Below, one piece after another: positions 1 to 59,454 of a stretch of DNA of 59,454 bases. Made by a program: the position numbers and the translations under genes. Under the pieces are notes generated by a model. It saw only the letters and a list, made by a program, of their open reading frames with translations, was not told where the DNA came from and made no database searches. The DNA comes from Thermoplasmata archaeon (GTDB lineage: Archaea > Thermoplasmatota > Thermoplasmata > RBG-16-68-12), in NCBI GenBank assembly GCA_036395115.1, contig DASWDU010000050.1, forward strand, positions 1-59,454, read 5' to 3'. How positions within the stretch are numbered: the first letter of the stretch is position 1; every line of letters begins with the position of its first letter.

Positions 1-141
1 GGTGGTGGGAACACCATCAATGAAGGCGACCAGTTCCGCGTGACGGGCAACAACGTCGCCCTGACGTCGGGTAGCTATACGTTCTACCTGCTCTGGAGCG
101 ATGGCGGCCAGATCCAAACCCGGGCGTGGACGATCGCGTAG
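1..141 (+). CDS. C-terminal end of a secreted or pilin-like protein (partial)
   Basis: The gene begins before the window. Its frame is open from base 1 and gives 46 residues before a TAG stop. The fragment is rich in Gly, Asn, Thr and aromatic residues, has alternating beta-strand character and ends in ...TRAWTIA without a charged tail. C-termini of archaeal pilins, archaellins and other beta-sandwich surface proteins look like this, but the fragment is too short to name a family. A strong hairpin follows the stop by 10 bases and probably ends the transcript. Confidence 0.6.
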   Translation, partial: GGGNTINEGDQFRVTGNNVALTSGSYTFYLLWSDGGQIQTRAWTIA

Positions 142-151
142 TCGTACGAAC

Positions 152-170
152 GAGGGCCGTGGCGGCCCTC
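152..170 (+). terminator. Hairpin terminator after the first gene
   Basis: Perfect inverted repeat GAGGGCCG-TGG-CGGCCCTC, 8 base pairs with a 3-base loop, followed by a pyrimidine-rich stretch (TCTTCCTTGCTTTCT). It begins 10 bases after the stop of the preceding gene, so it is probably a transcription terminator. Confidence 0.7.
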
Positions 171-471
171 TCTTCCTTGCTTTCTCGCAATCGGAATTCG
201 GGATTGGCCGTACATCGGCGCCCGCCCCGTACGTCGCGGCACGTGAGGGTTTGCTCCGCAGGAATTTCACGGGTGTACAATAACCCGTTTATACGGTCGG
301 CCCCTGGGTTGCATCTTGACGCCGAAGGGTCCATTCCAATGATGCGCCGGTGCCGCTGACCCTCTCCCTCCAAGGCGACCCGGCGCTTTTCCCGCTTTCC
401 GGCGGCATTCCCACGGAATCGATATCCCCGAGCGACTCCCATCGTGGACCGTGCAGCGAGAGGAGGCGACC
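171..471 (+). promoter_or_regulatory. Gene-free stretch with a TATA box
   Basis: No convincing gene lies between the terminator and the small ORF at 472. A clear archaeal TATA element, GTTTATAC, sits at 287-294 and could start a transcript near 317-320, giving the small protein downstream a leader of about 150 bases. A 6-codon frame starting at 339 lies in that leader. Just before the TATA the sequence GGGTGTACAATAACCC can form a small stem. No tRNA or known RNA fold was recognised. Confidence 0.4.
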
Positions 472-624
472 ATGTACGACGAACACGGTGCCGTCCGCAG
501 GATCGCGATGGCCGGATCGATCGACTCGAAGGCCGAGAGGGAACTGGCAGGCGTCGGATGGTGGGAGGTGCTGGCCATCGCCATCGTCGCGGTCGCCTTC
601 ATCTGGCAGTGGTTCCTGCGCTGA
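472..624 (+). CDS. Small single-pass membrane protein (50 aa)
   Basis: A 50-residue frame is preceded by a strong Shine-Dalgarno, GAGAGGAGG, ending 6 bases before the ATG. The N-terminal 30 residues are polar and charged (MYDEHGAVRR...). Residues 31-48 form one hydrophobic helix (EVLAIAIVAVAFIWQWF) and the protein ends with Leu-Arg. The topology suggests a membrane-anchored small protein with its N-terminus in the cytoplasm. No family is recognised. The good ribosome binding site and the clean helix are the reasons for calling it a gene. Confidence 0.55.
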   Translation: MYDEHGAVRRIAMAGSIDSKAERELAGVGWWEVLAIAIVAVAFIWQWFLR

Positions 625-650
625 CGGCTCCGGTTCCGCGCCTGGGACCC

Positions 651-905
651 TCACCACGTCCACTTGAACTCTTCGATGGGCAGCGCGAGTGACGTCGTCG
701 CGTCGGTGAAGCGGCTGAACTGCACCATGAAGTCCGCTGCCGTGGAGGCGTCGGGCGCCTCGAAAATCACGATTGCGTCCGGCTTCCCCAGGAGGCCGAG
801 GAACTCGTGCACCATGACGTTGTTCGGGAGTTTCGGGTGCTTGAAGAGCCGGGTCGCATCCTCCCACTGGCCGGGGAGGACTCGGAGCTGCGTCACGAAG
901 AGCAT
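651..905 (-). CDS. Small dimeric alpha/beta-barrel-like protein (DUF3303-like)
   Basis: An 84-residue protein starting MLFVTQLRVLPGQWEDATRL. The pattern of a first strand, a PGxxExxxxLF helix and a middle IVIFEAPD strand resembles DUF3303 and related ferredoxin-like small proteins, whose function is unknown. A TATA-like element (GGTTATATAGCG on the minus strand, near 943) lies about 38 bases before the ATG. It sits alone between the small membrane protein and the RDD gene. The family assignment is by pattern only. Confidence 0.65.
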   Translation of the reverse strand: MLFVTQLRVLPGQWEDATRLFKHPKLPNNVMVHEFLGLLGKPDAIVIFEAPDASTAADFMVQFSRFTDATTSLALPIEEFKWTW

Positions 906-960
906 GGCCTCACGCGGCCGCCATCATCCGGAAGACGCTATATAACCGTGCCGCGGGCCG

Positions 961-1434
961 CTACGGCCCGTCCGTCTCGGCTCCGTCCACGCGATGTGTG
1001 CGGACATGGATCAGGTGGGACTGGGCCACCGTCGTGCCGAGGATCTTGTCGGACCACCGCTGCCGCGGGTCTCCGTCGACGACGAGGCCCGCGAGCGTGT
1101 CGAGCAGCGGGAAGGCGAACCAAAACAGCTTCGGGAAGTTCCGGATGGCGGCTTTCCCGAGGGTCATCGGCCCGCGGAGCGAGCGGACCTCGAGGCCGAG
1201 GATGAACTTGCCGATCGTGCACCGGGTGGCGGCCTCCATGGCGGTCGAGTAGGCATAGAGGCAGAAGCCCCCGAGGACGCCGTAGACCCACGTCTGCCGG
1301 ATGCCTCCCAAGTACAGGAGCGACCAGAGCGGCGCGAACACCGTCGCGAGATCGAGGAAGAACGCGACGACGCGCTTCACCCAGTGGATCTGGAATGTCC
1401 GATTGTGGCCGACGAGGTCGAATCCGCTCACCAT
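961..1434 (-). CDS. RDD family membrane protein
   Basis: RDD-domain integral membrane protein. The family hallmark arginine and aspartates are visible: RVVAFFLDL in the first helix and RWSDKILGT near the end, with GKFILGLEVRS between them and three hydrophobic segments. The molecular role of RDD proteins is unsettled; some are proposed transporters. The ATG at 1434 is chosen because the conserved part starts soon after (GFDLVGHNRTFQIHWVKRV) and an AT-rich element lies about 40 bases upstream. An ATG at 1533 in the same frame would add 33 poorly structured residues. Confidence 0.8.
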   Translation of the reverse strand: MVSGFDLVGHNRTFQIHWVKRVVAFFLDLATVFAPLWSLLYLGGIRQTWVYGVLGGFCLYAYSTAMEAATRCTIGKFILGLEVRSLRGPMTLGKAAIRNFPKLFWFAFPLLDTLAGLVVDGDPRQRWSDKILGTTVAQSHLIHVRTHRVDGAETDGP

Positions 1435-1676
1435 GAGTGCATCCCGCGATTCGAACGGCGTCTTGCTAGAAAAAGAATCCGTCCGCACGACGTGCCCGTG
1501 TTGACAAACACGGCCACTCAGATCGCCCATCATTCATCACAGGTCAGCGTTTTTCGATCATCACGGTGGCGGCCGAACAAGGCCTCCGTCGCTGAAAGGT
1601 TTTGTGTCGGATCCCGAGACGACGACACCTATATCTCCGGCCCTCCGCTTGGGCCATTTCGGTGGAGCCTTCGGCG

Positions 1677-2477
1677 ATGGTGGTTCGCATCGAAGGGATC
1701 CTCGCGGACCTCGTGCAACCGGCCGACTACATCCGCTGGGAGTACCTGTCCCGCCAGCGCCTCCTAGCGACCCAGATTACGAGCTTCCGCGAACACGTCC
1801 CAGCGCGGGTCCTCGACATCGGATGCGGGAATGGCGCCCTCTCCCTGACCCTCTCGGAGGCCGCGGGGTTCGACCTGGTCGCGATGGACATCCTCCCTCT
1901 CCGCACCTCCGCGGTTCAGGCCCGGAAGCGAGGCCGCGAGAGGCCGGCGACCCTCCACGTCCTCCTCGCGAACGCGGAGAGGGGCCTGCCTTTCCGGGAC
2001 GAGACGTTCGAGGCGGTCGTGGCGACGGAGGTCCTGGAACACCTCGACGAACCGGTCCGCCTGCTCGGTGAAGTCCACCGGGTCCTGCGACCCGGAGGCC
2101 GCTTCTTCATGACGACACCCAATGCCGAGGCGCTCCCGTACCGACTCTTGCGGTTTCTTCCGGACTCCGTCGTGCGCAACCTGGCTGGTCCGCTGACGCA
2201 CGGAGCCCTCCATCCGGAACTCCTCCACGACCCGTCGCACGCGACGACGCCAAGCCATCCGGACGAGCATCGAAGGGAGGGATTCACGCTCTCGGAACTC
2301 CGGTCGCTCGGGGCTCGGACCGGCTTGCGGGTCGTCCGGCGCTTCGCGTACCGCATCCCTCTCCCCGACCGCGTGATGAACGCGGTCCCCCGCCGCCTCT
2401 CGCGACGGCTCGCGGTCCTTGGGACCCGACCCCTGCCGATGGGCCTACAACTGTACGCGGAGTTCGAGAGAGCGTGA
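1677..2477 (+). CDS. Class I SAM-dependent methyltransferase
   Basis: 266-residue methyltransferase of the Methyltransf_11 type. Motif I is VLDIGCGNGALSLTL, the acidic residue ending strand 2 is in LVAMDI, and EVLEHLDEPVRLLGEVHRVL followed by LRPGGRFFMTTPN is the classic motif region of this fold. The substrate cannot be read from the sequence. The ATG at 1677 is preceded by a GGTGGAG Shine-Dalgarno and a TATA element (CTATATC, 1629-1635). The frame is open upstream to 1602, but that part is not protein-like. The gene ends 7 bases before tsr3, so the two are probably co-transcribed. Confidence 0.85.
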   Translation: MVVRIEGILADLVQPADYIRWEYLSRQRLLATQITSFREHVPARVLDIGCGNGALSLTLSEAAGFDLVAMDILPLRTSAVQARKRGRERPATLHVLLANAERGLPFRDETFEAVVATEVLEHLDEPVRLLGEVHRVLRPGGRFFMTTPNAEALPYRLLRFLPDSVVRNLAGPLTHGALHPELLHDPSHATTPSHPDEHRREGFTLSELRSLGARTGLRVVRRFAYRIPLPDRVMNAVPRRLSRRLAVLGTRPLPMGLQLYAEFERA

Positions 2478-2484
2478 GGATGGG

Positions 2485-2988
2485 ATGTCCGCAATCCGAC
2501 TCGTTGCGTACCACGCGGGCCAGTGCGATCCGAAGAAATGCACCTCACGCCGCCTCGAGCGGCTTGGCCTGATGACGTTCGTCCCGCGACCCTCCTCGTT
2601 GCCCCGCGGAGCCGTGTTGCTCACCCCGAAGGCGGAACGGGCCCTGTCGCCCGCCGACGCGCCGCGCGCGGAGCGGCACGGCCTCGCGGTGATCGACGTC
2701 TCGTGGAAGCGGGGGACCTTCCCGACGGTCCCGCACGCCACGCCGCGGGCGCTCCCCTATCTCCTCGCGGCGAATCCAGTGAACTACGGAAAGCCGTTCG
2801 TCCTGTCGTCGGTCGAAGCGCTCGCCGCGGCCCTCGTAATCTTCGGACGAGAGCCGGAAGCGCGTGCGATCCTCTCGAAGTTCACGTGGGGAAATCAGTT
2901 CCTCACCTTGAATCGCGAGCCCCTCGACGCGTACGCGCGCGCGAGAGACAGCGCGCAGATTGTCGCCGCGCAGGCCGAATTCGTCTAG
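2485..2988 (+). CDS. tsr3: 16S rRNA aminocarboxypropyltransferase Tsr3
   Basis: Tsr3/DUF367 protein of 167 residues. The family transfers the 3-amino-3-carboxypropyl group of SAM to a small-subunit rRNA pseudouridine in the P-site decoding region. Diagnostic elements are AYHAGQCDPKKCTSRRL at the N-terminus and YLLAANPVNYGKPFVLSSVEALAAAL in the middle, with the ILSKFTWGNQFLTLN segment near the C-terminus. The ATG follows a GGATGGG purine run just after the methyltransferase stop. An N-terminal extension in the same frame overlaps the upstream gene and is not family-like. Confidence 0.92.
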   Translation: MSAIRLVAYHAGQCDPKKCTSRRLERLGLMTFVPRPSSLPRGAVLLTPKAERALSPADAPRAERHGLAVIDVSWKRGTFPTVPHATPRALPYLLAANPVNYGKPFVLSSVEALAAALVIFGREPEARAILSKFTWGNQFLTLNREPLDAYARARDSAQIVAAQAEFV

Positions 2989-3103
2989 CCCTAGAGTTCG
3001 GAGGTTTCGTCCGCCGACGCGAGGCCGGCCAGGCCCAAATCAGGACATCCCCGAACGACCGCCAAGGTTTCATCATCCCGGGTTGCGGTCTGATCCGTTC
3101 GAA

Positions 3104-3528
3104 ATGAAGGCCGAGGATCGTGCCCTCTCCGTGGTGGTCCCGGTATTCGTCGTGGTCGTCGCAGGAGCCTACGCCCTCTCCGTCCACGCGGCGCTCCTCG
3201 TCCCCGCCGAGAGGGTCTTCTCCGAGACCGAGGCCCGGACGTGGGTCCTGCACTTCACGGTTTCCGCGGCGGGCGCGCACGTGGTCGGAGCGTGGACCGC
3301 GTTCGATGGGTACGGATGGATCGGCCTCGTGGTCTTGAACGGGACCGTGGAGAAGCCTTGGCCCCCTCCCCTGCTATTCTGCCCCTCGAATATGCGTGGA
3401 CCCGGTTCAACGGAACCATCGACGCTCCCGTCACCGCAGGTCCGCATACGATGTACTGGACCACCGGATACTGTTCGGACGCCTCGAAGATCGTCGTGAC
3501 CGAACCGATCCTCATCGGGGACCGCTGA
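3104..3528 (+). pseudogene. Frameshifted membrane-anchored surface protein
   Basis: Two overlapping frames together look like one protein. From ATG 3104 there is a short charged start (MKAEDR), a hydrophobic helix (LSVVVPVFVVVVAGAYAL) and an extracellular-looking segment up to about VVLNGTVEKPWP near 3360. Protein-like sequence then continues one frame over (LEYAWTRFNGTIDAPVTAGP, later YWTTGYCSDASK) to a stop at 3528. The jump lies at a C-rich run near 3358-3370 and fits one missing base. Both halves carry N-glycosylation sequons (NGT). It may be a sequencing error rather than a dead gene. No family is recognised. Confidence 0.55.
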
Positions 3529-3553
3529 CGACGAATCCACCGCGAACGCAGGG

Positions 3554-3730
3554 TCATTTGAAGTCCGGCGGCAGCAGATCCGGAATGCCGTCCGTGATCT
3601 CGTAGCGGTGGTTGCAGTTCTTGCAGAACAAGGACCCTTCGAGGATCTCCTCTTTCTCCGTCTTCACCGTGAGTTCCAAGTCGCCCTTGCAAACGGGGCA
3701 GCACAGGATCTCCATGAGGTCCCGCTTCAT
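3554..3730 (-). CDS. Trm112-family zinc protein
   Basis: 58-residue Trm112-like protein. The family acts as a small activating partner of methyltransferases that modify tRNA, rRNA and release factors. It contains MEILCCPVCKGDLEL with Cys10/11/14, then LFCKNCNHRYEITDGIPDLLP with Cys36/39; the CPxCK...Cx2C pattern and the DGIPDLLP ending are typical. A promoter-like GGCTTAAG on the minus strand lies about 27 bases before the ATG, so a leaderless transcript is likely. The frame is open upstream to 3880 but that part is not protein-like. The methyltransferase at 1677 is nearby, but nothing shows the two interact. Confidence 0.82.
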   Translation of the reverse strand: MKRDLMEILCCPVCKGDLELTVKTEKEEILEGSLFCKNCNHRYEITDGIPDLLPPDFK

Positions 3731-3910
3731 CGAGCGTGGAATTGCGGCCCGCGGCTTAAGCCCATCGCGGTCCCAAGCCGTTCGAGGGCTGCGCCAAAAG
3801 CCTCTTGCGACGCCCTCCCTTCTGGAGGACCTCGCGCCCTCCGCGGATTCCCGAGAACGGATAAATAGGGGCTCCCTCATGGGCGCAACCTCCCGGAGGG
3901 TTATCGCGTC

Positions 3911-6900
3911 GTGGACGAAGGGAAAGGATGGCTCCGCGCCCCGTGGCGGACGGCTGCCATCCTCGTGCTGATCCTCGGCCTGGCCCTCTTCGTCCGCGTG
4001 TACTTCGTGTACGGCCTCGCCTTCGCGGGCGCTCCGAGCACGTGCGACGCGAACACCCTCATCGAGGTCTCCGGCGGGTCGGACTCATACTATTGGGACC
4101 GCGCCCTCTGCTATTCGTTCCAGACCGGGAAGGACCTCGGGAAGGACTGCATGACGAACTTCCCGGTCTGTTTCCAGAACCCGAGGCCGCCGCTCTTCCC
4201 GTGGTTCTCGTTGCTCGTCGGGCGGACGCTCTCGCCCCTCTTCCCGAGCGCCTGGAACGCGGTGGAATTCGTCTTCCTCCTGTCCACGGGCCTGTTTGGC
4301 GCCTTGACGGTCTTCCCGACGTACGCGCTCGGCAAGGAGGCGTTCGGCCGGAAGGCCGGAATCATCGCGGCGTTGCTGCTCGCGGTTAGCGTGGGCCACC
4401 TCCAGCGGAGCAATGCGACCGACGCGGACCACGACGCCTTCACCCTATTCTTCGTCGTCACGACGTTCTACTTCTTCCTGCGCGCCCTCAAGACGATGAA
4501 AGGCCGCCGCTGGGTCGAGAACTGGTTCCGGCGAGAGTCGATTTCCGCCGGGGTGGGCGGGTTCTTCCGGGAGAATCGGACGAGCGTCCTGTACGCGCTC
4601 TTGGCGGGCCTCTGCGTCACCGTCATCGCCCTGGCGTGGCAAGGCTGGGCGTACGTCAGCGTGATCTTGCTCGTCTGGTTCGCCGCGGAGATGTTCGTGG
4701 ACCGCTTCCGCAACGAAGACCCGATGGGCGCCTGGATCCTGTTCGTGATCGCCCTCGCGACGCCCATCGCCCTCGCGTTCCAATGGTACTACGTACGGAA
4801 CAACATCCGCGTCTGGTTCGACGTCCCCGCGTACCTCTTCCTCGCAGCGATGGTCCTCGGCCTCGCCTTCACCGTGACGCGCGACTACCCGTGGACGCTC
4901 GTGATTCCGAGCACCCTGATCGCCGGCGGCGTCGGGCTCGCGGTCGCCGTCGTCGTGAACCCGACCCTCGCGAGCGCGTTCGTCACGGGCGCGGGCTACT
5001 TCATCCAGTCGAAGCTCGTCACGACGATCGCAGAGGACCAGGCGCCCGGGATGTCCCAGCTGATCCTGAGCTTCGGCCTCTTCACGTTCGGCATGAGCCT
5101 CGTCGCGATCGCGTACATGTTGTGGCAGATCCCGCGGCGGCGCGACCCCGCGTACCGGATCGCGGTGATTTGGACCGTCGTCGCGGCCTTCATGGCCATC
5201 ACGGCGGCGCGGTTCATCTTCAACGCATCGCCCGCCTTCGCGATCGCGGCGGGGTATGCGATCGACCTGGTCCTCGTCCGGGCGGACTTCGCGACCATGC
5301 GGCGCACGTACCGCTCGCTCGCGGAGGGGAGCTGGCGCAACGCGGTCCGGAAGTCCCTGAAAGTGCGGCACATCCTCGCGGCCTTCGGCATCGTGTTCCT
5401 CGTCCTCGTGCCGAACGTCTGGTTCGGCCTCGACGCGGCGATCCCGTTCGAACTGAAGACGCAGTACGACCGCCAGGTCGCCTCCACGCTGCCGTCGTTC
5501 CTGCGCGCCCCAGGCTACAATCCGAGCAGCACGAGCCCGTTCTACTTCGGGGCGTTCGGGTACACCTTGCCCAAGGTCACGGACTACTATCCCGCGGCGT
5601 GGACCTGGTTTCGGACGCAAGACGCGGGCGAACCGCCCGAGCTGCGGCCCGCCTACCTGTCGTGGTGGGACTACGGCTTCGAGGCGGTCGACCGGGGCGC
5701 CCATCCGACGGTCGCGGACAACTTCCAGAACGGCTACGCGCTCGCCGGCCAGTTCCTCACCGCCCAGAACGAGACGCAAGGGATTGCGCTGCTCGCGGTC
5801 CGGCTCGTCGAGGGTGACTACTGGGCGCACGGCCGCACGATCGGCCCGGAGGTCCGGGACGCCTTGTCGGCGTACGGCATCTCGGCAGACGCGTTCGCCG
5901 GCGTCCTGCGCCACCCGGACCAGTACGTGGCGCTCGTCCTCGCGGACCCCCTGACGTACGGCGTCTGGGATTCGAACATGCACCCGTTCAACGCGCAGTA
6001 CATCGTCCTGACACACCTCCTCACCGCACGAATGGGCGAGGAACGCATGGTCGACCTGTACCACGCGCTCCGGGACGCGACGGATCGGGACATCGGCTAC
6101 TTCGCGGTCGACTCGCGCCTGTTCCCGATCAGCGCGCAGAACACGGGCATCTTCTACGCCCCGGTCAAGCTGGCGGACCACCGGGTCATCCAGCTCCCGG
6201 ACGGCCGCGTCCTCCCGGCCGAGTTCTTCCAGATCTTCGTGAACACGACCCGGGCGTCGAACGTCCAGATCCAGTTCGTGCAGCCCGGGGACCAGATCAC
6301 GAGCCAGCGGATCGCGTACCAGCCGGCGTTCTACAATTCGATGTTTTACCGCGCGTACGTCGGGTATTCCCCCCCGGAGATCGGCTTCCCCAACAACCCG
6401 ACGATCCCCGGGTTCGATCCCGGAATGCAGGGGTTCCCACCGGAGCCCGCGTGGAACCTGACCCACTGGCGCGTCGTCTACCGTACGTCGTACTTCAACC
6501 CGTTCCCGGACGTCGCGAACCACACGGACGCCTGGCAGGCGATGAACTACGTCGACGCCCAGAAGAAGCAGGCGGACATCCAAGCGGGGAAGATGAAAGG
6601 GACCGTCGACCTGAGCACGCTGAGCACCGTGGCGAACGGCGTCGTGTTCCTGCGGTACTACGACGGCGCCTGGGTCAACGGGACCGTGTCGGCGGATGGC
6701 GTGCCCCTCGCGCGCGTCAACATCACCGTGACGGACGAGCTCGGGACGCCGCACTACTGGACGACGACGGATGCGGGCGGGCGCTACAGTGCGCTCGTGC
6801 CCTTCGGCAACGTCACGATCACGGCGTCCGTTGGACGGCGGTCGACGAGCCTGATCGGGACGCGCACCCTTGCGGCGGCCACGCTCCCCGTGTCGGAAGA

Positions 6901-9900
6901 CCAGGCGATGCGCGTGCCTTCGGACTCCGACGGCGACGGCATCCCGGACTGGATCATGACCCGGGACCTGCACGTCCCCGCGCACTCGGAGAGCGGCACG
7001 CTCTTCTTCGACCTGGACCGGAACGGCGCCTTCCAAGCGGGCGACGCGGTCCTGCCGGGCGCGACCCTCACCTTCACGGACAAGGAGTTCCCGTACGCGC
7101 GGACCGCCACGAGCCGGCCGGATGGCTCGTTCACGGTGTCGCCGATGCCGGCGGGCACGTACGCCGTGACGGTGCAGGCGAATAGACATACGGTCCGCGC
7201 CGCCGACGGCACGATCGGGACGTCGGACGTGACGGCGAACGTCGCCGTGCCGTACGCGAACGTGCGGGGAACCGCGAGCTCGAGCCTCGGCGGCCCCGTC
7301 GCGGGCGCGTCGCTCGAGGCCGTCGACGCGACGAACGGGACCACCCTCCGGTTCACGGCGGATCGCGAAGGGTCGTACCTGATCCGGCCGCTCATGGCGG
7401 GGAACTACACCGTCACGGCGGCGTCCGGCGACATTGCCTCGAACCCCGCGCGCGTGCGGGCGCAGAACTCCGACTTCTTCCTGAACCTGACGCTCCGGCC
7501 GTCGGGCACCGTCGCGGGCAGCACGACCCTCTTCGGGACGGACCAGCCGTTCGCCAGCCTCGACTTCCAGGCCGCGACGGACCCCTCGACGGTCCGCACG
7601 GCGACGTCCGACGCGTCCGCCCGGTACTCGATCCGCCTCCCGGCCGGGGAGTGGTTCGTCTCCGGACGGTTGTACCAGGGCACGACGCTCTACGCGTCGT
7701 TGGGTCGCGTCCTCGTCGCCGCCGGCGCCACGACCGCCTTCGATGCGATGTTCGTCCAGGGCGTCCGGGTCGGCGGCACCGTCTTCGACCCGAATCCCGC
7801 CATCCGGAACCCGCAAGCCTCCGTCGCGTTCACGAACGGGGCGGGCCAGCGGTGGCTCACGACGAGCGCGAGTGGCGGCTACCTCGCCTTCCTGCCCACG
7901 GGCACGTACGACGTCGAGGCGTTCACCGCGGCCGCGGCGTCGTTCAGGTCCGTCGCCTTGACCGGCAGCCGGACGGTCGACATCCGCCTGGTGAACGCCT
8001 CCGAGGCGGTCCGCGGGTCCGTCTACCGCGACGTGAACGGAAACGCCGCGCTCGATCCGGGCGAGGCGGTCGCCGGCGCGCACATCGCCCTGACGGACGA
8101 CGCTGGGGCGCACATCGCCCTGACGACGAACGCAACGGGCGGGTTCTTCGTCCCCCTGTTCGGGAACCACACGTACCAGGGCTCCGTGTCCGCCCTCGGG
8201 TTCGAGACGCGCGCGATCCCGACCTCCTCGCCAGCGGGCCTCCGAACCCTCTTGCCGATTGCCCTCGTCCCGACCTCCGTCGACGTCCGAGGGAGCGTCC
8301 TGCTCGGCGGCGCCCCGCTCCTGAATCGACCCGTCACGGTCCGCGCGGTCGCCATCGGCGAAGGCGCGGTCGCGCAGACGGCCGTCACCGACTCGAACGG
8401 CGGCTACGGCTTCCGGGTCGTCCCGGGGACGTACGACCTCGTCGTGGACGAGAACGTCTCGACGACGCGCGACTCGAGGTACCAGAACGAGGAATCGAAC
8501 GGCATCGACGTGTCCGTCGGCCAGGCGGCCCTCGGCGTCGACATCGCGATTGTCGTCCGCACCCGAGTGACGGGGAACGTCACCTTGTCCGGCGCCCCAC
8601 AGTCCGCGTCGCTGTCGTTCGACGGACCGGAGCACCGAACCGCCGAGGCGACGACGGCAGGGTTCGAGGTCTACCTCGTGCCGGGCTCCTACGCCGTCTA
8701 CGGGACCAAGCAAATCGTCCCGGAGGTGTATGCATTCATCTCGACCGCGACGGTGCCGGCGACGAACCTGACGTTCGCGCTCGTCAAGGCGACGCGCGTC
8801 GCGGGCCACGCCCTCTTCAACGGCGCGGGCGTCGTCGGGCCGATGCCCGTCTCCTTCGCGCGGGCGGAGGGCGGCCTCGTGAACGTCTCGACCGACTCCT
8901 CCGGCGCGTACACCGCGTACCTCGTCCCCGGCAACTACACCGTCACGCTGACCGGGACGAACTCCGCGACCGAGGCGGGCGTGCCGCGCTTCTACGCGTA
9001 CGCCTTCACGGGCGGCCTCGCGGTCGCACCCGGGGTCGCGGAAATCTCGTTCGACATAGCCGTCTCGCGGAGCTTCGACAACACGACCGTCTCGGGGACC
9101 GTGAGCTTCGGCGGATTCGGTGTCGACGCGACCGTGACGTTCAACGCCCGGGGAGGGGGCGCGATCACCGCCACCGCCTCGTCCGGCTCAAACGGCTCCT
9201 ATTCGGTGGGGCTCGCGCCGGGCACGTACGACGTGTATGCGTCTCGTGCCCTCGGGAGCGCCGTGTCGTTCTTCCAGATCACCGTCCCCCATGCCTCCGA
9301 GTCCGTCCGCGACATCGCCCTGGCGAGCGGGTTCGCCCTTTTCGGCGTGACGACGGACCCGCGGGGAGCGCGGACGTCTGCGTCCATTGAAATCCAGTCG
9401 ACGGCGACACTCGAGCTGACGTCGGACGGGAGCGGATCGTACTCGACCGTCCTGCCCACGGGCGTCTACACGATCACGGCGACGAAGGCGGCCACGGAGA
9501 ACGGGATCTCCGTCACGTACCTAGCCACGACGTCCGTCGCGCTGCAGTTGGACACCGTCGCGAACCTCGCCCTCGAAAAGGTCGTCTCTCGGTCCGTCGT
9601 CGTGTCGTGGGACGCGTCTCAGCGGCAGGCGATCGCCGCCGGTTCGTCGGCGACGTACACGATCGTCGTGCGGAACACGGGCAACGTCGCGGACACCTGG
9701 TCGCTCTCCGGCCGCCCCGCCGACTGGCAATTCGCTTTCGCGCCCTCGACGGTCTCCCTGAACTTCGGGGCCTCCGGCACGAGCGCGGCCGTCAGCGTGA
9801 CGCTCACGAGTCCGTCGGACGCCCTCGTGGACCACGGCACGATCACCCTCGTCGCGACCTCGACGACGGACGGGACGACCCAAGGCACCGTCGACGTCCA

Positions 9901-10408
9901 AGTCGACATCGTCCGGACGCGCGGCCTCTCCCTCACCCTCGATCCGAACTCCGGCGTGTTCGACGGCCGCTTCCTGAACTACACGCTTACGATCAAGAAT
10001 TCCGGGAACGCCGACGAGACGATCGACGTGGAGATCACGAACCCCGATGACCTCGCGGCGGGCGGTTGGACCGCCCGGCTCGGGACGGTCGGCGGGCCCG
10101 CGAACGACATCCGCTTGTCCGACGTCACCGTCCCGGCGAACTCGACGACGAAGGTGCGCCTCCAGTCGCAGTCGTCCGGCGGCGCGAGCGGTGCGACCGC
10201 CATCGTGCGCGCCTCCGCGCAGGACTCGATGGCCGTCGCTTCGACGGGGTTCTTCACGCTCCAGCTGCCGGCCCTTGCCGCCGGGGCCGTCACGGAGGGT
10301 GGGCCGGACATCGCCCACGAGGTGCCGCTCAACATGCAACTCGTCGCGGCCCTCGTCGCGGGCGCGGCCGCGGTCGGGGTGGGCCTGTTCCTCACCCGGA
10401 GGCGGTGA
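3911..10408 (+). CDS. aglB: AglB/STT3 oligosaccharyltransferase fused to a giant repeat extension
   Basis: Dolichyl-linked oligosaccharide:protein glycosyltransferase, which transfers a lipid-linked glycan to Asn of N-x-S/T outside the membrane. Residues 1 to about 915 are the STT3/AglB part: multiple membrane helices, D58, a DxD at D171-A-D173, and the catalytic motif WWDYG at 585-589. Most archaeal AglBs end around here. This protein continues to residue 2165 with roughly ten Ig-like carboxypeptidase-regulatory-type repeats (about 920-1890), a Ca-binding-like SDGDGIPDW stretch near 1005, two NEW3/CARDB-like domains (about 1910-2110), and a final membrane helix followed by RRR. The frame stays open throughout. 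Start is GTG 3911 behind GGAGGG; a TATA (ATAAATAG) lies at 3861-3868. Confidence 0.9.
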   Translation: MDEGKGWLRAPWRTAAILVLILGLALFVRVYFVYGLAFAGAPSTCDANTLIEVSGGSDSYYWDRALCYSFQTGKDLGKDCMTNFPVCFQNPRPPLFPWFSLLVGRTLSPLFPSAWNAVEFVFLLSTGLFGALTVFPTYALGKEAFGRKAGIIAALLLAVSVGHLQRSNATDADHDAFTLFFVVTTFYFFLRALKTMKGRRWVENWFRRESISAGVGGFFRENRTSVLYALLAGLCVTVIALAWQGWAYVSVILLVWFAAEMFVDRFRNEDPMGAWILFVIALATPIALAFQWYYVRNNIRVWFDVPAYLFLAAMVLGLAFTVTRDYPWTLVIPSTLIAGGVGLAVAVVVNPTLASAFVTGAGYFIQSKLVTTIAEDQAPGMSQLILSFGLFTFGMSLVAIAYMLWQIPRRRDPAYRIAVIWTVVAAFMAITAARFIFNASPAFAIAAGYAIDLVLVRADFATMRRTYRSLAEGSWRNAVRKSLKVRHILAAFGIVFLVLVPNVWFGLDAAIPFELKTQYDRQVASTLPSFLRAPGYNPSSTSPFYFGAFGYTLPKVTDYYPAAWTWFRTQDAGEPPELRPAYLSWWDYGFEAVDRGAHPTVADNFQNGYALAGQFLTAQNETQGIALLAVRLVEGDYWAHGRTIGPEVRDALSAYGISADAFAGVLRHPDQYVALVLADPLTYGVWDSNMHPFNAQYIVLTHLLTARMGEERMVDLYHALRDATDRDIGYFAVDSRLFPISAQNTGIFYAPVKLADHRVIQLPDGRVLPAEFFQIFVNTTRASNVQIQFVQPGDQITSQRIAYQPAFYNSMFYRAYVGYSPPEIGFPNNPTIPGFDPGMQGFPPEPAWNLTHWRVVYRTSYFNPFPDVANHTDAWQAMNYVDAQKKQADIQAGKMKGTVDLSTLSTVANGVVFLRYYDGAWVNGTVSADGVPLARVNITVTDELGTPHYWTTTDAGGRYSALVPFGNVTITASVGRRSTSLIGTRTLAAATLPVSEDQAMRVPSDSDGDGIPDWIMTRDLHVPAHSESGTLFFDLDRNGAFQAGDAVLPGATLTFTDKEFPYARTATSRPDGSFTVSPMPAGTYAVTVQANRHTVRAADGTIGTSDVTANVAVPYANVRGTASSSLGGPVAGASLEAVDATNGTTLRFTADREGSYLIRPLMAGNYTVTAASGDIASNPARVRAQNSDFFLNLTLRPSGTVAGSTTLFGTDQPFASLDFQAATDPSTVRTATSDASARYSIRLPAGEWFVSGRLYQGTTLYASLGRVLVAAGATTAFDAMFVQGVRVGGTVFDPNPAIRNPQASVAFTNGAGQRWLTTSASGGYLAFLPTGTYDVEAFTAAAASFRSVALTGSRTVDIRLVNASEAVRGSVYRDVNGNAALDPGEAVAGAHIALTDDAGAHIALTTNATGGFFVPLFGNHTYQGSVSALGFETRAIPTSSPAGLRTLLPIALVPTSVDVRGSVLLGGAPLLNRPVTVRAVAIGEGAVAQTAVTDSNGGYGFRVVPGTYDLVVDENVSTTRDSRYQNEESNGIDVSVGQAALGVDIAIVVRTRVTGNVTLSGAPQSASLSFDGPEHRTAEATTAGFEVYLVPGSYAVYGTKQIVPEVYAFISTATVPATNLTFALVKATRVAGHALFNGAGVVGPMPVSFARAEGGLVNVSTDSSGAYTAYLVPGNYTVTLTGTNSATEAGVPRFYAYAFTGGLAVAPGVAEISFDIAVSRSFDNTTVSGTVSFGGFGVDATVTFNARGGGAITATASSGSNGSYSVGLAPGTYDVYASRALGSAVSFFQITVPHASESVRDIALASGFALFGVTTDPRGARTSASIEIQSTATLELTSDGSGSYSTVLPTGVYTITATKAATENGISVTYLATTSVALQLDTVANLALEKVVSRSVVVSWDASQRQAIAAGSSATYTIVVRNTGNVADTWSLSGRPADWQFAFAPSTVSLNFGASGTSAAVSVTLTSPSDALVDHGTITLVATSTTDGTTQGTVDVQVDIVRTRGLSLTLDPNSGVFDGRFLNYTLTIKNSGNADETIDVEITNPDDLAAGGWTARLGTVGGPANDIRLSDVTVPANSTTKVRLQSQSSGGASGATAIVRASAQDSMAVASTGFFTLQLPALAAGAVTEGGPDIAHEVPLNMQLVAALVAGAAAVGVGLFLTRRR

Positions 10409-10409
10409 A

Positions 10410-11180
10410 CTGGCCGCGCGCACGGCGATCCTGGGGGCCGCAGTCTTGCTGGCGGTCTTCGCCCTCGCGGTCCCTTCGGCCACCGCCCAGTTGCCGCTCG
10501 TCGTCAACCTCACGGGTCCTTCGTCCCTCGCCCCGAGCCAACGGGCGGCGTACAACCTGACGATCTCCGGCGGGCCGACGGGCGAGGTGACGTACACCGC
10601 CCGCTGGTACGTCACAGGCCCCGATGCGGCGGGCGCGGTCCCGTCCAGTTCGAACCCGACGACGGAGACGCGGAACACGACGTCCTTCCGGCTGAACATC
10701 ACCGCGCCGCCGCGGGACACCGACGTGAGGCTCGTCGTGAGCGTGGGCGCGCAGGTCGGGACGACGTCCGAGAACACGAGCGTCGAGAAGTCGATTATCG
10801 TCATCACGCCGATTCTCCTGTCGGCAACGTTCCGGAACGACGGGACGACCGCAGCCGTCAACCTGACGGCGCGCTTCTTCGTGGACGACGCCCTCGTGGG
10901 TTCGCGGAAGATCGCGAGGATCGACTCGCATGCGCAGGCGACCGCGTCGTTCAACTACCTCCCGATCGGGCTCCAGCCCGGCGCCCATCGCGTGCGGATC
11001 GAGGCGGATCTCGACGGGAACGGCATCATCGATTCGTCCCGCGGCGAGGCCTTTGCTTCCGACCTGTTCTATCGGACGACGCCCGGCCTCGGGACCGGCT
11101 GGACGGTCCTCATCGGGATCGCGGTGTTCCTGCCCGTCCTGATTGCGACCGTCGCGGTGCGCCGACGCGGGCGCCCCTAA
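10410..11180 (+). CDS. Membrane-anchored surface protein, probable CTG start
   Basis: About 256 residues: a signal peptide-like start (LAARTAILGAAVLLAVFALAV then PSATAQ), an extracellular beta-rich region with several N-x-T sequons (NLTG, NLTI, NTTS, NITA), and a C-terminal helix followed by RRRGRP. This is a type I topology like the C-terminus of the preceding AglB fusion. No ATG or GTG lies at a sensible place in frame. CTG 10410 begins 2 bases after the aglB stop and 7 bases behind GGAGG (10398-10402), so CTG initiation is proposed. TTG 10446 is possible but would cut the signal peptide short. A third option is GTG 10405 plus a lost base. Confidence 0.7.
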   Translation: MAARTAILGAAVLLAVFALAVPSATAQLPLVVNLTGPSSLAPSQRAAYNLTISGGPTGEVTYTARWYVTGPDAAGAVPSSSNPTTETRNTTSFRLNITAPPRDTDVRLVVSVGAQVGTTSENTSVEKSIIVITPILLSATFRNDGTTAAVNLTARFFVDDALVGSRKIARIDSHAQATASFNYLPIGLQPGAHRVRIEADLDGNGIIDSSRGEAFASDLFYRTTPGLGTGWTVLIGIAVFLPVLIATVAVRRRGRP

Positions 11181-11801
11181 TCAGGCCGACTCGAGCAGCC
11201 ACACGTCGGAACGGTTCCGCAGCAACATCCCGAGCTTCGTGCGGGTGATCCCCGCGCGCTTCAAGAGCGGTTCGAGCTTCGCCTCTTCGGGCACCTGCGC
11301 CTCGCCGTCGACCCATGCCGTGGCGACGGGCTGGTACCGCACGCCGCGGTCGGCCACCCGGACGCGCGCCGCGGCCGCCTCTCGGAACGTGTGGAGCACG
11401 ACGTGCACGGACGTGACCGCGGTCGGCTGCACCTTGTGGTTGTAGAACCGCGCGACCTCGCGGTGGACCGGCGCGAACTCCCCGACGCGCTTCGCGTACT
11501 CCCGCCATCCGCGCTCGAAGGGCGAACGCAAGGTCGACATGCAATGCTCGGTGACCGGCAGGACCTCCTCGAACGTCGAGAGGATCGACTGGCCCGTCGT
11601 CAGCGCGGATAGGAACTCGGGCCACGTGCCGTACTCCTCCTTCGGCATCGAGTTCGCGAGGTTCCTCGCGAGCGAGAGGAGGTAGTTGTGCAGGCCCCCG
11701 ACGCCGACCTTTGCGGCGATGTCCTCGAGGAACAGATGCGTCGCGATCTCGACGAACGGGTTGCTGTCGGGGATCCGGGATTCCGGCATGCTAGCGGTCA
11801 C
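11181..11801 (-). CDS. Unknown protein B of the KaiC/roadblock operon
   Basis: 206-residue soluble protein of unrecognised family, last gene of a four-gene operon. Its N-terminal half aligns by eye with the preceding gene product: LFLEDIAAKVGVGGLHNYLL matches LIEDMIEKAGADGVVEFWQ, RNLANSMPKEEYGTW matches DNLASRMGKEAYLGW, and LPVTEHCMS matches TPLTDMAIT. The two are therefore diverged paralogs. Unlike its partner it has a single cysteine. It overlaps the preceding gene by 11 bases, which implies translational coupling. Its C-terminal part (LLKRAGITRTKLGMLLRNRS) resembles the end of the partner (INEDHVRALLRNYE). No catalytic motif is visible. Confidence 0.75.
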   Translation of the reverse strand: MTASMPESRIPDSNPFVEIATHLFLEDIAAKVGVGGLHNYLLSLARNLANSMPKEEYGTWPEFLSALTTGQSILSTFEEVLPVTEHCMSTLRSPFERGWREYAKRVGEFAPVHREVARFYNHKVQPTAVTSVHVVLHTFREAAAARVRVADRGVRYQPVATAWVDGEAQVPEEAKLEPLLKRAGITRTKLGMLLRNRSDVWLLESA

Positions 11802-12411
11802 CTTTGATCCGCGCGCCGCGCAGCACGAGGGCGTACACGCACTCGTAGTTCCGGAGCAAGGCGCGGACGTGGTCCTCGTTGATGTTCACCTGCGAGACGT
11901 TCTTCGGGGAGATCTTCGCTGCTCCGCTCCAACCGCGGGTGGCGAGGAGGTAGCACGCGAGGGAGTTCCCCGAGACGGTGACGTTCTTCGCGATCTCCTC
12001 GCGGAATCGCTCGTGGAAGACGCAGAAGTTGCATACCGCGATGTTGTGGACGTTCTCGTTGTACTCCTCCGTCACGATGCGATCCGCGGGGCTCATCCGG
12101 CCGACGGCGAAGCGCGTGCGGAAGATCGTCGGGACGTAGCAGCACTGCCGCATCGCGTACAGGTAGCCGACGACGTCCCCGTCGACATCGGTGATGGCCA
12201 TGTCCGTGAGGGGCGTGACCTCGCCCTCGATGCTGAAGGCCGTCCGGCCCTCGCGCACCGCGACGTTGAAGGAGGTCCACCCGAGGTACGCCTCCTTGCC
12301 CATCCGGCTCGCGAGATTGTCCCCGACCCGCTGCCAGAACTCGACGACGCCGTCGGCGCCGGCCTTCTCGATCATGTCTTCGATCAGGGACGCGAGCGCG
12401 ACATCGATCAT
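11791..12411 (-). CDS. Unknown protein A of the KaiC/roadblock operon, cysteine-rich
   Basis: 206 residues, paralog of the following gene product. It carries five cysteines that the paralog lacks: C90, C91, C127, C130 (CNFC) and C153, plus H133. This set could bind a metal or haem-like group, or sense redox state. The length and the helical N-terminus with a central small-molecule-like region recall V4R/heme-NO-binding-type sensor folds, but that is a guess. It starts 21 bases after the roadblock gene and overlaps the next gene by 11 bases. No family name can be given. Confidence 0.75.
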   Translation of the reverse strand: MIDVALASLIEDMIEKAGADGVVEFWQRVGDNLASRMGKEAYLGWTSFNVAVREGRTAFSIEGEVTPLTDMAITDVDGDVVGYLYAMRQCCYVPTIFRTRFAVGRMSPADRIVTEEYNENVHNIAVCNFCVFHERFREEIAKNVTVSGNSLACYLLATRGWSGAAKISPKNVSQVNINEDHVRALLRNYECVYALVLRGARIKGDR

Positions 12412-12432
12412 GGGCGGACACCGATCATGGGA

Positions 12433-13221
12433 TCACACGAACGAGGTGAGGACCTGCTTCAGGTACGCCCGCCACTCCTTCTCCGCCTTCGCCGTGACGG
12501 TGTCGCCGCGCAGGTCGCGCACCTTCTCGGTCACGATCGACACGAATTGGTCCCAGTGCGCCGCCGTCATGTAGGGCGCCGTCGTGCCGACCTCGTTGTA
12601 CGCCATCGTCACGATCTCCTGGAGCGGGCCGGGGCCGACGAGCGCGCCCAGCCTCGCCTGGAGATGCTGCGCGATTTCCTTGTTCTTCTTGAACTCCTTC
12701 GTCTCCCCGAATTTCTCGACGAAGAGGATGCGCGTGAGCCGCTTCAGCTCGAGCGCGACGGCCTCGTCGTACGTCGCGAGGACGGCGGGCGTGATCGGCT
12801 TCGACTCGAACAGGTGTCGCACGACAATCGAGGTCTTGACGACGTTCGCGAGGACGCCCTGCATCTTCGTGATCTCGACCGGCTTCGCCGTCAGGAAGAC
12901 GAGGAACGCCCGGTCGCCGACGCCGGAGATGATGATCGTCCCGGCCTCGAACTGCTGGACGGACATCATCATGTTCTGGCCGCCGAGCTGGTTGCAGATG
13001 TGGGCCAGGTTCCCCTTGAGCAGGTTCAGGAGCCGATACTGCCGCGGATCCAGCTGGTTCGGGATCGAGGACGAGAAGATCCGGCCGTCGACGCCGAGGA
13101 ACATCGCGATGTTGAGATCGTTCTCCTCGCGCGCCCGCTTGAGTTCCGTCTCAAGGAGGTGCTTCAGATGACCGGCCGTCTCGGCCCCCATCGTCTTGTC
13201 GACCGTGCCGGCGTAGGGCAT
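12433..13221 (-). CDS. Roadblock/LC7-domain protein with C-terminal extension
   Basis: 262 residues. Residues about 15-130 look like a roadblock/LC7 (Longin-like) domain: a helix (HLKHLLETELKRAREEN), strands IAMFLGVDGRIFSS and MMMSVQQFEAGTIIISGVGD, then RAFLVFLTAKP and a closing helix. Such domains scaffold or regulate P-loop NTPases in archaea. The remaining 130 residues are helical and unrecognised. The ATG follows directly on the stop of the KaiC-like gene with no spacer, so the two products are made together, and the roadblock protein may regulate the ATPase. Partnership is inferred from context. Confidence 0.82.
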   Translation of the reverse strand: MPYAGTVDKTMGAETAGHLKHLLETELKRAREENDLNIAMFLGVDGRIFSSSIPNQLDPRQYRLLNLLKGNLAHICNQLGGQNMMMSVQQFEAGTIIISGVGDRAFLVFLTAKPVEITKMQGVLANVVKTSIVVRHLFESKPITPAVLATYDEAVALELKRLTRILFVEKFGETKEFKKNKEIAQHLQARLGALVGPGPLQEIVTMAYNEVGTTAPYMTAAHWDQFVSIVTEKVRDLRGDTVTAKAEKEWRAYLKQVLTSFV

Positions 13222-14112
13222 CTAGCCGCCCCGCTTGAGCCCGTACGAATTGAAGAGGATCTGCAGGGCTTCCTCGGGCGAGTAATCGTAGTCCCAGCTC
13301 TTCTGCATCTTCTTGATCCGCTCGACGACGCGCGCGGGCGCCTTCATCCCCTCGGCCGTCCTGAGGGCCTCGTCGAAGGTCTTCGCGTGCGATCGCGTCA
13401 GCTCCTCGGGGATCGGCGTGGGACTCGCGCGGACGACGATGCCGACCCCGCGCGCGAACAGGTAGGGATAGACGCCCTCGCCGTGATGGGAGCCCCGCAT
13501 CTTCAAGAGCTTGAGCGTGCGGTTGAACGCCCCGCCGATCGGGTAATACTCGAGGTGGATCGCGCCGTCGGACAGGTAGATCGGCAGGAGGACGTCCTCC
13601 CCGATCGTCTCGCCCGGCTTCGCGTGCTCCTCGACCGTGCACAGCACGACGCCGAGTTCCTTGAGCGTGTAGAACAGCTTGCCGATCAGCTCGCGCTGCT
13701 CGAGTCGCTCCGCCGTCGCCCAGATCACCGGCGTCATCGGGTCAATCACGACGCGCGTGGCGATGTTGTAGTCCGCCCGCGCCTTCACGAGCTGCGGCAG
13801 CTGCTCCTCAATCATCTTCTTGAAATTGCGGCCTTTGAGGTGGATGAAGAAGAGCGATTTCTCGTAGTACTTGCGCATGTCGAAGCCCATCAGGTCCGCC
13901 TCGCGCATGATCTGCTCGGGCGGCTCTTCGAGCGTCACATACAAGGCCTGCTCACCCTGCTCGATGCCTTCCATGAGGAACTGGATCGCGAATGTGGACT
14001 TGCCCGTCCCGCTCGACCCCAGGATGACGACGGTCGACTTCGGCCAGAATCCGCCTTCGATCAGGTCGTCGAGTCCCGGGATCCCGCTCGGCACTTTCTG
14101 TACATCGGCCAT
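13222..14112 (-). CDS. KaiC-like RecA-superfamily ATPase
   Basis: 296 residues, a single KaiC domain of the archaeal KaiC-like/GvpD-like class. It shows the entry signature VPSGIPGLDDLIEGGF, Walker A GSSGTGKST at 32-40, the paired catalytic glutamates in YVTLEEPPEQ (E62, E63), and Walker B VVID at 121-124. Archaeal KaiC paralogs are signal-transduction ATPases, often genetically linked to sensor or regulator proteins. It is the first gene of the operon running down to 11181. The ATG is behind GAGAGGGG. A TATA (CTTTTAAG, 14191-14198) lies about 80 bases upstream, leaving a structured leader. Confidence 0.88.
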   Translation of the reverse strand: MADVQKVPSGIPGLDDLIEGGFWPKSTVVILGSSGTGKSTFAIQFLMEGIEQGEQALYVTLEEPPEQIMREADLMGFDMRKYYEKSLFFIHLKGRNFKKMIEEQLPQLVKARADYNIATRVVIDPMTPVIWATAERLEQRELIGKLFYTLKELGVVLCTVEEHAKPGETIGEDVLLPIYLSDGAIHLEYYPIGGAFNRTLKLLKMRGSHHGEGVYPYLFARGVGIVVRASPTPIPEELTRSHAKTFDEALRTAEGMKAPARVVERIKKMQKSWDYDYSPEEALQILFNSYGLKRGG

Positions 14113-14126
14113 GGTGGTCCCCTCTC

Positions 14127-14159
14127 GAGGCTCGCCCTCCAGAGGGAGGCGAGGGCCTC
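14127..14159 (-). promoter_or_regulatory. Hairpin in the 5' leader of the KaiC operon
   Basis: CTCGCC (14131-14136) pairs with GGCGAG (14148-14153), and flanking GAGG can extend the stem with CCTC. The structure lies between the probable TATA at 14191-14198 and the KaiC start at 14112, close to the Shine-Dalgarno. It could affect translation or mRNA stability. No known riboswitch fold was recognised. Confidence 0.4.
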
Positions 14160-14238
14160 GCTGGGTGGAATGCGCGATTCGATGCCTGCGGGCTTTTAAG
14201 TGAATTCCGACTCCGGAATCGACCCTGATAACGAAGGG

Positions 14239-14856
14239 TCAGAGCTTCTCGCGGACCGCGTCGAGTTTCTCCGCGAGATCCTGGCTTCGCGCGGCGACAG
14301 CGACCTCACCGCGCGTCTTCTCAATCAGGCTTCGCGCGACGTCCTGCTTCCTCTTCAGGGCAACGAGCGCGGTCGGATAGTCGAACCGCATGAGAGCGTC
14401 GAGGATCCGTTCCATCTTCTCTAAGAACGACGACGCGAGCTTGACGTCCCCGCGGCGCAGGTGCTCGAGCGCGAACCGCCGCAACTCGCCGACGACGTCG
14501 CCAAGGCCGAGCAGGTACGCAGTGTCCGTCACGCCGAGCTCCTTCGGGCTCGGCAACGGTTCCGCTTCGAGGATCGCATGGACGAGGAACGCCTCGCACG
14601 CCTCCTGCATCGCGTTCTCGACGATGCCCGTGTGGTACAGGTCCGGGTGGTCGTGGAGGAGGCTCTTCAACTTGAGGACCTCGTCGCGGGCCTCGGTGAG
14701 CACCGCCGAGACATCCTGACCGCGATGCATGCCCTGGATCACGCTGCCGCTCAGTCGCGCGATCGTGCGGGACGATTTGATCGTGAGTTCGCGGACCTCG
14801 TCCTTCTCGTCGAGGCGCGATTCGATGTTCGAAATCACGTCGTCGAGGTTCTTCAC
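14239..14856 (-). CDS. Translin-family protein
   Basis: 205-residue all-helical translin/TRAX homolog, a nucleic-acid-binding family; archaeal members form octameric shells and some have RNase activity. Typical segments are KSSRTIARLSGSVIQGMHRG, AMQEACEAFLVHAILEAEPL, and LGLGDVVGELRRFALEHLRR followed by LMRFDYP. The GTG at 14856 is chosen because GTTATATG (minus strand, around 14882) lies 26 bases upstream, a typical leaderless arrangement. Upstream in-frame codons belong to the gene-free stretch. GACCCT...AGGGTC at 14221-14240 overlaps the stop and could aid termination. Confidence 0.85.
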   Translation of the reverse strand: MKNLDDVISNIESRLDEKDEVRELTIKSSRTIARLSGSVIQGMHRGQDVSAVLTEARDEVLKLKSLLHDHPDLYHTGIVENAMQEACEAFLVHAILEAEPLPSPKELGVTDTAYLLGLGDVVGELRRFALEHLRRGDVKLASSFLEKMERILDALMRFDYPTALVALKRKQDVARSLIEKTRGEVAVAARSQDLAEKLDAVREKL

Positions 14857-15111
14857 GCCGCGCCCATGGCCCGACCCGTTATATGAGGGTTGGCCCCGTG
14901 CGATGGCGGGCTCATTCCTCGGTCGACTCTTCGGACGGATTTCCGTCTGACGCAGCCCGGGGACCGCGAGGATGCGCGCGACCAATTGCTTGACGTCGAC
15001 CTCCGTATAGGAGCGCCAACGGAGGGCGAGGAGGCCGTTCACGTCTTCCTTCAGATAGCCGCTCCGCTCGTACGTGTCGACGAGCGCCTCCGATCGCCAT
15101 CGGCCGAGTTC

Positions 15112-15131
15112 TGGACTAACAAGTTAGTCCA
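15112..15131. repeat. Perfect palindrome, probable protein binding site
   Basis: TGGACTAAC-AA-GTTAGTCCA: perfect 9-base arms around two bases. A related imperfect palindrome lies 79 bases away, centre to centre (15188-15212). The two share TGGACTAAC followed by A(A/T)GTT. Paired sites like these are usual for a dimeric transcription factor or a recombinase. Confidence 0.6.
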
Positions 15132-15187
15132 AACGGGAAGGAGTTCCCCCGCCCAATCGCTGCCGAAACCTCCGCAAGCCTCCGGTG

Positions 15188-15212
15188 CTTTGGACTAACA
15201 TGTTGACCAAAG
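15188..15212. repeat. Second copy of the palindromic site (imperfect)
   Basis: CTTTGGACTAAC followed by ATGTTGACCAAAG. The AACATGTT core is flanked by CTTTGG and CCAAAG arms, offset by one base. It resembles the palindrome at 15112-15131. It lies 51 bases beyond the end of purD, so it is not in the purD promoter. Confidence 0.5.
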
Positions 15213-15263
15213 CGTCGAGCGTTTGGGTTGCCGAGGGCTCGTGGCCAGTTGGGAAGCGTCTCG

Positions 15264-16586
15264 TCACCCGTCGCGGATCTTCCGCATCCGCTCGACCTTT
15301 TCGGCGACGACATCCGGCTTGCCGATGTCCCGGCGGGCGTAGAAGCTGCCCGCGACGAACGCGAGGGCCTCCTCCGAAACCGACTCGGCCGCCTCCAGGT
15401 CCGGGGCGATGCCGACGACAGCGAGAGACCGCGATGTCGTCGTGTACAGATGGCCGCCTTTCTCGTCGACGCTCGCGTAGTAGAGTTTCGCCCCCGTGCG
15501 GCGGATGCTCTCTTCGTCGACCTTGAGCTGCTCGCCGGCCTTCGGGTGGGAGCCGTAGCCCATCGGCACGACGTACTTGCATACCGTCGCCTTGCGGGAG
15601 AACTTCACGTTCGTCGGAAGGTTCCCGCCGGTGAGGCGCACGCACACGTCGAGGAAGTCGCCCTCGAGGATCGGCAGGACGTTCATCGATTCCGGATCGG
15701 CGAAGCGGACGTTGTACTCGAGGAGCTTCGGCCCATCGCGCGTCGCCATGAATCCGCCGTACAGGATCCCTTTGAACGGCGTGTCGCGGGCGAACATCGC
15801 ATCGACGGTCTTCGTCATCGTTTCGAGCGCCCGCTCGTACTCGTCTCGCGTGACGAACGGAAGCAGATGGTCGGCCTCGCTGTACGACCCCATCCCGCCG
15901 GTGTTCGGCCCCTTGTCCCCTTCATAGGCGCGCTTGTGATCCTGCGCCAACGGCATCGGCACCAACGAGCGGCCGTCGCAGAACGCCTGGAGGGAGAACT
16001 CTTCGCCGACGAGTTTCTCCTCGACGAGGAACCGCGCGGTCCCGCCGATTTTCTTCTCGAGAATCTCGCGACCGTACGCGAGCGCCTCGGCCTTCGTGGA
16101 GAAGTGATCGCCCCAGACCCGCACGCCCTTTCCGCCCGTGAGGCCGAGAGGCTTGATCACGAACTCGAAATCGGAGTCGTTGACGAACTCCTCGAAGCCG
16201 CTCATCTGGTCGAACGCCCAGAATTGCGGAAGCCCTGGGATCCGACGCTCACGCATCAGCTCGCGGGTGAATTCCTTGTTCGTCTCAAGCTGCGACGCCC
16301 CGCGAGACGGGCCCACCGTCGGAACCCCGGCAGCCTCCAGAGCGTCCGCGATTCCGTTCTCGAGAGGGATCTCCGGACCGACGACCGCCAGGTCCGCGCC
16401 TTGGCCCTTCGCCCACGACGCGATGCGGTCGACCGCCGTGACCTCGCCGATCAGCATCTCCTTCGAGGCGCGGCGGATCCCCGGATTCTGGCTCGACGTC
16501 GCCGCGAGGATCTCCGCGTCGGATCGCCGGAGCGCCTCGACGATTGCGTGCTCGCGGCCGCCTCCACCGACCACCAGGACTCTCAT
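15264..16586 (-). CDS. purD: Phosphoribosylamine-glycine ligase PurD
   Basis: ATP-grasp enzyme of purine synthesis: phosphoribosylamine + glycine + ATP to GAR. About 440 residues, full length. It shows the N-terminal VLVVGGGGREHAIVEAL, the ATP-grasp lysine loop VIKPLGLTGGKGVRVW, and GPNTGGMGSYS and FKGILYGGFMATRDGPKLLEYNVRFADPE, all PurD signatures. ATG 16586 (MRVLVVGGGG) is the usual family start; GTG 16598 adds four residues and is also possible. Other de novo purine genes (purH, purN) and C1-donor genes (folD, metF) are within 6 kb but mostly on the opposite strand. Confidence 0.95.
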   Translation of the reverse strand: MRVLVVGGGGREHAIVEALRRSDAEILAATSSQNPGIRRASKEMLIGEVTAVDRIASWAKGQGADLAVVGPEIPLENGIADALEAAGVPTVGPSRGASQLETNKEFTRELMRERRIPGLPQFWAFDQMSGFEEFVNDSDFEFVIKPLGLTGGKGVRVWGDHFSTKAEALAYGREILEKKIGGTARFLVEEKLVGEEFSLQAFCDGRSLVPMPLAQDHKRAYEGDKGPNTGGMGSYSEADHLLPFVTRDEYERALETMTKTVDAMFARDTPFKGILYGGFMATRDGPKLLEYNVRFADPESMNVLPILEGDFLDVCVRLTGGNLPTNVKFSRKATVCKYVVPMGYGSHPKAGEQLKVDEESIRRTGAKLYYASVDEKGGHLYTTTSRSLAVVGIAPDLEAAESVSEEALAFVAGSFYARRDIGKPDVVAEKVERMRKIRDG

Positions 16587-16675
16587 GGCGACGACCACAG
16601 AGAAAACGGCCGCCGGGATTTCTAGTTTCGCGAACGGAGGATGAAGGGGCGCGGACCTAGACGGCGTCCTATCCG

Positions 16676-17578
16676 CTACGTTGCATCGGAAGCGCCGGCT
16701 TTCGCCGCGAGTTCCGCGGCCGACACGGTGTTCGACAGGAGCATCGCGATTGTCATCGGGCCCACGCCTCCGGGCACCGGGGAAATCGCCTTCGCCAGGG
16801 CGCGCACCGCGTCGAAGTCGACATCGCCCACCGTGCGGGTTCCGCCTTTCGCGTTCGGATCCGCGATGCGGTTGATCCCGACATCGATGACGACCGCGCC
16901 CGGGCGCACCATGTTCGCTTTCACGTACCGAGGCGAGCCCATCGCCGAGACCAGGATCTCCGCGCGCCTCGTGTGCGTCTCGAGGTCGCGGGTCGCGCTG
17001 TGCACGATCGTGACGGTCGCGTTTGCCTTCGGGCCTTTCTGCATGAGGAGCGCCGCGAGCGGTTTCCCGACGATGTTGCTCCGTCCGATGATCACGACGT
17101 CCTTGCCGCTCGGATCGTTCCCGCTGCGCATCAGGAGTTCGACGACGCCGGCAGGCGTGGCGGGGGCGAAGCGCGGGCGACCGATCAGGACGAGGCCGAC
17201 GTTCACGGGATGGAAGCAGTCCACGTCCTTGAGGGGGCTGACGGCCGACACCGCCTTCTCGACCGCGATCTGCGTGGGCAAGGGCTGCTGCACGAGGATT
17301 CCGTGGACCTTCGGATCGGAGTTGAGGCGGCCGATCTCCTGCAGGAGCCGCGCCTCCGACACGTCCTCGGGCAACTGGACGGTCCAGTGGGCCATCCCCA
17401 TTTCCTCGGAGGCTTTGCTCTTCATCTTGACGTACAGCTGCGACGCGGCGTCCTCGCCGACGAGGACCGCCGCGAGACCCGGGACGTTGCCGGCGTCGGC
17501 GAGCTTGGCGAGCCTGGGCTTGAGGTCATCCCGAATCTCCGTCGCGATCTTCTTGCCGTCGATGATCTCGGCCGCCAC
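16676..17578 (-). CDS. folD: FolD methylene-THF dehydrogenase/cyclohydrolase
   Basis: 300 residues, a complete FolD, interconverting 5,10-methylene- and 10-formyl-tetrahydrofolate. Signatures: YVKMKSKASEEMGM (catalytic Lys and Tyr), GILVQQPLP, DVDCFHPVNVG, PATPAGVVELL, VVIIGRSNIVGKPLAALL (NAD(P) loop) and the C-terminal PVPGGVGPMTIAMLL. It makes the formyl donor that PurN and PurH use. GTG 17578 is chosen: it gives MAAEIIDGK, the usual family start, and TTATAG on the minus strand near 17613 supplies a promoter. FolD implies tetrahydrofolate-based C1 metabolism rather than only methanopterin. Confidence 0.95.
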   Translation of the reverse strand: MAAEIIDGKKIATEIRDDLKPRLAKLADAGNVPGLAAVLVGEDAASQLYVKMKSKASEEMGMAHWTVQLPEDVSEARLLQEIGRLNSDPKVHGILVQQPLPTQIAVEKAVSAVSPLKDVDCFHPVNVGLVLIGRPRFAPATPAGVVELLMRSGNDPSGKDVVIIGRSNIVGKPLAALLMQKGPKANATVTIVHSATRDLETHTRRAEILVSAMGSPRYVKANMVRPGAVVIDVGINRIADPNAKGGTRTVGDVDFDAVRALAKAISPVPGGVGPMTIAMLLSNTVSAAELAAKAGASDAT

Positions 17579-17755
17579 GACGACACCGCGGGGCGGAATC
17601 CGCCTGCGGGTTATAGTCTTGAGCGTCCTCCGACAGCACTGCCGACCGTTGACCTTGGCGCCGCAGAATCGTACCTCCAGAAGCGTCAGACAACGACCCC
17701 TTGCATTCGCATGGAGGAAAACGCTTAAGTCCGGTCGCGGCCATGGCGCCGGCGG

Positions 17756-18322
17756 ATGCACTCCAACGATTGGTCCCGCGTCCTGACGGAACGTCAGCGC
17801 GAGGTCCTCTCCATCGTCGTGGAGAACAAGGTCTACCGGAACAGCGATTCGAAGATTCCGGAGTTGGCCGCCCAGATGGGGATCGCTCCGGTCGCCGTCG
17901 CGAAGCACCTCCTCGAGATCGAGAAGACGGCGCTCCTGAACGTCGTCGTGAGCCCGTCGGAGCAAGGCAAGCGCGTGTACGAGCGGCTGGAGCTCGAGCC
18001 ACGGCCCGAGAAGAAACAGACGGCCGAGGCGTTGGACCGCCAGACGATCACGATCCTCCGGTTCCTCCGAGACCGTCCGGACGCGAGCGCGAACGAGATC
18101 GCGGAGGAACTCGGCTTCTCGGACTACACGACGGGGAAGAGCCTGCGCGTCCTGACGGCGATCCAGCTCGTGACGAAGCAGCGAGGCCCCGCGGTGCGCC
18201 GCGGCGTGCCCCCGTACGTGTTCCGGCCGACGCCGCACGGGCGCGACCTCATCGAGCGACTGCCCGGGCGCGCCTCGTCGGAAGGCAAAAGTAGCGTGGA
18301 TGGCCTCCTGGGCACCGCGTGA
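17756..18322 (+). CDS. Winged-helix transcriptional regulator with two DNA-binding modules
   Basis: 188 residues. The N-terminal third (ERQREVLSIVVENKVYRNSD, then IPELAAQMGIAPVAVAKHLLEIEK) and a second module (TITILRFLRDRPDASANEIAEELGFSDYTTGKSLRVL) are both winged helix-turn-helix like. CTTAAG at 17724-17729 lies 29 bases before the ATG, so the transcript is probably leaderless. Its stop overlaps the GTG of the geranylgeranyl reductase gene (GTGA), so the two are translationally coupled and the regulator may control lipid saturation. That role is an inference from context. Confidence 0.82.
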   Translation: MHSNDWSRVLTERQREVLSIVVENKVYRNSDSKIPELAAQMGIAPVAVAKHLLEIEKTALLNVVVSPSEQGKRVYERLELEPRPEKKQTAEALDRQTITILRFLRDRPDASANEIAEELGFSDYTTGKSLRVLTAIQLVTKQRGPAVRRGVPPYVFRPTPHGRDLIERLPGRASSEGKSSVDGLLGTA

Positions 18323-19470
18323 TCGACGCGGTCGTCGTAGGCGCGGGACCGGCCGGCGGAATGGCGGCTCGGCAGCTCGCCGCCGCGGGCTTCGAGACGG
18401 TAATCCTCGAGAAACGCAAGGTCGTCGGCGAGCCGGTGCAGTGCGCCGAAGGCGTGAGCGAGTTCGGCCTGCTCTCGAACGGCCTCTCGCCGCACGAGGA
18501 GTGGATCGCCCAGCGGGTCGCGGGGGCGAAGTGCGTCGCCCCGAACGGGAAATGGTTCTTCATCACCCGGCTCGCCGGGTACGCGATCGACCGCGCGCGG
18601 TTCGACCGCTGGATCGTCGAAGAGGCGGTGGACGATGGCGCGGACCTGCGGACCGCGATGCGGGTCACGCGGCTTGCGGCCCACGACGGCGGATGGCGGC
18701 TCGAGGCGAACGGCGAGACGATCGATGCCCGCGCGGTCATCGGCGCCGACGGTCCCGCGAGCCTCGTGGCGCGGGACGCCGGCCTGATCCGGAGCCTCGA
18801 GAGGATCCTCGCGTACGAGTATCGGTTCCGGCGCGAGGACGTCGCCCCGCTGGACCCGGAATATTTCCTGCTGTTCATCGCCGAGCGGTACAAGGGCGGG
18901 TACGCGTGGGTCTTCCCGAAAGGCGACGACGTCAACGTGGGCGCGGGCGGACCCATCGACGCGCACGCGGCGACGGTCGCATTCTGTCGCGACCACGGAA
19001 TCGACGTCGACCGTAAGACGCAGACGATCGCCGGGACGATCCCGTACCGCTATGATCTCGCGTCGCTCGCCGCGCCGGGGCTCGCGGTGGTCGGCGACGC
19101 CGCGGGAATCACGAATCCGATGAACGGCGCCGGAATCCATCCGGGACTCTTCAGCGGCCGCCTGGCGGGCGAGATCGCCGTTGCGGCCTTGGAGGCGGAA
19201 GACCCCGCCGCGATGTTCGCGTACGACCGCGCGATCCGATCCTCGCCATTCCTCGATCCGCTCCTGTGGTGGATGATCGATCGGGTGCGTCGGTGGAGCG
19301 ACCGGCTGATGAATTCGGTCGTCGGCGAGCTATCGGGGCTCGATTGGCGTGGGCTCACGTGGAAGCACATGCTCTCGGCCGGGATCCGAAGGCCCTCGCT
19401 CACCTTGCACGTGCGCGAGTTCTACCGGATGATCCGCACGCTCGAGCTCTGCGACCGCTACGGATGGTGA
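18319..19470 (+). CDS. Geranylgeranyl reductase family flavoprotein
   Basis: 383 residues of the FAD-dependent GGR family, which saturates the isoprenoid chains of archaeal lipids. FAD-binding motif VVGAGPAGGMAARQLAAAG is followed by the acidic residue in VILEKRKVVGEPVQCAEGVS, the cysteine-containing substrate motif of the family. YAWVFPKGDDVNVGAGG and VVGDAAGITNPMNGAGIHPG complete the fold. The C-terminal region (WWMIDRVRRWSD...) is amphipathic and may touch the membrane. The GTG start overlaps the stop of the winged-helix gene by four bases. The exact substrate among GGR paralogs is not determined. Confidence 0.9.
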   Translation: MIDAVVVGAGPAGGMAARQLAAAGFETVILEKRKVVGEPVQCAEGVSEFGLLSNGLSPHEEWIAQRVAGAKCVAPNGKWFFITRLAGYAIDRARFDRWIVEEAVDDGADLRTAMRVTRLAAHDGGWRLEANGETIDARAVIGADGPASLVARDAGLIRSLERILAYEYRFRREDVAPLDPEYFLLFIAERYKGGYAWVFPKGDDVNVGAGGPIDAHAATVAFCRDHGIDVDRKTQTIAGTIPYRYDLASLAAPGLAVVGDAAGITNPMNGAGIHPGLFSGRLAGEIAVAALEAEDPAAMFAYDRAIRSSPFLDPLLWWMIDRVRRWSDRLMNSVVGELSGLDWRGLTWKHMLSAGIRRPSLTLHVREFYRMIRTLELCDRYGW

Positions 19471-19534
19471 ACGCGACCTCCGTCGAGACGCGCGACCGAA
19501 GCCTACATAAATTCCGGGCGACTTCCTGCGGACG

Positions 19535-20491
19535 ATGCCCGTCGGCGTCGCGTCGCACGTCATGCGCGCGGGCAGCCGATTGGAGAAGGTCCTCGCGTCC
19601 GGAGGCTTCGCCGTGACCGCAGAGATCCACCCTCCGGGATCCGCGGATCCCTCGAGCATCGAACGGCAAGTCGCGATGTACCGGGGCCTGGTCGACGCGT
19701 GCAACGTGACGGACGGGCAGCGAGCCCTCGTGCGGATCTCGTCCCTCGCCGCCGCGACCCTCGTCCTCCAGTCGGGCATCGAGCCGATCATGCAGATGGT
19801 CCTCCGGGACCGCAACCGCATCGGGATCCAGGCGGACCTCCTCGGCGCGTCTGCCCTCGGCATCCGCAACGTGCTCTGCCTCTGGGGTGACCCACCGACC
19901 GCCGGGAACGAGAAGGACGCCAAGGCGGTCTACGACCTGACCACGGAGGAGATGATCGCGACGTTCCGGGTTCTCCGCGACGCGGGCACGTTGCGGGGTG
20001 GCGACATGGTCAAGGTCCCGCCGAAAGTCTTCATCGGCGCCGCCGCCGATCCGTTCCGCGGCTCGAAGGAGGAGTCGTTCGCGAAGCTCCGGGCGAAGGT
20101 CACCGCCGGCGCGGATTTCGTGCAGACGCAGGGCGTCTACGACGTCGATCGGTTCGAGGATTGGATGCGGCTCGTGCGCAAGGAGTGGCTCCACGAGAAA
20201 GTCTACATCCTCGCGGGCGTCATCCCGCTCAAGTCCCCGAAGATGGCGCGGTTCATGACGGAGAAGCTCGGGGCCGTGATCCCGAAACATATCATGGACC
20301 GGATGGAGGGCGCCCCGAACCCGAGGGCGGAAGGCCTCAGCATCGCCGTCCGGACCGTGAAGGCCTTGAAGCGGATCGACGGCGTCAGCGGCGTCCACAT
20401 CATGCCGGTCGGATGGGAGGACGTCGTGACGGAACTCGTGAAGGAGGCGGGACTCTTTCCTCGCCCCGAGCCCGCCGCCGCCCTCGTGTGA
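19535..20491 (+). CDS. metF: Methylenetetrahydrofolate reductase (MetF-like)
   Basis: 318 residues of the MTHFR TIM-barrel family, which reduces 5,10-methylene-THF to 5-methyl-THF using FAD. Seen: FAVTAEIHPPGSADPSS (catalytic Glu of the family EI/VxPP motif), QMVLRDRNRIGIQADLLGA, NVLCLWGDPPTAGN, KVFIGAAADPF and GADFVQTQGVYDVDRFEDWM. A TATA (ACATAAAT, about 19505-19512) lies 26 bases before the ATG, so leaderless. It follows the lipid reductase on the same strand but has its own promoter. It fits FolD in a folate C1 pathway. The electron donor is unknown. Confidence 0.92.
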   Translation: MPVGVASHVMRAGSRLEKVLASGGFAVTAEIHPPGSADPSSIERQVAMYRGLVDACNVTDGQRALVRISSLAAATLVLQSGIEPIMQMVLRDRNRIGIQADLLGASALGIRNVLCLWGDPPTAGNEKDAKAVYDLTTEEMIATFRVLRDAGTLRGGDMVKVPPKVFIGAAADPFRGSKEESFAKLRAKVTAGADFVQTQGVYDVDRFEDWMRLVRKEWLHEKVYILAGVIPLKSPKMARFMTEKLGAVIPKHIMDRMEGAPNPRAEGLSIAVRTVKALKRIDGVSGVHIMPVGWEDVVTELVKEAGLFPRPEPAAALV

Positions 20492-20561
20492 ACGAGCCCG
20501 ATGGCCTCCGAGCCCTCCGAAGGTTTAATGGGGGCCTCCCCATTGCGACTCGGTAATAAGG

Positions 20562-22097
20562 ATGGTCTCCCCGCGCCGGGCCCTCCTCAGCGTCTCCGAA
20601 AAGGAGGGGCTCGTCGAATTCGCTCGGGGATTACGGGACCTCGGTTTTGAGTTCATCGCGACGGAGGGCACGGCGAAGGCGCTGCAGGAGGCCGGCATCG
20701 CCGCCGCGACCGTCGCGGAGTACACGGGGCTGCGCGAGGGCCTCGGTGGCCGCGTGAAGACCTTGCATCCGCGGATCTTCGCGGGGATCCTTGCGCCGCG
20801 AGGCGACGAGCGGGATCTCGCGGACCTCGGCGCCGTCGCGATCGACCTCGTCGTCGCGAACCTCTATCCGTTCGAGGCGACCGTCGCGAAGCCGCACGTC
20901 ACGATGGCCGAGGCGATCGAGAACATCGACATCGGGGGCGTCTCCCTGATCCGCGCGGCGGCGAAGAACGCCGCCCGGGTCGCCGTCATCGTGCGGCCCT
21001 CACGCTACCCGGACGTGCTGCGCGCCCTGCAGGATCAGAAGACCGTGCCGCAACGGCTGCGGGACGAACTCGCCGTGGAGGCGTTCGAGTACACGTCGCG
21101 ATATGACGCGGCGATCTTCAACTACCTCGCGAAGCGGCAAGGCGCGACCCTGCCTCCCGCCCTTCGCCTCGCGTACGACAAGATCGCGGACCTCCGGTAC
21201 GGGGAGAATCCGTACCAGAAGGCGGCGCTCTATCGGGAGTCGTTCCCGTCCGCCGCGACCGCGAACGCGGAGAAGCTCCAGGGCAAGGACCTGTCGTACA
21301 ACAACCTCATCGACCTCGACGCCGCGTTGCGGATCGTGTCGGAGTTCGATCGTCCCGCGGCCGTCGTGATCAAACACACGAACCCGGCCGGGGCGGCCCT
21401 CTCCTCGGATCTGGAGTCGGCCTACGAGGCGGCACACGCGTGCGATCCCATCTCCGCCTACGGCGGCGTCGTCGGGCTGAACCGGACCGTCGACCTGCCT
21501 ACCGCGAAGGCGATGCGAAGGGACGTCCTGGACGCCGTCATCGCGCCCGGATACGAGCCGCAGGCGCTCGCGATCCTCCAGCAGAAGAAGAAGGGAGACT
21601 TCCTGATCATGCGGACGCACGGCGAACTCCGGAAGGACCACGGCGTCGACATGGTCCGCATCCTCGGCGGCGTCCTCCTCCAGACGACGGACTTCCCCGA
21701 GCCGAGGCCGAAGGCGTTCAAGGTGGTCACGAAGGCATCGCCGACCGCGGACCAGATGCGAGACATCCTGTTCGGGATCACCGTGAGCCGCTACGTGAAG
21801 TCGAACTCGATCGTCCTCGTGAAAGGCGACCGCACGGTCGGGATCGGCGCCGGCCAGATGAGCCGGGTGGACGCATGTATGATCGCGCGCCTCAAGGCCA
21901 AGGACGCGGCGCGCGGGAGCGTCGCGGTGAGCGACGCGTACTTCCCCTTCCGTGACGGCATCGAAGAACTCGCGCTGGCGGGGGTCGCGGCCGTCGCACA
22001 ACCGGGCGGCTCGATCCGGGACGCCGAAGTGATCGAGGCGGCGGAGGAGCACGGGATCGCAATGGTCTTCACGGGAATCCGCCTGTTCAAGCACTGA
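20562..22097 (+). CDS. purH: Bifunctional AICAR formyltransferase/IMP cyclohydrolase PurH
   Basis: 511 residues, a complete two-domain PurH. The N-terminal cyclohydrolase (MGS-like) part has [31 protein letters not shown] and [16 protein letters not shown]. The formyltransferase part has [42 protein letters not shown] and near the end [19 protein letters not shown]. It performs the last two steps to IMP with 10-formyl-THF. GTTTAATG (20523-20530) and GTAATAAGG just before the ATG are promoter candidates. purN follows after 6 bases, so the two form an operon. Confidence 0.96.
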
Positions 22098-22103
22098 GGG
22101 ACG

Positions 22104-22745
22104 ATGGCTCGGGTCAAGGTGGGAGTGCTCGCGTCCGGAAGGGGCACGGACTTCCAGAGCCTAGCCGACGCTCGCAAGCGGGGCGATCTCGACGTTGACC
22201 TCGCGGTGCTCGTTTGCAACGTCCCCGGGGCTCCGGTCATCGAGCGCGCGAGGTCGGCGGGCGTCCCGGCGATTGTGATCGATCACCGCAAGTTCGGGAA
22301 AGATCGCGAGGCCTTCGAGCGGGAGGTCGTGAAAGTCCTGAAGGAGAAGCGCGTGGACCTCGTCGTCCATGCCGGCTTCATGCGAATCGTGACGGGCTAC
22401 TACATCGGGGAGTTCCGCAACCGCATCATGAACATCCACCCCTCGCTCCTGCCGGCGTTCCCCGGCGCCCACGCCCCACGGGACGCCCTCGCGCACGGAG
22501 TGCGGATTTCAGGGTGCACGATCCACTTCGTGGACGAAACGGTCGACGGGGGGCCGATCATCCTCCAGAAGGCGGTCTCCGTCCTCGAGGACGACACGGA
22601 AGAGACGTTGGCGGCAAGGATCCTCGAGCAGGAGCACATCTTCCTCCCGATTGCGGTCCGCCTGTTCGCGGAAGGCCGCTTGAAGGTCGAGGGGCGTCGG
22701 GTTCGGATACGCACGACCGGGCTGAGCCTGCCACCTGTGGCCTAG
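22104..22745 (+). CDS. purN: Phosphoribosylglycinamide formyltransferase PurN
   Basis: 213 residues, folate-dependent GAR formyltransferase. Key segments: [15 protein letters not shown] (substrate loop; the common Asn is Asp here), [34 protein letters not shown] with the catalytic Asn-x-His, and [21 protein letters not shown] with the catalytic Asp. It starts 6 bases after purH and is co-transcribed with it. The product of PurD in the same window is its substrate. The downstream stretch contains a hairpin that may end the transcript. Confidence 0.95.
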
Positions 22746-22782
22746 CAGGAAGACGGCGGCGCGCCGACTTCACAAAATAAAG

Positions 22783-22828
22783 GGCCGTCCAGGAATCCTG
22801 AACGGCCTCGTTGTGGAGGGATGCTTGT
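22783..22828 (+). ncRNA. Structured element, copy 1 (hairpin plus conserved tail)
   Basis: Lower stem GGCCGT/ACGGCC, then a C-A mismatch, then upper stem CAGG/CCTG with loop AAT (22783-22807). A tail ending TTGTGGAGGGATGCTTGT runs to 22828. It begins 38 bases after the purN stop, so it may also serve as that operon's terminator. An AT-rich CAAAATAAAG precedes it. Copy 2 has the same lower stem, mismatch and tail but a different upper stem. Strand is assumed from neighbouring genes. Confidence 0.45.
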
Positions 22829-22950
22829 CTAAGCAATACCGATACGACGAGATTCTATAAAACGCTTTTCCGTCCTCGCAAGTCGAGGGCCGCGACACGG
22901 GCGGGCACGCGCCCGCTCACGACGAAAACGGGACCGGAAAAAAGGGGCTT

Positions 22951-23007
22951 GGCCGTCCCCCTTTCATGGAGAAAACGGGGAACGGCCCGTTGTGGAGGGA
23001 TGCTTGT
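22951..23007 (+). ncRNA. Structured element, copy 2 (hairpin plus conserved tail)
   Basis: Lower stem GGCCGT/ACGGCC, the same C-A mismatch, upper stem CCCC/GGGG with a 15-base loop (22951-22987), then the tail CGTTGTGGAGGGATGCTTGT (22988-23007), identical to copy 1 apart from one extra T there. Three of the four upper-stem pairs differ from copy 1 on both sides yet still pair, which is what selection for RNA structure produces. No known RNA family was recognised. Confidence 0.45.
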
Positions 23008-23187
23008 GCGATTCCCACGGCGCGGGAGTATTTCAAGGTTTAGCAGAATATGTTCGGACGTGGCTCGAAGCCTCACGTCGCTCGGACAAAACGCAGCCCG
23101 GCCGCGCCTCCCGCGGCCGGCCAAACGAATCGGACGCCGCTCCGCAAGGCTTATGCGCGCGACGCTCGTTCGACCGCGCGTCTTCGA

Positions 23188-23685
23188 ATGAAAGGCGTCG
23201 GGAAGTTCGGCGAGATCATGGCCGGCGAGAAGGGCAAGGTCAGCTACGACGAGGTCGCGGCTCGGCTCATGAAAATCATCCATTCAGGAAGCCAGCGCAA
23301 AGCGATCACGGATTTCGTGTGTCGCGAACTCCGAAAGATCCCCCACTACACCTGGGTCGGGATCTACGTCGTCGACGGTTCGGATCTAGCGCTGGCCTCG
23401 TGGTCCGGCCCGAGCGCGACCCTGCACAACCGAATCCCGATCGGGCAGGGCCTCTGCGGCGCCGCGGTCTCGGACAAGAAGACGATCCTCGTGCAAGACG
23501 TGACGAGCGATCCAAGGTACCTCCAGTGTTTCATCAACACCCGCGCGGAGATCGTCGTCCCGATCCTGAAAGGGGACGCTCCAGTCGCGGAAATCGACAT
23601 CGACTCGGACCAACAAGATGCGTTCTCAGACACGGACCGAGAGTTCGTCGAGTGGGCGGCGGAAGAGCTCCGGACGATTCTGTGA
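23188..23685 (+). CDS. GAF-domain protein, free-methionine-sulfoxide reductase-like
   Basis: 165 residues, one GAF domain of the fRMsr type, which reduces free methionine-(R)-sulfoxide. The family pattern is visible: HYTWVGIYVVDGSDL, IPIGQGLCGAAVSDKKTILVQDV, and YLQCFINTRAEIVVPIL. Two of the three catalytic cysteines are in place (C90, C114), but the position of the third, just before RIPIGQG, reads LHN instead of a Cys. Activity may be altered, or it may be a sensor. ATG 23188 follows a CTTATG element about 37 bases upstream; ATG 23218 is an alternative. Confidence 0.82.
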   Translation: MKGVGKFGEIMAGEKGKVSYDEVAARLMKIIHSGSQRKAITDFVCRELRKIPHYTWVGIYVVDGSDLALASWSGPSATLHNRIPIGQGLCGAAVSDKKTILVQDVTSDPRYLQCFINTRAEIVVPILKGDAPVAEIDIDSDQQDAFSDTDREFVEWAAEELRTIL

Positions 23686-23705
23686 GCGAGAGAGGATCGC
23701 CGCAA

Positions 23706-24263
23706 TCAGAGGCGGAACTCGCCCCATACGCGTAGAAACGTGTCGATCTGATCGGGCGTCGCGATCTCGTAGGTCGCCATGAGCCGAGCGACGGCTTTGG
23801 GACCCGTGACTTGGTATCCCCGTTCCGCCGGCGTCGCACGATCGATGAGTCCCGCCGCTTGCATCTTCTTGAGGTGATGCGACAGCGTGGAGGGGGACAC
23901 GGGGACGTGCTCCAGGATCTCCTTGTGCGTCCCGGCCTCGTGCTCCATGAGGAACGCGATCACGCGGAACGGCACCGGCTGGCGGAGGAACGCGAGGACC
24001 TGCTTCTCCGAGTCCGTCAGTGCGGGGCGCGCATCCGACTGGCCGGGCTGGGAGCGCGGGTAGAAGCGCTTGTACTCCCCGTCCATCGACGACGTGATGA
24101 GCTCGTGCTTCTCCAAGAACCGAAGGTGGTAGTCCACGAGCGTGATCGACAGGTCAAGGGCACGAGACACTTCGCGGAGATGGAAGCCAGGGTTCTTCCG
24201 GACGAACTCGTAGAGGTCCCTACGAGTCTTGACCGCCAGGATCTCCTCGTCCATGGAGACCAA
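23706..24263 (-). CDS. Tandem winged-helix transcriptional regulator
   Basis: 185 residues with two winged helix-turn-helix domains: residues about 10-65 (TRRDLYEFVRKNPGFHLREV, then SRALDLSITLVDYHLRFLEK) and 85-150 (VLAFLRQPVPFRVIAFLMEH, later HKEILEHVPVSPSTLSHHLKKM). Both recognition regions are ArsR/MarR-like and probably bind DNA as a dimer. It starts 7 bases after the stop of a small membrane protein gene, with which it is co-transcribed. Gene pairs of a wHTH regulator and a three-helix membrane protein recur in archaea, and the membrane protein may tether or gate the regulator. ATG 24254 is an alternative start. Confidence 0.85.
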   Translation of the reverse strand: MVSMDEEILAVKTRRDLYEFVRKNPGFHLREVSRALDLSITLVDYHLRFLEKHELITSSMDGEYKRFYPRSQPGQSDARPALTDSEKQVLAFLRQPVPFRVIAFLMEHEAGTHKEILEHVPVSPSTLSHHLKKMQAAGLIDRATPAERGYQVTGPKAVARLMATYEIATPDQIDTFLRVWGEFRL

Positions 24264-24270
24264 ACGGCGC

Positions 24271-24546
24271 TCACCGCCGCAGCGTAAACCCGTAGAACAA
24301 ACCGAGGATCACGAGGTCGAGCGCGCCGGAGAGGACGAAAATCCGCCCGTATTGCTCGAGGCTGAGGGGCGCGGAGAACAGAGCGATCGTCAGCACGAGG
24401 CCCTTCACGAAGAAGACACCGAACGCCGCCGCCAAGAAGAGCAGGTGGGCGTCTCTCGTCCGGCGAAACGCGAAGAAGGAGATGACCGTCAGCGCGAGCG
24501 CGAAGACGGACACGGCCGCAAGGACCACATTCTCGATGGCCACCAT
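24271..24546 (-). CDS. Small three-helix membrane protein
   Basis: 91 residues with three predicted membrane helices: ENVVLAAVSVFALALTVISF, HLLFLAAAFGVFFVKGLVLT and YGRIFVLSGALDLVILGLFY, with a basic FRRTR loop after the first and LRR at the end. A CCTTAACATT element (minus strand, 24575-24585) lies about 27 bases before the ATG, so leaderless. It is the first gene of a two-gene unit with the tandem winged-helix regulator. No biochemical function is known. Confidence 0.8.
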   Translation of the reverse strand: MVAIENVVLAAVSVFALALTVISFFAFRRTRDAHLLFLAAAFGVFFVKGLVLTIALFSAPLSLEQYGRIFVLSGALDLVILGLFYGFTLRR

Positions 24547-24594
24547 GGGACCGACGGGAAGGCGTAGTGAACCGGAATGTTAAGGCTTCCGGCC

Positions 24595-25659
24595 CTAATG
24601 TTCGCCCCTCTTCCGGCTCCGATTCACGGCCAGGATCGTGAGCGCGAGGAGGAGGGCCACCGCGGCGAGGGATCCCGCGTACAGGACGAGGTCGGCTTGC
24701 AGCGGCGGAGGCGTGGTCAGGATGCGTTCGTACACCGCGCTCTCGACGCCCAGCGTCGGATCGTGCTCGATTCCCACGCGCGCGGCGGAGGCGCCCTGCG
24801 CGGGATAGGCAACGTAAAGCACATAGGGTGCTGGCGGCTCGGAACTCACGACCGTCGCATTCACAGGGAGCCCATCCGCCATGGCCCTTTTGGACCACGA
24901 GAAGAATACTGTCGCCGGGTGGTCGGGAGGCCCTCCGGTTACACTCACTGCCCCCTCGCCCTGTGCGAACGCGTGGACGTCATCCCAGCTGCGTTCGCTG
25001 TACTCGAAAAGGTCCTCCGGGCCCTCCGTATCCAAGTGCATCTCGATCCCGACGCTCGCACCGGGGTTCAGGAGGTTGTGGTTGATCTCGATTCCCATCT
25101 TCATTTCCATCGGCGTGAGGATACGGTTGCTAGCGATCCGCATGAAACGCTCCGCAATCGTCAGATTCAGCGTTACCTCGTCTCCGGTGCTTTTTATGAT
25201 GAAGTTGAACACCCGGCCCCCGTCCGGGTCAGTCCGGTTGAAACGCACGACGGGAACCGCCCACCCGAGGGGGAAATTGCCGCGAATCTCGCCAGAGTCA
25301 ATCCGTTCGTTGCCGTTCGAGTCGACCCATTCGGTAAGATTGCGAAGCTCGAGCTGGTATTCGCTCGACGCTCCCTCCGTGCTCGCGTACCACACGTCGA
25401 ACGTGCCCGATTTGTACGAGACCCCGAACAGATCTTGAAGGCCCGGACTCGCGAGCACGCTCGAAACAAGGAACTCGCTGGGCGATTCTCTCGGCGCGGT
25501 GACGAGACGCTGGGTCGCCTGCTCGATCGCATCGGGAACCCCATCCCCGTCAGAATCGGTGTCGGCGGTCACGGTCCGAACAACGATGACCGTGGCGAGA
25601 ACGAGCGCGAATGCCGCGGTCGCGGCGAATATACGGACGAACACACGGGAAGGAGCCAC
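24595..25659 (-). CDS. Secreted, C-terminally anchored protein with EF-hand-like calcium loops
   Basis: 354 residues. An N-terminal signal or anchor helix (VFVRIFAATAAFALVLATVI) is followed by a calcium-binding-like repeat DTDSDGDGVPDAIE and a canonical EF-hand loop DSNGNERIDSGE. A beta-rich ectodomain with sequons (NLTE, NRTD, NLTI, NATV) ends in a membrane helix and NRSRKRGEH. GTG 25659 is chosen because a GATATATG/TATAAT cluster lies 35-50 bases upstream and the preceding in-frame residues are not protein-like. The ectodomain family is unknown. AglB in this window could glycosylate it. Confidence 0.8.
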   Translation of the reverse strand: MAPSRVFVRIFAATAAFALVLATVIVVRTVTADTDSDGDGVPDAIEQATQRLVTAPRESPSEFLVSSVLASPGLQDLFGVSYKSGTFDVWYASTEGASSEYQLELRNLTEWVDSNGNERIDSGEIRGNFPLGWAVPVVRFNRTDPDGGRVFNFIIKSTGDEVTLNLTIAERFMRIASNRILTPMEMKMGIEINHNLLNPGASVGIEMHLDTEGPEDLFEYSERSWDDVHAFAQGEGAVSVTGGPPDHPATVFFSWSKRAMADGLPVNATVVSSEPPAPYVLYVAYPAQGASAARVGIEHDPTLGVESAVYERILTTPPPLQADLVLYAGSLAAVALLLALTILAVNRSRKRGEH

Positions 25660-25789
25660 GGAGCGGCCTCCCGACTCGATGGGCAGCGGCGGATATATGG
25701 AGCTTATTATACGGTTTTCGAAGCTCCACCGACGTCCATGTCGGGCTCGCGCTGTGCCCCCTCTCCCGTCTCCCCGCCCTGACGCGACA

Positions 25790-26023
25790 TCATTCGCGGA
25801 CGACTTCGCCGAACGCCATCCGGCGATGGACTTTCGTGATGCGGATCTTGACCTGATCCCCGATCTTCGTCCCCGGGACGAAGACCACGAAGTTCTGGAT
25901 CCGCGCGAGTCCGTCGCCTTCTCGACCGATGTCCTCGATCTTCGCCTCATAGACCTTCCCCTCTTCCACCGGAAGGTTCGAAGGTCGGAGGCCAGAGCCC
26001 GAATACGACATCCGATACTCCAT
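25790..26023 (-). CDS. TRAM-domain RNA-binding protein
   Basis: 77-residue stand-alone TRAM protein: PVEEGKVYEAKIEDIGREGD, then LARIQNFVVFVPGTKIGDQVKIRITKVHRRMAFGEVV. Single-TRAM proteins in archaea bind RNA, and in psychrophilic methanogens act as RNA chaperones in cold response. The N-terminus is short and polar (MEYRMSYSGSG); ATG 26011 is an alternative. GTATTTAAT (near 26072, read here on the plus strand) provides a TATA about 48 bases upstream. The gene stands alone between two unrelated small genes. Confidence 0.9.
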   Translation of the reverse strand: MEYRMSYSGSGLRPSNLPVEEGKVYEAKIEDIGREGDGLARIQNFVVFVPGTKIGDQVKIRITKVHRRMAFGEVVRE

Positions 26024-26118
26024 GCGGCGAGGCCGGCTCGCCGTCCGCTTCGCAACGCGTTGTGCGGTATTTAATGATATAGGGGTGCCCCGGTCGCGTG
26101 TGCCGGGAGGGGATTCGT

Positions 26119-26577
26119 TCACGACTCGCGCAGCGCGTCCAGGTCCGCCTCGACCTCGGAGGGACGTGAGAAACGCAACGAGAGGATGAGGAACACAATC
26201 CCGACGATCAGGACGATCAGCCCGATCGCGGTCACGACTCGGTTCCACGAGCCGAACGCGTCGAAGGCGTTGAACTCGCCGAAGCCGATCCGCAGGACGT
26301 CATGAAGCCACGAACCGAGGGCGATCCCGGGGCCCCCGAGGAGGATGAGGAAGATCCCCGTGTAGAATAAGAACTTCTCCCGGAAGCCCGACTTGGAGCC
26401 GCGGGCGTCGTCATCGGGATCCTCCGCCTCGGGTTCGGTGGCCGCCTCCGCGGTGGGCTCCAACCCGGCGGCTTCCGTCTGGAACAGCTCGCCGCACTTC
26501 GGGCACTCGGTCGCTTCGATCGGGACGATCGCCTTGCACGTGGGGCACTCGGCGACGAGCGCTTGGGGCTGCGCCAT
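26119..26577 (-). CDS. Zinc-ribbon protein with two membrane helices
   Basis: 152 residues: an N-terminal zinc ribbon AECPTCKAIVPIEATECPKCGELF, an acidic Ala/Glu-rich linker, then two membrane helices (FLFYTGIFLILLGGPGIALGSW and VVTAIGLIVLIVGIVFLILSL). Such proteins are common in Thermoplasmatota and unnamed. ATG 26577 is preferred to 26598 because CTATAG (around 26608) is at the right distance for a leaderless start and the ribbon begins soon after. The acidic linker and cytoplasmic ribbon suggest a membrane-tethered interaction module. Confidence 0.75.
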   Translation of the reverse strand: MAQPQALVAECPTCKAIVPIEATECPKCGELFQTEAAGLEPTAEAATEPEAEDPDDDARGSKSGFREKFLFYTGIFLILLGGPGIALGSWLHDVLRIGFGEFNAFDAFGSWNRVVTAIGLIVLIVGIVFLILSLRFSRPSEVEADLDALRES

Positions 26578-26744
26578 GGCCGCCCACGTCTCCCGCATTC
26601 CGAGGCTATAGCGGTTTGGTCCCTCCTATCCGAATTGATAGGAAGGAACTCGGGGGGGCTGAGGGAGACGGAGACGGCACGCGGATTCGCCTCCTTCCGA
26701 AAAGGCGTTCGCCTCCTCCGCGCGCCTCCGGGACGTTACGGAAA

Positions 26745-27068
26745 TCAGAGGGCGACCTTGGGCCTCGCGAGCCACGGGACATGGATCTGCCCGACGAGAT
26801 CGCGCCACTCCGCGGGCATCGGCCGTCCGGAGTCGTCCCGACGGTACCAATCCAAGACCTGATCGACCTTGAGGTCCCGGCCCGAGATCGCGACCATGAG
26901 GGCGTTACGGACATTCGCGGCCGCCTCCGCCGCCACCTCGTTCTCGAAGATCGCGGCGTAGGGCGTCTGGGACATCCACCAGAGGACGAGGTAGTACGTC
27001 TTCTTCGACACGATGCGCGGGCGTTTCGGCTTCATCATGGGTTCGCCCTTCGACGGGAATTCCGTCAA
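26745..27068 (-). CDS. Small hypothetical protein (107 aa)
   Basis: 107 residues of no recognised family. It is basic at the N-terminus (MMKPKRPRIVSKKTYYLVLW) with a helical middle (FENEVAAEAAANVRNALMVA) and WYRRDDSGRPMPAEWRDLVG near the end. GATAAAT (around 27095) lies 27 bases before the ATG at 27068, a good leaderless promoter, and two operator-like repeats sit directly upstream of that box. The promoter architecture is the main reason to call it real. ATG 27038 is an alternative. Confidence 0.6.
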   Translation of the reverse strand: MTEFPSKGEPMMKPKRPRIVSKKTYYLVLWWMSQTPYAAIFENEVAAEAAANVRNALMVAISGRDLKVDQVLDWYRRDDSGRPMPAEWRDLVGQIHVPWLARPKVAL

Positions 27069-27103
27069 CGGAAGAAATCACGCGATGGGATGATAAATCG
27101 CTT

Positions 27104-27159
27104 ATTGGACAGTTCTCAAATCTGAAACATCGCCCATTGGACGGTTTCAAATCTGAAAC
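27104..27159. promoter_or_regulatory. Two direct repeats containing palindromes, probable operators
   Basis: A 24-25 base unit (ATTGGAC, then A/G, then GTT...TCAAATCTGAAAC) occurs at 27104-27128 and 27136-27159, 32 bases apart, i.e. on the same face of the helix. Each unit ends in an inverted repeat, GTTTCA-AATC-TGAAAC in the second copy. They lie immediately upstream of the TATA (27091-27097) of the minus-strand gene ending at 26745, the position expected for an activator or repressor of that gene. Confidence 0.6.
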
Positions 27160-27168
27160 TTTGTTCTA

Positions 27169-27801
27169 TCAGTCCGCGAACCACACGCCACAGAAGCAGC
27201 GCGACTGGTCGGACGCGACGCGAGAGCCGCATCGCGGGCAGGAATACAGGAGGAGATCGAGGTCCCCGGATGGGCCGAGCGCCGCGCTACAAACAGGACA
27301 CGCACCCGAACCCGCGGGCACGTGCGATCCGCACTCGGGGCATGCGAACGTGTTCGACGCGAGCGAGCCGAATCGCACGCCGCAGACGCAATCGGTCGCT
27401 TCTTCGGAGACGAAGCGCCCGCATGCGGGGCACTGATAGGTCTGGGCCGACCGCTCGGCGCCACCGGGCCGACCCGCCTGTCGTCCCTTCGACGGTCCAG
27501 ACACATCATGGACGAGCTGGAGGTCTTCGAAGACTTGCGTCAAGTTTCGCTCCCGGGTGCGGGATGTCTCATGTGTGACGGGGGCGATCCGAGGGCGGAC
27601 CGCAGGGACGGCGCCGTACGCGCCTCCGGTCCCCCCGGCGAACGCGGATCCGCAATGCTGACAGTGGTCGAGCTCGAAGGGCGTCAGCTTGCGGCACTTC
27701 CAGCAGAGGATCCGCGGCATGGGGCCGAGCTTCGCCAGGGCCTTTTCCATGTCCGGAGCGCGTCGGCCGCCGACATCGACGTGCCCTGCGCGTTGCGCCA
27801 C
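27169..27801 (-). CDS. Multiple zinc-ribbon protein
   Basis: About 210 residues with four to five CxxC-type ribbons: ILCWKCRKLTPFELDHCQHCGSAF near the N-terminus, then YQCPACGRFVSEEATDC(V)CG, FACPECGSHVPAGSGACPVCSA, and YSCPRCGSRVASDQSRCFCG at the end. A low-complexity linker separates the first ribbon from the rest. Double-zinc-ribbon proteins are usually scaffolds for protein or nucleic-acid binding; the role here is unknown. GTG 27801 has GGGAGGT 9 bases upstream; ATG 27750 and ATG 27720 are alternatives. Confidence 0.7.
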   Translation of the reverse strand: MAQRAGHVDVGGRRAPDMEKALAKLGPMPRILCWKCRKLTPFELDHCQHCGSAFAGGTGGAYGAVPAVRPRIAPVTHETSRTRERNLTQVFEDLQLVHDVSGPSKGRQAGRPGGAERSAQTYQCPACGRFVSEEATDCVCGVRFGSLASNTFACPECGSHVPAGSGACPVCSAALGPSGDLDLLLYSCPRCGSRVASDQSRCFCGVWFAD

Positions 27802-27975
27802 GGTTGAACGACCTCCCAAGGATGGTCACGAATCGCGGTTTTCGAGGGTCAACACCCTTGTCAAAACTAGTGGAGCGTGAGAATCAGGATCGAGTCCGTC
27901 CTCCGCCCTCCATGGGGACGCCGACGAGGGACCGCCGCGAATGCTTTAAGGAGGCCTCCCTTCTGGGCTCCGCCG

Positions 27976-30111
27976 ATGACGAAAATCTTGGTCTGCGTCG
28001 CGTGGCCGTACGCCTCGGGGCCCCGGCACCTGGGCCACGCCGTCTCGACGTTCATCCCCGCGGACGTGTTCGCCCGCTACCACCGAATGAAAGGGGACGA
28101 GGTCCTCGTCGTGGGCGGGAGCGACATGCACGGGACGCCCACGATGGTCCGCGCGGACGAGGAAGGCGTGCCGACACGCGTCGTCGCGGAACGGTACCAC
28201 GCCCTCCACGCAAGGAATATCGAACAGTTGGGCGTCCGATACGACCTCTACTGGAACACGGCGGAGCCGCATCATAAGGAGTGGGTCAAAGAGATCTTCC
28301 TCGCGCTCCGCGCCAAGGGCCACATCTACGAAGCGAAGATGGTCGCTCCGTTCTGCCCGACGGGAAATCATTTCCTTCCGGACCGCTACGTCGAGGGCAA
28401 ATGCCCGAACTGCGGATTCGAACGGGCGCGCGGGGACCAGTGCGAGAACTGCGGCCACCTCTGGGACCCGTTCGACCTGATTGACGCCCGTTGCCGCATT
28501 CACGGCACGCCGCCGCAACGCCGGGAGACGAACCACTTCTTCTTCCGGCTCAGCGCGTTCGAGGGACCGCTGCGGCGGTGGATGGCGAAGGGCAAAGACC
28601 ACTGGCGGCTCCCCGTCGTGACGTTCTCCCGGAGCTGGCTGGAGGAGGGGCTCAAGGACCGCCCCATCACCCGGGACCTCGACTGGGGCATCGAGGTCCC
28701 GGTCCCCGGCTACGAGACGAAGCGGATCTACGTCTGGTTCGAAGCCGTGATGGGCTACCTGACCGCCACGAAGGAATGGTACCTCCGCCGCGGCCGCCCG
28801 GAGGGATGGAGGGACTTCTGGTTCGACCCCGAGTCCCGTCACTACTACTTCATCGGGAAGGACAACATCGTGTTCCACACCCTGTTCTGGCCCGCGATCC
28901 TCATGGGCTACGATGAGAAACTCGTCCTGCCGTACGACGTGGCCGCGACGCAGTACCTCAACTTCTCCGGCGAACGGATGAGCACCGGACGCGGCCGCGG
29001 CGTCTGGCTCCCGGACCTGCTCGAACGATTCGACCCGGACCAACTCCGGTACTATGGGATCGCGACGATGCCTGAGCTCAAGGACACGGACTTCACGTGG
29101 GAGGACTTCGCGCAGCGGAACAACAGCGAGCTCTTGGCCGTATACGGGAACTTCGTGCACCGGGCGCTGACGTTCGCGGACAAGAACTTCAATCACGAGG
29201 TCCCGGCCGCCGGCTTCCTCGATCCCGTCGACAAAGCGATGGTCCGTGCGATCGAGCAGCAGTGGACGCGCGTCGGCCAGAATCTCGAATACATGCACCT
29301 CAGGGACGCGATGAAGGAGGCGATCCAGCTCGCCCGGCTCGGGAACCAGTACATCGACCAGAAGGCGCCGTGGGATCTGCTCAAGAGAGATCGCGCCGCG
29401 TGCGGCACGGCCATCCACGTCGCCCTCCGCGTGTCGCGATCCCTCGCAATCGTCATGGCGCCGTTCCTGCCCTTCAGCTCGTCGCGGCTGTGGAACGCGC
29501 TGGGGTACGACTCGGACGTGCACGAGCGGCGTTGGGAGGATGCCCTCGAAGACGTGCCAAACGGACAGAAACTCCGGGTCGGCCGACCACTCTTCGCGAA
29601 AATCGAGCTCGGTCCGGCGGACGAAGACCCCGCAAGCAAGTTCGACATCCGCGTCGCGACCATCCTCGACGTGAACGCCCACCCGAACGCCGACAATCTG
29701 TACGTCCTGCAGATCGACCTGGGGGACGAGCGCCGCCAGATCGTCGCAGGAATTCGGAAAGACTATGGGCCGAAGGAACTCGTCGGCCGGAAGATCGCGG
29801 TCGTCGCGAACCTCGAGCCCGCGAAACTCCGCGGGATCGAGAGCCGGGGGATGCTCCTCGCCGGCGAGACGGACGCCACCGTCGGACTCGTCCTGCCGCC
29901 AGAGGACGCGGCGGCCGGCACGCAAATCCTCGGGGTCCGCGGCGCGCCGCAGCTGCCCTTCTTGGAATTCCAAAAATACAAACTGCAGGTGGCCGAAGGA
30001 GGGAGCGTCATGTTCCTCGGGCGAACCGGCGAAGTCCGCATCCCTCTCAGGGCGGGCGACTCCCCTGTGCGGGTCGATAAGGGATTCAAGGAGGGGACGT
30101 GGGTCCACTAG
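27976..30111 (+). CDS. metG: Methionyl-tRNA synthetase with C-terminal tRNA-binding domain
   Basis: 711-residue class I MetRS. HIGH-type motif RHLGHA at 17-22, zinc knuckle CPNC...CENC (C143, C146, C156, C159), VWFEAVMGYL, and ATP loop FSGERMSTGRGRG around 331-341. The last reads ERMSTG where most enzymes have K-(M/F)-S-K-S, so the second lysine is absent. Residues about 555-670 form the C-terminal EMAPII-like tRNA-binding domain (FDIRVATILDVNAHPNADNL, LRGIESRGMLLAGE). The remaining C-terminal 40 residues are a further extension. TTTAAG at 27945-27950 is 28 bases before the ATG. Confidence 0.95.
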   Translation: MTKILVCVAWPYASGPRHLGHAVSTFIPADVFARYHRMKGDEVLVVGGSDMHGTPTMVRADEEGVPTRVVAERYHALHARNIEQLGVRYDLYWNTAEPHHKEWVKEIFLALRAKGHIYEAKMVAPFCPTGNHFLPDRYVEGKCPNCGFERARGDQCENCGHLWDPFDLIDARCRIHGTPPQRRETNHFFFRLSAFEGPLRRWMAKGKDHWRLPVVTFSRSWLEEGLKDRPITRDLDWGIEVPVPGYETKRIYVWFEAVMGYLTATKEWYLRRGRPEGWRDFWFDPESRHYYFIGKDNIVFHTLFWPAILMGYDEKLVLPYDVAATQYLNFSGERMSTGRGRGVWLPDLLERFDPDQLRYYGIATMPELKDTDFTWEDFAQRNNSELLAVYGNFVHRALTFADKNFNHEVPAAGFLDPVDKAMVRAIEQQWTRVGQNLEYMHLRDAMKEAIQLARLGNQYIDQKAPWDLLKRDRAACGTAIHVALRVSRSLAIVMAPFLPFSSSRLWNALGYDSDVHERRWEDALEDVPNGQKLRVGRPLFAKIELGPADEDPASKFDIRVATILDVNAHPNADNLYVLQIDLGDERRQIVAGIRKDYGPKELVGRKIAVVANLEPAKLRGIESRGMLLAGETDATVGLVLPPEDAAAGTQILGVRGAPQLPFLEFQKYKLQVAEGGSVMFLGRTGEVRIPLRAGDSPVRVDKGFKEGTWVH

Positions 30112-30172
30112 ACCGCTCAACGGCCCATTTCGCAAGCCTTTAAGCGAATCGCCTCGTTCTGTCGCCCCCTCG

Positions 30173-30835
30173 ATGCTGCTCGACCTCCACAATCACACCC
30201 GCCACTCCCCCGATTCCCGCGTCGCGCCCGCGGACTTGGTGGCGACCGCGCAGCGCGTCGGCCTCGCGGGCATCGCGATCACGGACCACAACTCGATCGA
30301 CGGCGTTCGCGAGGCGAGGGACGCGGCGCAGGGGGCCTTCCTGGTCATCCCAGGCATCGAGGTCTCGACGCGGTCCGGCCACGTCCTCGGGTACGGCGTC
30401 CGCGAGGGCATCCCGCGCGGGCTCACGGTGCGGGAGACGGCGGAGCGCATCGTCGCCGCGGGTGGCGTGCCGGTGGCGGCGCATCCGTTCCGATTCTGGT
30501 CCGGACTCGGTGCCGCGGCGCTGGAACAGGCGTCCTTCCCCGCCTATGAGACGTGCAACGCCAGGACCCTGCGACGCGGCAACATGCGAGCCCGTGCACT
30601 CGCCCGCGAGCGGAAGATCGGCGAGACGGGCGGGAGCGACAGCCACTTCCTCGACGAAGTCGCAAAGGCGGTCACCGCGATCGACGCGGGCGATCTGCCC
30701 CTCGACCACGTCCTCCAGGAAATCGCCCGAGGCAAGACCACCGCTCAAGGCAGGGACCGCGACGCCGGCGCGACGGTTCGGTACGTGACAAAAGCCGTGT
30801 CCGAGTGGATCGGCCGCGGGATGCATCGAATCTAG
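30173..30835 (+). CDS. PHP-domain metal-dependent phosphoesterase
   Basis: 220 residues. PHP motifs in order: LLDLHNHTRHSPDS (HxH), IAITDHNSIDGV (DH), IPGIEVSTRSGHVLGYG (E and H), VAAHPFRF (H) and GGSDSHFLDEVAKAVT (DxH), giving a complete trinuclear metal site. The family includes phosphatases and nucleotidases of unknown substrate (YciV/TrpH-like). TTTAAG at 30139-30144 lies about 30 bases before the ATG. Its stop overlaps the stop of the convergent roadblock gene in CTAG. Confidence 0.88.
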   Translation: MLLDLHNHTRHSPDSRVAPADLVATAQRVGLAGIAITDHNSIDGVREARDAAQGAFLVIPGIEVSTRSGHVLGYGVREGIPRGLTVRETAERIVAAGGVPVAAHPFRFWSGLGAAALEQASFPAYETCNARTLRRGNMRARALARERKIGETGGSDSHFLDEVAKAVTAIDAGDLPLDHVLQEIARGKTTAQGRDRDAGATVRYVTKAVSEWIGRGMHRI

Positions 30836-31191
30836 AGGTGTTCTTCGATGCGAGGGACGTACTTTTCGACGGCTTGTTTCGTCCGTTGTGAGTCGGCGGA
30901 TGCCGGGAGACGCATCACGAGGAGCGCCTTGCGGCCGCCGTGGACAATCAGGTAGCGGGTCCCCTTCGCGTTGATCGTGATGCTCTCGAGGGCGTCTCTC
31001 GCCTCGGAGGTCACGGTCTCCGCGGAGCCGACCAGCACCGCGAACATCGAACCGAACGTATCCACATGGACGCCTTTCGGGAAGCTCCCCGCGAGGTACG
31101 TCCCCGCGAGGGAGACCAGCATCGCCTCCTGCACGCCCTCGCTCCGCTCGATGTCGCGGAGGATCGATTCGAGGGCGGTCGTGTCGACCAT
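30832..31191 (-). CDS. Roadblock/LC7-domain protein
   Basis: 119 residues, a single roadblock/LC7 domain: LESILRDIERSEGVQEAMLV, then SLAGTYLAGSFP, VDTFGSMFAVLVGSAETVTSE and GTRYLIVHGGRKALLVMRLP. In archaea these dimeric scaffolds accompany small GTPases or KaiC-like ATPases; no such partner is adjacent here. ATG 31191 has GGGAG upstream, and TTTAAT near 31234 provides a TATA. The same frame is open further upstream but not protein-like. It is compact compared with the roadblock protein of the KaiC operon at 12433. Confidence 0.85.
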   Translation of the reverse strand: MVDTTALESILRDIERSEGVQEAMLVSLAGTYLAGSFPKGVHVDTFGSMFAVLVGSAETVTSEARDALESITINAKGTRYLIVHGGRKALLVMRLPASADSQRTKQAVEKYVPRIEEHL

Positions 31192-31268
31192 GCGGCGCTC
31201 CCAGACCGGTCCGGATGGAAGCCTCGCGGGATTAAACCTTTCCGCCGTAAATCTCAAGGAGAAAACGG

Positions 31269-31676
31269 TCACAGATTCCGGAGCAAGGAGTGCATCGTGG
31301 CCACGGCGTCGACCGCGTCCGCGCCCTTGCCGGCCCGGGCCATCGCCTGCTCGTCGGTCATCCCCGGGCCGGTGATCCCGAACCCGACGGGCTTGCCGGT
31401 CCGAAGGCCGACGTCGAGGAGAGCTTTCGGGACCGCGGCCATGAGGGCTTCGTCGTGGAGCGTCTCTCCCTTGATGACCGCGGCAATCGCCACCGCCGCG
31501 TCGACGTCGCCGCGCTCCAGGAGGCGTTGGACGGCCAGGGGGATCTCGAACGCCCCCGGGACGCGGACGACCGACGTCACGCGGATCCCCCGCTCCTCCG
31601 CGCGGGCGAGCGCCTTCTGGACCATGACGTCCGTCACCTCGTGGTTAAACTCGGCCGCGACGATCGCGAGGTTCAT
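31269..31676 (-). CDS. ribH: 6,7-dimethyl-8-ribityllumazine synthase RibH
   Basis: 135 residues, the usual archaeal RibH size. Signatures: IVAAEFNHEVTDVMV, VRVPGAFEIPLAVQRLL, AVIKGETLHDEALMAAV and GFGITGPGMTDEQAMARAG. It condenses 5-amino-6-ribitylaminouracil with dihydroxybutanone phosphate. The ATG overlaps the ribC stop (ATGA), so it is coupled to it. Last gene of the ribB-ribL-ribC-ribH unit. Confidence 0.95.
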   Translation of the reverse strand: MNLAIVAAEFNHEVTDVMVQKALARAEERGIRVTSVVRVPGAFEIPLAVQRLLERGDVDAAVAIAAVIKGETLHDEALMAAVPKALLDVGLRTGKPVGFGITGPGMTDEQAMARAGKGADAVDAVATMHSLLRNL

Positions 31677-32146
31677 CGACCGGTCCTCTTGAGGGGCCCC
31701 GCGTCCTCGAACCCTTCGCGTTGCCCCGTCCCGGCCCGGGCCCGCATCGCCTCCGGGCGGAAGAGCAGGTCGTACGCGTTGATCGCGTGCTCCCGGGTGC
31801 GGCGGTCGAAGAGCCACGCGAGCTGTGCCTCGTCCGCCGCCTCGTCCTCGTGCACCATGACGCCGAGGATGTGCCTGCCGACATTCGCCTGGACGACCTG
31901 CAAGCCGAAATCCGCCGCGAGCGCGCAGTCTTTGTCGACCGGTTGACGGCCGACCATGCCCAGCGCGAGGACGAGGTCGCATCCGCGCTCGAACAGGATC
32001 TTCGCGCCCGCCGCGAGATCCTTGATCCCGGGGACCGTGTAGCGTTCGATCACGAAGCCCTCGCCTTCCTTCCGGAGTTCGTCGACCGCGGCCGCGGCCA
32101 TGTCGTAGCGAGCGAAGGCCGTGTCGACGATCCCGATCCGTTTCAG
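31673..32146 (-). CDS. ribC: Archaeal riboflavin synthase RibC, probable CTG start
   Basis: 157 residues of the archaeal-type riboflavin synthase, unrelated to bacterial RibE and homologous to lumazine synthase. KRIGIVDTAFARYDMAAAAV, TVPGIKDLAAGAKIL, LALGMVGRQPVDK and GVMVHEDEAADEAQLAWL match the family, and NAYDLLFRP and GTGQREGFEDAGPL end it. Known members begin two to four residues before IGIVDT. The only codon there is CTG 32146, whose TG is shared with the TGA of ribL (CTGA) and which has GGAG 6 bases upstream. No ATG, GTG or TTG fits, so CTG is the likely start. Confidence 0.9.
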   Translation of the reverse strand: MKRIGIVDTAFARYDMAAAAVDELRKEGEGFVIERYTVPGIKDLAAGAKILFERGCDLVLALGMVGRQPVDKDCALAADFGLQVVQANVGRHILGVMVHEDEAADEAQLAWLFDRRTREHAINAYDLLFRPEAMRARAGTGQREGFEDAGPLKRTGR

Positions 32147-32655
32147 GCCTTTCTCCGCCGACGCCTCGGCGCCGCGGCGCCGTCCCCTCGGACCTCCCCC
32201 GTTTCGACGCGTCCGAGCCGCTCTTGGAGCGCGAGCCATTCCGCCACCTTCCTCACGATCTTGCGGGTGCCGTCGAGGTCGCCCTCGAAGCGCGCGAGGC
32301 GGACGACCCGCGTCGTGAGCCCGCGACGTCGGCATTCATCGAGGACCCGCTCCTCGTTGTGCGCCTGGTCGAACCCCAAGGCGACGACATCGGGGCGGAT
32401 GTCCCCGAGGATCTCGTAGATGTCGCCCTCGTTCCCGAGGACCGCCCGGTCGACCGGCTTGAGGGCGGCCACCATCTCCAGCCGCGACTGCTCCGGCATG
32501 ATCGGCTCGTGCTTGAACCGCCGCGCCGTGCTGTCCCGCGCCACCACGACCCACAGTTCGTCGCCGAGCTTCCGGGCTTCGCGGAGGAAATACAGATGAC
32601 CGGGATGGAGGAGATCGAAGACCCCCGTCGCCATTACACGGACCACGAACGCCAC
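32143..32655 (-). CDS. ribL: FAD synthase RibL
   Basis: 170 residues of the archaeal RibL family, which adenylylates FMN with ATP or CTP. Cytidylyltransferase signature VMATGVFDLLHPGHLYFLRE with HPGH, then the variable site WVVVARDSTARRFKHEP and the DVVALGFDQ strand. The C-terminus after about residue 140 is basic and low-complexity (AAAPRRRRRKA). ATG 32655 overlaps ribB by 22 bases; GTG 32646 would shorten the overlap. It completes the operon from precursors to FAD. Confidence 0.92.
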   Translation of the reverse strand: MAFVVRVMATGVFDLLHPGHLYFLREARKLGDELWVVVARDSTARRFKHEPIMPEQSRLEMVAALKPVDRAVLGNEGDIYEILGDIRPDVVALGFDQAHNEERVLDECRRRGLTTRVVRLARFEGDLDGTRKIVRKVAEWLALQERLGRVETGEVRGDGAAAPRRRRRKA

Positions 32656-33332
32656 GCCCGGACGATGTCCTGCCCTTCCAGGAAGACGAGATTCCTCTCC
32701 CGCGCATATGCCTTTGCATGCTCCTTCGGGAGGGCCCGTCCATCGTCCGCCATCATCTCGCAGATGGTCGCGCTCGGCGCGAGTCCGGCCATGATCGTGA
32801 GGGCCGTCGTGAGCTCCGTGTGCCCCCGGCGCTCCGCGAACAACGGCTCCGCAGCGTTCAGCAGGGGAACGTGTCCCGGGGACCGGAACTCCTCGGCGAA
32901 GACGTGCGCGGCCCAGCCGTTCTCCCGACGGACCGCATCCCTCGCGATCGCCGCCAATCGGGCAATGGTCTTCGCGCGGTCCGCGTCCGTTACGCCCGTG
33001 AACGTGTCCCGGTGGTTGACCGAAATCGAGAACGCGCTGTGCCGATCGTATTTCATGTCCTCCGTCGACACGGCGCTCAGAATCGGATACATCCCGCCGG
33101 CGCGGCGCAGGACGTCCGTCATGTACGGCAACCCGAGTCGCACGCGGACCTCGCCCGACAACGTCGCGCAGATGAGCCCGCCCGCCTCCTTCCGAAGCGT
33201 GCGGATCGCGGCTGGGGTGACGAACTCGCTGGCGATCGCGAGGTCCGTCTCCTCTTCGCGGCCGTCGCCGTCATAGATGAGGACGAACGCCCCGCGGCGC
33301 AGCGCGTCGAGCGCCCGCTCGACTTCGGCCAC
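32634..33332 (-). CDS. ribB: 3,4-dihydroxy-2-butanone 4-phosphate synthase RibB
   Basis: 232 residues of RibB type, converting ribulose 5-phosphate to the four-carbon riboflavin precursor. FVLIYDGDGREEETDLAIAS is the acidic catalytic loop; GLICATLSGEVRVRLGLP, FSISVNHRDTFTGVTDADRA, SPGHVPLL and the GHTELTTALTIMAGL motif follow. GTG 33332 is chosen because TATATC (33354-33359) is 25 bases upstream and the resulting MAEVERALDALRRG matches family N-termini; the open frame upstream runs through the TATA itself. First gene of the riboflavin operon, divergent from the isomerase gene. Confidence 0.94.
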   Translation of the reverse strand: MAEVERALDALRRGAFVLIYDGDGREEETDLAIASEFVTPAAIRTLRKEAGGLICATLSGEVRVRLGLPYMTDVLRRAGGMYPILSAVSTEDMKYDRHSAFSISVNHRDTFTGVTDADRAKTIARLAAIARDAVRRENGWAAHVFAEEFRSPGHVPLLNAAEPLFAERRGHTELTTALTIMAGLAPSATICEMMADDGRALPKEHAKAYARERNLVFLEGQDIVRAWRSWSV

Positions 33333-33441
33333 GGCCCCTTCGAGCCCACCAGCGTATATCAATATTATTGTAGGAACCAAGTTGCTGGTTCAGACCGCAC
33401 GGGACGCAGGCCTTATCCGGACCACCCCGATGGGGCCCGGG

Positions 33442-34491
33442 ATGCTCGACCCCGAGGAGGTCGCCCGGATCGATCCCGAGGGGATGCGGGACATCATCGC
33501 CTCGTTGCCGGACCAGCTCGAGGCGTCGCTCCGGTTCGCCCCCGAAGCCTCCTACGACGTGGGCGACGCGCAGCGGGTCTTCGTCGTCGGGATGGGCGGG
33601 TCTGCGATCGCGGGTGACGTCTTCGCGGCCTGGGTCGCGGACCGCGCGAAGGTGCCGATCCAGGTTGTGCGCGACTACCGCCTTCCGTCGTACGCGAGGC
33701 CGGAGGACTTGCTGATCGCCGTGAGCTATTCGGGGAACACAGAGGAGACGCTGAACGCGGCGGCCCAGGGGATGAAGCTCGGCTGTCGGATGGCGGCCGT
33801 CACGTCCGGCGGCTCCCTGCGGGACCTCGCACGGAGGAACGGCGTGCCGGTCTTCGAGGTTCCCACGGGCCTGCCGCCGCGCGGGGCGTTCGGCCATCTG
33901 TTCGGGGTGCTTCCCGCCATCGGCGAGGGGTGGGTCGTCGGGCCGCTCCGCGCCGAGCTCGAGCGAACGATCGCGCATCTGCGGAAGATCCGGAAGCGGC
34001 TGCGCCCGGAAGCCGGCGTCCGCTCGAACGGAGCGAAGCGCCTCGCGATTCGCCTGCGCGGCACGGTGCCGATCATCTACGCGACCACGCCCTTCACGCC
34101 GATCGCGAAACGATGGCAGACGCAGCTGAACGAGAACGCGAAGGTCCTCGCCTTCTCCTCTTCGTTGCCCGAGGCGGACCACAACGAACTCGTCGGATGG
34201 TCCGAGGATGCGCGCGCCCGCCGGCACACCCCGATCTTGCTCCGCGATCGGGACGAACCTCCCGAGGTCCGTCGGCAGCTCGACATCACGGTCGACCTCA
34301 TGTCCCGCCGAGCGTCCGCGATCGAGGTCGACGCCGAAGGCGAGAGCCTCCTCAGTCGTCTGCTCGGCACGTTATACCTCGGGGACTACGTGAGCTTGTA
34401 CCTCGCGACGCTCCGGCGCGTCGATCCGACGCCCGTCCCTCCGATCGCGGAACTCAAGAGGCGCCTCGCCCGCGGACGCCGAAAAAACTGA
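33442..34491 (+). CDS. Bifunctional phosphoglucose/phosphomannose isomerase
   Basis: 349 residues of the archaeal PGI/PMI family with tandem SIS domains. VFVVGMGGSAIAGDVFAAW, LIAVSYSGNTEETLNAA, the serine-rich VTSGGSLRDLA and PIIYATTPFTPIAKRWQTQLNENAK, then LPEADHNELVGW, are diagnostic. It interconverts fructose 6-phosphate with glucose 6- and mannose 6-phosphate and feeds glycosylation precursors. CTTATC (33412-33417) is 27 bases before ATG 33442, the preferred leaderless start; ATG 33430 is also possible. It is divergent from ribB across a shared 109-base promoter region. Confidence 0.9.
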   Translation: MLDPEEVARIDPEGMRDIIASLPDQLEASLRFAPEASYDVGDAQRVFVVGMGGSAIAGDVFAAWVADRAKVPIQVVRDYRLPSYARPEDLLIAVSYSGNTEETLNAAAQGMKLGCRMAAVTSGGSLRDLARRNGVPVFEVPTGLPPRGAFGHLFGVLPAIGEGWVVGPLRAELERTIAHLRKIRKRLRPEAGVRSNGAKRLAIRLRGTVPIIYATTPFTPIAKRWQTQLNENAKVLAFSSSLPEADHNELVGWSEDARARRHTPILLRDRDEPPEVRRQLDITVDLMSRRASAIEVDAEGESLLSRLLGTLYLGDYVSLYLATLRRVDPTPVPPIAELKRRLARGRRKN

Positions 34492-34790
34492 ACGCCGAGG
34501 GTGAGATTTTCAGGCAGCCGTCACGCGAGCGGCGGGAGCGCACCAATCGGAGGCCGGCCAGAATCGGCGACAGCTCCGTCGTGGCGTTTGCTTTCACGGA
34601 CCTCTCCCTGCAAGCCGCCTCCTCAACCCGCAGTCAGGTTCTGGAAAGTGAAAGACGCCACATATTGTTGGAGAACCGGACCCCGTCGTCATCGGGTTGG
34701 AATCCTGAAGCAAAATCTGTTCGCAGAGGTGTCTCCTAGACCTATTGCAGCCAGGTGTTCCTCTTGCGATCTGTGGAGCGGCAGCGAGAC
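34492..34790. other. Spacer without recognised gene
   Basis: 299 bases between the isomerase gene and tRNA-Ser. No frame is protein-like on either strand. CATATTGTTGG near 34661 is AT-rich, but nothing convincing follows it. No box C/D or H/ACA guide RNA with correct boxes could be identified by eye. Confidence 0.5.
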
Positions 34791-34895
34791 GCCGGGGGGG
34801 AGATTTGAACTCCCGAAGTCTTTCGACCACGGCGTGACTGGCGGGGCAAGACGCCGACTCCAGCGCCGCGCCCTACCGAGCTAGGCGACCCCGGC
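34791..34895 (-). tRNA. tRNA-Ser(GGA) with a 22-base intron
   Basis: Acceptor GCCGGGG/CCCCGGC, D arm GCCT...GGGC, T arm GGGAG-TTCAAAT-CTCCC, discriminator G at 34790, just outside the range. A class II variable arm GTC-GAAA-GAC and anticodon GGA (34861-34859) identify serine. The anticodon stem CGGCG/CGCCG is interrupted after position 37 by an intron at 34836-34857. Bulge-helix-bulge is canonical: exon CTGG pairs with intron CCAG, with bulges AG^T and TC^A. Mature length is 83 bases plus discriminator; CCA is not encoded. TATA (TATAAAG as read on plus, 34926-34932) lies 31-37 bases upstream. Confidence 0.95.
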
Positions 34896-34925
34896 ACCGA
34901 ACGCCGCGCCCATCCTATCCGTCGG

Positions 34926-34932
34926 TATAAAG
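34926..34932 (-). promoter_or_regulatory. TATA box of tRNA-Ser
   Basis: CTTTATA on the minus strand, centred about 34 bases before the first tRNA base. It lies in the 48-base gap between the Ste24-like protease gene and the tRNA, so the tRNA is transcribed independently of the protease. Confidence 0.65.
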
Positions 34933-34943
34933 ATTCTCCGGGC

Positions 34944-36077
34944 TCAGGCGCGCGCTGACGCGAACACCCGCGCGGACTCGACCCGCTCCCGTCCCGTGGG
35001 ATGGCTGTAAAACAGCCACTTGTCCCAACGGCTCGGATTCGCGACGCCGAGGTTCCGGTCATGGAGCCGGACGATCGCGGCCGCGAGTGCGGCTGGATCC
35101 CCGGTCAACTCGAACGCGAACCGGTCGGCCCGCGACTCGCGTTCGCGGGACCACCGCAGTTGAAGGGGGCCAAACGGAAGGGCCACGAGGCTGAAGAGGA
35201 CGGCGAGCCACGGCAGGCCCGCCATGTCGCCGGCCGACGCAATCCCGAGGGAGACGCGCGTCGCATCATAGAGCCGGGCCGTGACCGTGAGGATCGCCAG
35301 GGATGTGAGCGAGCCCTGGAGAAACCCCCACAGCGGATCGAAGTGGCGCTGATGAGCGAGCTCGTGCGCCAGGACGGCATCGACTTCCCCGACCGGGAAC
35401 TCGGCCAGGAGGGTATCGGTGACGACAATCCGGCGTGTCCGGCCGAATCCCATCACGGCGGCGTTCGACCGCCTGGTCTTGGGCGAGGCCTCGAGCACGA
35501 AGGCTCCAATGACCGGGACGCCGGCGCGAGCTGCGAGCGATGCGAACCGATTCCGGAGACTCTCTTCCCGGATCGGCCGGAAGCGATAGAACAGCGGCAC
35601 GAGCACGATCGGCGCGAGGAATCCGATTCCGAGCGAGGCCGTGGCACCGAGGATCCACGCGACCAGCCACCACCACGGCGTGGCCGCGAGCAACCACAGC
35701 ATCCCACCGCCGACGACGAGGGTCGAGGCGAGTCCGAGGGCGAGGGACTTCCAGACGTCACTGAGCCAACCGACCAGGCGTTGGTTGGACAAGCCGAAGG
35801 CGCGCTCCCATCGGAATCCGCCGACGTAGGCGAAGGGGAGTTCCGCCGCCGCGAAGGCGCCGAAGAGGATCGACAGGAACGCTACCGCGGACGCCCAGGC
35901 CGGCCATCCGAGTCGGAGGACGGCACCCTCCAAAGACGCCGCGCCTCCCGCCACCAGGACGGTCGCGAGGGCACCGATCACGGCCCCGTGGACGGCGCGC
36001 AGGACGAGTCGCTTCGACCGAAGGCGGCGCGCGAGGAGCTGCCGCTCCGCGTCGAATCCCCATGCGTCGACGCCCAT
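34944..36077 (-). CDS. M48 family membrane metalloprotease (Ste24/HtpX-like)
   Basis: 377 residues, integral membrane zinc protease. Several N-terminal helices, then the active site HELAHQRH (H238, E239, H242) and the downstream glutamate ligand in ERESRADRFAFELTGD; SNAAVMGFGRTRRIVVTD is the conserved strand before it. The order GFRWERAFGLSNQ...HELAHQ...SRADRFA resembles Ste24/CAAX protease more than short HtpX. It begins 3 bases after cbf5 and appears to be the last gene of the superoperon transcript. The substrate is unknown; membrane protein quality control is plausible. Confidence 0.88.
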   Translation of the reverse strand: MGVDAWGFDAERQLLARRLRSKRLVLRAVHGAVIGALATVLVAGGAASLEGAVLRLGWPAWASAVAFLSILFGAFAAAELPFAYVGGFRWERAFGLSNQRLVGWLSDVWKSLALGLASTLVVGGGMLWLLAATPWWWLVAWILGATASLGIGFLAPIVLVPLFYRFRPIREESLRNRFASLAARAGVPVIGAFVLEASPKTRRSNAAVMGFGRTRRIVVTDTLLAEFPVGEVDAVLAHELAHQRHFDPLWGFLQGSLTSLAILTVTARLYDATRVSLGIASAGDMAGLPWLAVLFSLVALPFGPLQLRWSRERESRADRFAFELTGDPAALAAAIVRLHDRNLGVANPSRWDKWLFYSHPTGRERVESARVFASARA

Positions 36078-36080
36078 GGC

Positions 36081-37034
36081 TCACTTCCACAGCTTCGGGT
36101 ACGTCCCCGGGTCCATGAGCACGCGGGCCGTGTCCGCCGCCGCCCCCGATTTCGCGACGACGATTTCGTCCGTCGTCATGAGCGCCTTCGATACCGCGAC
36201 CGCCTCGCCCTTCCCCGTGAAAAGGCCGACCAAGTCACCTCGACGGATGTGCGGTGAAAGCTTCGCGACGCCGGGCACCGCGAGGTTCGCACCGTGGCAG
36301 ATTGCGTCGACTGCGGTGTCTTTGATGATGATTCGCGGCAGATGTCGCAGCAGATCCTCCATCGGTCGCACGATCGCCCGGATCGCGCCGTCGTCCCCCT
36401 CCCGCCAGTATGCGATGGCGTCCCGGAACGCGTTGAGCGGATGGGCGTCCGCCTCGGAGAACGAGGCGGTCCGGGTCCGCCGCAAGTCGACCATGTTCGC
36501 GCCGACCCCGAGCGCCTCGCCCACGTCCGAGCACAACGTCCGGACGTAAGTGCCGGACTCGCAGCGGACGCGGAAGAGGACGTTGCGGCCCTCGATCTCC
36601 AGCGGATCGAACTCGTACACGTGCCGGGTCCGCTGCTCCCGCCGGACGGCCGAACGGACCGGGGGAATCTGATAGATCTCGCCCACGAACCGGCCCATCA
36701 TCGATCGCACCTTCCGATCGTCGACGTCCTGGTGGAGCTGCAACACCCCGACGTAATCCTTGTCCCCCGCGAGCAGCGCTTCGAGCGCCCGGGTGGCGCC
36801 GGCGAGGCCGATCGGGAGCACTCCGGTGACGCGCGGGTCCAACGTGCCCGCATGGCCCGCCTTCGGGACTCCGAACATGTCCCGGACCCAAGCGCTCACC
36901 TGGTGGGACGTCGGTCCGGCCGGCTTGTCGACGACCGCGACGCCCGAGCGGATCCGTTCTTCAATCGAACGATCGTCCGGGCGCTTGCCATGTTTCGAAT
37001 CGGGCGTCTCATGGAGGACGACGAGTTCGCTCAT
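36081..37034 (-). CDS. cbf5: RNA pseudouridine synthase Cbf5
   Basis: 317 residues, archaeal TruB/Cbf5 with C-terminal PUA domain; catalytic subunit of H/ACA RNPs and able to make psi55 in tRNA. DKPAGPTSHQVSAWV, catalytic loop GHAGTLDPRVTGVLPIGL (Asp), DKDYVGVLQLHQDV and CESGTYVRTLCSDVG are signatures. The PUA part is residues 235-315 (RIIIKDTAVDAICHGANLAV, RRGDLVGLFTGKGEAVAV). The ATG overlaps the cmk stop by 4 bases. Upstream of the Ste24-like gene, downstream of cmk. Confidence 0.96.
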   Translation of the reverse strand: MSELVVLHETPDSKHGKRPDDRSIEERIRSGVAVVDKPAGPTSHQVSAWVRDMFGVPKAGHAGTLDPRVTGVLPIGLAGATRALEALLAGDKDYVGVLQLHQDVDDRKVRSMMGRFVGEIYQIPPVRSAVRREQRTRHVYEFDPLEIEGRNVLFRVRCESGTYVRTLCSDVGEALGVGANMVDLRRTRTASFSEADAHPLNAFRDAIAYWREGDDGAIRAIVRPMEDLLRHLPRIIIKDTAVDAICHGANLAVPGVAKLSPHIRRGDLVGLFTGKGEAVAVSKALMTTDEIVVAKSGAAADTARVLMDPGTYPKLWK

Positions 37035-37570
37035 CCCCCCACCCGCGCCGCAATCGCCGCGACGATCTCGTCCGGCGTCTTGCGCCCGGAGTCGAGTATC
37101 AGGTCAAAGATCCGCGCATCGCGCAGGTCGATCCCGTAGATCGCGCGGTACCGGACGCGCTCCGAGCGCTCCCGCGACACGATCTCCCGCTTCGCCTCCC
37201 GCACGCTCTTCCCCTCGCGCGTCGCGATCCGTTCCGCACGCACGGCGAGCGGGGCGTCGATCAGGACCTTCGTGCACGGGATGCCTTGCTTCGCGAGGAG
37301 GTACGCTTGGATGCGTCCATCCACGACGACGTTCGCCCCGGACGCCGCCTTCGCGCGGATCTCCTCCAGAACGGCGGCGTCGAGTGCGCGGTCGATGGCC
37401 GGATCCGCCTCCGCCGCCTTGCCGAACGCCTCGAGGCCCATCCCCCGCTCCTTCGCCATCGCGCGGAACCGCATGCCCGCCGACACGAGGACGAACCCGC
37501 GCGTGTCGGCCCACCGCTCCGCGACCGTCGTCTTGCCGCTGCCCGGAGGGCCGCCGATTGCGAGGATCAT
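37031..37570 (-). CDS. cmk: Archaeal (d)CMP kinase
   Basis: 179 residues. P-loop IGGPPGSGKTTVAERWA at the N-terminus, FVLVSAGMRFRAMAKERGM (substrate site), VVVDGRIQAYLL, and an arginine-rich lid RERSERVRYRAIYGIDLRD. This matches archaeal cytidylate kinase, which commonly sits between the EMC3-like and cbf5 genes, as here. Overlaps cbf5 by 4 bases. Other small NMP kinases share the fold, so the substrate is by family and context. Confidence 0.92.
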   Translation of the reverse strand: MILAIGGPPGSGKTTVAERWADTRGFVLVSAGMRFRAMAKERGMGLEAFGKAAEADPAIDRALDAAVLEEIRAKAASGANVVVDGRIQAYLLAKQGIPCTKVLIDAPLAVRAERIATREGKSVREAKREIVSRERSERVRYRAIYGIDLRDARIFDLILDSGRKTPDEIVAAIAARVGG

Positions 37571-37580
37571 CGGGGATTCC

Positions 37581-38327
37581 TCAGGCTTCTTCCGCCTGGA
37601 GCGGGACCCCCATCTCTTCGAGTCGCCGCGTGAAGCGGAGGTACTTCAGGACGCGGACGATGATCTGCCCGAAGGGGATCGCGAGCAGCGAGTACAGGAG
37701 GATCCAATGGGTGAACAGAGGGAAGCCCAGCTCCGACTCGTTCAGGAACACATGGCTCGACCACGGCACCGTGATCCACTGGTTCCCGAGATGGTCCAGC
37801 GTGATGCCCACGAAGAGACGGAGCCACGTGAAGACGACGATGAACATGATCATCGTCCAGGCGGTCGACTTCATCGGCGCCATCTGCACCTCGACCTGGT
37901 CCTTCATGAAGACCGCCTGCGCTTCCTTCAGCTTCTCGAGCTTCGTCTGCTGGCCCTTCCGGAACGCCTCCATCTGCTCCTTCCGCCACGCCGCCATGGT
38001 CTTCTGCGTGCGGGCCATCTTCACCCAGTTCGTGTAGTGGTCCCGGATGATCGACGAGATCGTCGTCGTGAGCATGCCCGCGAGGAGGATCGTCAAGACG
38101 GGCAGCGCGCCGTTGAATCCGATGAGGGGCGCGAAGAGGAAGTTCGCGATGGCCGCGAAGCCAAGCCCCACCTGCGGATCGATGAGGGCGTAGAGGGCGA
38201 GAAGGAACAGGAAAATCATCAAGAATCGCGAGAAACTCGTCCGGTTGAGGACCAGAGGGGGAGGCCTCGTCTCCATCGGTTCGGCGGGGGGTTCGGCGGG
38301 CTCCGACGAGCCGGAATCCTCGTCCAC
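37581..38327 (-). CDS. EMC3/TMCO1-family membrane protein insertase (DUF106)
   Basis: 248 residues, Oxa1-superfamily protein of the archaeal Ylp1/DUF106 group, implicated in membrane protein insertion. A short acidic N-terminus, helices SRFLMIFLFLLALYALIDP and GALPVLTILLAGMLTTTISS, a cytoplasmic charged hairpin (WRKEQMEAFRKGQQTKLEKL) and three C-terminal helices. GTG 38327 is chosen because the CTTATAAC element (around 38352) is 25 bases upstream. An in-frame ATG at 38369 lies upstream of that box and is unlikely. It therefore has its own promoter inside the superoperon. Confidence 0.9.
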   Translation of the reverse strand: MDEDSGSSEPAEPPAEPMETRPPPLVLNRTSFSRFLMIFLFLLALYALIDPQVGLGFAAIANFLFAPLIGFNGALPVLTILLAGMLTTTISSIIRDHYTNWVKMARTQKTMAAWRKEQMEAFRKGQQTKLEKLKEAQAVFMKDQVEVQMAPMKSTAWTMIMFIVVFTWLRLFVGITLDHLGNQWITVPWSSHVFLNESELGFPLFTHWILLYSLLAIPFGQIIVRVLKYLRFTRRLEEMGVPLQAEEA

Positions 38328-38386
38328 GGATTCGCCAACGGACCTCGTGTTATAAGGGTTTGCCGCCACGCCGCAGGGAGAACGCC

Positions 38387-38755
38387 TCAGTCGCCTTCGG
38401 GTGTGGCGGTGGCCCCGCCCAAGGCCGTTTGGATCTTCCCCGCGAGGTCGTTGTAACGCTCGGAGAGCGACTTCTCCTGCTTCTGGAGCGACTTCACGCG
38501 AATCGTCAGCGTCTCCTTGTGCTCCTCGAGCTCCTTCTTCAGCGCCTCCCGGTCGTCCTGGCGGACGAGGAGCATCCCGATGCTCTTGTACACCGGCGTC
38601 TCGTTCGAGATCTTCCCGAGCTCGTCGAGGGTGGATTCGACCTCACGAAGCTTCGCCTCGAGCTGCACGCGTTGGGTTGCGAGCACTTGGAGTTGTTGTT
38701 GCAGGTTCTGGTACTGCGCGATCTGGTTCTGCAGCTGCGGGGAGATGTCCTTCAC
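38387..38755 (-). CDS. pfdB: Prefoldin subunit beta
   Basis: 122 residues, GimC/prefoldin beta: two long coiled-coil helices, ISPQLQNQIAQYQNLQQQLQ and the C-terminal ALKKELEEHKETLTIRVKSL, flanking the beta-hairpin ELGKISNETPVYKSIGMLLV. It forms the hexameric jellyfish chaperone with the alpha subunit and hands unfolded proteins to the thermosome. GTG start overlaps the pcc1 stop by 4 bases. Confidence 0.95.
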   Translation of the reverse strand: MKDISPQLQNQIAQYQNLQQQLQVLATQRVQLEAKLREVESTLDELGKISNETPVYKSIGMLLVRQDDREALKKELEEHKETLTIRVKSLQKQEKSLSERYNDLAGKIQTALGGATATPEGD

Positions 38756-38982
38756 GCGGCCACCTCATGCACGCGCGAGGCCACGTCGGCCCAGCGCAGG
38801 TACGAGTTGACCGCCGCGCGCAGGGCGCTCGTCTCCTCGGCGACGATCGTGAGGGTGAGGCGGTTTCGCCCGGGTCGCATCGAGACGCGGGCCCTCGGTA
38901 CGTCCCGACCCATCTCCGGCCCGAGCGCCTCGGCAACGACCCGCGCCTCGGGGCCGACCAGTGTGATCGTCGCTCGGCGCAT
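38752..38982 (-). CDS. pcc1: KEOPS complex subunit Pcc1
   Basis: 76 residues, small Pcc1-like protein: ATITLVGPEARVVAEALGPE, then RVSMRPGRNRLTLTIVAEETSALRAAVNSYLRWA. KEOPS makes the threonylcarbamoyl (t6A37) modification of tRNA; Pcc1 is its dimerisation subunit. It overlaps the prefoldin start by 4 bases and lies between rpoP and pfdB, the usual archaeal place. Confidence 0.9.
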   Translation of the reverse strand: MRRATITLVGPEARVVAEALGPEMGRDVPRARVSMRPGRNRLTLTIVAEETSALRAAVNSYLRWADVASRVHEVAA

Positions 38983-38984
38983 GG

Positions 38985-39119
38985 TCACCGCGCCTTGACG
39001 ATCTTCTTGACGTTCGGCCGCTCCTTGTAGAAGATCTTCGAGCCGCACCGCTCGCACTGGATCCCGACCGTGTTGATGTTCGTCCGGATCGGCTCGAGGC
39101 ACTTCGCGCACTTGTACAC
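38985..39119 (-). CDS. rpoP: RNA polymerase subunit P (Rpo12)
   Basis: 44 residues, a zinc ribbon with YKCAKCLEP (C4, C7) and GIQCERCGSKIFYKERP (C22, C25), the Rpo12/Rpb12 pattern. It contacts Rpo3 in the polymerase assembly platform. GTG start 2 bases after the L37Ae stop. Followed by pcc1 after 2 bases. Confidence 0.95.
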   Translation of the reverse strand: MYKCAKCLEPIRTNINTVGIQCERCGSKIFYKERPNVKKIVKAR

Positions 39120-39121
39120 GG

Positions 39122-39409
39122 TCAGGTCTCCTCGGCCTTCGCCTCGGGCTCTTTCGCGGCCTCCACCAGCTCCCGCTTGAAGGACGTCGTCACGACGGGT
39201 CGGTAGGCGCCCCCCGCGAAGACATTCCCGCACCGACGGCACTCCCAGACGCCGCTCGACTTCCGGTGGACGGATACGGCCTGACAGCGCGGACAGGTGT
39301 GCTTCGCTCGGCGGCCCTCCTCGATCTCTTGGACCCGTCGGCGGATCCGCACCCCGTAGCGGGGGCCGAATCGGCCGACGACACCAGCCTTTCGCGTGCG
39401 ACGCGCCAT
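39122..39409 (-). CDS. rpl37ae: Ribosomal protein eL43 (L37Ae)
   Basis: 95 residues. MARRTRKAGVVGRFGPRYGV, then the zinc site HTCPRCQAVSVHRKSSGVWECRRCGNVFAGGAYRP: four cysteines in a Cx2C...Cx2C ribbon, typical of L37Ae. The last 20 residues are an acidic Ala/Glu/Lys tail (AKEPEAKAEET), longer than in many archaea. It lies 8 bases after rrp42. Confidence 0.95.
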   Translation of the reverse strand: MARRTRKAGVVGRFGPRYGVRIRRRVQEIEEGRRAKHTCPRCQAVSVHRKSSGVWECRRCGNVFAGGAYRPVVTTSFKRELVEAAKEPEAKAEET

Positions 39410-39417
39410 CGAGGACC

Positions 39418-40194
39418 TCAAGGGTTCAGCAAAGGACGGATCTCGCGGCCAACGCGCTGGGCCGTCTCGATAATCCGCTTGACTTCTTCGTAAGTAAAGC
39501 TTCCACTTAAGCCTTTTTGCATCGCGCGGATGTCGCCGTTCTCGTCCGTCGTCACGGTGAGCCGCGCGTCCGCCATGCGCTCCTCGTCGAGGCTCGGATC
39601 GACCAAGACGATGTCCTTGATCTTCGCGCTCGTCACGCTGACCGGCCAGTGTTCGACGGGGAGCGCGAAGTCTTCGCCGACCCCCATCGCCTTGGCCGGC
39701 ACCTTGGTCGACGCGAGCGCGGCGACCCCGCCGTACGAGCATGCGTCGAACAGATTGCCATCGTAGTCGAGGACGTGGATGTCGATGAACATGATCCAGA
39801 CCTTCTCCTTCGGCGTGATGCAGAGCCGATCCATGTCAACCATCTTCGACTCGCGGATCCCGCGGTCCACGACCCGAGCGAGTTCGATCGCGTCGGGCCG
39901 GGGCGGGCCCGCCTCGAACGTCGGGCTGGCCATCGGGATGAGCTCGACGCTCGTCGAGAGCACGCCGGAGTTCGGGGTGTCGGGATACGGCTCGCCCACG
40001 GACATCTTGATGCCGACGAGGACGTCCGTGTTGCCGAGCTTGACGCGGGCGCTGCCCTCTGCCGTCCCGACGAACGACCGCTCGATCGTCACCTTCCGCG
40101 GCTCGTCGAGCGCTCGGCCGTCCACGCGCTGTCCGGTCGATGCGAGTCGGTAGACATGGGCGCGCATCAGCTCGGAGACGATCTCCTCGCTCAT
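39418..40194 (-). CDS. rrp42: Exosome complex subunit Rrp42
   Basis: 258 residues, the non-catalytic RNase PH-fold partner of Rrp41 in the archaeal exosome ring. GQRVDGRALDEPRKVTIERS, GSARVKLGNTDVLVGIKMSV, SVELIPMASPTFE, and IFIDIHVLDYDGNLFDACS-like core (here MFIDIHVLDYDGN) are family features. The ATG overlaps the rrp41 stop (ATGA). No catalytic phosphate-binding aspartate is expected in this subunit. Confidence 0.95.
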   Translation of the reverse strand: MSEEIVSELMRAHVYRLASTGQRVDGRALDEPRKVTIERSFVGTAEGSARVKLGNTDVLVGIKMSVGEPYPDTPNSGVLSTSVELIPMASPTFEAGPPRPDAIELARVVDRGIRESKMVDMDRLCITPKEKVWIMFIDIHVLDYDGNLFDACSYGGVAALASTKVPAKAMGVGEDFALPVEHWPVSVTSAKIKDIVLVDPSLDEERMADARLTVTTDENGDIRAMQKGLSGSFTYEEVKRIIETAQRVGREIRPLLNP

Positions 40195-41024
40195 CAGATC
40201 CCCTCCGGCCCGAAATCGTCCTCCGACGGGGGCGGTTCTTCCGAAGGAGGCGGAGGCGGCACGGGCGGCGACTCCTTGAGGATGTCCTCGAGCGTGACGG
40301 AATACCGGCGGCGGAGCGCGTCGCGCTGCAACTCGTAAATCCGATGGGTGGCGCCGATCGACAGGTCCATCGCCTTCTGGAACTCGTCGTAGGTCAGGTG
40401 GCCGTCCATCTGCAGGAGCACGATCTCCCCCGTGCGGGGCACGATCGCCATGGGGCAGTCCGCGTCTCCGAAGTTGTCCTCCTCCTTGTTGAGATCGACG
40501 CACACGACCCCTTCGATCTTCCCGGAAGCGCACGAGGCGACGAGGTCCCGCATCGGCACGCCGGCATCGGCGAGCGCGACGCTCGCCGCGCTGAGACCGG
40601 CGCATCGCGTGCCGGCGTCGGCTTGGAGCACCTCAATGAAGATGTCGACGGACGTCCGGGGGAACTGCTCCGAGAAGACGACGGAGGCGAAGGCCTCCGA
40701 GATGATCTTGGAGATCTCGACGGACCGCCGATCCGGCCCGGGCCGTTTCCGGTCGGAGACGCTGAACGGCGCCATGTTGTAGCGGCACTGGACGAGCGCC
40801 CGCGCGGGATCCTGGAGGTGCCGCGGGTGCGCCTCCCGCGGCCCGTAGACGGCGGCCAAGATCTTGTTCCCGCCCCACTCCATGTACGCGGACCCGTCGG
40901 CGCGCTGCAGCACGCCCGCCTCGATCCGAATCGGCCGCAACTCGTCGGACTTCCGACCGTCGAGCCGTCGGCCCGACGCGTCCATCAGTTTGACTTCCTT
41001 CTCGATGTGCTCGATGTCTTCCAT
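40194..41024 (-). CDS. rrp41: Exosome complex exonuclease Rrp41
   Basis: 276 residues, catalytic RNase PH-like subunit, phosphorolytic 3'-5' exonuclease. [48 protein letters not shown], the phosphate-site region [20 protein letters not shown], and [20 protein letters not shown] follow the family order. The C-terminus is an unusual proline- and glutamate-rich tail of about 30 residues. Starts 14 bases after rrp4. Confidence 0.95.
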
Positions 41025-41038
41025 GGAAACCCCGTTCC

Positions 41039-41737
41039 TCACGAGGGCCCCGGCCCTCGCCCTTCGCGCGTCGCACGTTCGATCAGTTCCCGCACGGCCT
41101 CCGTCAGCCCGAGGGCCTGCGCCCGCTCCTCGATGAGCCGGATCGCCATCGCGGCGATGGCGGTTTCGCGATCCGTCCCGTCGAGCCAGATCCGGCCGTT
41201 CTGCCCGACGTAGATGCTGCAGTTCGTGAGGTCCTTGATCAGGGAGACCATGCTCCCCTGTTTCCCAATCACCCGCGGCACCTTCGTCGGAGAGACCTCG
41301 ATTAGGATGCCACCGTTCAGTCTGCGTGCCTCGTGTTCCTGCATCGTCAGCTGGACCCGCTTGATCTCGTCGACGCTCAGGACGTGGCACATGATGACGT
41401 CCCCGACCTTCAGGTACCGGGCCGTGTCCCCGAACTCGACCCGCCACGGCGACTCCGTCGCGTGGAGCGGGGCCGGATATGGGGAGTTGATGTCGACGAG
41501 CCAGTGGGACGGACCTTGGTCGGTCACCTCGCCGATCACGGCGTCGCCCCGCAGGGGGATGTACCGTCCGTTCAGCGGGATGACACTGACGCGGCCCTCG
41601 CTCTCGTTCCGGATGCCCAGTTGCGACGCGAAAATCTCTCCGCCCTCGATGTAGGTACCGGGACCCGGCTTCAACCCGGGGCGGCCGACGGCTTCGCCGG
41701 GAATGACGAGCTGACGAAGCGAATCACTACCCTGCAT
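41039..41737 (-). CDS. rrp4: Exosome RNA-binding cap subunit Rrp4
   Basis: 232 residues. N-terminal domain with [21 protein letters not shown]1 domain ([29 protein letters not shown]...[14 protein letters not shown]) and KH domain ([20 protein letters not shown] with the GxxG-type IGKQG). It caps the exosome ring and guides RNA. ATG 41737 is chosen because it starts near the conserved part. It is the first exosome gene after an oppositely oriented VOC gene, so its promoter must lie within 41738-41892, probably at the ATATTTG box near 41857. Confidence 0.94.
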
Positions 41738-41892
41738 TGGTGTTTCTCTCTCACGCAGCGCGTCGAAACGGAGGCGGCTACTTGAGGCTTCCGGTCTCCC
41801 GGCCGCGCCCACAACGCCCGTCGGTGACGCATCCGGACGGCGTCCTCCGCAGGTTCAAATATCGCCCCTTAACTGGGCCTCGTAGATTCGCC

Positions 41893-42267
41893 GTGATCGT
41901 TAACGTCCGATACATGGTCAACGACGTCGACGCGGCCGTCGCCTTCTACACGACGCACTTCGGTTTCAAGCTCCTCTCGAACGCCGCTCCGGCATTCGCC
42001 GATGTCACCCGTGGCGACTTGCGGCTCCTCCTCAGCGGGCCCACGAGTTCCGCGGGACGCCCGATGCCCGATGGCCGCGTACCGAGTGCGGGCGGCTGGA
42101 ACCGGATTCAACTCATCGTGGACGATATCGCGGCGGAAGTCGAGCGCCTTCGCGCGGCGGGGTTGCGGTTCCGCAACAATATCGTCACCGGCCCTGGGGG
42201 TTCCCAAATCTTGATCGATGATCCCTCGGGCAACGCGATCGAACTGTTCCAGCCCGCGCGGCGATGA
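41893..42267 (+). CDS. Glyoxalase/VOC superfamily protein
   Basis: 124 residues of the vicinal oxygen chelate fold: VNVRYMVNDVDAAVAFYTTHFGFKL at the N-terminus and RFRNNIVTGPGGSQILIDDPSGNAIELFQ at the C-terminus. The Glu of IELFQ is the usual C-terminal metal ligand. The role may be antibiotic resistance-like, dioxygenase or other; it cannot be told. GTG 41893 lies 23 bases after CTTAAC (41868-41873), a leaderless start. It points against all its neighbours, splitting SBDS from rrp4, and is likely an insertion into the conserved gene order. Confidence 0.85.
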   Translation: MIVNVRYMVNDVDAAVAFYTTHFGFKLLSNAAPAFADVTRGDLRLLLSGPTSSAGRPMPDGRVPSAGGWNRIQLIVDDIAAEVERLRAAGLRFRNNIVTGPGGSQILIDDPSGNAIELFQPARR

Positions 42268-42308
42268 ACGCATCCCGCGGCGGGGCCGTCCGGCGTCGAT
42301 AGACGTGG

Positions 42309-43049
42309 CTAGACGCGCTGGTCCGCCTTCATGATTCGTGTCTCGACGTTCCCTTTCGTCTTCGCGTTCAGTCGTTCGAGGAACTCCGTCTGCATCCCCG
42401 CAGGCATCTCGACGACGCCGATCCACGCGCCGCTTGGAGACCACTCCTCCTTCACGATTGTTCCGAACGACTTGATGTCCCCGTAGCTCTTCGCGCTATC
42501 CTCCGCGCTCAGCTTGACGGCGATTCGGACTTTCTCGAAGCGGATCGGAATCAGGGGCCGCAAGGCGTCGAGGACTTCCTTCACCTGCTCCTCGATCCCC
42601 TTGAACGGGTCCACATGGACCTTCGCCTCCTCCATCGCGTTCTCGATCCGTTGCGGCGGATGTGGCGCGCCGGTCTGCGGGTTGATCGCGTTCGCCGCGA
42701 TGTACTGGACGATCTGCTTGCGCTTTGCCTCGAGCATCTGGCGGCGCTGCTCCGTGGTCAGCTGGATCTCGCCGCGCTGGATGATCTGCTTGGCGACGGC
42801 GAGGGGCTCCGTCGTCCCGAAGAACTCGGTCATCTTCTCCTCGGACGCCTTCGACCCCTTGTGCGCATCCCGGAAGATTTCGTCGATCGCGAGTTCCCCG
42901 AGGAGGTCGACCTCTTTGCCGTCCCGGATCCGCTGGACCGCATCCGGCTTGACGAGGACCTCGAACTTCTCGCCCGCCTTTTCGACCCGGGCGATGACGT
43001 ACTCCTTGAAGATGTCGTCGCGACGGTCCGATCGCAGCTCCTTGGGCAT
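42309..43049 (-). CDS. sdo1: Ribosome maturation protein SBDS/Sdo1
   Basis: 246 residues with the three SBDS domains. [20 protein letters not shown] and [20 protein letters not shown] (FYSH domain), a helical middle ([36 protein letters not shown]) and a C-terminal ferredoxin-like domain. Sdo1 promotes release of the anti-association factor aIF6 from the large subunit. Starts 8 bases after psmA. Confidence 0.95.
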
Positions 43050-43057
43050 GACCTCGC

Positions 43058-43783
43058 CTAGGACGCGGTCGGCATCCGCGACAGGTACTGTCCGACCTCG
43101 GCTTCGGAGAGCCGCCGGAACCGCTCGCCCTCGACGATGATCCCGACCTCGATCGCGCGGGCATCGAGCTTCTCGCCTTCGGACGCCTTCTGCAGGGCCT
43201 GGAGACCCAGGACCATCACATCGTCCTGGTTCATCCCCTCCTTGTACTTCTCTTCGAGGAGCTCCATGACCGCCTGGCGGCCCTGGCCGATGCTGTCCGC
43301 CTTGTACGACATGAGCGCTCCGCTCGGGTCGGTCTCGAAAAGATGGGTCCCGAGGTCGTCCACACCGGCGACGAGGAGGGCGGTCCCGAACGGCCGGACG
43401 CCGCCGTATTGCGTGTAGTTCTGCTTGTAATCGCAGATCCGCTTGACGAGCAGGTCGACGCCGATCCGCTCGCTGTACGTGACCTTGTTGATCTGCGCGA
43501 CGAGCCGCGCGTAGTCCACGAGCACCCGGGCGTCCGCCACGAGGCCCGAGGTCGCCGCGCCGACGTGCTCGTCGATCTGGAAGATCTTCTCGATCGACGA
43601 GGTCTCGACGAGCCGCGAGCCGATCTTCTTGTCCGCCATGAGGACAATCCCGTTCTTGAACTTCAGGCCGACCGTCGTGTTGCCGCGTGTGACCGCGACA
43701 CGAGCGTACTCCACCTGGAAGAGTCGTCCGTCGGGGCTGAAGACCGTGATTGCGCGGTCGTACGCCATCTGGCCCGGCTGCAT
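43058..43783 (-). CDS. psmA: Proteasome subunit alpha
   Basis: 241 residues of the outer-ring alpha subunit. [20 protein letters not shown] is the gate-forming N-terminus with the conserved [26 protein letters not shown] and [16 protein letters not shown] follow. TATA elements CTTAATAAG (about 43806) and CTTATAGG (about 43817) precede the ATG by 23-35 bases. First gene of the psmA-sdo1 part of the superoperon. Confidence 0.97.
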
Positions 43784-43942
43784 AACGTCCCTCTTCGCCG
43801 CTTATTAAGCCGTCCTATAAGGATTTTGGCTTTCGTTAGACGAAGCTCGAAACACTTGCGGCGACGGAACGACATTGACGGTTATAGGGCTCACCACCAC
43901 TGTGAATCGGCGGCGATCGTCCCGACTTTGCCCTGCGCCGAA

Positions 43943-44224
43943 TCAAAGGTACTTCGCGCTCGCCCGCCGAATCGTGCCGGATGTGCCGAGGGTCGTCACT
44001 CGGACCGGCTCGCCGGCAATCGCCGTGACGGTCTGGAGCGCGCGAATCGCCCGGTCCTTCCGGAGGTTCGTCGATCGCACGAGACCCAACGGGCTCTCGA
44101 AGGAGACGAGCCACAGGGGCTCCGATGCATCGCGGAGCGCCGCCACGACCTCACGCCGGCTGAAGGCTCGGGCTCCATCCACTCGGAAGGCGATGTAGCG
44201 GTACCGCGGGCGTCGCGTGCTCAC
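43943..44224 (-). CDS. rnp2: RNase P protein component 2 (Pop5)
   Basis: 93 residues. RRPRYRYIAFRVDGARAFSRRE, then VVAALRDASEPLWLVSFES, KDRAIRALQTVTAIAGEPVRV and TTLGTSGTIRRASAKYL fit archaeal Pop5, which helps fold the catalytic RNA. GTG 44224 has a pyrimidine-rich CCTTTTTCCC box about 26 bases upstream. Pop5 beside psmA is the standard archaeal order, but the usual Rpp30 gene is not next to it; FtsZ is upstream instead. Confidence 0.88.
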   Translation of the reverse strand: MSTRRPRYRYIAFRVDGARAFSRREVVAALRDASEPLWLVSFESPLGLVRSTNLRKDRAIRALQTVTAIAGEPVRVTTLGTSGTIRRASAKYL

Positions 44225-44277
44225 GCGCGCGCCAACGAAGGGAAAGGGAAAAAGGTTGGGGACAAAAAGGGAGGAGG

Positions 44278-45417
44278 TCAGCGTACTTCGTCCACTTCGG
44301 CGGATGTCCGCACGGGTCCCGTGTAGACCTCCTTGCCGAGGAGGGACTTCGACTTGACGCCGGTGATCACGAGGAGCACGCGGACGGTGTGGTCCAGATC
44401 GTCCTCGACGGAGCAACCCCAAATGATCCGCGCCTGCGGGTTGATTTTCTCTCCGACGACCTCTGCCGCCTTCTCGGCCTCGGAGACGGTCAGGTCGGGA
44501 CCGCCGACGACGCGCACGAGCGCGCCGCGGGCGTGGGTCAGGTCGACCTCGCCGAGCAACGGCGACTCGAGCGCCTCGTTGATTGCGTACTCGATCCGAT
44601 CGCGCTCTTCCTCGCTCTCGCCGATCCCGATCATCGCGACGCCGCCGCCTTTCATAATCGTCATCAGATCCGCGTAGTCCAGGTTGACGAGGCCCGGCTT
44701 CGTGATGATCTCCGTCATGCCCTTAATCGACTGCATGAGGATCTCGTCGGCGACCTTGAACGCCGCGTTGATCGGCAGGCGGGGCACGAGCTCGAGTAGC
44801 TTGTCGTTGTAGATGACAATCGTCGTGTCGCAGAATTTTCGGAGCTTGTCCAGGCCCGCCTCCGCGTTCTCCATCCGGATACGGCCTTCCGACTTGAACG
44901 GCATCGTGACGACGCCCATCGTGAGCGCGCCCTCCTCCTTGCCGACGCGCGCGACGTACTGCGCCGAGCCGGTCCCGGTCCCGCCGCCCATGCCCGCCGT
45001 GATGAACACGACGTGGGCGCCGCGGATGAAGTCCCGGATCTCCTCTTCGCTCTCGTGCGCGGCTTGCTCCCCGACCTCCGGGAGCGCTCCCGCTCCGAGG
45101 CCCTTCGTCAGGCGCTTGCCGATGAGGATCTTCTTCGGGGCTCGGACGGACAGCAGGTGCTTCGCATCCGTGTTCACGGCGCACAGCTGCGCGCCGCTGA
45201 TGCCGGCCTCGCTGCACCGGTTGATCGTGTTCGAACCGCCGCCGCCGCAGCCGACGATCTTGATCGAGACGTTGATCGATTCGACGATCTTCTCAATCTC
45301 TTCGTCGTCGCCGGACTTGGACTTGTCCGGCGCCTTCGTGGCTTTCGCGGCCTCGCGCTCTTCCTTTTCCTCGGCTTCCTGGTGTCGGGCCAAGGCTTCG
45401 TTCAGAAGCGATTTCAT
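44278..45417 (-). CDS. ftsZ: Cell division protein FtsZ
   Basis: 379 residues, tubulin-like GTPase. The GTP loop starts [17 protein letters not shown] (about 53-69), the tubulin signature GGGTGTGSA is at 144-152, and the T7 loop region [12 protein letters not shown] supplies the catalytic aspartate. An N-terminal extension of about 45 residues is highly charged ([19 protein letters not shown]). A TATA (CTTTAAAT, around 45471) lies about 54 bases upstream, with a purine-rich leader. Two KaiC-like genes follow upstream on the same strand after 127 bases. Confidence 0.97.
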
Positions 45418-45544
45418 CGTGCCATCCCATCCCGATGGAGTCTGATGGCGGCGAATCCTACTAGGGCTATTTAAAGATAGTCATACATTCGTCAGACAAA
45501 ACAGGCTTTGACATCCGCCGCGGAGCCGCCGCGCGCGCGGCCGC

Positions 45545-46327
45545 CTACGTCGACATCGAGGGATTCGCCGCGGAGTTCACGACGATCCCGGAGTTGGTGA
45601 TGTCGAAAGGGAAGACGACCTCGTCGTGGGACGAACCTTTGTACTTCTCGACGGAGACGAATCGCTTGATGCCGGTCTCGTCCCGGAGCTTGTGGAGCCG
45701 GAACTCGCCGCGGGCCAGGAACGACTCCGGGGGGACGTCTCCCTCCTCGGGGAGCTCGAGTGTCAGGAGAGACGTGACCTTCGACTCCGCGAGGTACCGC
45801 ATGAACGACTGCGTCGTGAGCACCGTCTCGAACTCCCGCATGCAGAAGTACTTCAGCGCGGTGATCGAGTCGATCACGACGCGCTCGTAGTTCTTCTTGA
45901 TCAGGAGGTTCTTGAGGAGCTGTTGCAGCGAATGGACAGTGACCTCCTTGCTCTCGAAATCCGGCGTCTTCCGGATGCGCTCGCCGATCGCGCGCATCTT
46001 GATCGGCTCCTCTTCCGTGCTGATCTCGAGCAGGGGCGTCGGCTCGAAGCGTCGGATGTCGGAGTTCGCGTCGAGCACATCGAGGTCGTCGAGGTTCCAG
46101 CGAAACGCCCGCATGTTGATCTTCAGCTCGTTCGGCGGCTCCTCGAGGGCGACGAAGAGACAGCGCTCCCCGCCTTCGAGGCCTTCGCGAAGGAATTGCA
46201 CCGAGAGGATCGTCTTCCCGGATCCGGGCGAGCCAGAGAGAATGTAGGGCCGCCCGGGGACGAGGCCTCCGTGGAGCATCTTGTCGAGTCCGGAGACGCC
46301 CGTGCGAATCTTCGCGGCGCTGGTCAC
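45545..46327 (-). CDS. KaiC-like ATPase, second of a pair
   Basis: 260 residues, single KaiC domain. RTGVSGLDKMLHGGLVPGRP, Walker A GSPGSGKT (32-39), catalytic glutamates in FVALEEPPNEL, Walker B RVVIDSITAL. The central region (RIRKTPDFESKEVTVHSLQQ) replaces the short loop seen in the KaiC gene at 13222. Its ATG overlaps the stop of the upstream KaiC gene by 4 bases, so the two are coupled and likely form mixed or paired rings. Its role is unknown. Confidence 0.88.
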   Translation of the reverse strand: MTSAAKIRTGVSGLDKMLHGGLVPGRPYILSGSPGSGKTILSVQFLREGLEGGERCLFVALEEPPNELKINMRAFRWNLDDLDVLDANSDIRRFEPTPLLEISTEEEPIKMRAIGERIRKTPDFESKEVTVHSLQQLLKNLLIKKNYERVVIDSITALKYFCMREFETVLTTQSFMRYLAESKVTSLLTLELPEEGDVPPESFLARGEFRLHKLRDETGIKRFVSVEKYKGSSHDEVVFPFDITNSGIVVNSAANPSMST

Positions 46328-47406
46328 CGGATCACCGGCGGCCGCGGCGGCACTGTCGGGGTCGGCGGGGGCGGCGCCGACCCGACGCGCTCCTTCAGCG
46401 AGGAATCGCAGGACAGGGCGATCTTCATCGCCTTCTGGTAGTTGCGCCGCTGGAACGCCAGCATCGCGCGCGAGAGTGCAACTTCGACATCCCGAACCGC
46501 GATCTGCCGGCGGTGCGCTTCCTCGATCCCCCGCATCACGGACTCGATGACGTTCGAGACCTCATCGATGATGCGCGTCTCGAGCAACGATTCGCCCGGT
46601 TTCGGACCCGACACCGACTCGCGGGACTGAGGCGTTGGGTCGAGGGAGACGGCCATTCCCTTATCGGTGATGGCGACGGGACGCATGCGGTCGTCGAACG
46701 ACGATCCCCGGAACTTCTCGATCGAGATCGCGCGGCGAATGACGCTTCCGTCGAGCCACTTGTGCAGGCGGATTTCCCCGCGCGAGAGGAAGAACTCCGT
46801 CTCCAGCGCCTTTCGGTCCAGGTGCTCGGACACAATGATCGTGGTCGCCTCGAGCTCGGAGAGGAATCGGAGGAACGACTGGATCAGGATGCGGCTGTCC
46901 TCGCCATGCATCGAGAACATCTTCAGGGCCGTCATCGAGTCGATGACGATCCGCTTGTACCGCTGTTTCGTCCGCTCCAGGTGCTGGGCGAACTCCTGCT
47001 TGATCATCTTCTGCACGCTGTGTACCGTCACCTCGAGGGCGCGCACCACGGAAGACTGCCGGATGTCCGTGACTTGTTCCATGTCGCGGACGTCGAGGGA
47101 AGTGCCGACGTCAATCACGGAGCGGGTGCGCTTGTGCGCGCGCACATCCGGAGTCGCGTCGAGGATCTTGAGGCGGTCCATGTTCCAGCCGAACACGGCC
47201 ATGTTCGACTTGACCTCGATCGGAGGCTCGTCGAGCGTGACGAGGAGGCACGGTTCCTGCGCATGGAGGCCCTCTAGAAGGAAGTGGGCCGAGAGGATCG
47301 TCTTGCCGCTCCCCGTGGGGCCCGACACGACGTACGGCCGGGCGGGCAAGAGTCCCCCGCTCAGCATCGTGTCGAGGCCGGCCACGCCTGTCTTGATGCG
47401 ATCCAT
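46324..47406 (-). CDS. KaiC-like ATPase with C-terminal helical and proline-rich tail
   Basis: 360 residues. KTGVAGLDTMLSGGLLPARP, Walker A GPTGSGKT (29-36), LLVTLDEPPIEV (first catalytic Glu replaced by Asp), Walker B RIVIDSMTAL. It shares with the downstream paralog the VTVHSVQKMIKQ and RGEIRLHKW segments. The last 100 residues add a predicted helix (EVSNVIESVMRGIEEAHRRQ) and a proline-rich end (APPPPTPTVPPRPP). GTTTATCC near 47449 provides a promoter about 43 bases upstream. It leads a two-gene unit; the D for E change suggests that its ATPase is modified. Confidence 0.88.
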   Translation of the reverse strand: MDRIKTGVAGLDTMLSGGLLPARPYVVSGPTGSGKTILSAHFLLEGLHAQEPCLLVTLDEPPIEVKSNMAVFGWNMDRLKILDATPDVRAHKRTRSVIDVGTSLDVRDMEQVTDIRQSSVVRALEVTVHSVQKMIKQEFAQHLERTKQRYKRIVIDSMTALKMFSMHGEDSRILIQSFLRFLSELEATTIIVSEHLDRKALETEFFLSRGEIRLHKWLDGSVIRRAISIEKFRGSSFDDRMRPVAITDKGMAVSLDPTPQSRESVSGPKPGESLLETRIIDEVSNVIESVMRGIEEAHRRQIAVRDVEVALSRAMLAFQRRNYQKAMKIALSCDSSLKERVGSAPPPPTPTVPPRPPVIR

Positions 47407-47584
47407 CGAAGGCCTGCCGCCAATCGAGCCACCCGGCCCATTCAGGATAAACGTTGCGTCGTGAGAATCAGCGCGCGCCAGAGACGGCCGGGCGTTGCGA
47501 CTGAGCGGGCGCGGAACAGCCGAAAGGAACCGCCGATCCGCCTCCGGCGCCTCGGAAGGCCGCTCCGCGTGCCGCGCGTCCCCA

Positions 47585-47721
47585 TAGCGGGGGATGGATG
47601 TCCCGGGCCGGAGGTCCGTCCTCGCGGCCCTTTTGAACCATCGATCTCCGGGTGTCTCACCGGGGACCTGGGAGTCCCGGGGTATGAGCCCGACGGGATA
47701 TCCTGGCTACCCCACCCCGCT
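47585..47721 (-). tRNA. Initiator tRNA-Met(CAU) with two introns
   Basis: Mature exons fold into an archaeal initiator tRNA: A1 start, AGCGGGG/CCCCGCT acceptor, GGG/CCC pairs in the anticodon stem, loop CTCATA-A with CAT anticodon, T arm GATGG-TTCAAAT-CCATC, discriminator A. Exons are 47721-47683, 47653-47632 and 47598-47585 (75 bases). Intron 1 (47654-47682, 29 bases) is at 37/38 with a canonical bulge-helix-bulge: CTCA pairs TGAG, bulges TA^C and AC^A. Intron 2 (47599-47631, 33 bases) interrupts the T-loop at 59/60. It folds into GGGCCG/CGGCCC plus GAGG/CCTC and has a relaxed motif. CCA is not encoded. Confidence 0.92.
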
Positions 47722-47781
47722 TCATCTTCGGATCAATTCGCGGCCCGCGGAGGCGGTCGAGCGTCCGCATTGGGATGTGTC

Positions 47782-47790
47782 GGATAAACC
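47782..47790 (-). promoter_or_regulatory. Probable TATA box of the initiator tRNA
   Basis: GGTTTATCC on the minus strand, 61 bases before the first tRNA base. It would give a pre-tRNA leader of about 35-40 bases for RNase P to remove. No better TATA lies closer to the tRNA. Confidence 0.45.
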
Positions 47791-47802
47791 TATCGCGCGA
47801 TC

Positions 47803-48132
47803 TCAGAAAAACTTCCGGAACCGCGCGAGGTCTTCGAGGCTGCCTTTCAATTTGATCTTGCCCGTGGCATACGCCTTGAACGGACCAATCTCCCGCAGGA
47901 TCAGCGCGCGGAGCGTGTCCGCGTCCGTGAGGATCGTGATGTCCGCCTGGTCCACTCCGCCCTCGAGGAGTTCCGCGACCTTCGCATCCTTGACCGTGAA
48001 GTGATACTTCGTCCCGTCTTTCAGATCGATCATCACGGTCTTCGAGAGGTCGCCGAGCTCCGCCCGGAACGTGGGGTCCGATTCGGCCTTCGCGTTGAAC
48101 TTCTGGATCAGGCCCTCAAGCATCGCCCTCAT
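47803..48132 (-). CDS. SCP-2 sterol-transfer-family protein
   Basis: 109 residues. LIQKFNAKAESDPTFRAELG, VMIDLKDGTKYHFTVKDAKVAEL and ALILREIGPFKAYATGKIKLKGSLEDLARF are the SCP-2 lipid-binding fold. Archaeal members probably bind isoprenoid or fatty-acyl ligands, but the ligand is unknown. The ATG overlaps the RNase HII stop (ATGA), so they are coupled. The same frame extends upstream inside rnhB and is not real there. Confidence 0.88.
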   Translation of the reverse strand: MRAMLEGLIQKFNAKAESDPTFRAELGDLSKTVMIDLKDGTKYHFTVKDAKVAELLEGGVDQADITILTDADTLRALILREIGPFKAYATGKIKLKGSLEDLARFRKFF

Positions 48133-48785
48133 GACTTGCCCCCGCCGAACTCGTCGAGCTTCCGGTTGCGGGACTCCGAAATGAGGCGGCGGGCCGTGTC
48201 CCACGAGGCCCGCGTGTGCGGCGGCAGAGAACCGTGGTCCCTAATCCACTTTTCCAGGAAGGCGATCGTCACGGCGTCGTGGGAATATCCCGACCCGATC
48301 GGCACGCCGAACTCCTGTTCAATCAATCGCATCTCGCGATCGCGGCGCACCTTCGCCAGGATCGAGGCGGCGCTGACGACGGGGAAGAGCTCGTCGGCGT
48401 TGTGCTGCGACACGATCTCCACATGGACGGGCAGTTCCCGCTGCACCGCCTTCTTGAACTCAATCTCGTCGACGTCGGCCGCGTCGACGTACGCCGTCTC
48501 GGGCCGGAGCTTGTCGATCAGCTCGGCGAAGAGCTTCGCCTCGAAGTCGTTCAGGGACATCTCCGCCCGCATGACGTCGATCCGCTCCGCCGGGATCACG
48601 ATGAGCTCGTACCGCGCGACCTTCTCAATCTCCGGGGCCAGGACCTCCCGCCGTTCGGGCGTGAGCTTCTTCGAATCGCGGACGTTCATCTGCCGCAACG
48701 GCACGTCCGACTCGATCGCGACGCCGGCGACGATGAGGGGTCCGAGGACGGGACCGCGGCCCGCCTCGTCGACGCCCGCAATCAC
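48129..48785 (-). CDS. rnhB: Ribonuclease HII
   Basis: 218 residues. IAGVDEAGRGPVLGPLIVAG carries the first two catalytic acids D6-E7; RDSKKLTPERRE and AYVDAADVDEIEFKKAV contribute the third acid, and SILAKVRRDREM precedes the last. It removes RNA primers and misincorporated ribonucleotides. ATG 48785 lies 3 bases after the amidohydrolase stop, so the order amidohydrolase-rnhB-SCP-2 is one transcript. Confidence 0.95.
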   Translation of the reverse strand: MIAGVDEAGRGPVLGPLIVAGVAIESDVPLRQMNVRDSKKLTPERREVLAPEIEKVARYELIVIPAERIDVMRAEMSLNDFEAKLFAELIDKLRPETAYVDAADVDEIEFKKAVQRELPVHVEIVSQHNADELFPVVSAASILAKVRRDREMRLIEQEFGVPIGSGYSHDAVTIAFLEKWIRDHGSLPPHTRASWDTARRLISESRNRKLDEFGGGKS

Positions 48786-48788
48786 GGA

Positions 48789-50075
48789 TCATGCCTCGAA
48801 CAGTTCCCGGGCCGTCTCCTGCGCTCGCGCGACGACCTCGGGCTCGTCCACCGTCCGAACGACGCCGTCCGCCATGAGAATCTGTCCATCGACCACCGTC
48901 GCCCGGACATCGCTCCCGCGGCAACCGTAGACGAGGTGACTGATGACGTTAGCGGGATAAAAAGGCGTAGTGTGCGCGCCTTTCAACGAGACGACCGCAA
49001 GGTCCGCCCGTTTCCCCGGCTCGATCGATCCGAGTGTGGCGTCGACGCGGAGCGCCCGTGCCGCCTCGATCGTCGCGAGGTCGAGCGCCGATTGCGCGGG
49101 CAACGCGGACGCGTCCCAGCGCGTCGCCTTGTGCAGGAGCGTGGCGACCTTCATCGTCTCGAACATGTCCATGCCGTTGTTCGAGATGGGCGAGTCGGTG
49201 CCGAGGCCGACGCAAACGCCTTCGCGGATCATCTCGGGGACGGGCGCGACCCCGCCCGAGGCGAGCTTCATGTTCGAGACGGGGCAGTGGGCGACGCTCA
49301 CGCCTTGGCGCGCGAGGGACCGTACCTCGTTGAGGGTCATCCACACGCAGTGCGCGGCCGTCAGGCGGCCATCGAGGAACCCGATCTTCTCGAGCCACTC
49401 GACGGGACGGAGGCCCGTCTTCCGGCGATGGGCCTCGATCTCGCCGCGCGTCTCCGAGAGATGCGTGTGCATCCGGACGTCGTGTCGGGATGCGACCTCC
49501 TTCGCTTTGACGTAGGTCTCCTCGGAGGCGGCGTAGACGCCTTGAACGCCGACGGACGGGGTGACGAGCGGGTCGCCGTTGTGCTTCGCGACGAACTGGT
49601 CGGCGTTCTTCACCGGGCTCCCGTGCTGGGTCGTCGCCGATTCGTCGAGTGTCACCCACGACAGGAAACCGCGCATGCCGGACTCACGGACGGCGCGGGC
49701 GACTTCGTCCTCCCAGTAGAACAGGTCGTGGAAGCTCGTCGTGCCGGATCGAATCATCTCGACGCATCCGAGGAGGGCGCCGATTTGCACGTCGCGCCGC
49801 GTGAGTTTCGCGTCGATCGCCGAGGCCCTCGGCACCATCTCCTCGAGCGGGACGTCGTCCGCGATGCCCCGGAGGAGCGTGTTCGCGACATGCTGGTGGA
49901 GGTTGACGAAACCCGGCAGGACCGCGCAGCCCGAGCAGTCGATCACCTCGTCTCCGGTCGCCGCCACGGCGCCCACGGCCGCGATCCGATCGCGGTCCAC
50001 GAGGACGTCCCCCGTCAGGATCCGCCGCCGAGCGTCCTGCGTGACGATGAGCCCGCCGCGGAGCAGGAGGGACAA
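48789..50075 (-). CDS. Amidohydrolase, SAH/MTA deaminase-like (MtaD/DadD)
   Basis: About 428 residues. The metal site is complete: GFVNLHQH (HxH), MHTHLSETRGE, TAAHCVWM and GLGTDSPISNNGMDMFE. This is the pattern of S-adenosylhomocysteine/5'-methylthioadenosine/5'-deoxyadenosine deaminases, which archaea use to recycle SAM products. TTG 50075 fits the preceding CCTTTCTA box about 30 bases upstream; no ATG or GTG lies near the start of the conserved beta-sandwich (LLLRGGLIVTQDARR). Divergent from the ATL-EndoV gene over 62 bases. Confidence 0.85.
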   Translation of the reverse strand: MSLLLRGGLIVTQDARRRILTGDVLVDRDRIAAVGAVAATGDEVIDCSGCAVLPGFVNLHQHVANTLLRGIADDVPLEEMVPRASAIDAKLTRRDVQIGALLGCVEMIRSGTTSFHDLFYWEDEVARAVRESGMRGFLSWVTLDESATTQHGSPVKNADQFVAKHNGDPLVTPSVGVQGVYAASEETYVKAKEVASRHDVRMHTHLSETRGEIEAHRRKTGLRPVEWLEKIGFLDGRLTAAHCVWMTLNEVRSLARQGVSVAHCPVSNMKLASGGVAPVPEMIREGVCVGLGTDSPISNNGMDMFETMKVATLLHKATRWDASALPAQSALDLATIEAARALRVDATLGSIEPGKRADLAVVSLKGAHTTPFYPANVISHLVYGCRGSDVRATVVDGQILMADGVVRTVDEPEVVARAQETARELFEA

Positions 50076-50137
50076 GGCAGCGGCGTCGATGGGACGATCT
50101 GTAGAAAGGTTTTGCGGGCGGGCGCCGATACGCGGGC
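50076..50137. promoter_or_regulatory. Divergent promoter region, amidohydrolase and ATL-EndoV
   Basis: 62 bases between two divergent starts. GTAGAAAGGTTTTGC (50101-50115) supplies an AT-rich box for both strands, at about 28-30 bases from each start codon. Both transcripts appear leaderless. Confidence 0.5.
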
Positions 50138-51082
50138 GTGGACGAGTTCCGGGACGCGCTCGACCGATGCCTGCGACAGATCCCCCGTGGTCGCGTTGCG
50201 ACGTGCGGTGGGATCGCGCGCGCCCTCGGCGACGTCCGGGCCGCTCGGGCCGTGGCCTCCTGGTTGACCGAGTACCCGGCGACCCGTACCGGCCACCGAG
50301 TCGTCCGGGCCGACGGGCGGCCGGTGCTCCCGACCGCAAGCCAACGGCTCGTGAGCGAACGGATCCCGCTGCGGGGCGACCGCGTTCCGGCGAATCGGTT
50401 CGTGCCCGTGCGAACGCCGGAGGGGCTGCTCGACCGCCTCCGCCGGGAGCAACGGGACCTCTCCCGCGCGGTGACCGAGAAGGACGAGGGTGGCCCCGCA
50501 CGACGGATCGCGGGCGTCGACGTGGCGTACGACGACGGTCGGATGTACGCGGCGGCGGTCTGCGTCGACGCAAGCACGCTGGCCGTCACCGAGGTCGCAA
50601 CGGTCGCCCGCGCCGTTTCGTTCCCATACATTCCCACGTATCTCGCGAGGCGTGAGTTTCCGGGAATCGAGGCGGCGACTCGCCGCCTTTCCGCGAGACC
50701 GGACGTCCTGATGGTGGACGGCCACGGACGGTTGCACCCCGCTCTGTTCGGCGTCGCATGCGACGCGGGTGTGCGCCTCGACATCCCGACGATCGGGGTG
50801 GCGAAGCATCCCCTCGTTGGGCACGCGATGAAAGCGTTAGGCGGCGACGCGGCGGCGATTCCGGTCGCCCTCGGCGGCGTGACGCGCGGCTACGCTTGGG
50901 TCCCTCCAGGTCGCGGCCGACCGATCTTCGTCTCCGTGGGCCATCGGATCTCGCTCGCGACGTCACTGGACCTGGTGAGGCGGACGACGCGACACCGGTA
51001 TCCGGAACCGCTCGTGCTCGCCGATCGAGCATCTAAAGAAATGAAAAGGAATGAAAAACGGGAAAAGGGTGCGAGGCGGTGA
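50138..51082 (+). CDS. Alkyltransferase-like domain fused to endonuclease V
   Basis: 314 residues. Residues 1-85 match the DNA-binding part of O6-alkylguanine-DNA alkyltransferase: CLRQIPRGRVATCGGIARAL then ARAVASWL and TGHRVVRADG. The active-site PCHRV has become TGHRV (51-55), so there is no acceptor cysteine, as in alkyltransferase-like (ATL) proteins. Residues 120-290 are endonuclease V: RIAGVDVAYDD (D128), PYIPTYLARRE (163-173), VDGHGRLHPALFGVACDAGV (D194, H200) and K223. EndoV nicks DNA at deoxyinosine. The C-terminus is a Lys/Arg/Glu tail. GTG start; GGTTTT about 28 bases upstream. Confidence 0.92.
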   Translation: MDEFRDALDRCLRQIPRGRVATCGGIARALGDVRAARAVASWLTEYPATRTGHRVVRADGRPVLPTASQRLVSERIPLRGDRVPANRFVPVRTPEGLLDRLRREQRDLSRAVTEKDEGGPARRIAGVDVAYDDGRMYAAAVCVDASTLAVTEVATVARAVSFPYIPTYLARREFPGIEAATRRLSARPDVLMVDGHGRLHPALFGVACDAGVRLDIPTIGVAKHPLVGHAMKALGGDAAAIPVALGGVTRGYAWVPPGRGRPIFVSVGHRISLATSLDLVRRTTRHRYPEPLVLADRASKEMKRNEKREKGARR

Positions 51083-51127
51083 GGCGCGACCGTCGCGGGT
51101 CACCGCGAGGTTGTGCGGGCAAGCGGC

Positions 51128-51184
51128 CTATCTCTTCTTTTTCTTGCCCTTCTTCTTCTTGGCCACTCGTTTCCTCCCTGTCAT
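51128..51184 (-). CDS. Tiny lysine-rich peptide (18 aa)
   Basis: MTGRKRVAKKKKGKKKKR followed by TAG: 12 of 18 residues are Lys or Arg. A strong TATA (CTTTTAAAAC on minus, around 51206) lies 22 bases before the ATG, the standard leaderless position. The peptide is similar in size and charge to ribosomal protein eL41 but does not match its sequence. It could be a ribosomal or nucleic-acid-binding micropeptide, or the transcript could be non-coding. It lies between the convergent EndoV gene and the divergent ketopantoate reductase gene. Confidence 0.45.
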   Translation of the reverse strand: MTGRKRVAKKKKGKKKKR

Positions 51185-51314
51185 CTGTATCGTTTGTGGG
51201 GTTTTAAAAGTAGCGAAGCATCGATAGATGGTCCATTTTTCGACTTTTATAAAAAAGACGGGATGCGATAGGCGAATCGAAACCGTTTTTTCTGCGCGCA
51301 AGCATCCCCGCGGT

Positions 51315-52241
51315 GTGCGAATCGTCGTCTTCGGCGCCGGCGCCATGGGGAGCTTTTTCGGCGGCCTCTTGTCACGACGTCACGACGTCACGCTCATCGG
51401 GAGAGCGGACCACGTAGCGGCGATCCGAGCGCGCGGCCTCCGCATCACCGGGAAGACCGCGATGATCGCGAGGCCCCACGCGGCCACGCGCCTCCCGGCC
51501 GGCGCGGAGCCGGAGCTCATCTTCCTCACGACGAAGTCGTACGACACGGCCAAGGCGATGAGCACGTTGCGCCCCTTCGCCGATGAAGCGCTGTTCGTCA
51601 CCGTGCAGAACGGCCTCGGGAACGCCGAGGCGATCGCGAAGGTCGCGCACCGAGTCGTCGCGGGGACGACGGCGCACGGGGTGACGTACCTCGGGCCCGG
51701 GGAGATTCGCCATGCGGGCGTCGGCGAGACGGTCCTCGGCGCGTGGGCCGGGGTTCGCGAAGCGGACCTCGTCCGACTGCGCGACCTCCTCGCGGACGTC
51801 GGCGTCGTCGCCCAGATCACCGGCGATGCCAAGACCGAACTGTGGTCGAAGCTCGTCGTGAACGCGTCGATCAATCCGCTCGCCGCCCTCGCCGGCGTCC
51901 CGAACGGACGGCTCGTCCGTGACAACGGTCTCTTGGCGTGCATGGAGGCTGTGTGCCGCGAGGCAACGTCCGTCGCGAAGGCGGAGGGGGCCTCCGTCGA
52001 TCCGGACGAACTCCTCCACCGCACGGTCCTCGTCGCGCGCCGGACCGCGGCGAACCGCGGCAGCATGCTCCAAGACCTCGACCGGCATCGACGCACGGAG
52101 ATCGATTCGATCAGCGGTGCGGTCGTCCGCGCCGCGGGACGGCACGGAATCCCCGTACCACTGAACCGGGCGCTGCACGCCCTCGTACGCGCGCGAGAGT
52201 CGGCGGTCCGGGAGACGTCGGAGTCGAAGTTCGCCAACTAA
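51315..52241 (+). CDS. panE: 2-dehydropantoate 2-reductase (ketopantoate reductase)
   Basis: 308 residues. NADP-binding [39 protein letters not shown] with the conserved Lys, [31 protein letters not shown] and [20 protein letters not shown], then the C-terminal catalytic-region pattern [20 protein letters not shown]. It makes pantoate for CoA. GTG 51315 starts just before the Rossmann strand and has a GTTTTTTCTG box about 29 bases upstream. It ends next to the TBP promoter. Confidence 0.92.
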
Positions 52242-52243
52242 CC

Positions 52244-52263
52244 TTTATAAACGACTATTTAAC
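52244..52263 (+). promoter_or_regulatory. Double TATA box before the TBP gene
   Basis: TTTATAAAC (52244-52252) and CTATTTAAC (52255-52263), two near-consensus TATA elements within 20 bases, in a GC-rich background. They drive the gene for TBP itself. The leader of about 45-60 bases contains a Shine-Dalgarno, so unlike most genes here this transcript has a leader. Confidence 0.6.
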
Positions 52264-52327
52264 TCCCCTCCGCGGCGACCCCCGTCCGCGCCTCGATCCG
52301 GGAGCGGAGAGGATCGGAGGTGTGACC

Positions 52328-52876
52328 TTGGCGAAAATCAAGATCGAGAACGTCGTCGCGTCGACCTCCCTCGGAGAGGAACTCGACCTTCAGGCGATCG
52401 CCCTCGCGCTCGGCGGCGCCGAGTACGAACCGGAGCAGTTCCCCGGCCTCATCTATCGCCTGAAGGAGCCCAAGACGGCGACCCTCCTGTTCCGAAGCGG
52501 CAAGGTCGTCTGCACGGGCGCGAAGAGCCTCGAGCACGTCAAGACCGCGATCGACATGGTCGCGAAGCAGATCGAGGCCGCCGGCATCCCGATCAAGAAG
52601 AACCCGGAGATCGAGGTGCAGAACATCGTCGCCTCATCGGATCTCGGGACGGAGATCAACCTGAACGCGATCGCGATCTCCCTCGGACTGGAAAAGGTCG
52701 AGTACGAACCGGAGCAGTTCCCGGGCCTCGTGTACCGGATCGACGTGCCGAAGGTCGTCGTCCTGTTGTTCGGCAGCGGCAAGCTCGTGTGCACGGGCGC
52801 GCGGAAGCCCTCTGACGTCGAGCAGGCCGTGGAGAAGATCACGCAGGAGCTCAAGGCCGCCGGGTTGCTCCGCTGA
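52328..52876 (+). CDS. tbp: TATA-box-binding protein
   Basis: 182 residues made of two direct TBP repeats. Each contains I.NVVAS or [16 protein letters not shown](I/V)YR and a (L/V)CTGA motif: [20 protein letters not shown]...VVCTGAKS, then [18 protein letters not shown]...LVCTGARKP. It nucleates archaeal transcription initiation at TATA. TTG 52328 has CGGAGGTG just upstream at correct spacing and gives the usual MAKIKIENV start. The frame upstream overlaps panE and is not TBP-like. Confidence 0.97.
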
Positions 52877-52904
52877 CCTCGCGCCGTCTGTCGCCGGAGG
52901 ATCG

Positions 52905-53348
52905 ATGAAGGAAATCCGGACGGAGATCGACATCGAGGCCTCCGCGGACCGTGTGTGGCATTCGCTCACGGACTTCCCCGCCTTTGCCGAATGGAATCCG
53001 TTCATCCGTCACGTGTCCGGCGTACCGAAGGTCGGCACGAAACTCGAGGTGTTCATGCAGTCGTCGGGGACCCGGGGAATGACATTCCGACCGACCGTGA
53101 CGAAGGCGGACCGGAACCGCGAACTCCGTTGGCTCGGGCATCTCGGCGTGCCCGGGCTCTTCGACGGCGAGCACATCTTCGAAATCGAGGAGGCCGGACC
53201 GAAACGCGTGCGCTTCGTCCAGCGCGAGCGGTTCCGGGGCATCCTGGTCCCGCTCCTCACTCGGAGCCTCGATCGGGACGCGAGACGCGGCTTCGAGGAG
53301 ATGAACCGTGCACTCAGAACGCGGACGGAGTCGATGCCGCCTCCCTGA
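52905..53348 (+). CDS. SRPBCC-family lipid/polyketide-binding-fold protein
   Basis: 147 residues with the START-like pattern EIRTEIDIEASADRVWHSLT, FPAFAEWNPFIRHVSG, and LRWLGHLGVPGLFDGEHIFE. The family binds hydrophobic ligands, and some members are enzymes. Nothing indicates the ligand. ATG behind CGGAGGATCG, 29 bases after the TBP stop, so it may share the TBP transcript. Confidence 0.85.
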   Translation: MKEIRTEIDIEASADRVWHSLTDFPAFAEWNPFIRHVSGVPKVGTKLEVFMQSSGTRGMTFRPTVTKADRNRELRWLGHLGVPGLFDGEHIFEIEEAGPKRVRFVQRERFRGILVPLLTRSLDRDARRGFEEMNRALRTRTESMPPP

Positions 53349-53411
53349 CAACGTCGGGACGGCGCGGGCGAGAAGGCTTATCTCCGCGGCGGGGTACGTC
53401 TCGGCGAACGC

Positions 53412-54266
53412 GTGCGACCGACCGTGCGGACACCCATTTTCGACAATCACATCCACCTTCGAGCCGAGTTCCAAGGGGTCACGGCGGCGAAGGCGTTCGA
53501 GCAAGCCGGCGGCACCGCGATGCTCTTGACCCATACGCCGTACGACGAGGTGCCAATCCTCCGCGGGGAAGATTTCGAAGGGGCGTACCGCAAGACCCTG
53601 TCGATGGCCGACGCAGTGCGCGCGGCGACGTCGCTTCAGGTCTTCGTCGCCCTGGGTCCATATCCCGTCGAGTTCCTCGGCCTTCGGGAGACGATCGGAC
53701 CCGAGGCGGCCGTCGAGGCGATGCAGCAGGGGATCGACGGAGCCGCCCGACACATCGCGGAGGGTCGCGCGATCGCATTCGGCGAAGTCGGACGGCCGCA
53801 TTTCCCCGTCGCCGCCGACGCGATTTCCGCGTGTAATGGTCTCCTCGAATATGCGATGCGGAGCGCGAAAGGCCTCGGGTGCGCGGTCATCCTGCACACG
53901 GAAGATCCGACGCCGCAGACGTTCGCAGAATTCGCCGAGATCGCGTCGAGAGCCGGCCTCGCCCCGGACCGGGTCGTGAAACATCACTCGACGCCAGTCA
54001 CGCGGCCGGAGGACACGCACGGCGTCGTGCCCTCGATCCTCGCGAAGGAGGATCTCGTGGCGACGGCCCTTCGGGGCGGTCCGCGGTTCTTGCTCGAGAC
54101 GGACTACATCGACGACCCTCGGCGGCCCGGTGCGGTTCTCGGCCCCGCCACCGTCCCGCGGAAGACGAGGGCCTGGCTCGAACGAGGCGTCCTCCGGGAA
54201 GAGGACGCGTGGCAGATCCACAAGGACCTCCCCGAGCGCACGTACGGCATCGAGCTTCGCGGATGA
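53412..54266 (+). CDS. TatD-like metal-dependent hydrolase
   Basis: 284 residues of the TatD/amidohydrolase TIM-barrel type. The first metal motif is FDNHIHL (HxH); AFGEVGRPHFPV brings the conserved Glu, VILHTEDPTPQTFAEFAEIA the first His, VVKHHSTPV the second and LLETDYIDDPRRPG the Asp. Some members are DNases; archaeal ones of this subgroup are uncharacterised. GTG 53412 follows CTTATC (53377-53382) by about 30 bases. It ends 22 bases before the convergent acylphosphatase gene. Confidence 0.88.
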   Translation: MRPTVRTPIFDNHIHLRAEFQGVTAAKAFEQAGGTAMLLTHTPYDEVPILRGEDFEGAYRKTLSMADAVRAATSLQVFVALGPYPVEFLGLRETIGPEAAVEAMQQGIDGAARHIAEGRAIAFGEVGRPHFPVAADAISACNGLLEYAMRSAKGLGCAVILHTEDPTPQTFAEFAEIASRAGLAPDRVVKHHSTPVTRPEDTHGVVPSILAKEDLVATALRGGPRFLLETDYIDDPRRPGAVLGPATVPRKTRAWLERGVLREEDAWQIHKDLPERTYGIELRG

Positions 54267-54288
54267 CGCGGCGACGGCGGGTCCCATC

Positions 54289-54567
54289 TCAACCGCGTCG
54301 TACGTGGAACCCTTTCAGGTCCCCTCTCGGCGACGTCCACGAAATCTCGACGCCGGTGACTTGCGCGTACGGCTGGGAGGCTTTGTTCCATTCGATGCAC
54401 GATTCGATGGCGGACCGATCGCCCTCGAAGACCGCCTCGACGCTCCCGTCCGGGAGGTTCTGCACATATCCGTCGAGGCGCAGGGCCTCCGCCCTCTCCG
54501 CGCAGTGCGCGCGGAAGTAGACACCTTGCACGCGGCCGCGGAAGATCACGCGGGCTCGGCCGTCCAT
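54289..54567 (-). CDS. acyP: Acylphosphatase
   Basis: 92 residues. The active-site motif GRVQGVYFRAHC has catalytic R19 and the second key residue is N37 in GYVQNLPDGSVEAVFEG. It hydrolyses acyl phosphates such as acetyl phosphate or carbamoyl phosphate. AAAGTTC (near 54595-54601) lies about 30 bases upstream. It is convergent with the TatD-like gene and divergent from the HExxH gene. Confidence 0.94.
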   Translation of the reverse strand: MDGRARVIFRGRVQGVYFRAHCAERAEALRLDGYVQNLPDGSVEAVFEGDRSAIESCIEWNKASQPYAQVTGVEISWTSPRGDLKGFHVRRG

Positions 54568-54645
54568 GGCGTTGCCAAATCGAGAGGGATGGAAAGAACT
54601 TTACGAAACCGCTCCCGTCCGCATATTCGCGCGGCGGAGGGCCAC

Positions 54646-55014
54646 GTGTCCGATCCGAACGAGATGTACCGGCTCCGCGACGGAGGCATCCGCTGGGTCT
54701 TCTTTTTCCGAAAGTCCGACGTCCCACCCCGGGAACTCCGAGTGGTCTCGCAAGCCAAGCAGGAGAAGCTCCTCCGCCTCGCCGTCACCTTCGGCTCGAC
54801 GGATCCGGCGTCGCGCGAGTATCGGAGCACGACCGCCGTGCATCTCTGGCAAATAGACAGTCTTCCGTCGAGGATCTCGTGGCGTCGCGTATTCGTTCAC
54901 GTGTTCACTCACGAGCCCTTGCATCACGCAATCGGCCGGTCCCTCGCCGAGATCGCCGAACGCGGCGATCAGGAGTGGGTCATCCGCCGGCTCGGCGACG
55001 GCCGGTGGTGGTAG
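54646..55014 (+). CDS. Small protein with HExxH motif, unknown
   Basis: 122 residues of no recognised family. Middle strands WVFFFRKSDVPPRELRVVSQ and TTAVHLWQID precede FVHVFTHEPLHHAIGRSLAEI, in which H89-E90-P91-L92-H93 is an HExxH zinc-protease-like motif with extra histidines (H85, H94). This recalls minimal metalloproteases, but the family is unknown. GTG 54646 has CGGAGG 5 bases upstream. The open frame continues upstream past a divergent gene and is not protein-like there. Confidence 0.65.
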   Translation: MSDPNEMYRLRDGGIRWVFFFRKSDVPPRELRVVSQAKQEKLLRLAVTFGSTDPASREYRSTTAVHLWQIDSLPSRISWRRVFVHVFTHEPLHHAIGRSLAEIAERGDQEWVIRRLGDGRWW

Positions 55015-55129
55015 TCGGCCGGCCTCGGCAGGCGTCCCGACGGAATGAGACGCCCGGCCGATCCGGCCTCTAAAGAACTTTATTATACGCGCCCCCGCTA
55101 TCGCTGCACCCCCGACGGCAGGTTCGCCA

Positions 55130-56284
55130 ATGAAGCGGAACAAGGTCCAAGACCTCCGCGTCTCGGACTACATGTCCACGGACCTTGTGACCGCGATGCC
55201 GGACGACACGATCGGGGACGTCCTCGGCAAGATGAAGACGAGGGACATCCACGAGATCCCCGTCCTGGAGCGGAAGAAGCTCGTCGGCATCGTGACGATG
55301 CGCGAGCTGATGCGCCGTCGGAATTCGCCGCCGTCGACGAAGGCCTCGACGGTGCTCGAAGTCGCGCCCCAGGTCACCCCGGAGACGACGTTGCCCGAGG
55401 TCGCGGAGAAGATGATCTCCGCCGGATTCCGGGCGATCCCCGTGGTGAAGGGAAAGGCCGTCGTCGGCATCCTCTCGCGGTCCGACTTGGTGCGGGCCCT
55501 CGTGGAGACGCGCGCCCTCGAAGGGGTCGTCGCGCGCGACTTCATGACCCCGAAGCCGCAGGCCGTCGCAGAGGACGACACGGTCGAGCACGCGGTCCAG
55601 ATCATGCGGTCCCTCGGCGAGCGCTCCGTGCCCGTCGTCGACAAGAACCGCCACCTGAAGGGTGTCGTCGGGATGAAGGACGTCATCGACCTGTTCGCAC
55701 GGCCGAAGAAGCGCGAGCACGCCGGCGATCGGGTGGGGCGCGAGGAAAAGGTCGCGCTCGAGGTGAAAGGTGTCATGCGCTATCCGCCCCTGACGGTCGG
55801 ACCCGATGCGGACGTCCACCGCGCCGCGGAACTCATGGCGAAACAACACGTCTCGTCCGTCGTCGTGACGGAGGACGACGAGCCGGTCGGGATCATCACG
55901 ACGCAGGACCTGATGCAGTTCCTTGCGAGCCTGCAGGAGCGCGAGCAGCTCTTCGTCGAGATCGGCGGCCTTGAGGACGAGCCGACGGACGCGTACGACG
56001 AGATCTACGCGGTCGTCCAGAAGCAGATGCGCCGGATCGCCCAGCTCGTGCAGCCGCGGACCCTCGCGATCCACGTCCAGAAGTACAAGCCGGAGGGCGA
56101 CCGCTGGAAGTACTCCATCCGCGCCCGCTTCACGACCGCCCACCGGATCTACTACGCCCACCACTTCGACTGGGACCTGCGCGTCGCCTTGGCCGACCTT
56201 CTCGACACGCTGTACAACCGGATCGTCAAGGAGAAGGAGCGCAAGGTCACGGAGCGGAAGCGGCATCACGCGCCGTCAACGTAG
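55130..56284 (+). CDS. Four-CBS protein fused to a ribosome-hibernation-like domain
   Basis: 384 residues. Four CBS motifs, residues about 10-64, 72-127, 133-190 and 208-266, each with an I-P/V-V and G-I-(V/I)-T-type pattern (e.g. HEIPVLERKKLVGIVTMREL, VSSVVVTEDDEPVGIITTQD), make two Bateman modules that usually bind adenine nucleotides. Residues about 273-370 look like the HPF/S30AE beta-alpha fold: VQPRTLAIHVQKYKPEGDRW, KYSIRARFTTAHRIYYAHHF. The combination suggests a ribosome-binding factor gated by AMP/ATP. TTATTATAC near 55082-55090 is the promoter. The last bases overlap the convergent deacetylase gene by 9. Confidence 0.9.
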   Translation: MKRNKVQDLRVSDYMSTDLVTAMPDDTIGDVLGKMKTRDIHEIPVLERKKLVGIVTMRELMRRRNSPPSTKASTVLEVAPQVTPETTLPEVAEKMISAGFRAIPVVKGKAVVGILSRSDLVRALVETRALEGVVARDFMTPKPQAVAEDDTVEHAVQIMRSLGERSVPVVDKNRHLKGVVGMKDVIDLFARPKKREHAGDRVGREEKVALEVKGVMRYPPLTVGPDADVHRAAELMAKQHVSSVVVTEDDEPVGIITTQDLMQFLASLQEREQLFVEIGGLEDEPTDAYDEIYAVVQKQMRRIAQLVQPRTLAIHVQKYKPEGDRWKYSIRARFTTAHRIYYAHHFDWDLRVALADLLDTLYNRIVKEKERKVTERKRHHAPST

Positions 56285-57283
56285 GTTCCAGTAGGCCCCG
56301 TGGGCGCGTTTCGTCGCCTCGATCGCGGCGCGGCCGTGGACGGCGTCGTCGGAGACGTCCGTGAGGGCGAGGTCGATCGTCCGCCCCTCGACCCGAGCGA
56401 CGACCCCTGCGACGACCTCGGCGAGCGCGTCGAGGTCGTAGCCGCCTTCGAGGGCGATTGCGATCCGGTCGCCGCAGAGCCGGGATGCGGCTTCCGCCGC
56501 GCGCAGGACCAGGCCCACGTACCCGGGTGAGGAAAGGGTGAGCGAGGTCAATGGGTCGCGGTAATGGGCGTCCACGCCAAGGCTCATGAGCACGACGTCG
56601 GGCCGGAATTCCTCGAGGATCGGCTCGATGATCGCCTCGTCCGCCAGCACGTAGGAGGTGTCCCCACAGCCCGCGGAGAAGGGGACGTTCACCGTGAAGC
56701 CGCGCCCCTCCGCCTCGCCGACGTCCTCGGCGGGGCCGGTCCCCGGATAGATTCCGTACTCGTGGGTCGAGACGTACAGGACCGACGGGCTCGTCGCGAA
56801 GATGTCCCTCGTCCCGTTGCCGTGGTGGGCGTCGTAGTCGAGGAGGGCCACCCGACGTCCTTGGGCCGCGCAGGCCGCCGCGGCGACCGCCACGTTGTTC
56901 AGATAGCAAAAGCCGCCGCCGTAGTCGGGTCCCGCGTGGTGCCCAGGGGGGCGGACGAGGGCGAGCGTTGGGCGTCCGTCGCGGAGCGCCGCCCGGGTCG
57001 CCTGCACGACGGCTCCGACGGCCAAGGAAGCAATCCCGAACGTCTCCGGATGCACGGCGGTCTCCGGATCGAGGAATCCTTCGCCGAGATGTTGGACGTA
57101 CTCGACGTACGACGACTGATGGACCCGCTCGAGGTCCTCCCGTGTCGCGGGCCCCGCCGGCTCGATGCCGGCATCGAGCCGCTCCCGCTTCAGACGCTCG
57201 ACGATCGCCCGCAGCCGATCCGGCCGCTCCACGTGGTCCGCCGGCACCACGTGATCGAGGAAGCGGGGATCGTAGACGAGCAC
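56276..57283 (-). CDS. Histone deacetylase/acetoin utilization family hydrolase
   Basis: 335 residues of class II HDAC type. Zinc and catalytic elements: RPPGHHAGPDYGGGFCYLNN, VALLDYDAHHGNGTRDIF (D, H), MSLGVDAHYRDPLTSL (D), ALEGGYDLDALAEVV with the Gly-Gly-Tyr. Archaeal members act on small acetylated molecules or proteins. No histone gene is in the window. The gene points away from the surface protein gene at 57445. Confidence 0.92.
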   Translation of the reverse strand: MLVYDPRFLDHVVPADHVERPDRLRAIVERLKRERLDAGIEPAGPATREDLERVHQSSYVEYVQHLGEGFLDPETAVHPETFGIASLAVGAVVQATRAALRDGRPTLALVRPPGHHAGPDYGGGFCYLNNVAVAAAACAAQGRRVALLDYDAHHGNGTRDIFATSPSVLYVSTHEYGIYPGTGPAEDVGEAEGRGFTVNVPFSAGCGDTSYVLADEAIIEPILEEFRPDVVLMSLGVDAHYRDPLTSLTLSSPGYVGLVLRAAEAASRLCGDRIAIALEGGYDLDALAEVVAGVVARVEGRTIDLALTDVSDDAVHGRAAIEATKRAHGAYWNLR

Positions 57284-57444
57284 GTCCGGCCGAACGATGA
57301 GGCCGGCTTCAAGGCATCGTCGAGGCCGCCCTCCGGCCTCGGAATCGGTTCGTTCTCACGCCTGATAGTCAGGGAGCGAAACGAGTGAGAATTGGGTCGG
57401 CACTCTTAAGCGAACCCCCCCACATATCTTCGATTATCGACGCA

Positions 57445-59424
57445 ATGCGAGACTTTTCCTCCATGAGCCTGGCAGTGCTCCTGCTCGTGGGGGCCGTCGT
57501 GGTCGCTGGCGTCGTCCCGCTGATTCGCTCCCCGATTCGACCCGAGGCAACCGAGGCGATGAGCTTCTGGGAGGCGGCGGGTCGCGGCCTCGTGACCGTG
57601 ACGGCCGTGAACGAAACCTACATGCGTAAGGGCGAGACCGTGACGCGGCCCGTTGGCATCCAAGTCGACAACGCTGCGCATGTCCCGGTGGAGGTGTCGG
57701 AGGAGGCCCTCCTCATGAGCCCCCATCCCCTCGGGCCGCCGCAGAATCCGCTCCAGACGACGCAAGATGCGGTCTTGACCGTGCAGACGATCCCTCCCGG
57801 CGGGTCCCTCGTCTACTCGTACGGTGAGGAGGTCCTCCAGGACTTTCTGGATCCTCCGGCCTGGTGGTGCTCCGAGGAGTTCCAATTCGTCCAGGCCGAC
57901 ACCCCGTTCCGAATCGGGGGCGAGACGCTGCCATTCGCCGTTCGGAACGTCATCAAAAACGAACACTACGCGAACGGCGACGACAACACGCAGGTGGATC
58001 TGTGGAGATACCTGCGGTCGAACGCGACCGTCGTCGTCGGGAAGGAGCCCCTCTGGACACAACTCGATGGGAGTCCGGGGCGGCCGATCGACGTGACGAT
58101 CGAGGCGACGAACATCGCGGTATTCACCTTCGAGGATCGCATCGCGGACGACGTGAACGTGACCCACGGTGCAATCGAGGACGACGTGCCTGCGGGATGG
58201 AGCGTGGAGGAGGGGAGTTACTCCACCCCGCCGGACGAAATCGTCGTCCACGACGACGGGTCGCGGACCCTGCGGTGGTTCGTCGACCTGCCCGCCGCCC
58301 TCGAGAGCGATTCGAACGATCCGACGGATCCGACGCCCTACGAGACGGTGACGCGGTCGTACACGCTCGTCTCGCCCGCGCTCGACGCGGGCGTCATCGA
58401 GCTGCCGCGCGCCCGCTCGGACATCGACTCCGACGGGGCCTCGGACGCCGTCTCGGCGCCGCCTGTCGTCCACGTCATCCCGACCGGAGCGCCCATCGCG
58501 AACGCGGGCAGTCCGTATTCCGGCCGCGAGGGCGAGACGGTCCACCTGGATGCAGGCGCTTCGAGCGATCCCGAAGGCGATTCGCTGCGGTTCCGTTGGG
58601 ACTTCACCGGAGACGGCACGTTCGACACGGACTGGTCGTCCGGCCCGGCCGCCGATGCGACGTACACGGACGACTTCGCAGGTGCCGCGGTCGTCGAGGT
58701 GACCGACGGCAGCCACGTGACGTCTGCCTCGGCCTCGGTGGCAATCGGGAACGTCGACCCGGAAATCCAACGAATCGACGCGGTCGCTCAAGCGGGCTTC
58801 CGGATCGAGATGGCGGGGGAGAAGTGGCACGACCTGAACTTCACGCTCTCCTCCGATGCGGGCGTCCTCGCTTCCGTCGACCTCGTGCGACGTCCCGGCG
58901 GACCGCAGACGCAGGCGGCCTCCACGGACCTGTTGACGTTCTCCCTCCTGGAGCATCCCTCCGCGACGCTCGCCTACACCCCGCTGGACGATCCGGTGAA
59001 CGGACGTCCAACCGGCGACAATCCCGCGTGGATCGTCGTGATGCTGCCGGACGGCCAGGAACGGCGCGTGTCGCATAACTTTAACACGCAGCACCCGGCC
59101 ACCTGGACCTGGACCGCGGAGGACCTCGCCACATCGTTCGTGCGGACCGGGGTCACGTTCCGGGCGGGCCTGCACGACGCGGGCAGCGACGACCTCATCG
59201 CGACATGGGACTTCGGGGACGGGACGTCGGCGATGCAGACGTTCTACAACAACGACGGCGTGGGACCGGACCCGGCGCAGAGTCAGGGCGGGACGGCGCC
59301 TTTCGACCTAGATACGCTGATCGTCCACGGATATGCGACGGAGGGCCCGCTCGTCATCACCCTCACTCTGCACGACGACGACGGCGGCCTCGCCACCGCG
59401 ACCTTCTCCGTCGACGGCGGTTGA
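57445..59424 (+). CDS. Secreted surface protein with PKD domains
   Basis: 659 residues. An N-terminal membrane helix (SLAVLLLVGAVVVAGVVPLI) is followed by a long extracellular region. A PKD domain (IANAGSPYSGREGETVHLDA, SSDPEGDSLRFRWDFTGDGT) lies at about 360-450 and a second PKD-like WDFGDGTSAMQTF near the C-terminus. Several N-x-S/T sites (NETY, NVTH, NATV) are present. There is no C-terminal anchor, so it is held by the N-terminal helix or secreted. ATG 57445 is used; CTTAAG and CATATC boxes lie 20-37 bases upstream. The function is unknown. Confidence 0.85.
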   Translation: MRDFSSMSLAVLLLVGAVVVAGVVPLIRSPIRPEATEAMSFWEAAGRGLVTVTAVNETYMRKGETVTRPVGIQVDNAAHVPVEVSEEALLMSPHPLGPPQNPLQTTQDAVLTVQTIPPGGSLVYSYGEEVLQDFLDPPAWWCSEEFQFVQADTPFRIGGETLPFAVRNVIKNEHYANGDDNTQVDLWRYLRSNATVVVGKEPLWTQLDGSPGRPIDVTIEATNIAVFTFEDRIADDVNVTHGAIEDDVPAGWSVEEGSYSTPPDEIVVHDDGSRTLRWFVDLPAALESDSNDPTDPTPYETVTRSYTLVSPALDAGVIELPRARSDIDSDGASDAVSAPPVVHVIPTGAPIANAGSPYSGREGETVHLDAGASSDPEGDSLRFRWDFTGDGTFDTDWSSGPAADATYTDDFAGAAVVEVTDGSHVTSASASVAIGNVDPEIQRIDAVAQAGFRIEMAGEKWHDLNFTLSSDAGVLASVDLVRRPGGPQTQAASTDLLTFSLLEHPSATLAYTPLDDPVNGRPTGDNPAWIVVMLPDGQERRVSHNFNTQHPATWTWTAEDLATSFVRTGVTFRAGLHDAGSDDLIATWDFGDGTSAMQTFYNNDGVGPDPAQSQGGTAPFDLDTLIVHGYATEGPLVITLTLHDDDGGLATATFSVDGG

Positions 59425-59454
59425 CGGAAAAGGTTCTGTAGCGGCCGGGGGGTG
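59425..59454. other. Window end, 30 bases of spacer
   Basis: Only 30 bases follow the stop of the PKD surface protein. Nothing can be called in them. Confidence 0.6.

Follow-up and report, generated by a model that had tools for sequence, protein, structure and literature searches.

We observed that the initiator tRNA-Met (iMet) gene of a Thermoplasmatota archaeon is interrupted by two introns, one at position 37/38 and the other in the T-loop, at 59/60. The reading of this locus as the sole initiator tRNA gene of the genome, carrying two bulge-helix-bulge (BHB) introns, is supported by the present analysis. Judging from the sequence, it is very probably a single functional gene with a TATA-type promoter, from which both introns would be cut by an EndA endonuclease of the alpha'2 type and the exons joined by RtcB into a normal 75-nt initiator. 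The support for this comes from exons that give a complete tRNA, from the absence of an intact copy, from conservation and covariation, from a promoter-like motif, from the same introns elsewhere, and from the presence of genes for EndA and RtcB. We infer that the gene is essential. Introns at 59/60 are of a kind already known; it is the lineage that, on its sequences, is an exception to the rule given for Euryarchaeota in reviews.

The host apparently belongs to Ca. Angelarchaeales (GTDB RBG-16-68-12), as judged from sequence matches of congener contigs to RBG_16_67_27, RBG_19FT_COMBO_69_17 and soil MAGs named EA_n. The Lunaplasmatales have been placed within Ca. Angelarchaeales, which equals GTDB order RBG-16-68-12 and is known from Angelo soils and Rifle sediment (PMC9038741), and Euryarchaeota archaeon RBG_16_67_27 has been termed a Lunaplasmatales archaeon (PMC9287336).

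Gene structure and splice motifs

The window (the whole stretch of DNA that was analysed, 59,454 nucleotides) contains the following features of the gene.

47585..47721, minus strand: complete gene for initiator tRNA-Met, 137 nt, made up of three exons and two introns; sole copy found in the genome
47683..47721, minus strand: exon 1, 39 nt, through tRNA position 37; same sequence in 19 of 19 genomes of the genus
47654..47682, minus strand: intron 1 at 37/38, 29 nt; strict BHB CUCA/UGAG, bulges UA/C and AC/A
47632..47653, minus strand: exon 2, positions 38-59, 22 nt; 100% identity in 13 of 13 congeners searched
47599..47631, minus strand: intron 2 at 59/60 (T-loop), 33 nt; inner hairpin of 6+4 bp; UUCA/GGGA with an A57.G mismatch, bulges AA/A and CA/U
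47585..47598, minus strand: exon 3, positions 60-73, 14 nt; CCA not encoded
47784..47795, minus strand: promoter-like element CGATAGGTTTAT, BRE plus TATA-box-like; putative promoter

The exons when joined gave a sequence of 75 nt, AGCGGGGTGGGGTAGCCAGGATATCCCGTCGGGCTCATAACCCGGAGATCGATGGTTCAAATCCATCCCCCGCTA, which ARAGORN folded and called as a complete tRNA-Met(CAU), with A1:U72, the GGG/CCC pairs of the anticodon stem and A73. The sequence-only reading had proposed an archaeal initiator with just these features, and its exon and intron coordinates were reproduced exactly, base for base. Both introns lie within the tRNA gene, and without them the cloverleaf is intact; the predicted joined sequences across 37/38 and 59/60 are CATAACCC and TTCAAATCC. 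Upstream of the gene, GATAGGTTTA was invariant in the window and 19 relatives.

It had been anticipated that standard callers may miss this gene, and this was true of ARAGORN and of Rfam RF00005. ARAGORN did not call the gene on the genomic sequence even with anticodon introns allowed, and RF00005 did not recover it even when relaxed to an E of up to 10. At the gathering threshold the window had no match to any Rfam model, the group I intron included, and a group I intron was rejected on this basis. A permuted tRNA of the Thermofilum type was also rejected, as the exons are in the normal 5' to 3' order with no 3' piece upstream. Default ARAGORN and Rfam also missed the tRNA-Ser(GGA) gene of the window (34895-34790, minus strand), which has a 22-nt intron at 37/38 (34857-34836, CUGG/CCAG). 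In four congeners (G003, G007, G012 and G018), tRNA-Ser(GGA) has a T-loop intron instead and none at 37/38.

In a strict BHB, as defined here, the central helix forms between the last four exon bases ahead of the 5' bulge and the last four intron bases ahead of the 3' bulge. Intron 1 has this form, with four pairs (CUCA/UGAG) and 3-nt bulges, in keeping with its earlier description as a textbook motif, and the four-pair central helix was retained in 20 of the 21 family genomes. Intron 2 has the relaxed form. The T-stem and the inner hairpin are kept, and the central helix (U-A, U.G, C-G and the A57.G mismatch) is weakened on one side, again as had been described for a T-loop intron at 59/60. 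The window sequence alone would formally permit a junction at 58/59 too, while congeners such as L066-L068 and L083 permit only 59/60. The fourth central pair, that of A57, was absent from the T-loop motif in 16 of the 21 family genomes and present in the other five; it was also present in families f3 and f6. A full four-pair T-loop helix was seen in L066, L086, L211, L212 and others.

Folding of the T-arm together with intron 2 gave a structure stabler than chance (z = -3.4). The 37/38 stretch folded alone was no better than its shuffles (z = -0.9), and the case for intron 1 is therefore made by the whole motif in 20 of 21 family genomes and by the fit of the exons, not by folding. In an alignment of 22 sequences, seven pairs of the T-loop hairpin had changed on both sides; shuffles gave 3.1 such pairs, and each slid version of the alignment gave 3. 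The slid control is the better guide, since kinship among the sequences inflates shuffle controls. In the minimum-free-energy fold, the central helix was open and the BHB was not displayed by the fold itself, which counts against the main reading.

The splicing endonuclease

We found one EndA gene in the window genome, a single reading frame with two PF01974 domains, which encodes 350 aa at locus L031, 724-1776. The domain order is N-C-N-C, with two stretches each of Pfam PF02778 and PF01974, which is the two-repeat arrangement of the alpha'2 type. The triad (Y290, H298 and K329) lies in the C-terminal repeat and was invariant in 27 sequences; the N-terminal repeat does not have the His. The AlphaFold model of the protein (mean pLDDT 90.7) had as its best PDB folds the fused Methanopyrus kandleri EndA (5x89) and the Archaeoglobus fulgidus alpha'2 EndA, with a TM-score of up to 0.84 by target length, and it was a poorer match to the ARMAN-2 epsilon2 enzyme (TM-score 0.54). 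At the site of CSL or ASL insertion, between FFG and LSLLE, we observed no insert. There are six residues here, the same as in A. fulgidus, and in the model they form a tight turn that links strands 211-213 and 216-219. Neither a second EndA gene nor a separate beta subunit was found in the window genome, and the gene content thus does not correspond to an (alpha-beta)2 or an epsilon2 enzyme. One EndA each was also found in the other intron-rich genomes searched, except G102, where none was found. The enzyme can be assigned to the alpha'2 type and, going by its type, would be a homodimer. The gene for the exon ligase RtcB was also present (E 2e-172).

The sequence-only reading had held that a relaxed motif needs a broad-specificity endonuclease. 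On typing, the enzyme was not of a known broad-specificity form but alpha'2-like, without a CSL or ASL loop. A conserved Lys of EndA (FFGK/FYGK) was considered as a stand-in for these loops and rejected; it occurs also in families whose sampled iMet genes are without a non-canonical intron, and explains nothing alone.

The literature is divided on the abilities of alpha2 enzymes. They have been described as cleaving the canonical BHB only (PMC4033280), and broad specificity has been tied to CSL or ASL (PMC6379350, PMC12397907), whereas cleavage of BHL-like motifs has been credited to homodimeric enzymes (PMC8707768). That 16 of the 21 family motifs lack the fourth pair is thus a point against the main reading, if alpha2 enzymes are limited to canonical BHBs (PMC4033280, PMC6379350). 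It might be that both introns are spliced out, with the T-loop motif depending on a special activity, e.g. an unrecognised extra EndA subunit or a helper that broadens specificity. The enzyme found here has neither of the inserts of the (alpha-beta)2 or epsilon2 enzymes that relaxed motifs are said to need (PMC6379350, PMC12397907), and this would favour such an activity. However, a single EndA gene was found both here and in each other intron-rich genome searched (G102 apart), homodimeric forms are said to cut BHL-like motifs (PMC8707768), and the alpha'2 enzyme of A. fulgidus excises a BHL intron at 37/38 of a full-length pre-tRNA (PMC6379350). We consider a special activity of this kind to be improbable.

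Recurrence of the introns and copy number of the gene

A covariance model built from the T-arm with its intron was searched in the window genome and in genomes of the class. In the window genome it found four places, namely iMet, tRNA-Ile2(CAU), tRNA-Lys(UUU) and tRNA-Leu(UAA). The T-loop introns of tRNA-Ile2(CAU) (L266, G000:C34:84969-85016) and tRNA-Leu(UAA) (L268, G000:C28:56684-56729) are at 59/60 and have the A57.G mismatch, as in iMet; although the latter was matched weakly (E 0.11), a complete tRNA surrounds the match. The tRNA-Lys(UUU) gene (L267, G000:C25:87278-87326) has three introns, in the D-arm, at 37/38 and at 59/60, and its T-loop helix is perfect. A similar arrangement was seen in congeners (loci L299 and L303). 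The Lys-UUU and Leu-UAA isoacceptors are otherwise absent from the tRNA catalogue of the genome. Class-wide, 35 of 61 genomes had at least one T-loop match at an E of up to 0.5, and most families outside the order had none.

The window genome has other unusual tRNA genes. Introns were seen in the D-arm of tRNA-Pro(GGG) (L262, G000:C27:1602-1712), which ARAGORN misreads as tRNA-Lys(CUU), and in the D-arm and at 37/38 of tRNA-Gln(CUG) (L330, G000:C1 near 41340); D-arm junctions were placed by eye. The tRNA-Trp gene (L320, G000:C4 near 2811) has a long 37/38 intron, apparently with box C/D-like motifs. A 3' fragment of tRNA-Pro (L323, G000:C22:72091) is separated by about 4.5 kb from the full gene for tRNA-Pro(CGG) (L259, G000:C22:76573) and may be the trace of an integrated element. 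Near the normal genes we also saw tRNA-like copies of Ser and Arg that are truncated or weak (L263, G000:C11:30301 and L029, G000:C16:74021).

In the other families of the order, the iMet introns varied. Family f3 has the T-loop intron only, while f6 has introns in the D-arm and the T-loop, the latter with all four pairs of the central helix (UUCA/UGAA or UUCA/UGGA); f2 has a D-arm intron, f4 has one at 37/38 and f5 has none. In family f17, another family of the class, the iMet genes of G109 (L100) and G067 (L220) have far longer T-loop inserts, of 131 nt in the case of G109, which share the usual splice-site ends and terminate in GUUGAAAAU. In one genome of family f15 (G045; L295, L309-L313), T-loop introns interrupt at least six tRNAs (Ser-GCU, Leu-UAG, Ser-CGA, His, Gly-GCC and Arg-UCU), and iMet has a D-arm intron.

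We also scanned 84,980 genomes for iMet genes with a T-loop insert, by a single search with a pattern that fixed both the intron length and some of the sequence. The scan gave 52 loci, which fall in the genus and family of the window, in f3 and f6, in Nitrososphaeria, Micrarchaeota and one Bathyarchaeota MAG, and in some unplaced archaea. The T-loop inserts that were parsed nearly all match UUCA/UGAA or a near variant. The weaker cases were L149 and L161, which failed a strict T-stem filter, and L157, which is without the inner hairpin. The non-canonical introns of Thaumarchaeota are already modelled in tRNAscan-SE 2.0 (PMC8450103), so databases probably contain some of the thaumarchaeal cases.

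These occurrences bear on the possibility that the T-loop insert is retained, giving a mature initiator with an enlarged, branched T-arm. The insert forms a stable hairpin upon the T-stem and its central helix is weak, as would suit a retained structure. In tRNA, however, the T-loop docks with the D-loop, and an insert between 59 and 60 should prevent this docking. In other families and phyla, moreover, the same insert comes with the complete BHB helix UUCA/UGAA; it also occurs in three other tRNAs of the genome, and it is located exactly at a known splice position (PMC4090602). Retention of the insert is very unlikely.

Such an arrangement had been thought unusual in a euryarchaeal initiator. 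This agrees with reviews, in which euryarchaeal tRNA genes have single introns at the canonical site (PMC4090602, PMC4033280) and multiple introns among Euryarchaeota are listed for Methanopyrus and Methanothermobacter only (PMC4033280), and a literature search, mostly outside subscription journals, found no description of such introns in Thermoplasmatota. It is not a one-off, however, being fixed in the genus and recurring in other families and phyla.

As for the number of initiator genes, a pattern of the 5' half matched once in the window genome, as it did in 18 congeners. In the window genome, BLAST with the mature 75-mer gave only three exon pieces, all at the iMet locus; in 13 congeners it gave only exon pieces, at the corresponding locus. 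An intact copy was recovered from none of these genomes. The same BLAST did recover an intact iMet in a genome of another family of the order (G029), over 75 of 75 positions. The catalogued tRNA genes include one for the elongator Met (L256), itself interrupted at 37/38, and one for Ile2 (L264), which was read by eye; there was no further initiator among the tRNA genes assigned in the window genome. A second, intact initiator gene had been named beforehand as what could overturn the claim, and none was found in this draft.

Could the locus nevertheless be a decayed or decoy copy, with the initiator supplied by another intact gene? The genome is a draft of 50 contigs, 98.45% complete, which leaves room for a small gap. 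Besides the BLAST results, the pattern of conservation argues against a decoy. Both introns are present in all 19 genomes of the genus, where the exons are identical or nearly so and the introns diverge with their pairing preserved, and the promoter-like motif is conserved. Both introns are also present in two of the three other family genomes (G019 and G021 of the sister genus); the third sister-genus member had no iMet match. We therefore regard a decoy as extremely improbable. An assembly or binning artefact can be practically dismissed, for although the sequence is metagenome-derived, 21 assemblies from soils and aquifer sediment have the same structure with differing intron sequences. Thus, a pseudogene and an assembly artefact were both rejected, on the absent intact copy, the conservation and the concordant assemblies.

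Proposed maturation and relation to known systems

In the maturation that we propose, the iMet gene would be transcribed from its TATA-type promoter as one precursor. The EndA homodimer would cut both BHB motifs: at 37/38, where the motif is strict, and at 59/60 in the T-loop, where it has three pairs and A.G. RtcB would then ligate the exons to give the normal 75-nt initiator, and CCA would be added after exon joining. Removal of the T-loop intron probably precedes end trimming and T-loop modification, since the T-loop must be free of the intron to dock with the D-loop.

Looking beyond this gene, we lean slightly towards the view that T-loop and D-arm introns have spread through essential tRNAs, to as many as three in one gene, across an entire euryarchaeal order that has kept an alpha'2 EndA with no loop, and that the T-loop motifs of one family drifted to three pairs plus A.G. 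If true, this would contradict the published rule by which a broad diversity of introns requires CSL- or ASL-bearing enzymes, and alpha'2 enzymes would have some unrecognised means of accepting relaxed motifs. A single gene and a single enzyme would suffice for an in vitro test of the co-evolution that has been proposed between enzyme loops and intron diversity. Because default callers miss interrupted genes, the genomes of this lineage can also appear short of essential tRNAs. This is an uncultured lineage of soil and sediment in which the only initiator tRNA is interrupted twice and another tRNA three times.

There is a close likeness in position and motif to the non-canonical introns of Crenarchaeota and Nanoarchaeota (PMC4090602), which share the 59/60 position and the BHB logic and often occur with a 37/38 intron in one gene. 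Here, in contrast, the host is of the Thermoplasmatota, the enzyme is alpha'2-like and not (alpha-beta)2, and the fourth pair has been lost in most family members. The iMet genes of Nitrososphaeria, Micrarchaeota and the Bathyarchaeota MAG have the intron in the same tRNA and at the same 59/60 position, mostly with UUCA/UGAA, although the phyla differ; several of the Nitrososphaeria genes also carry D-arm and 37/38 introns. The permuted iMet of Thermofilum pendens (PMC3218864) is the same tRNA, with BHBs at 59/60 (the joint) and at 37/38 (the intron), but its 3' piece lies upstream, whereas the exon order here is normal. Among the Asgard archaea, Atabeyarchaeia and Freyarchaeia (PMC11291895), also known from environmental genomes, have several introns per gene at non-canonical positions. 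These affect 92-95% of their tRNA genes, as against a minority of genes here. Finally, the enzyme resembles the alpha'2 EndA of A. fulgidus (PDB 1R0V, 1RLV, 2GJW) in its two-repeat chain, C-terminal triad, fold and lack of a CSL or ASL insert, and differs from it in that, if it is the splicing enzyme, it would serve non-canonical and partly relaxed motifs.
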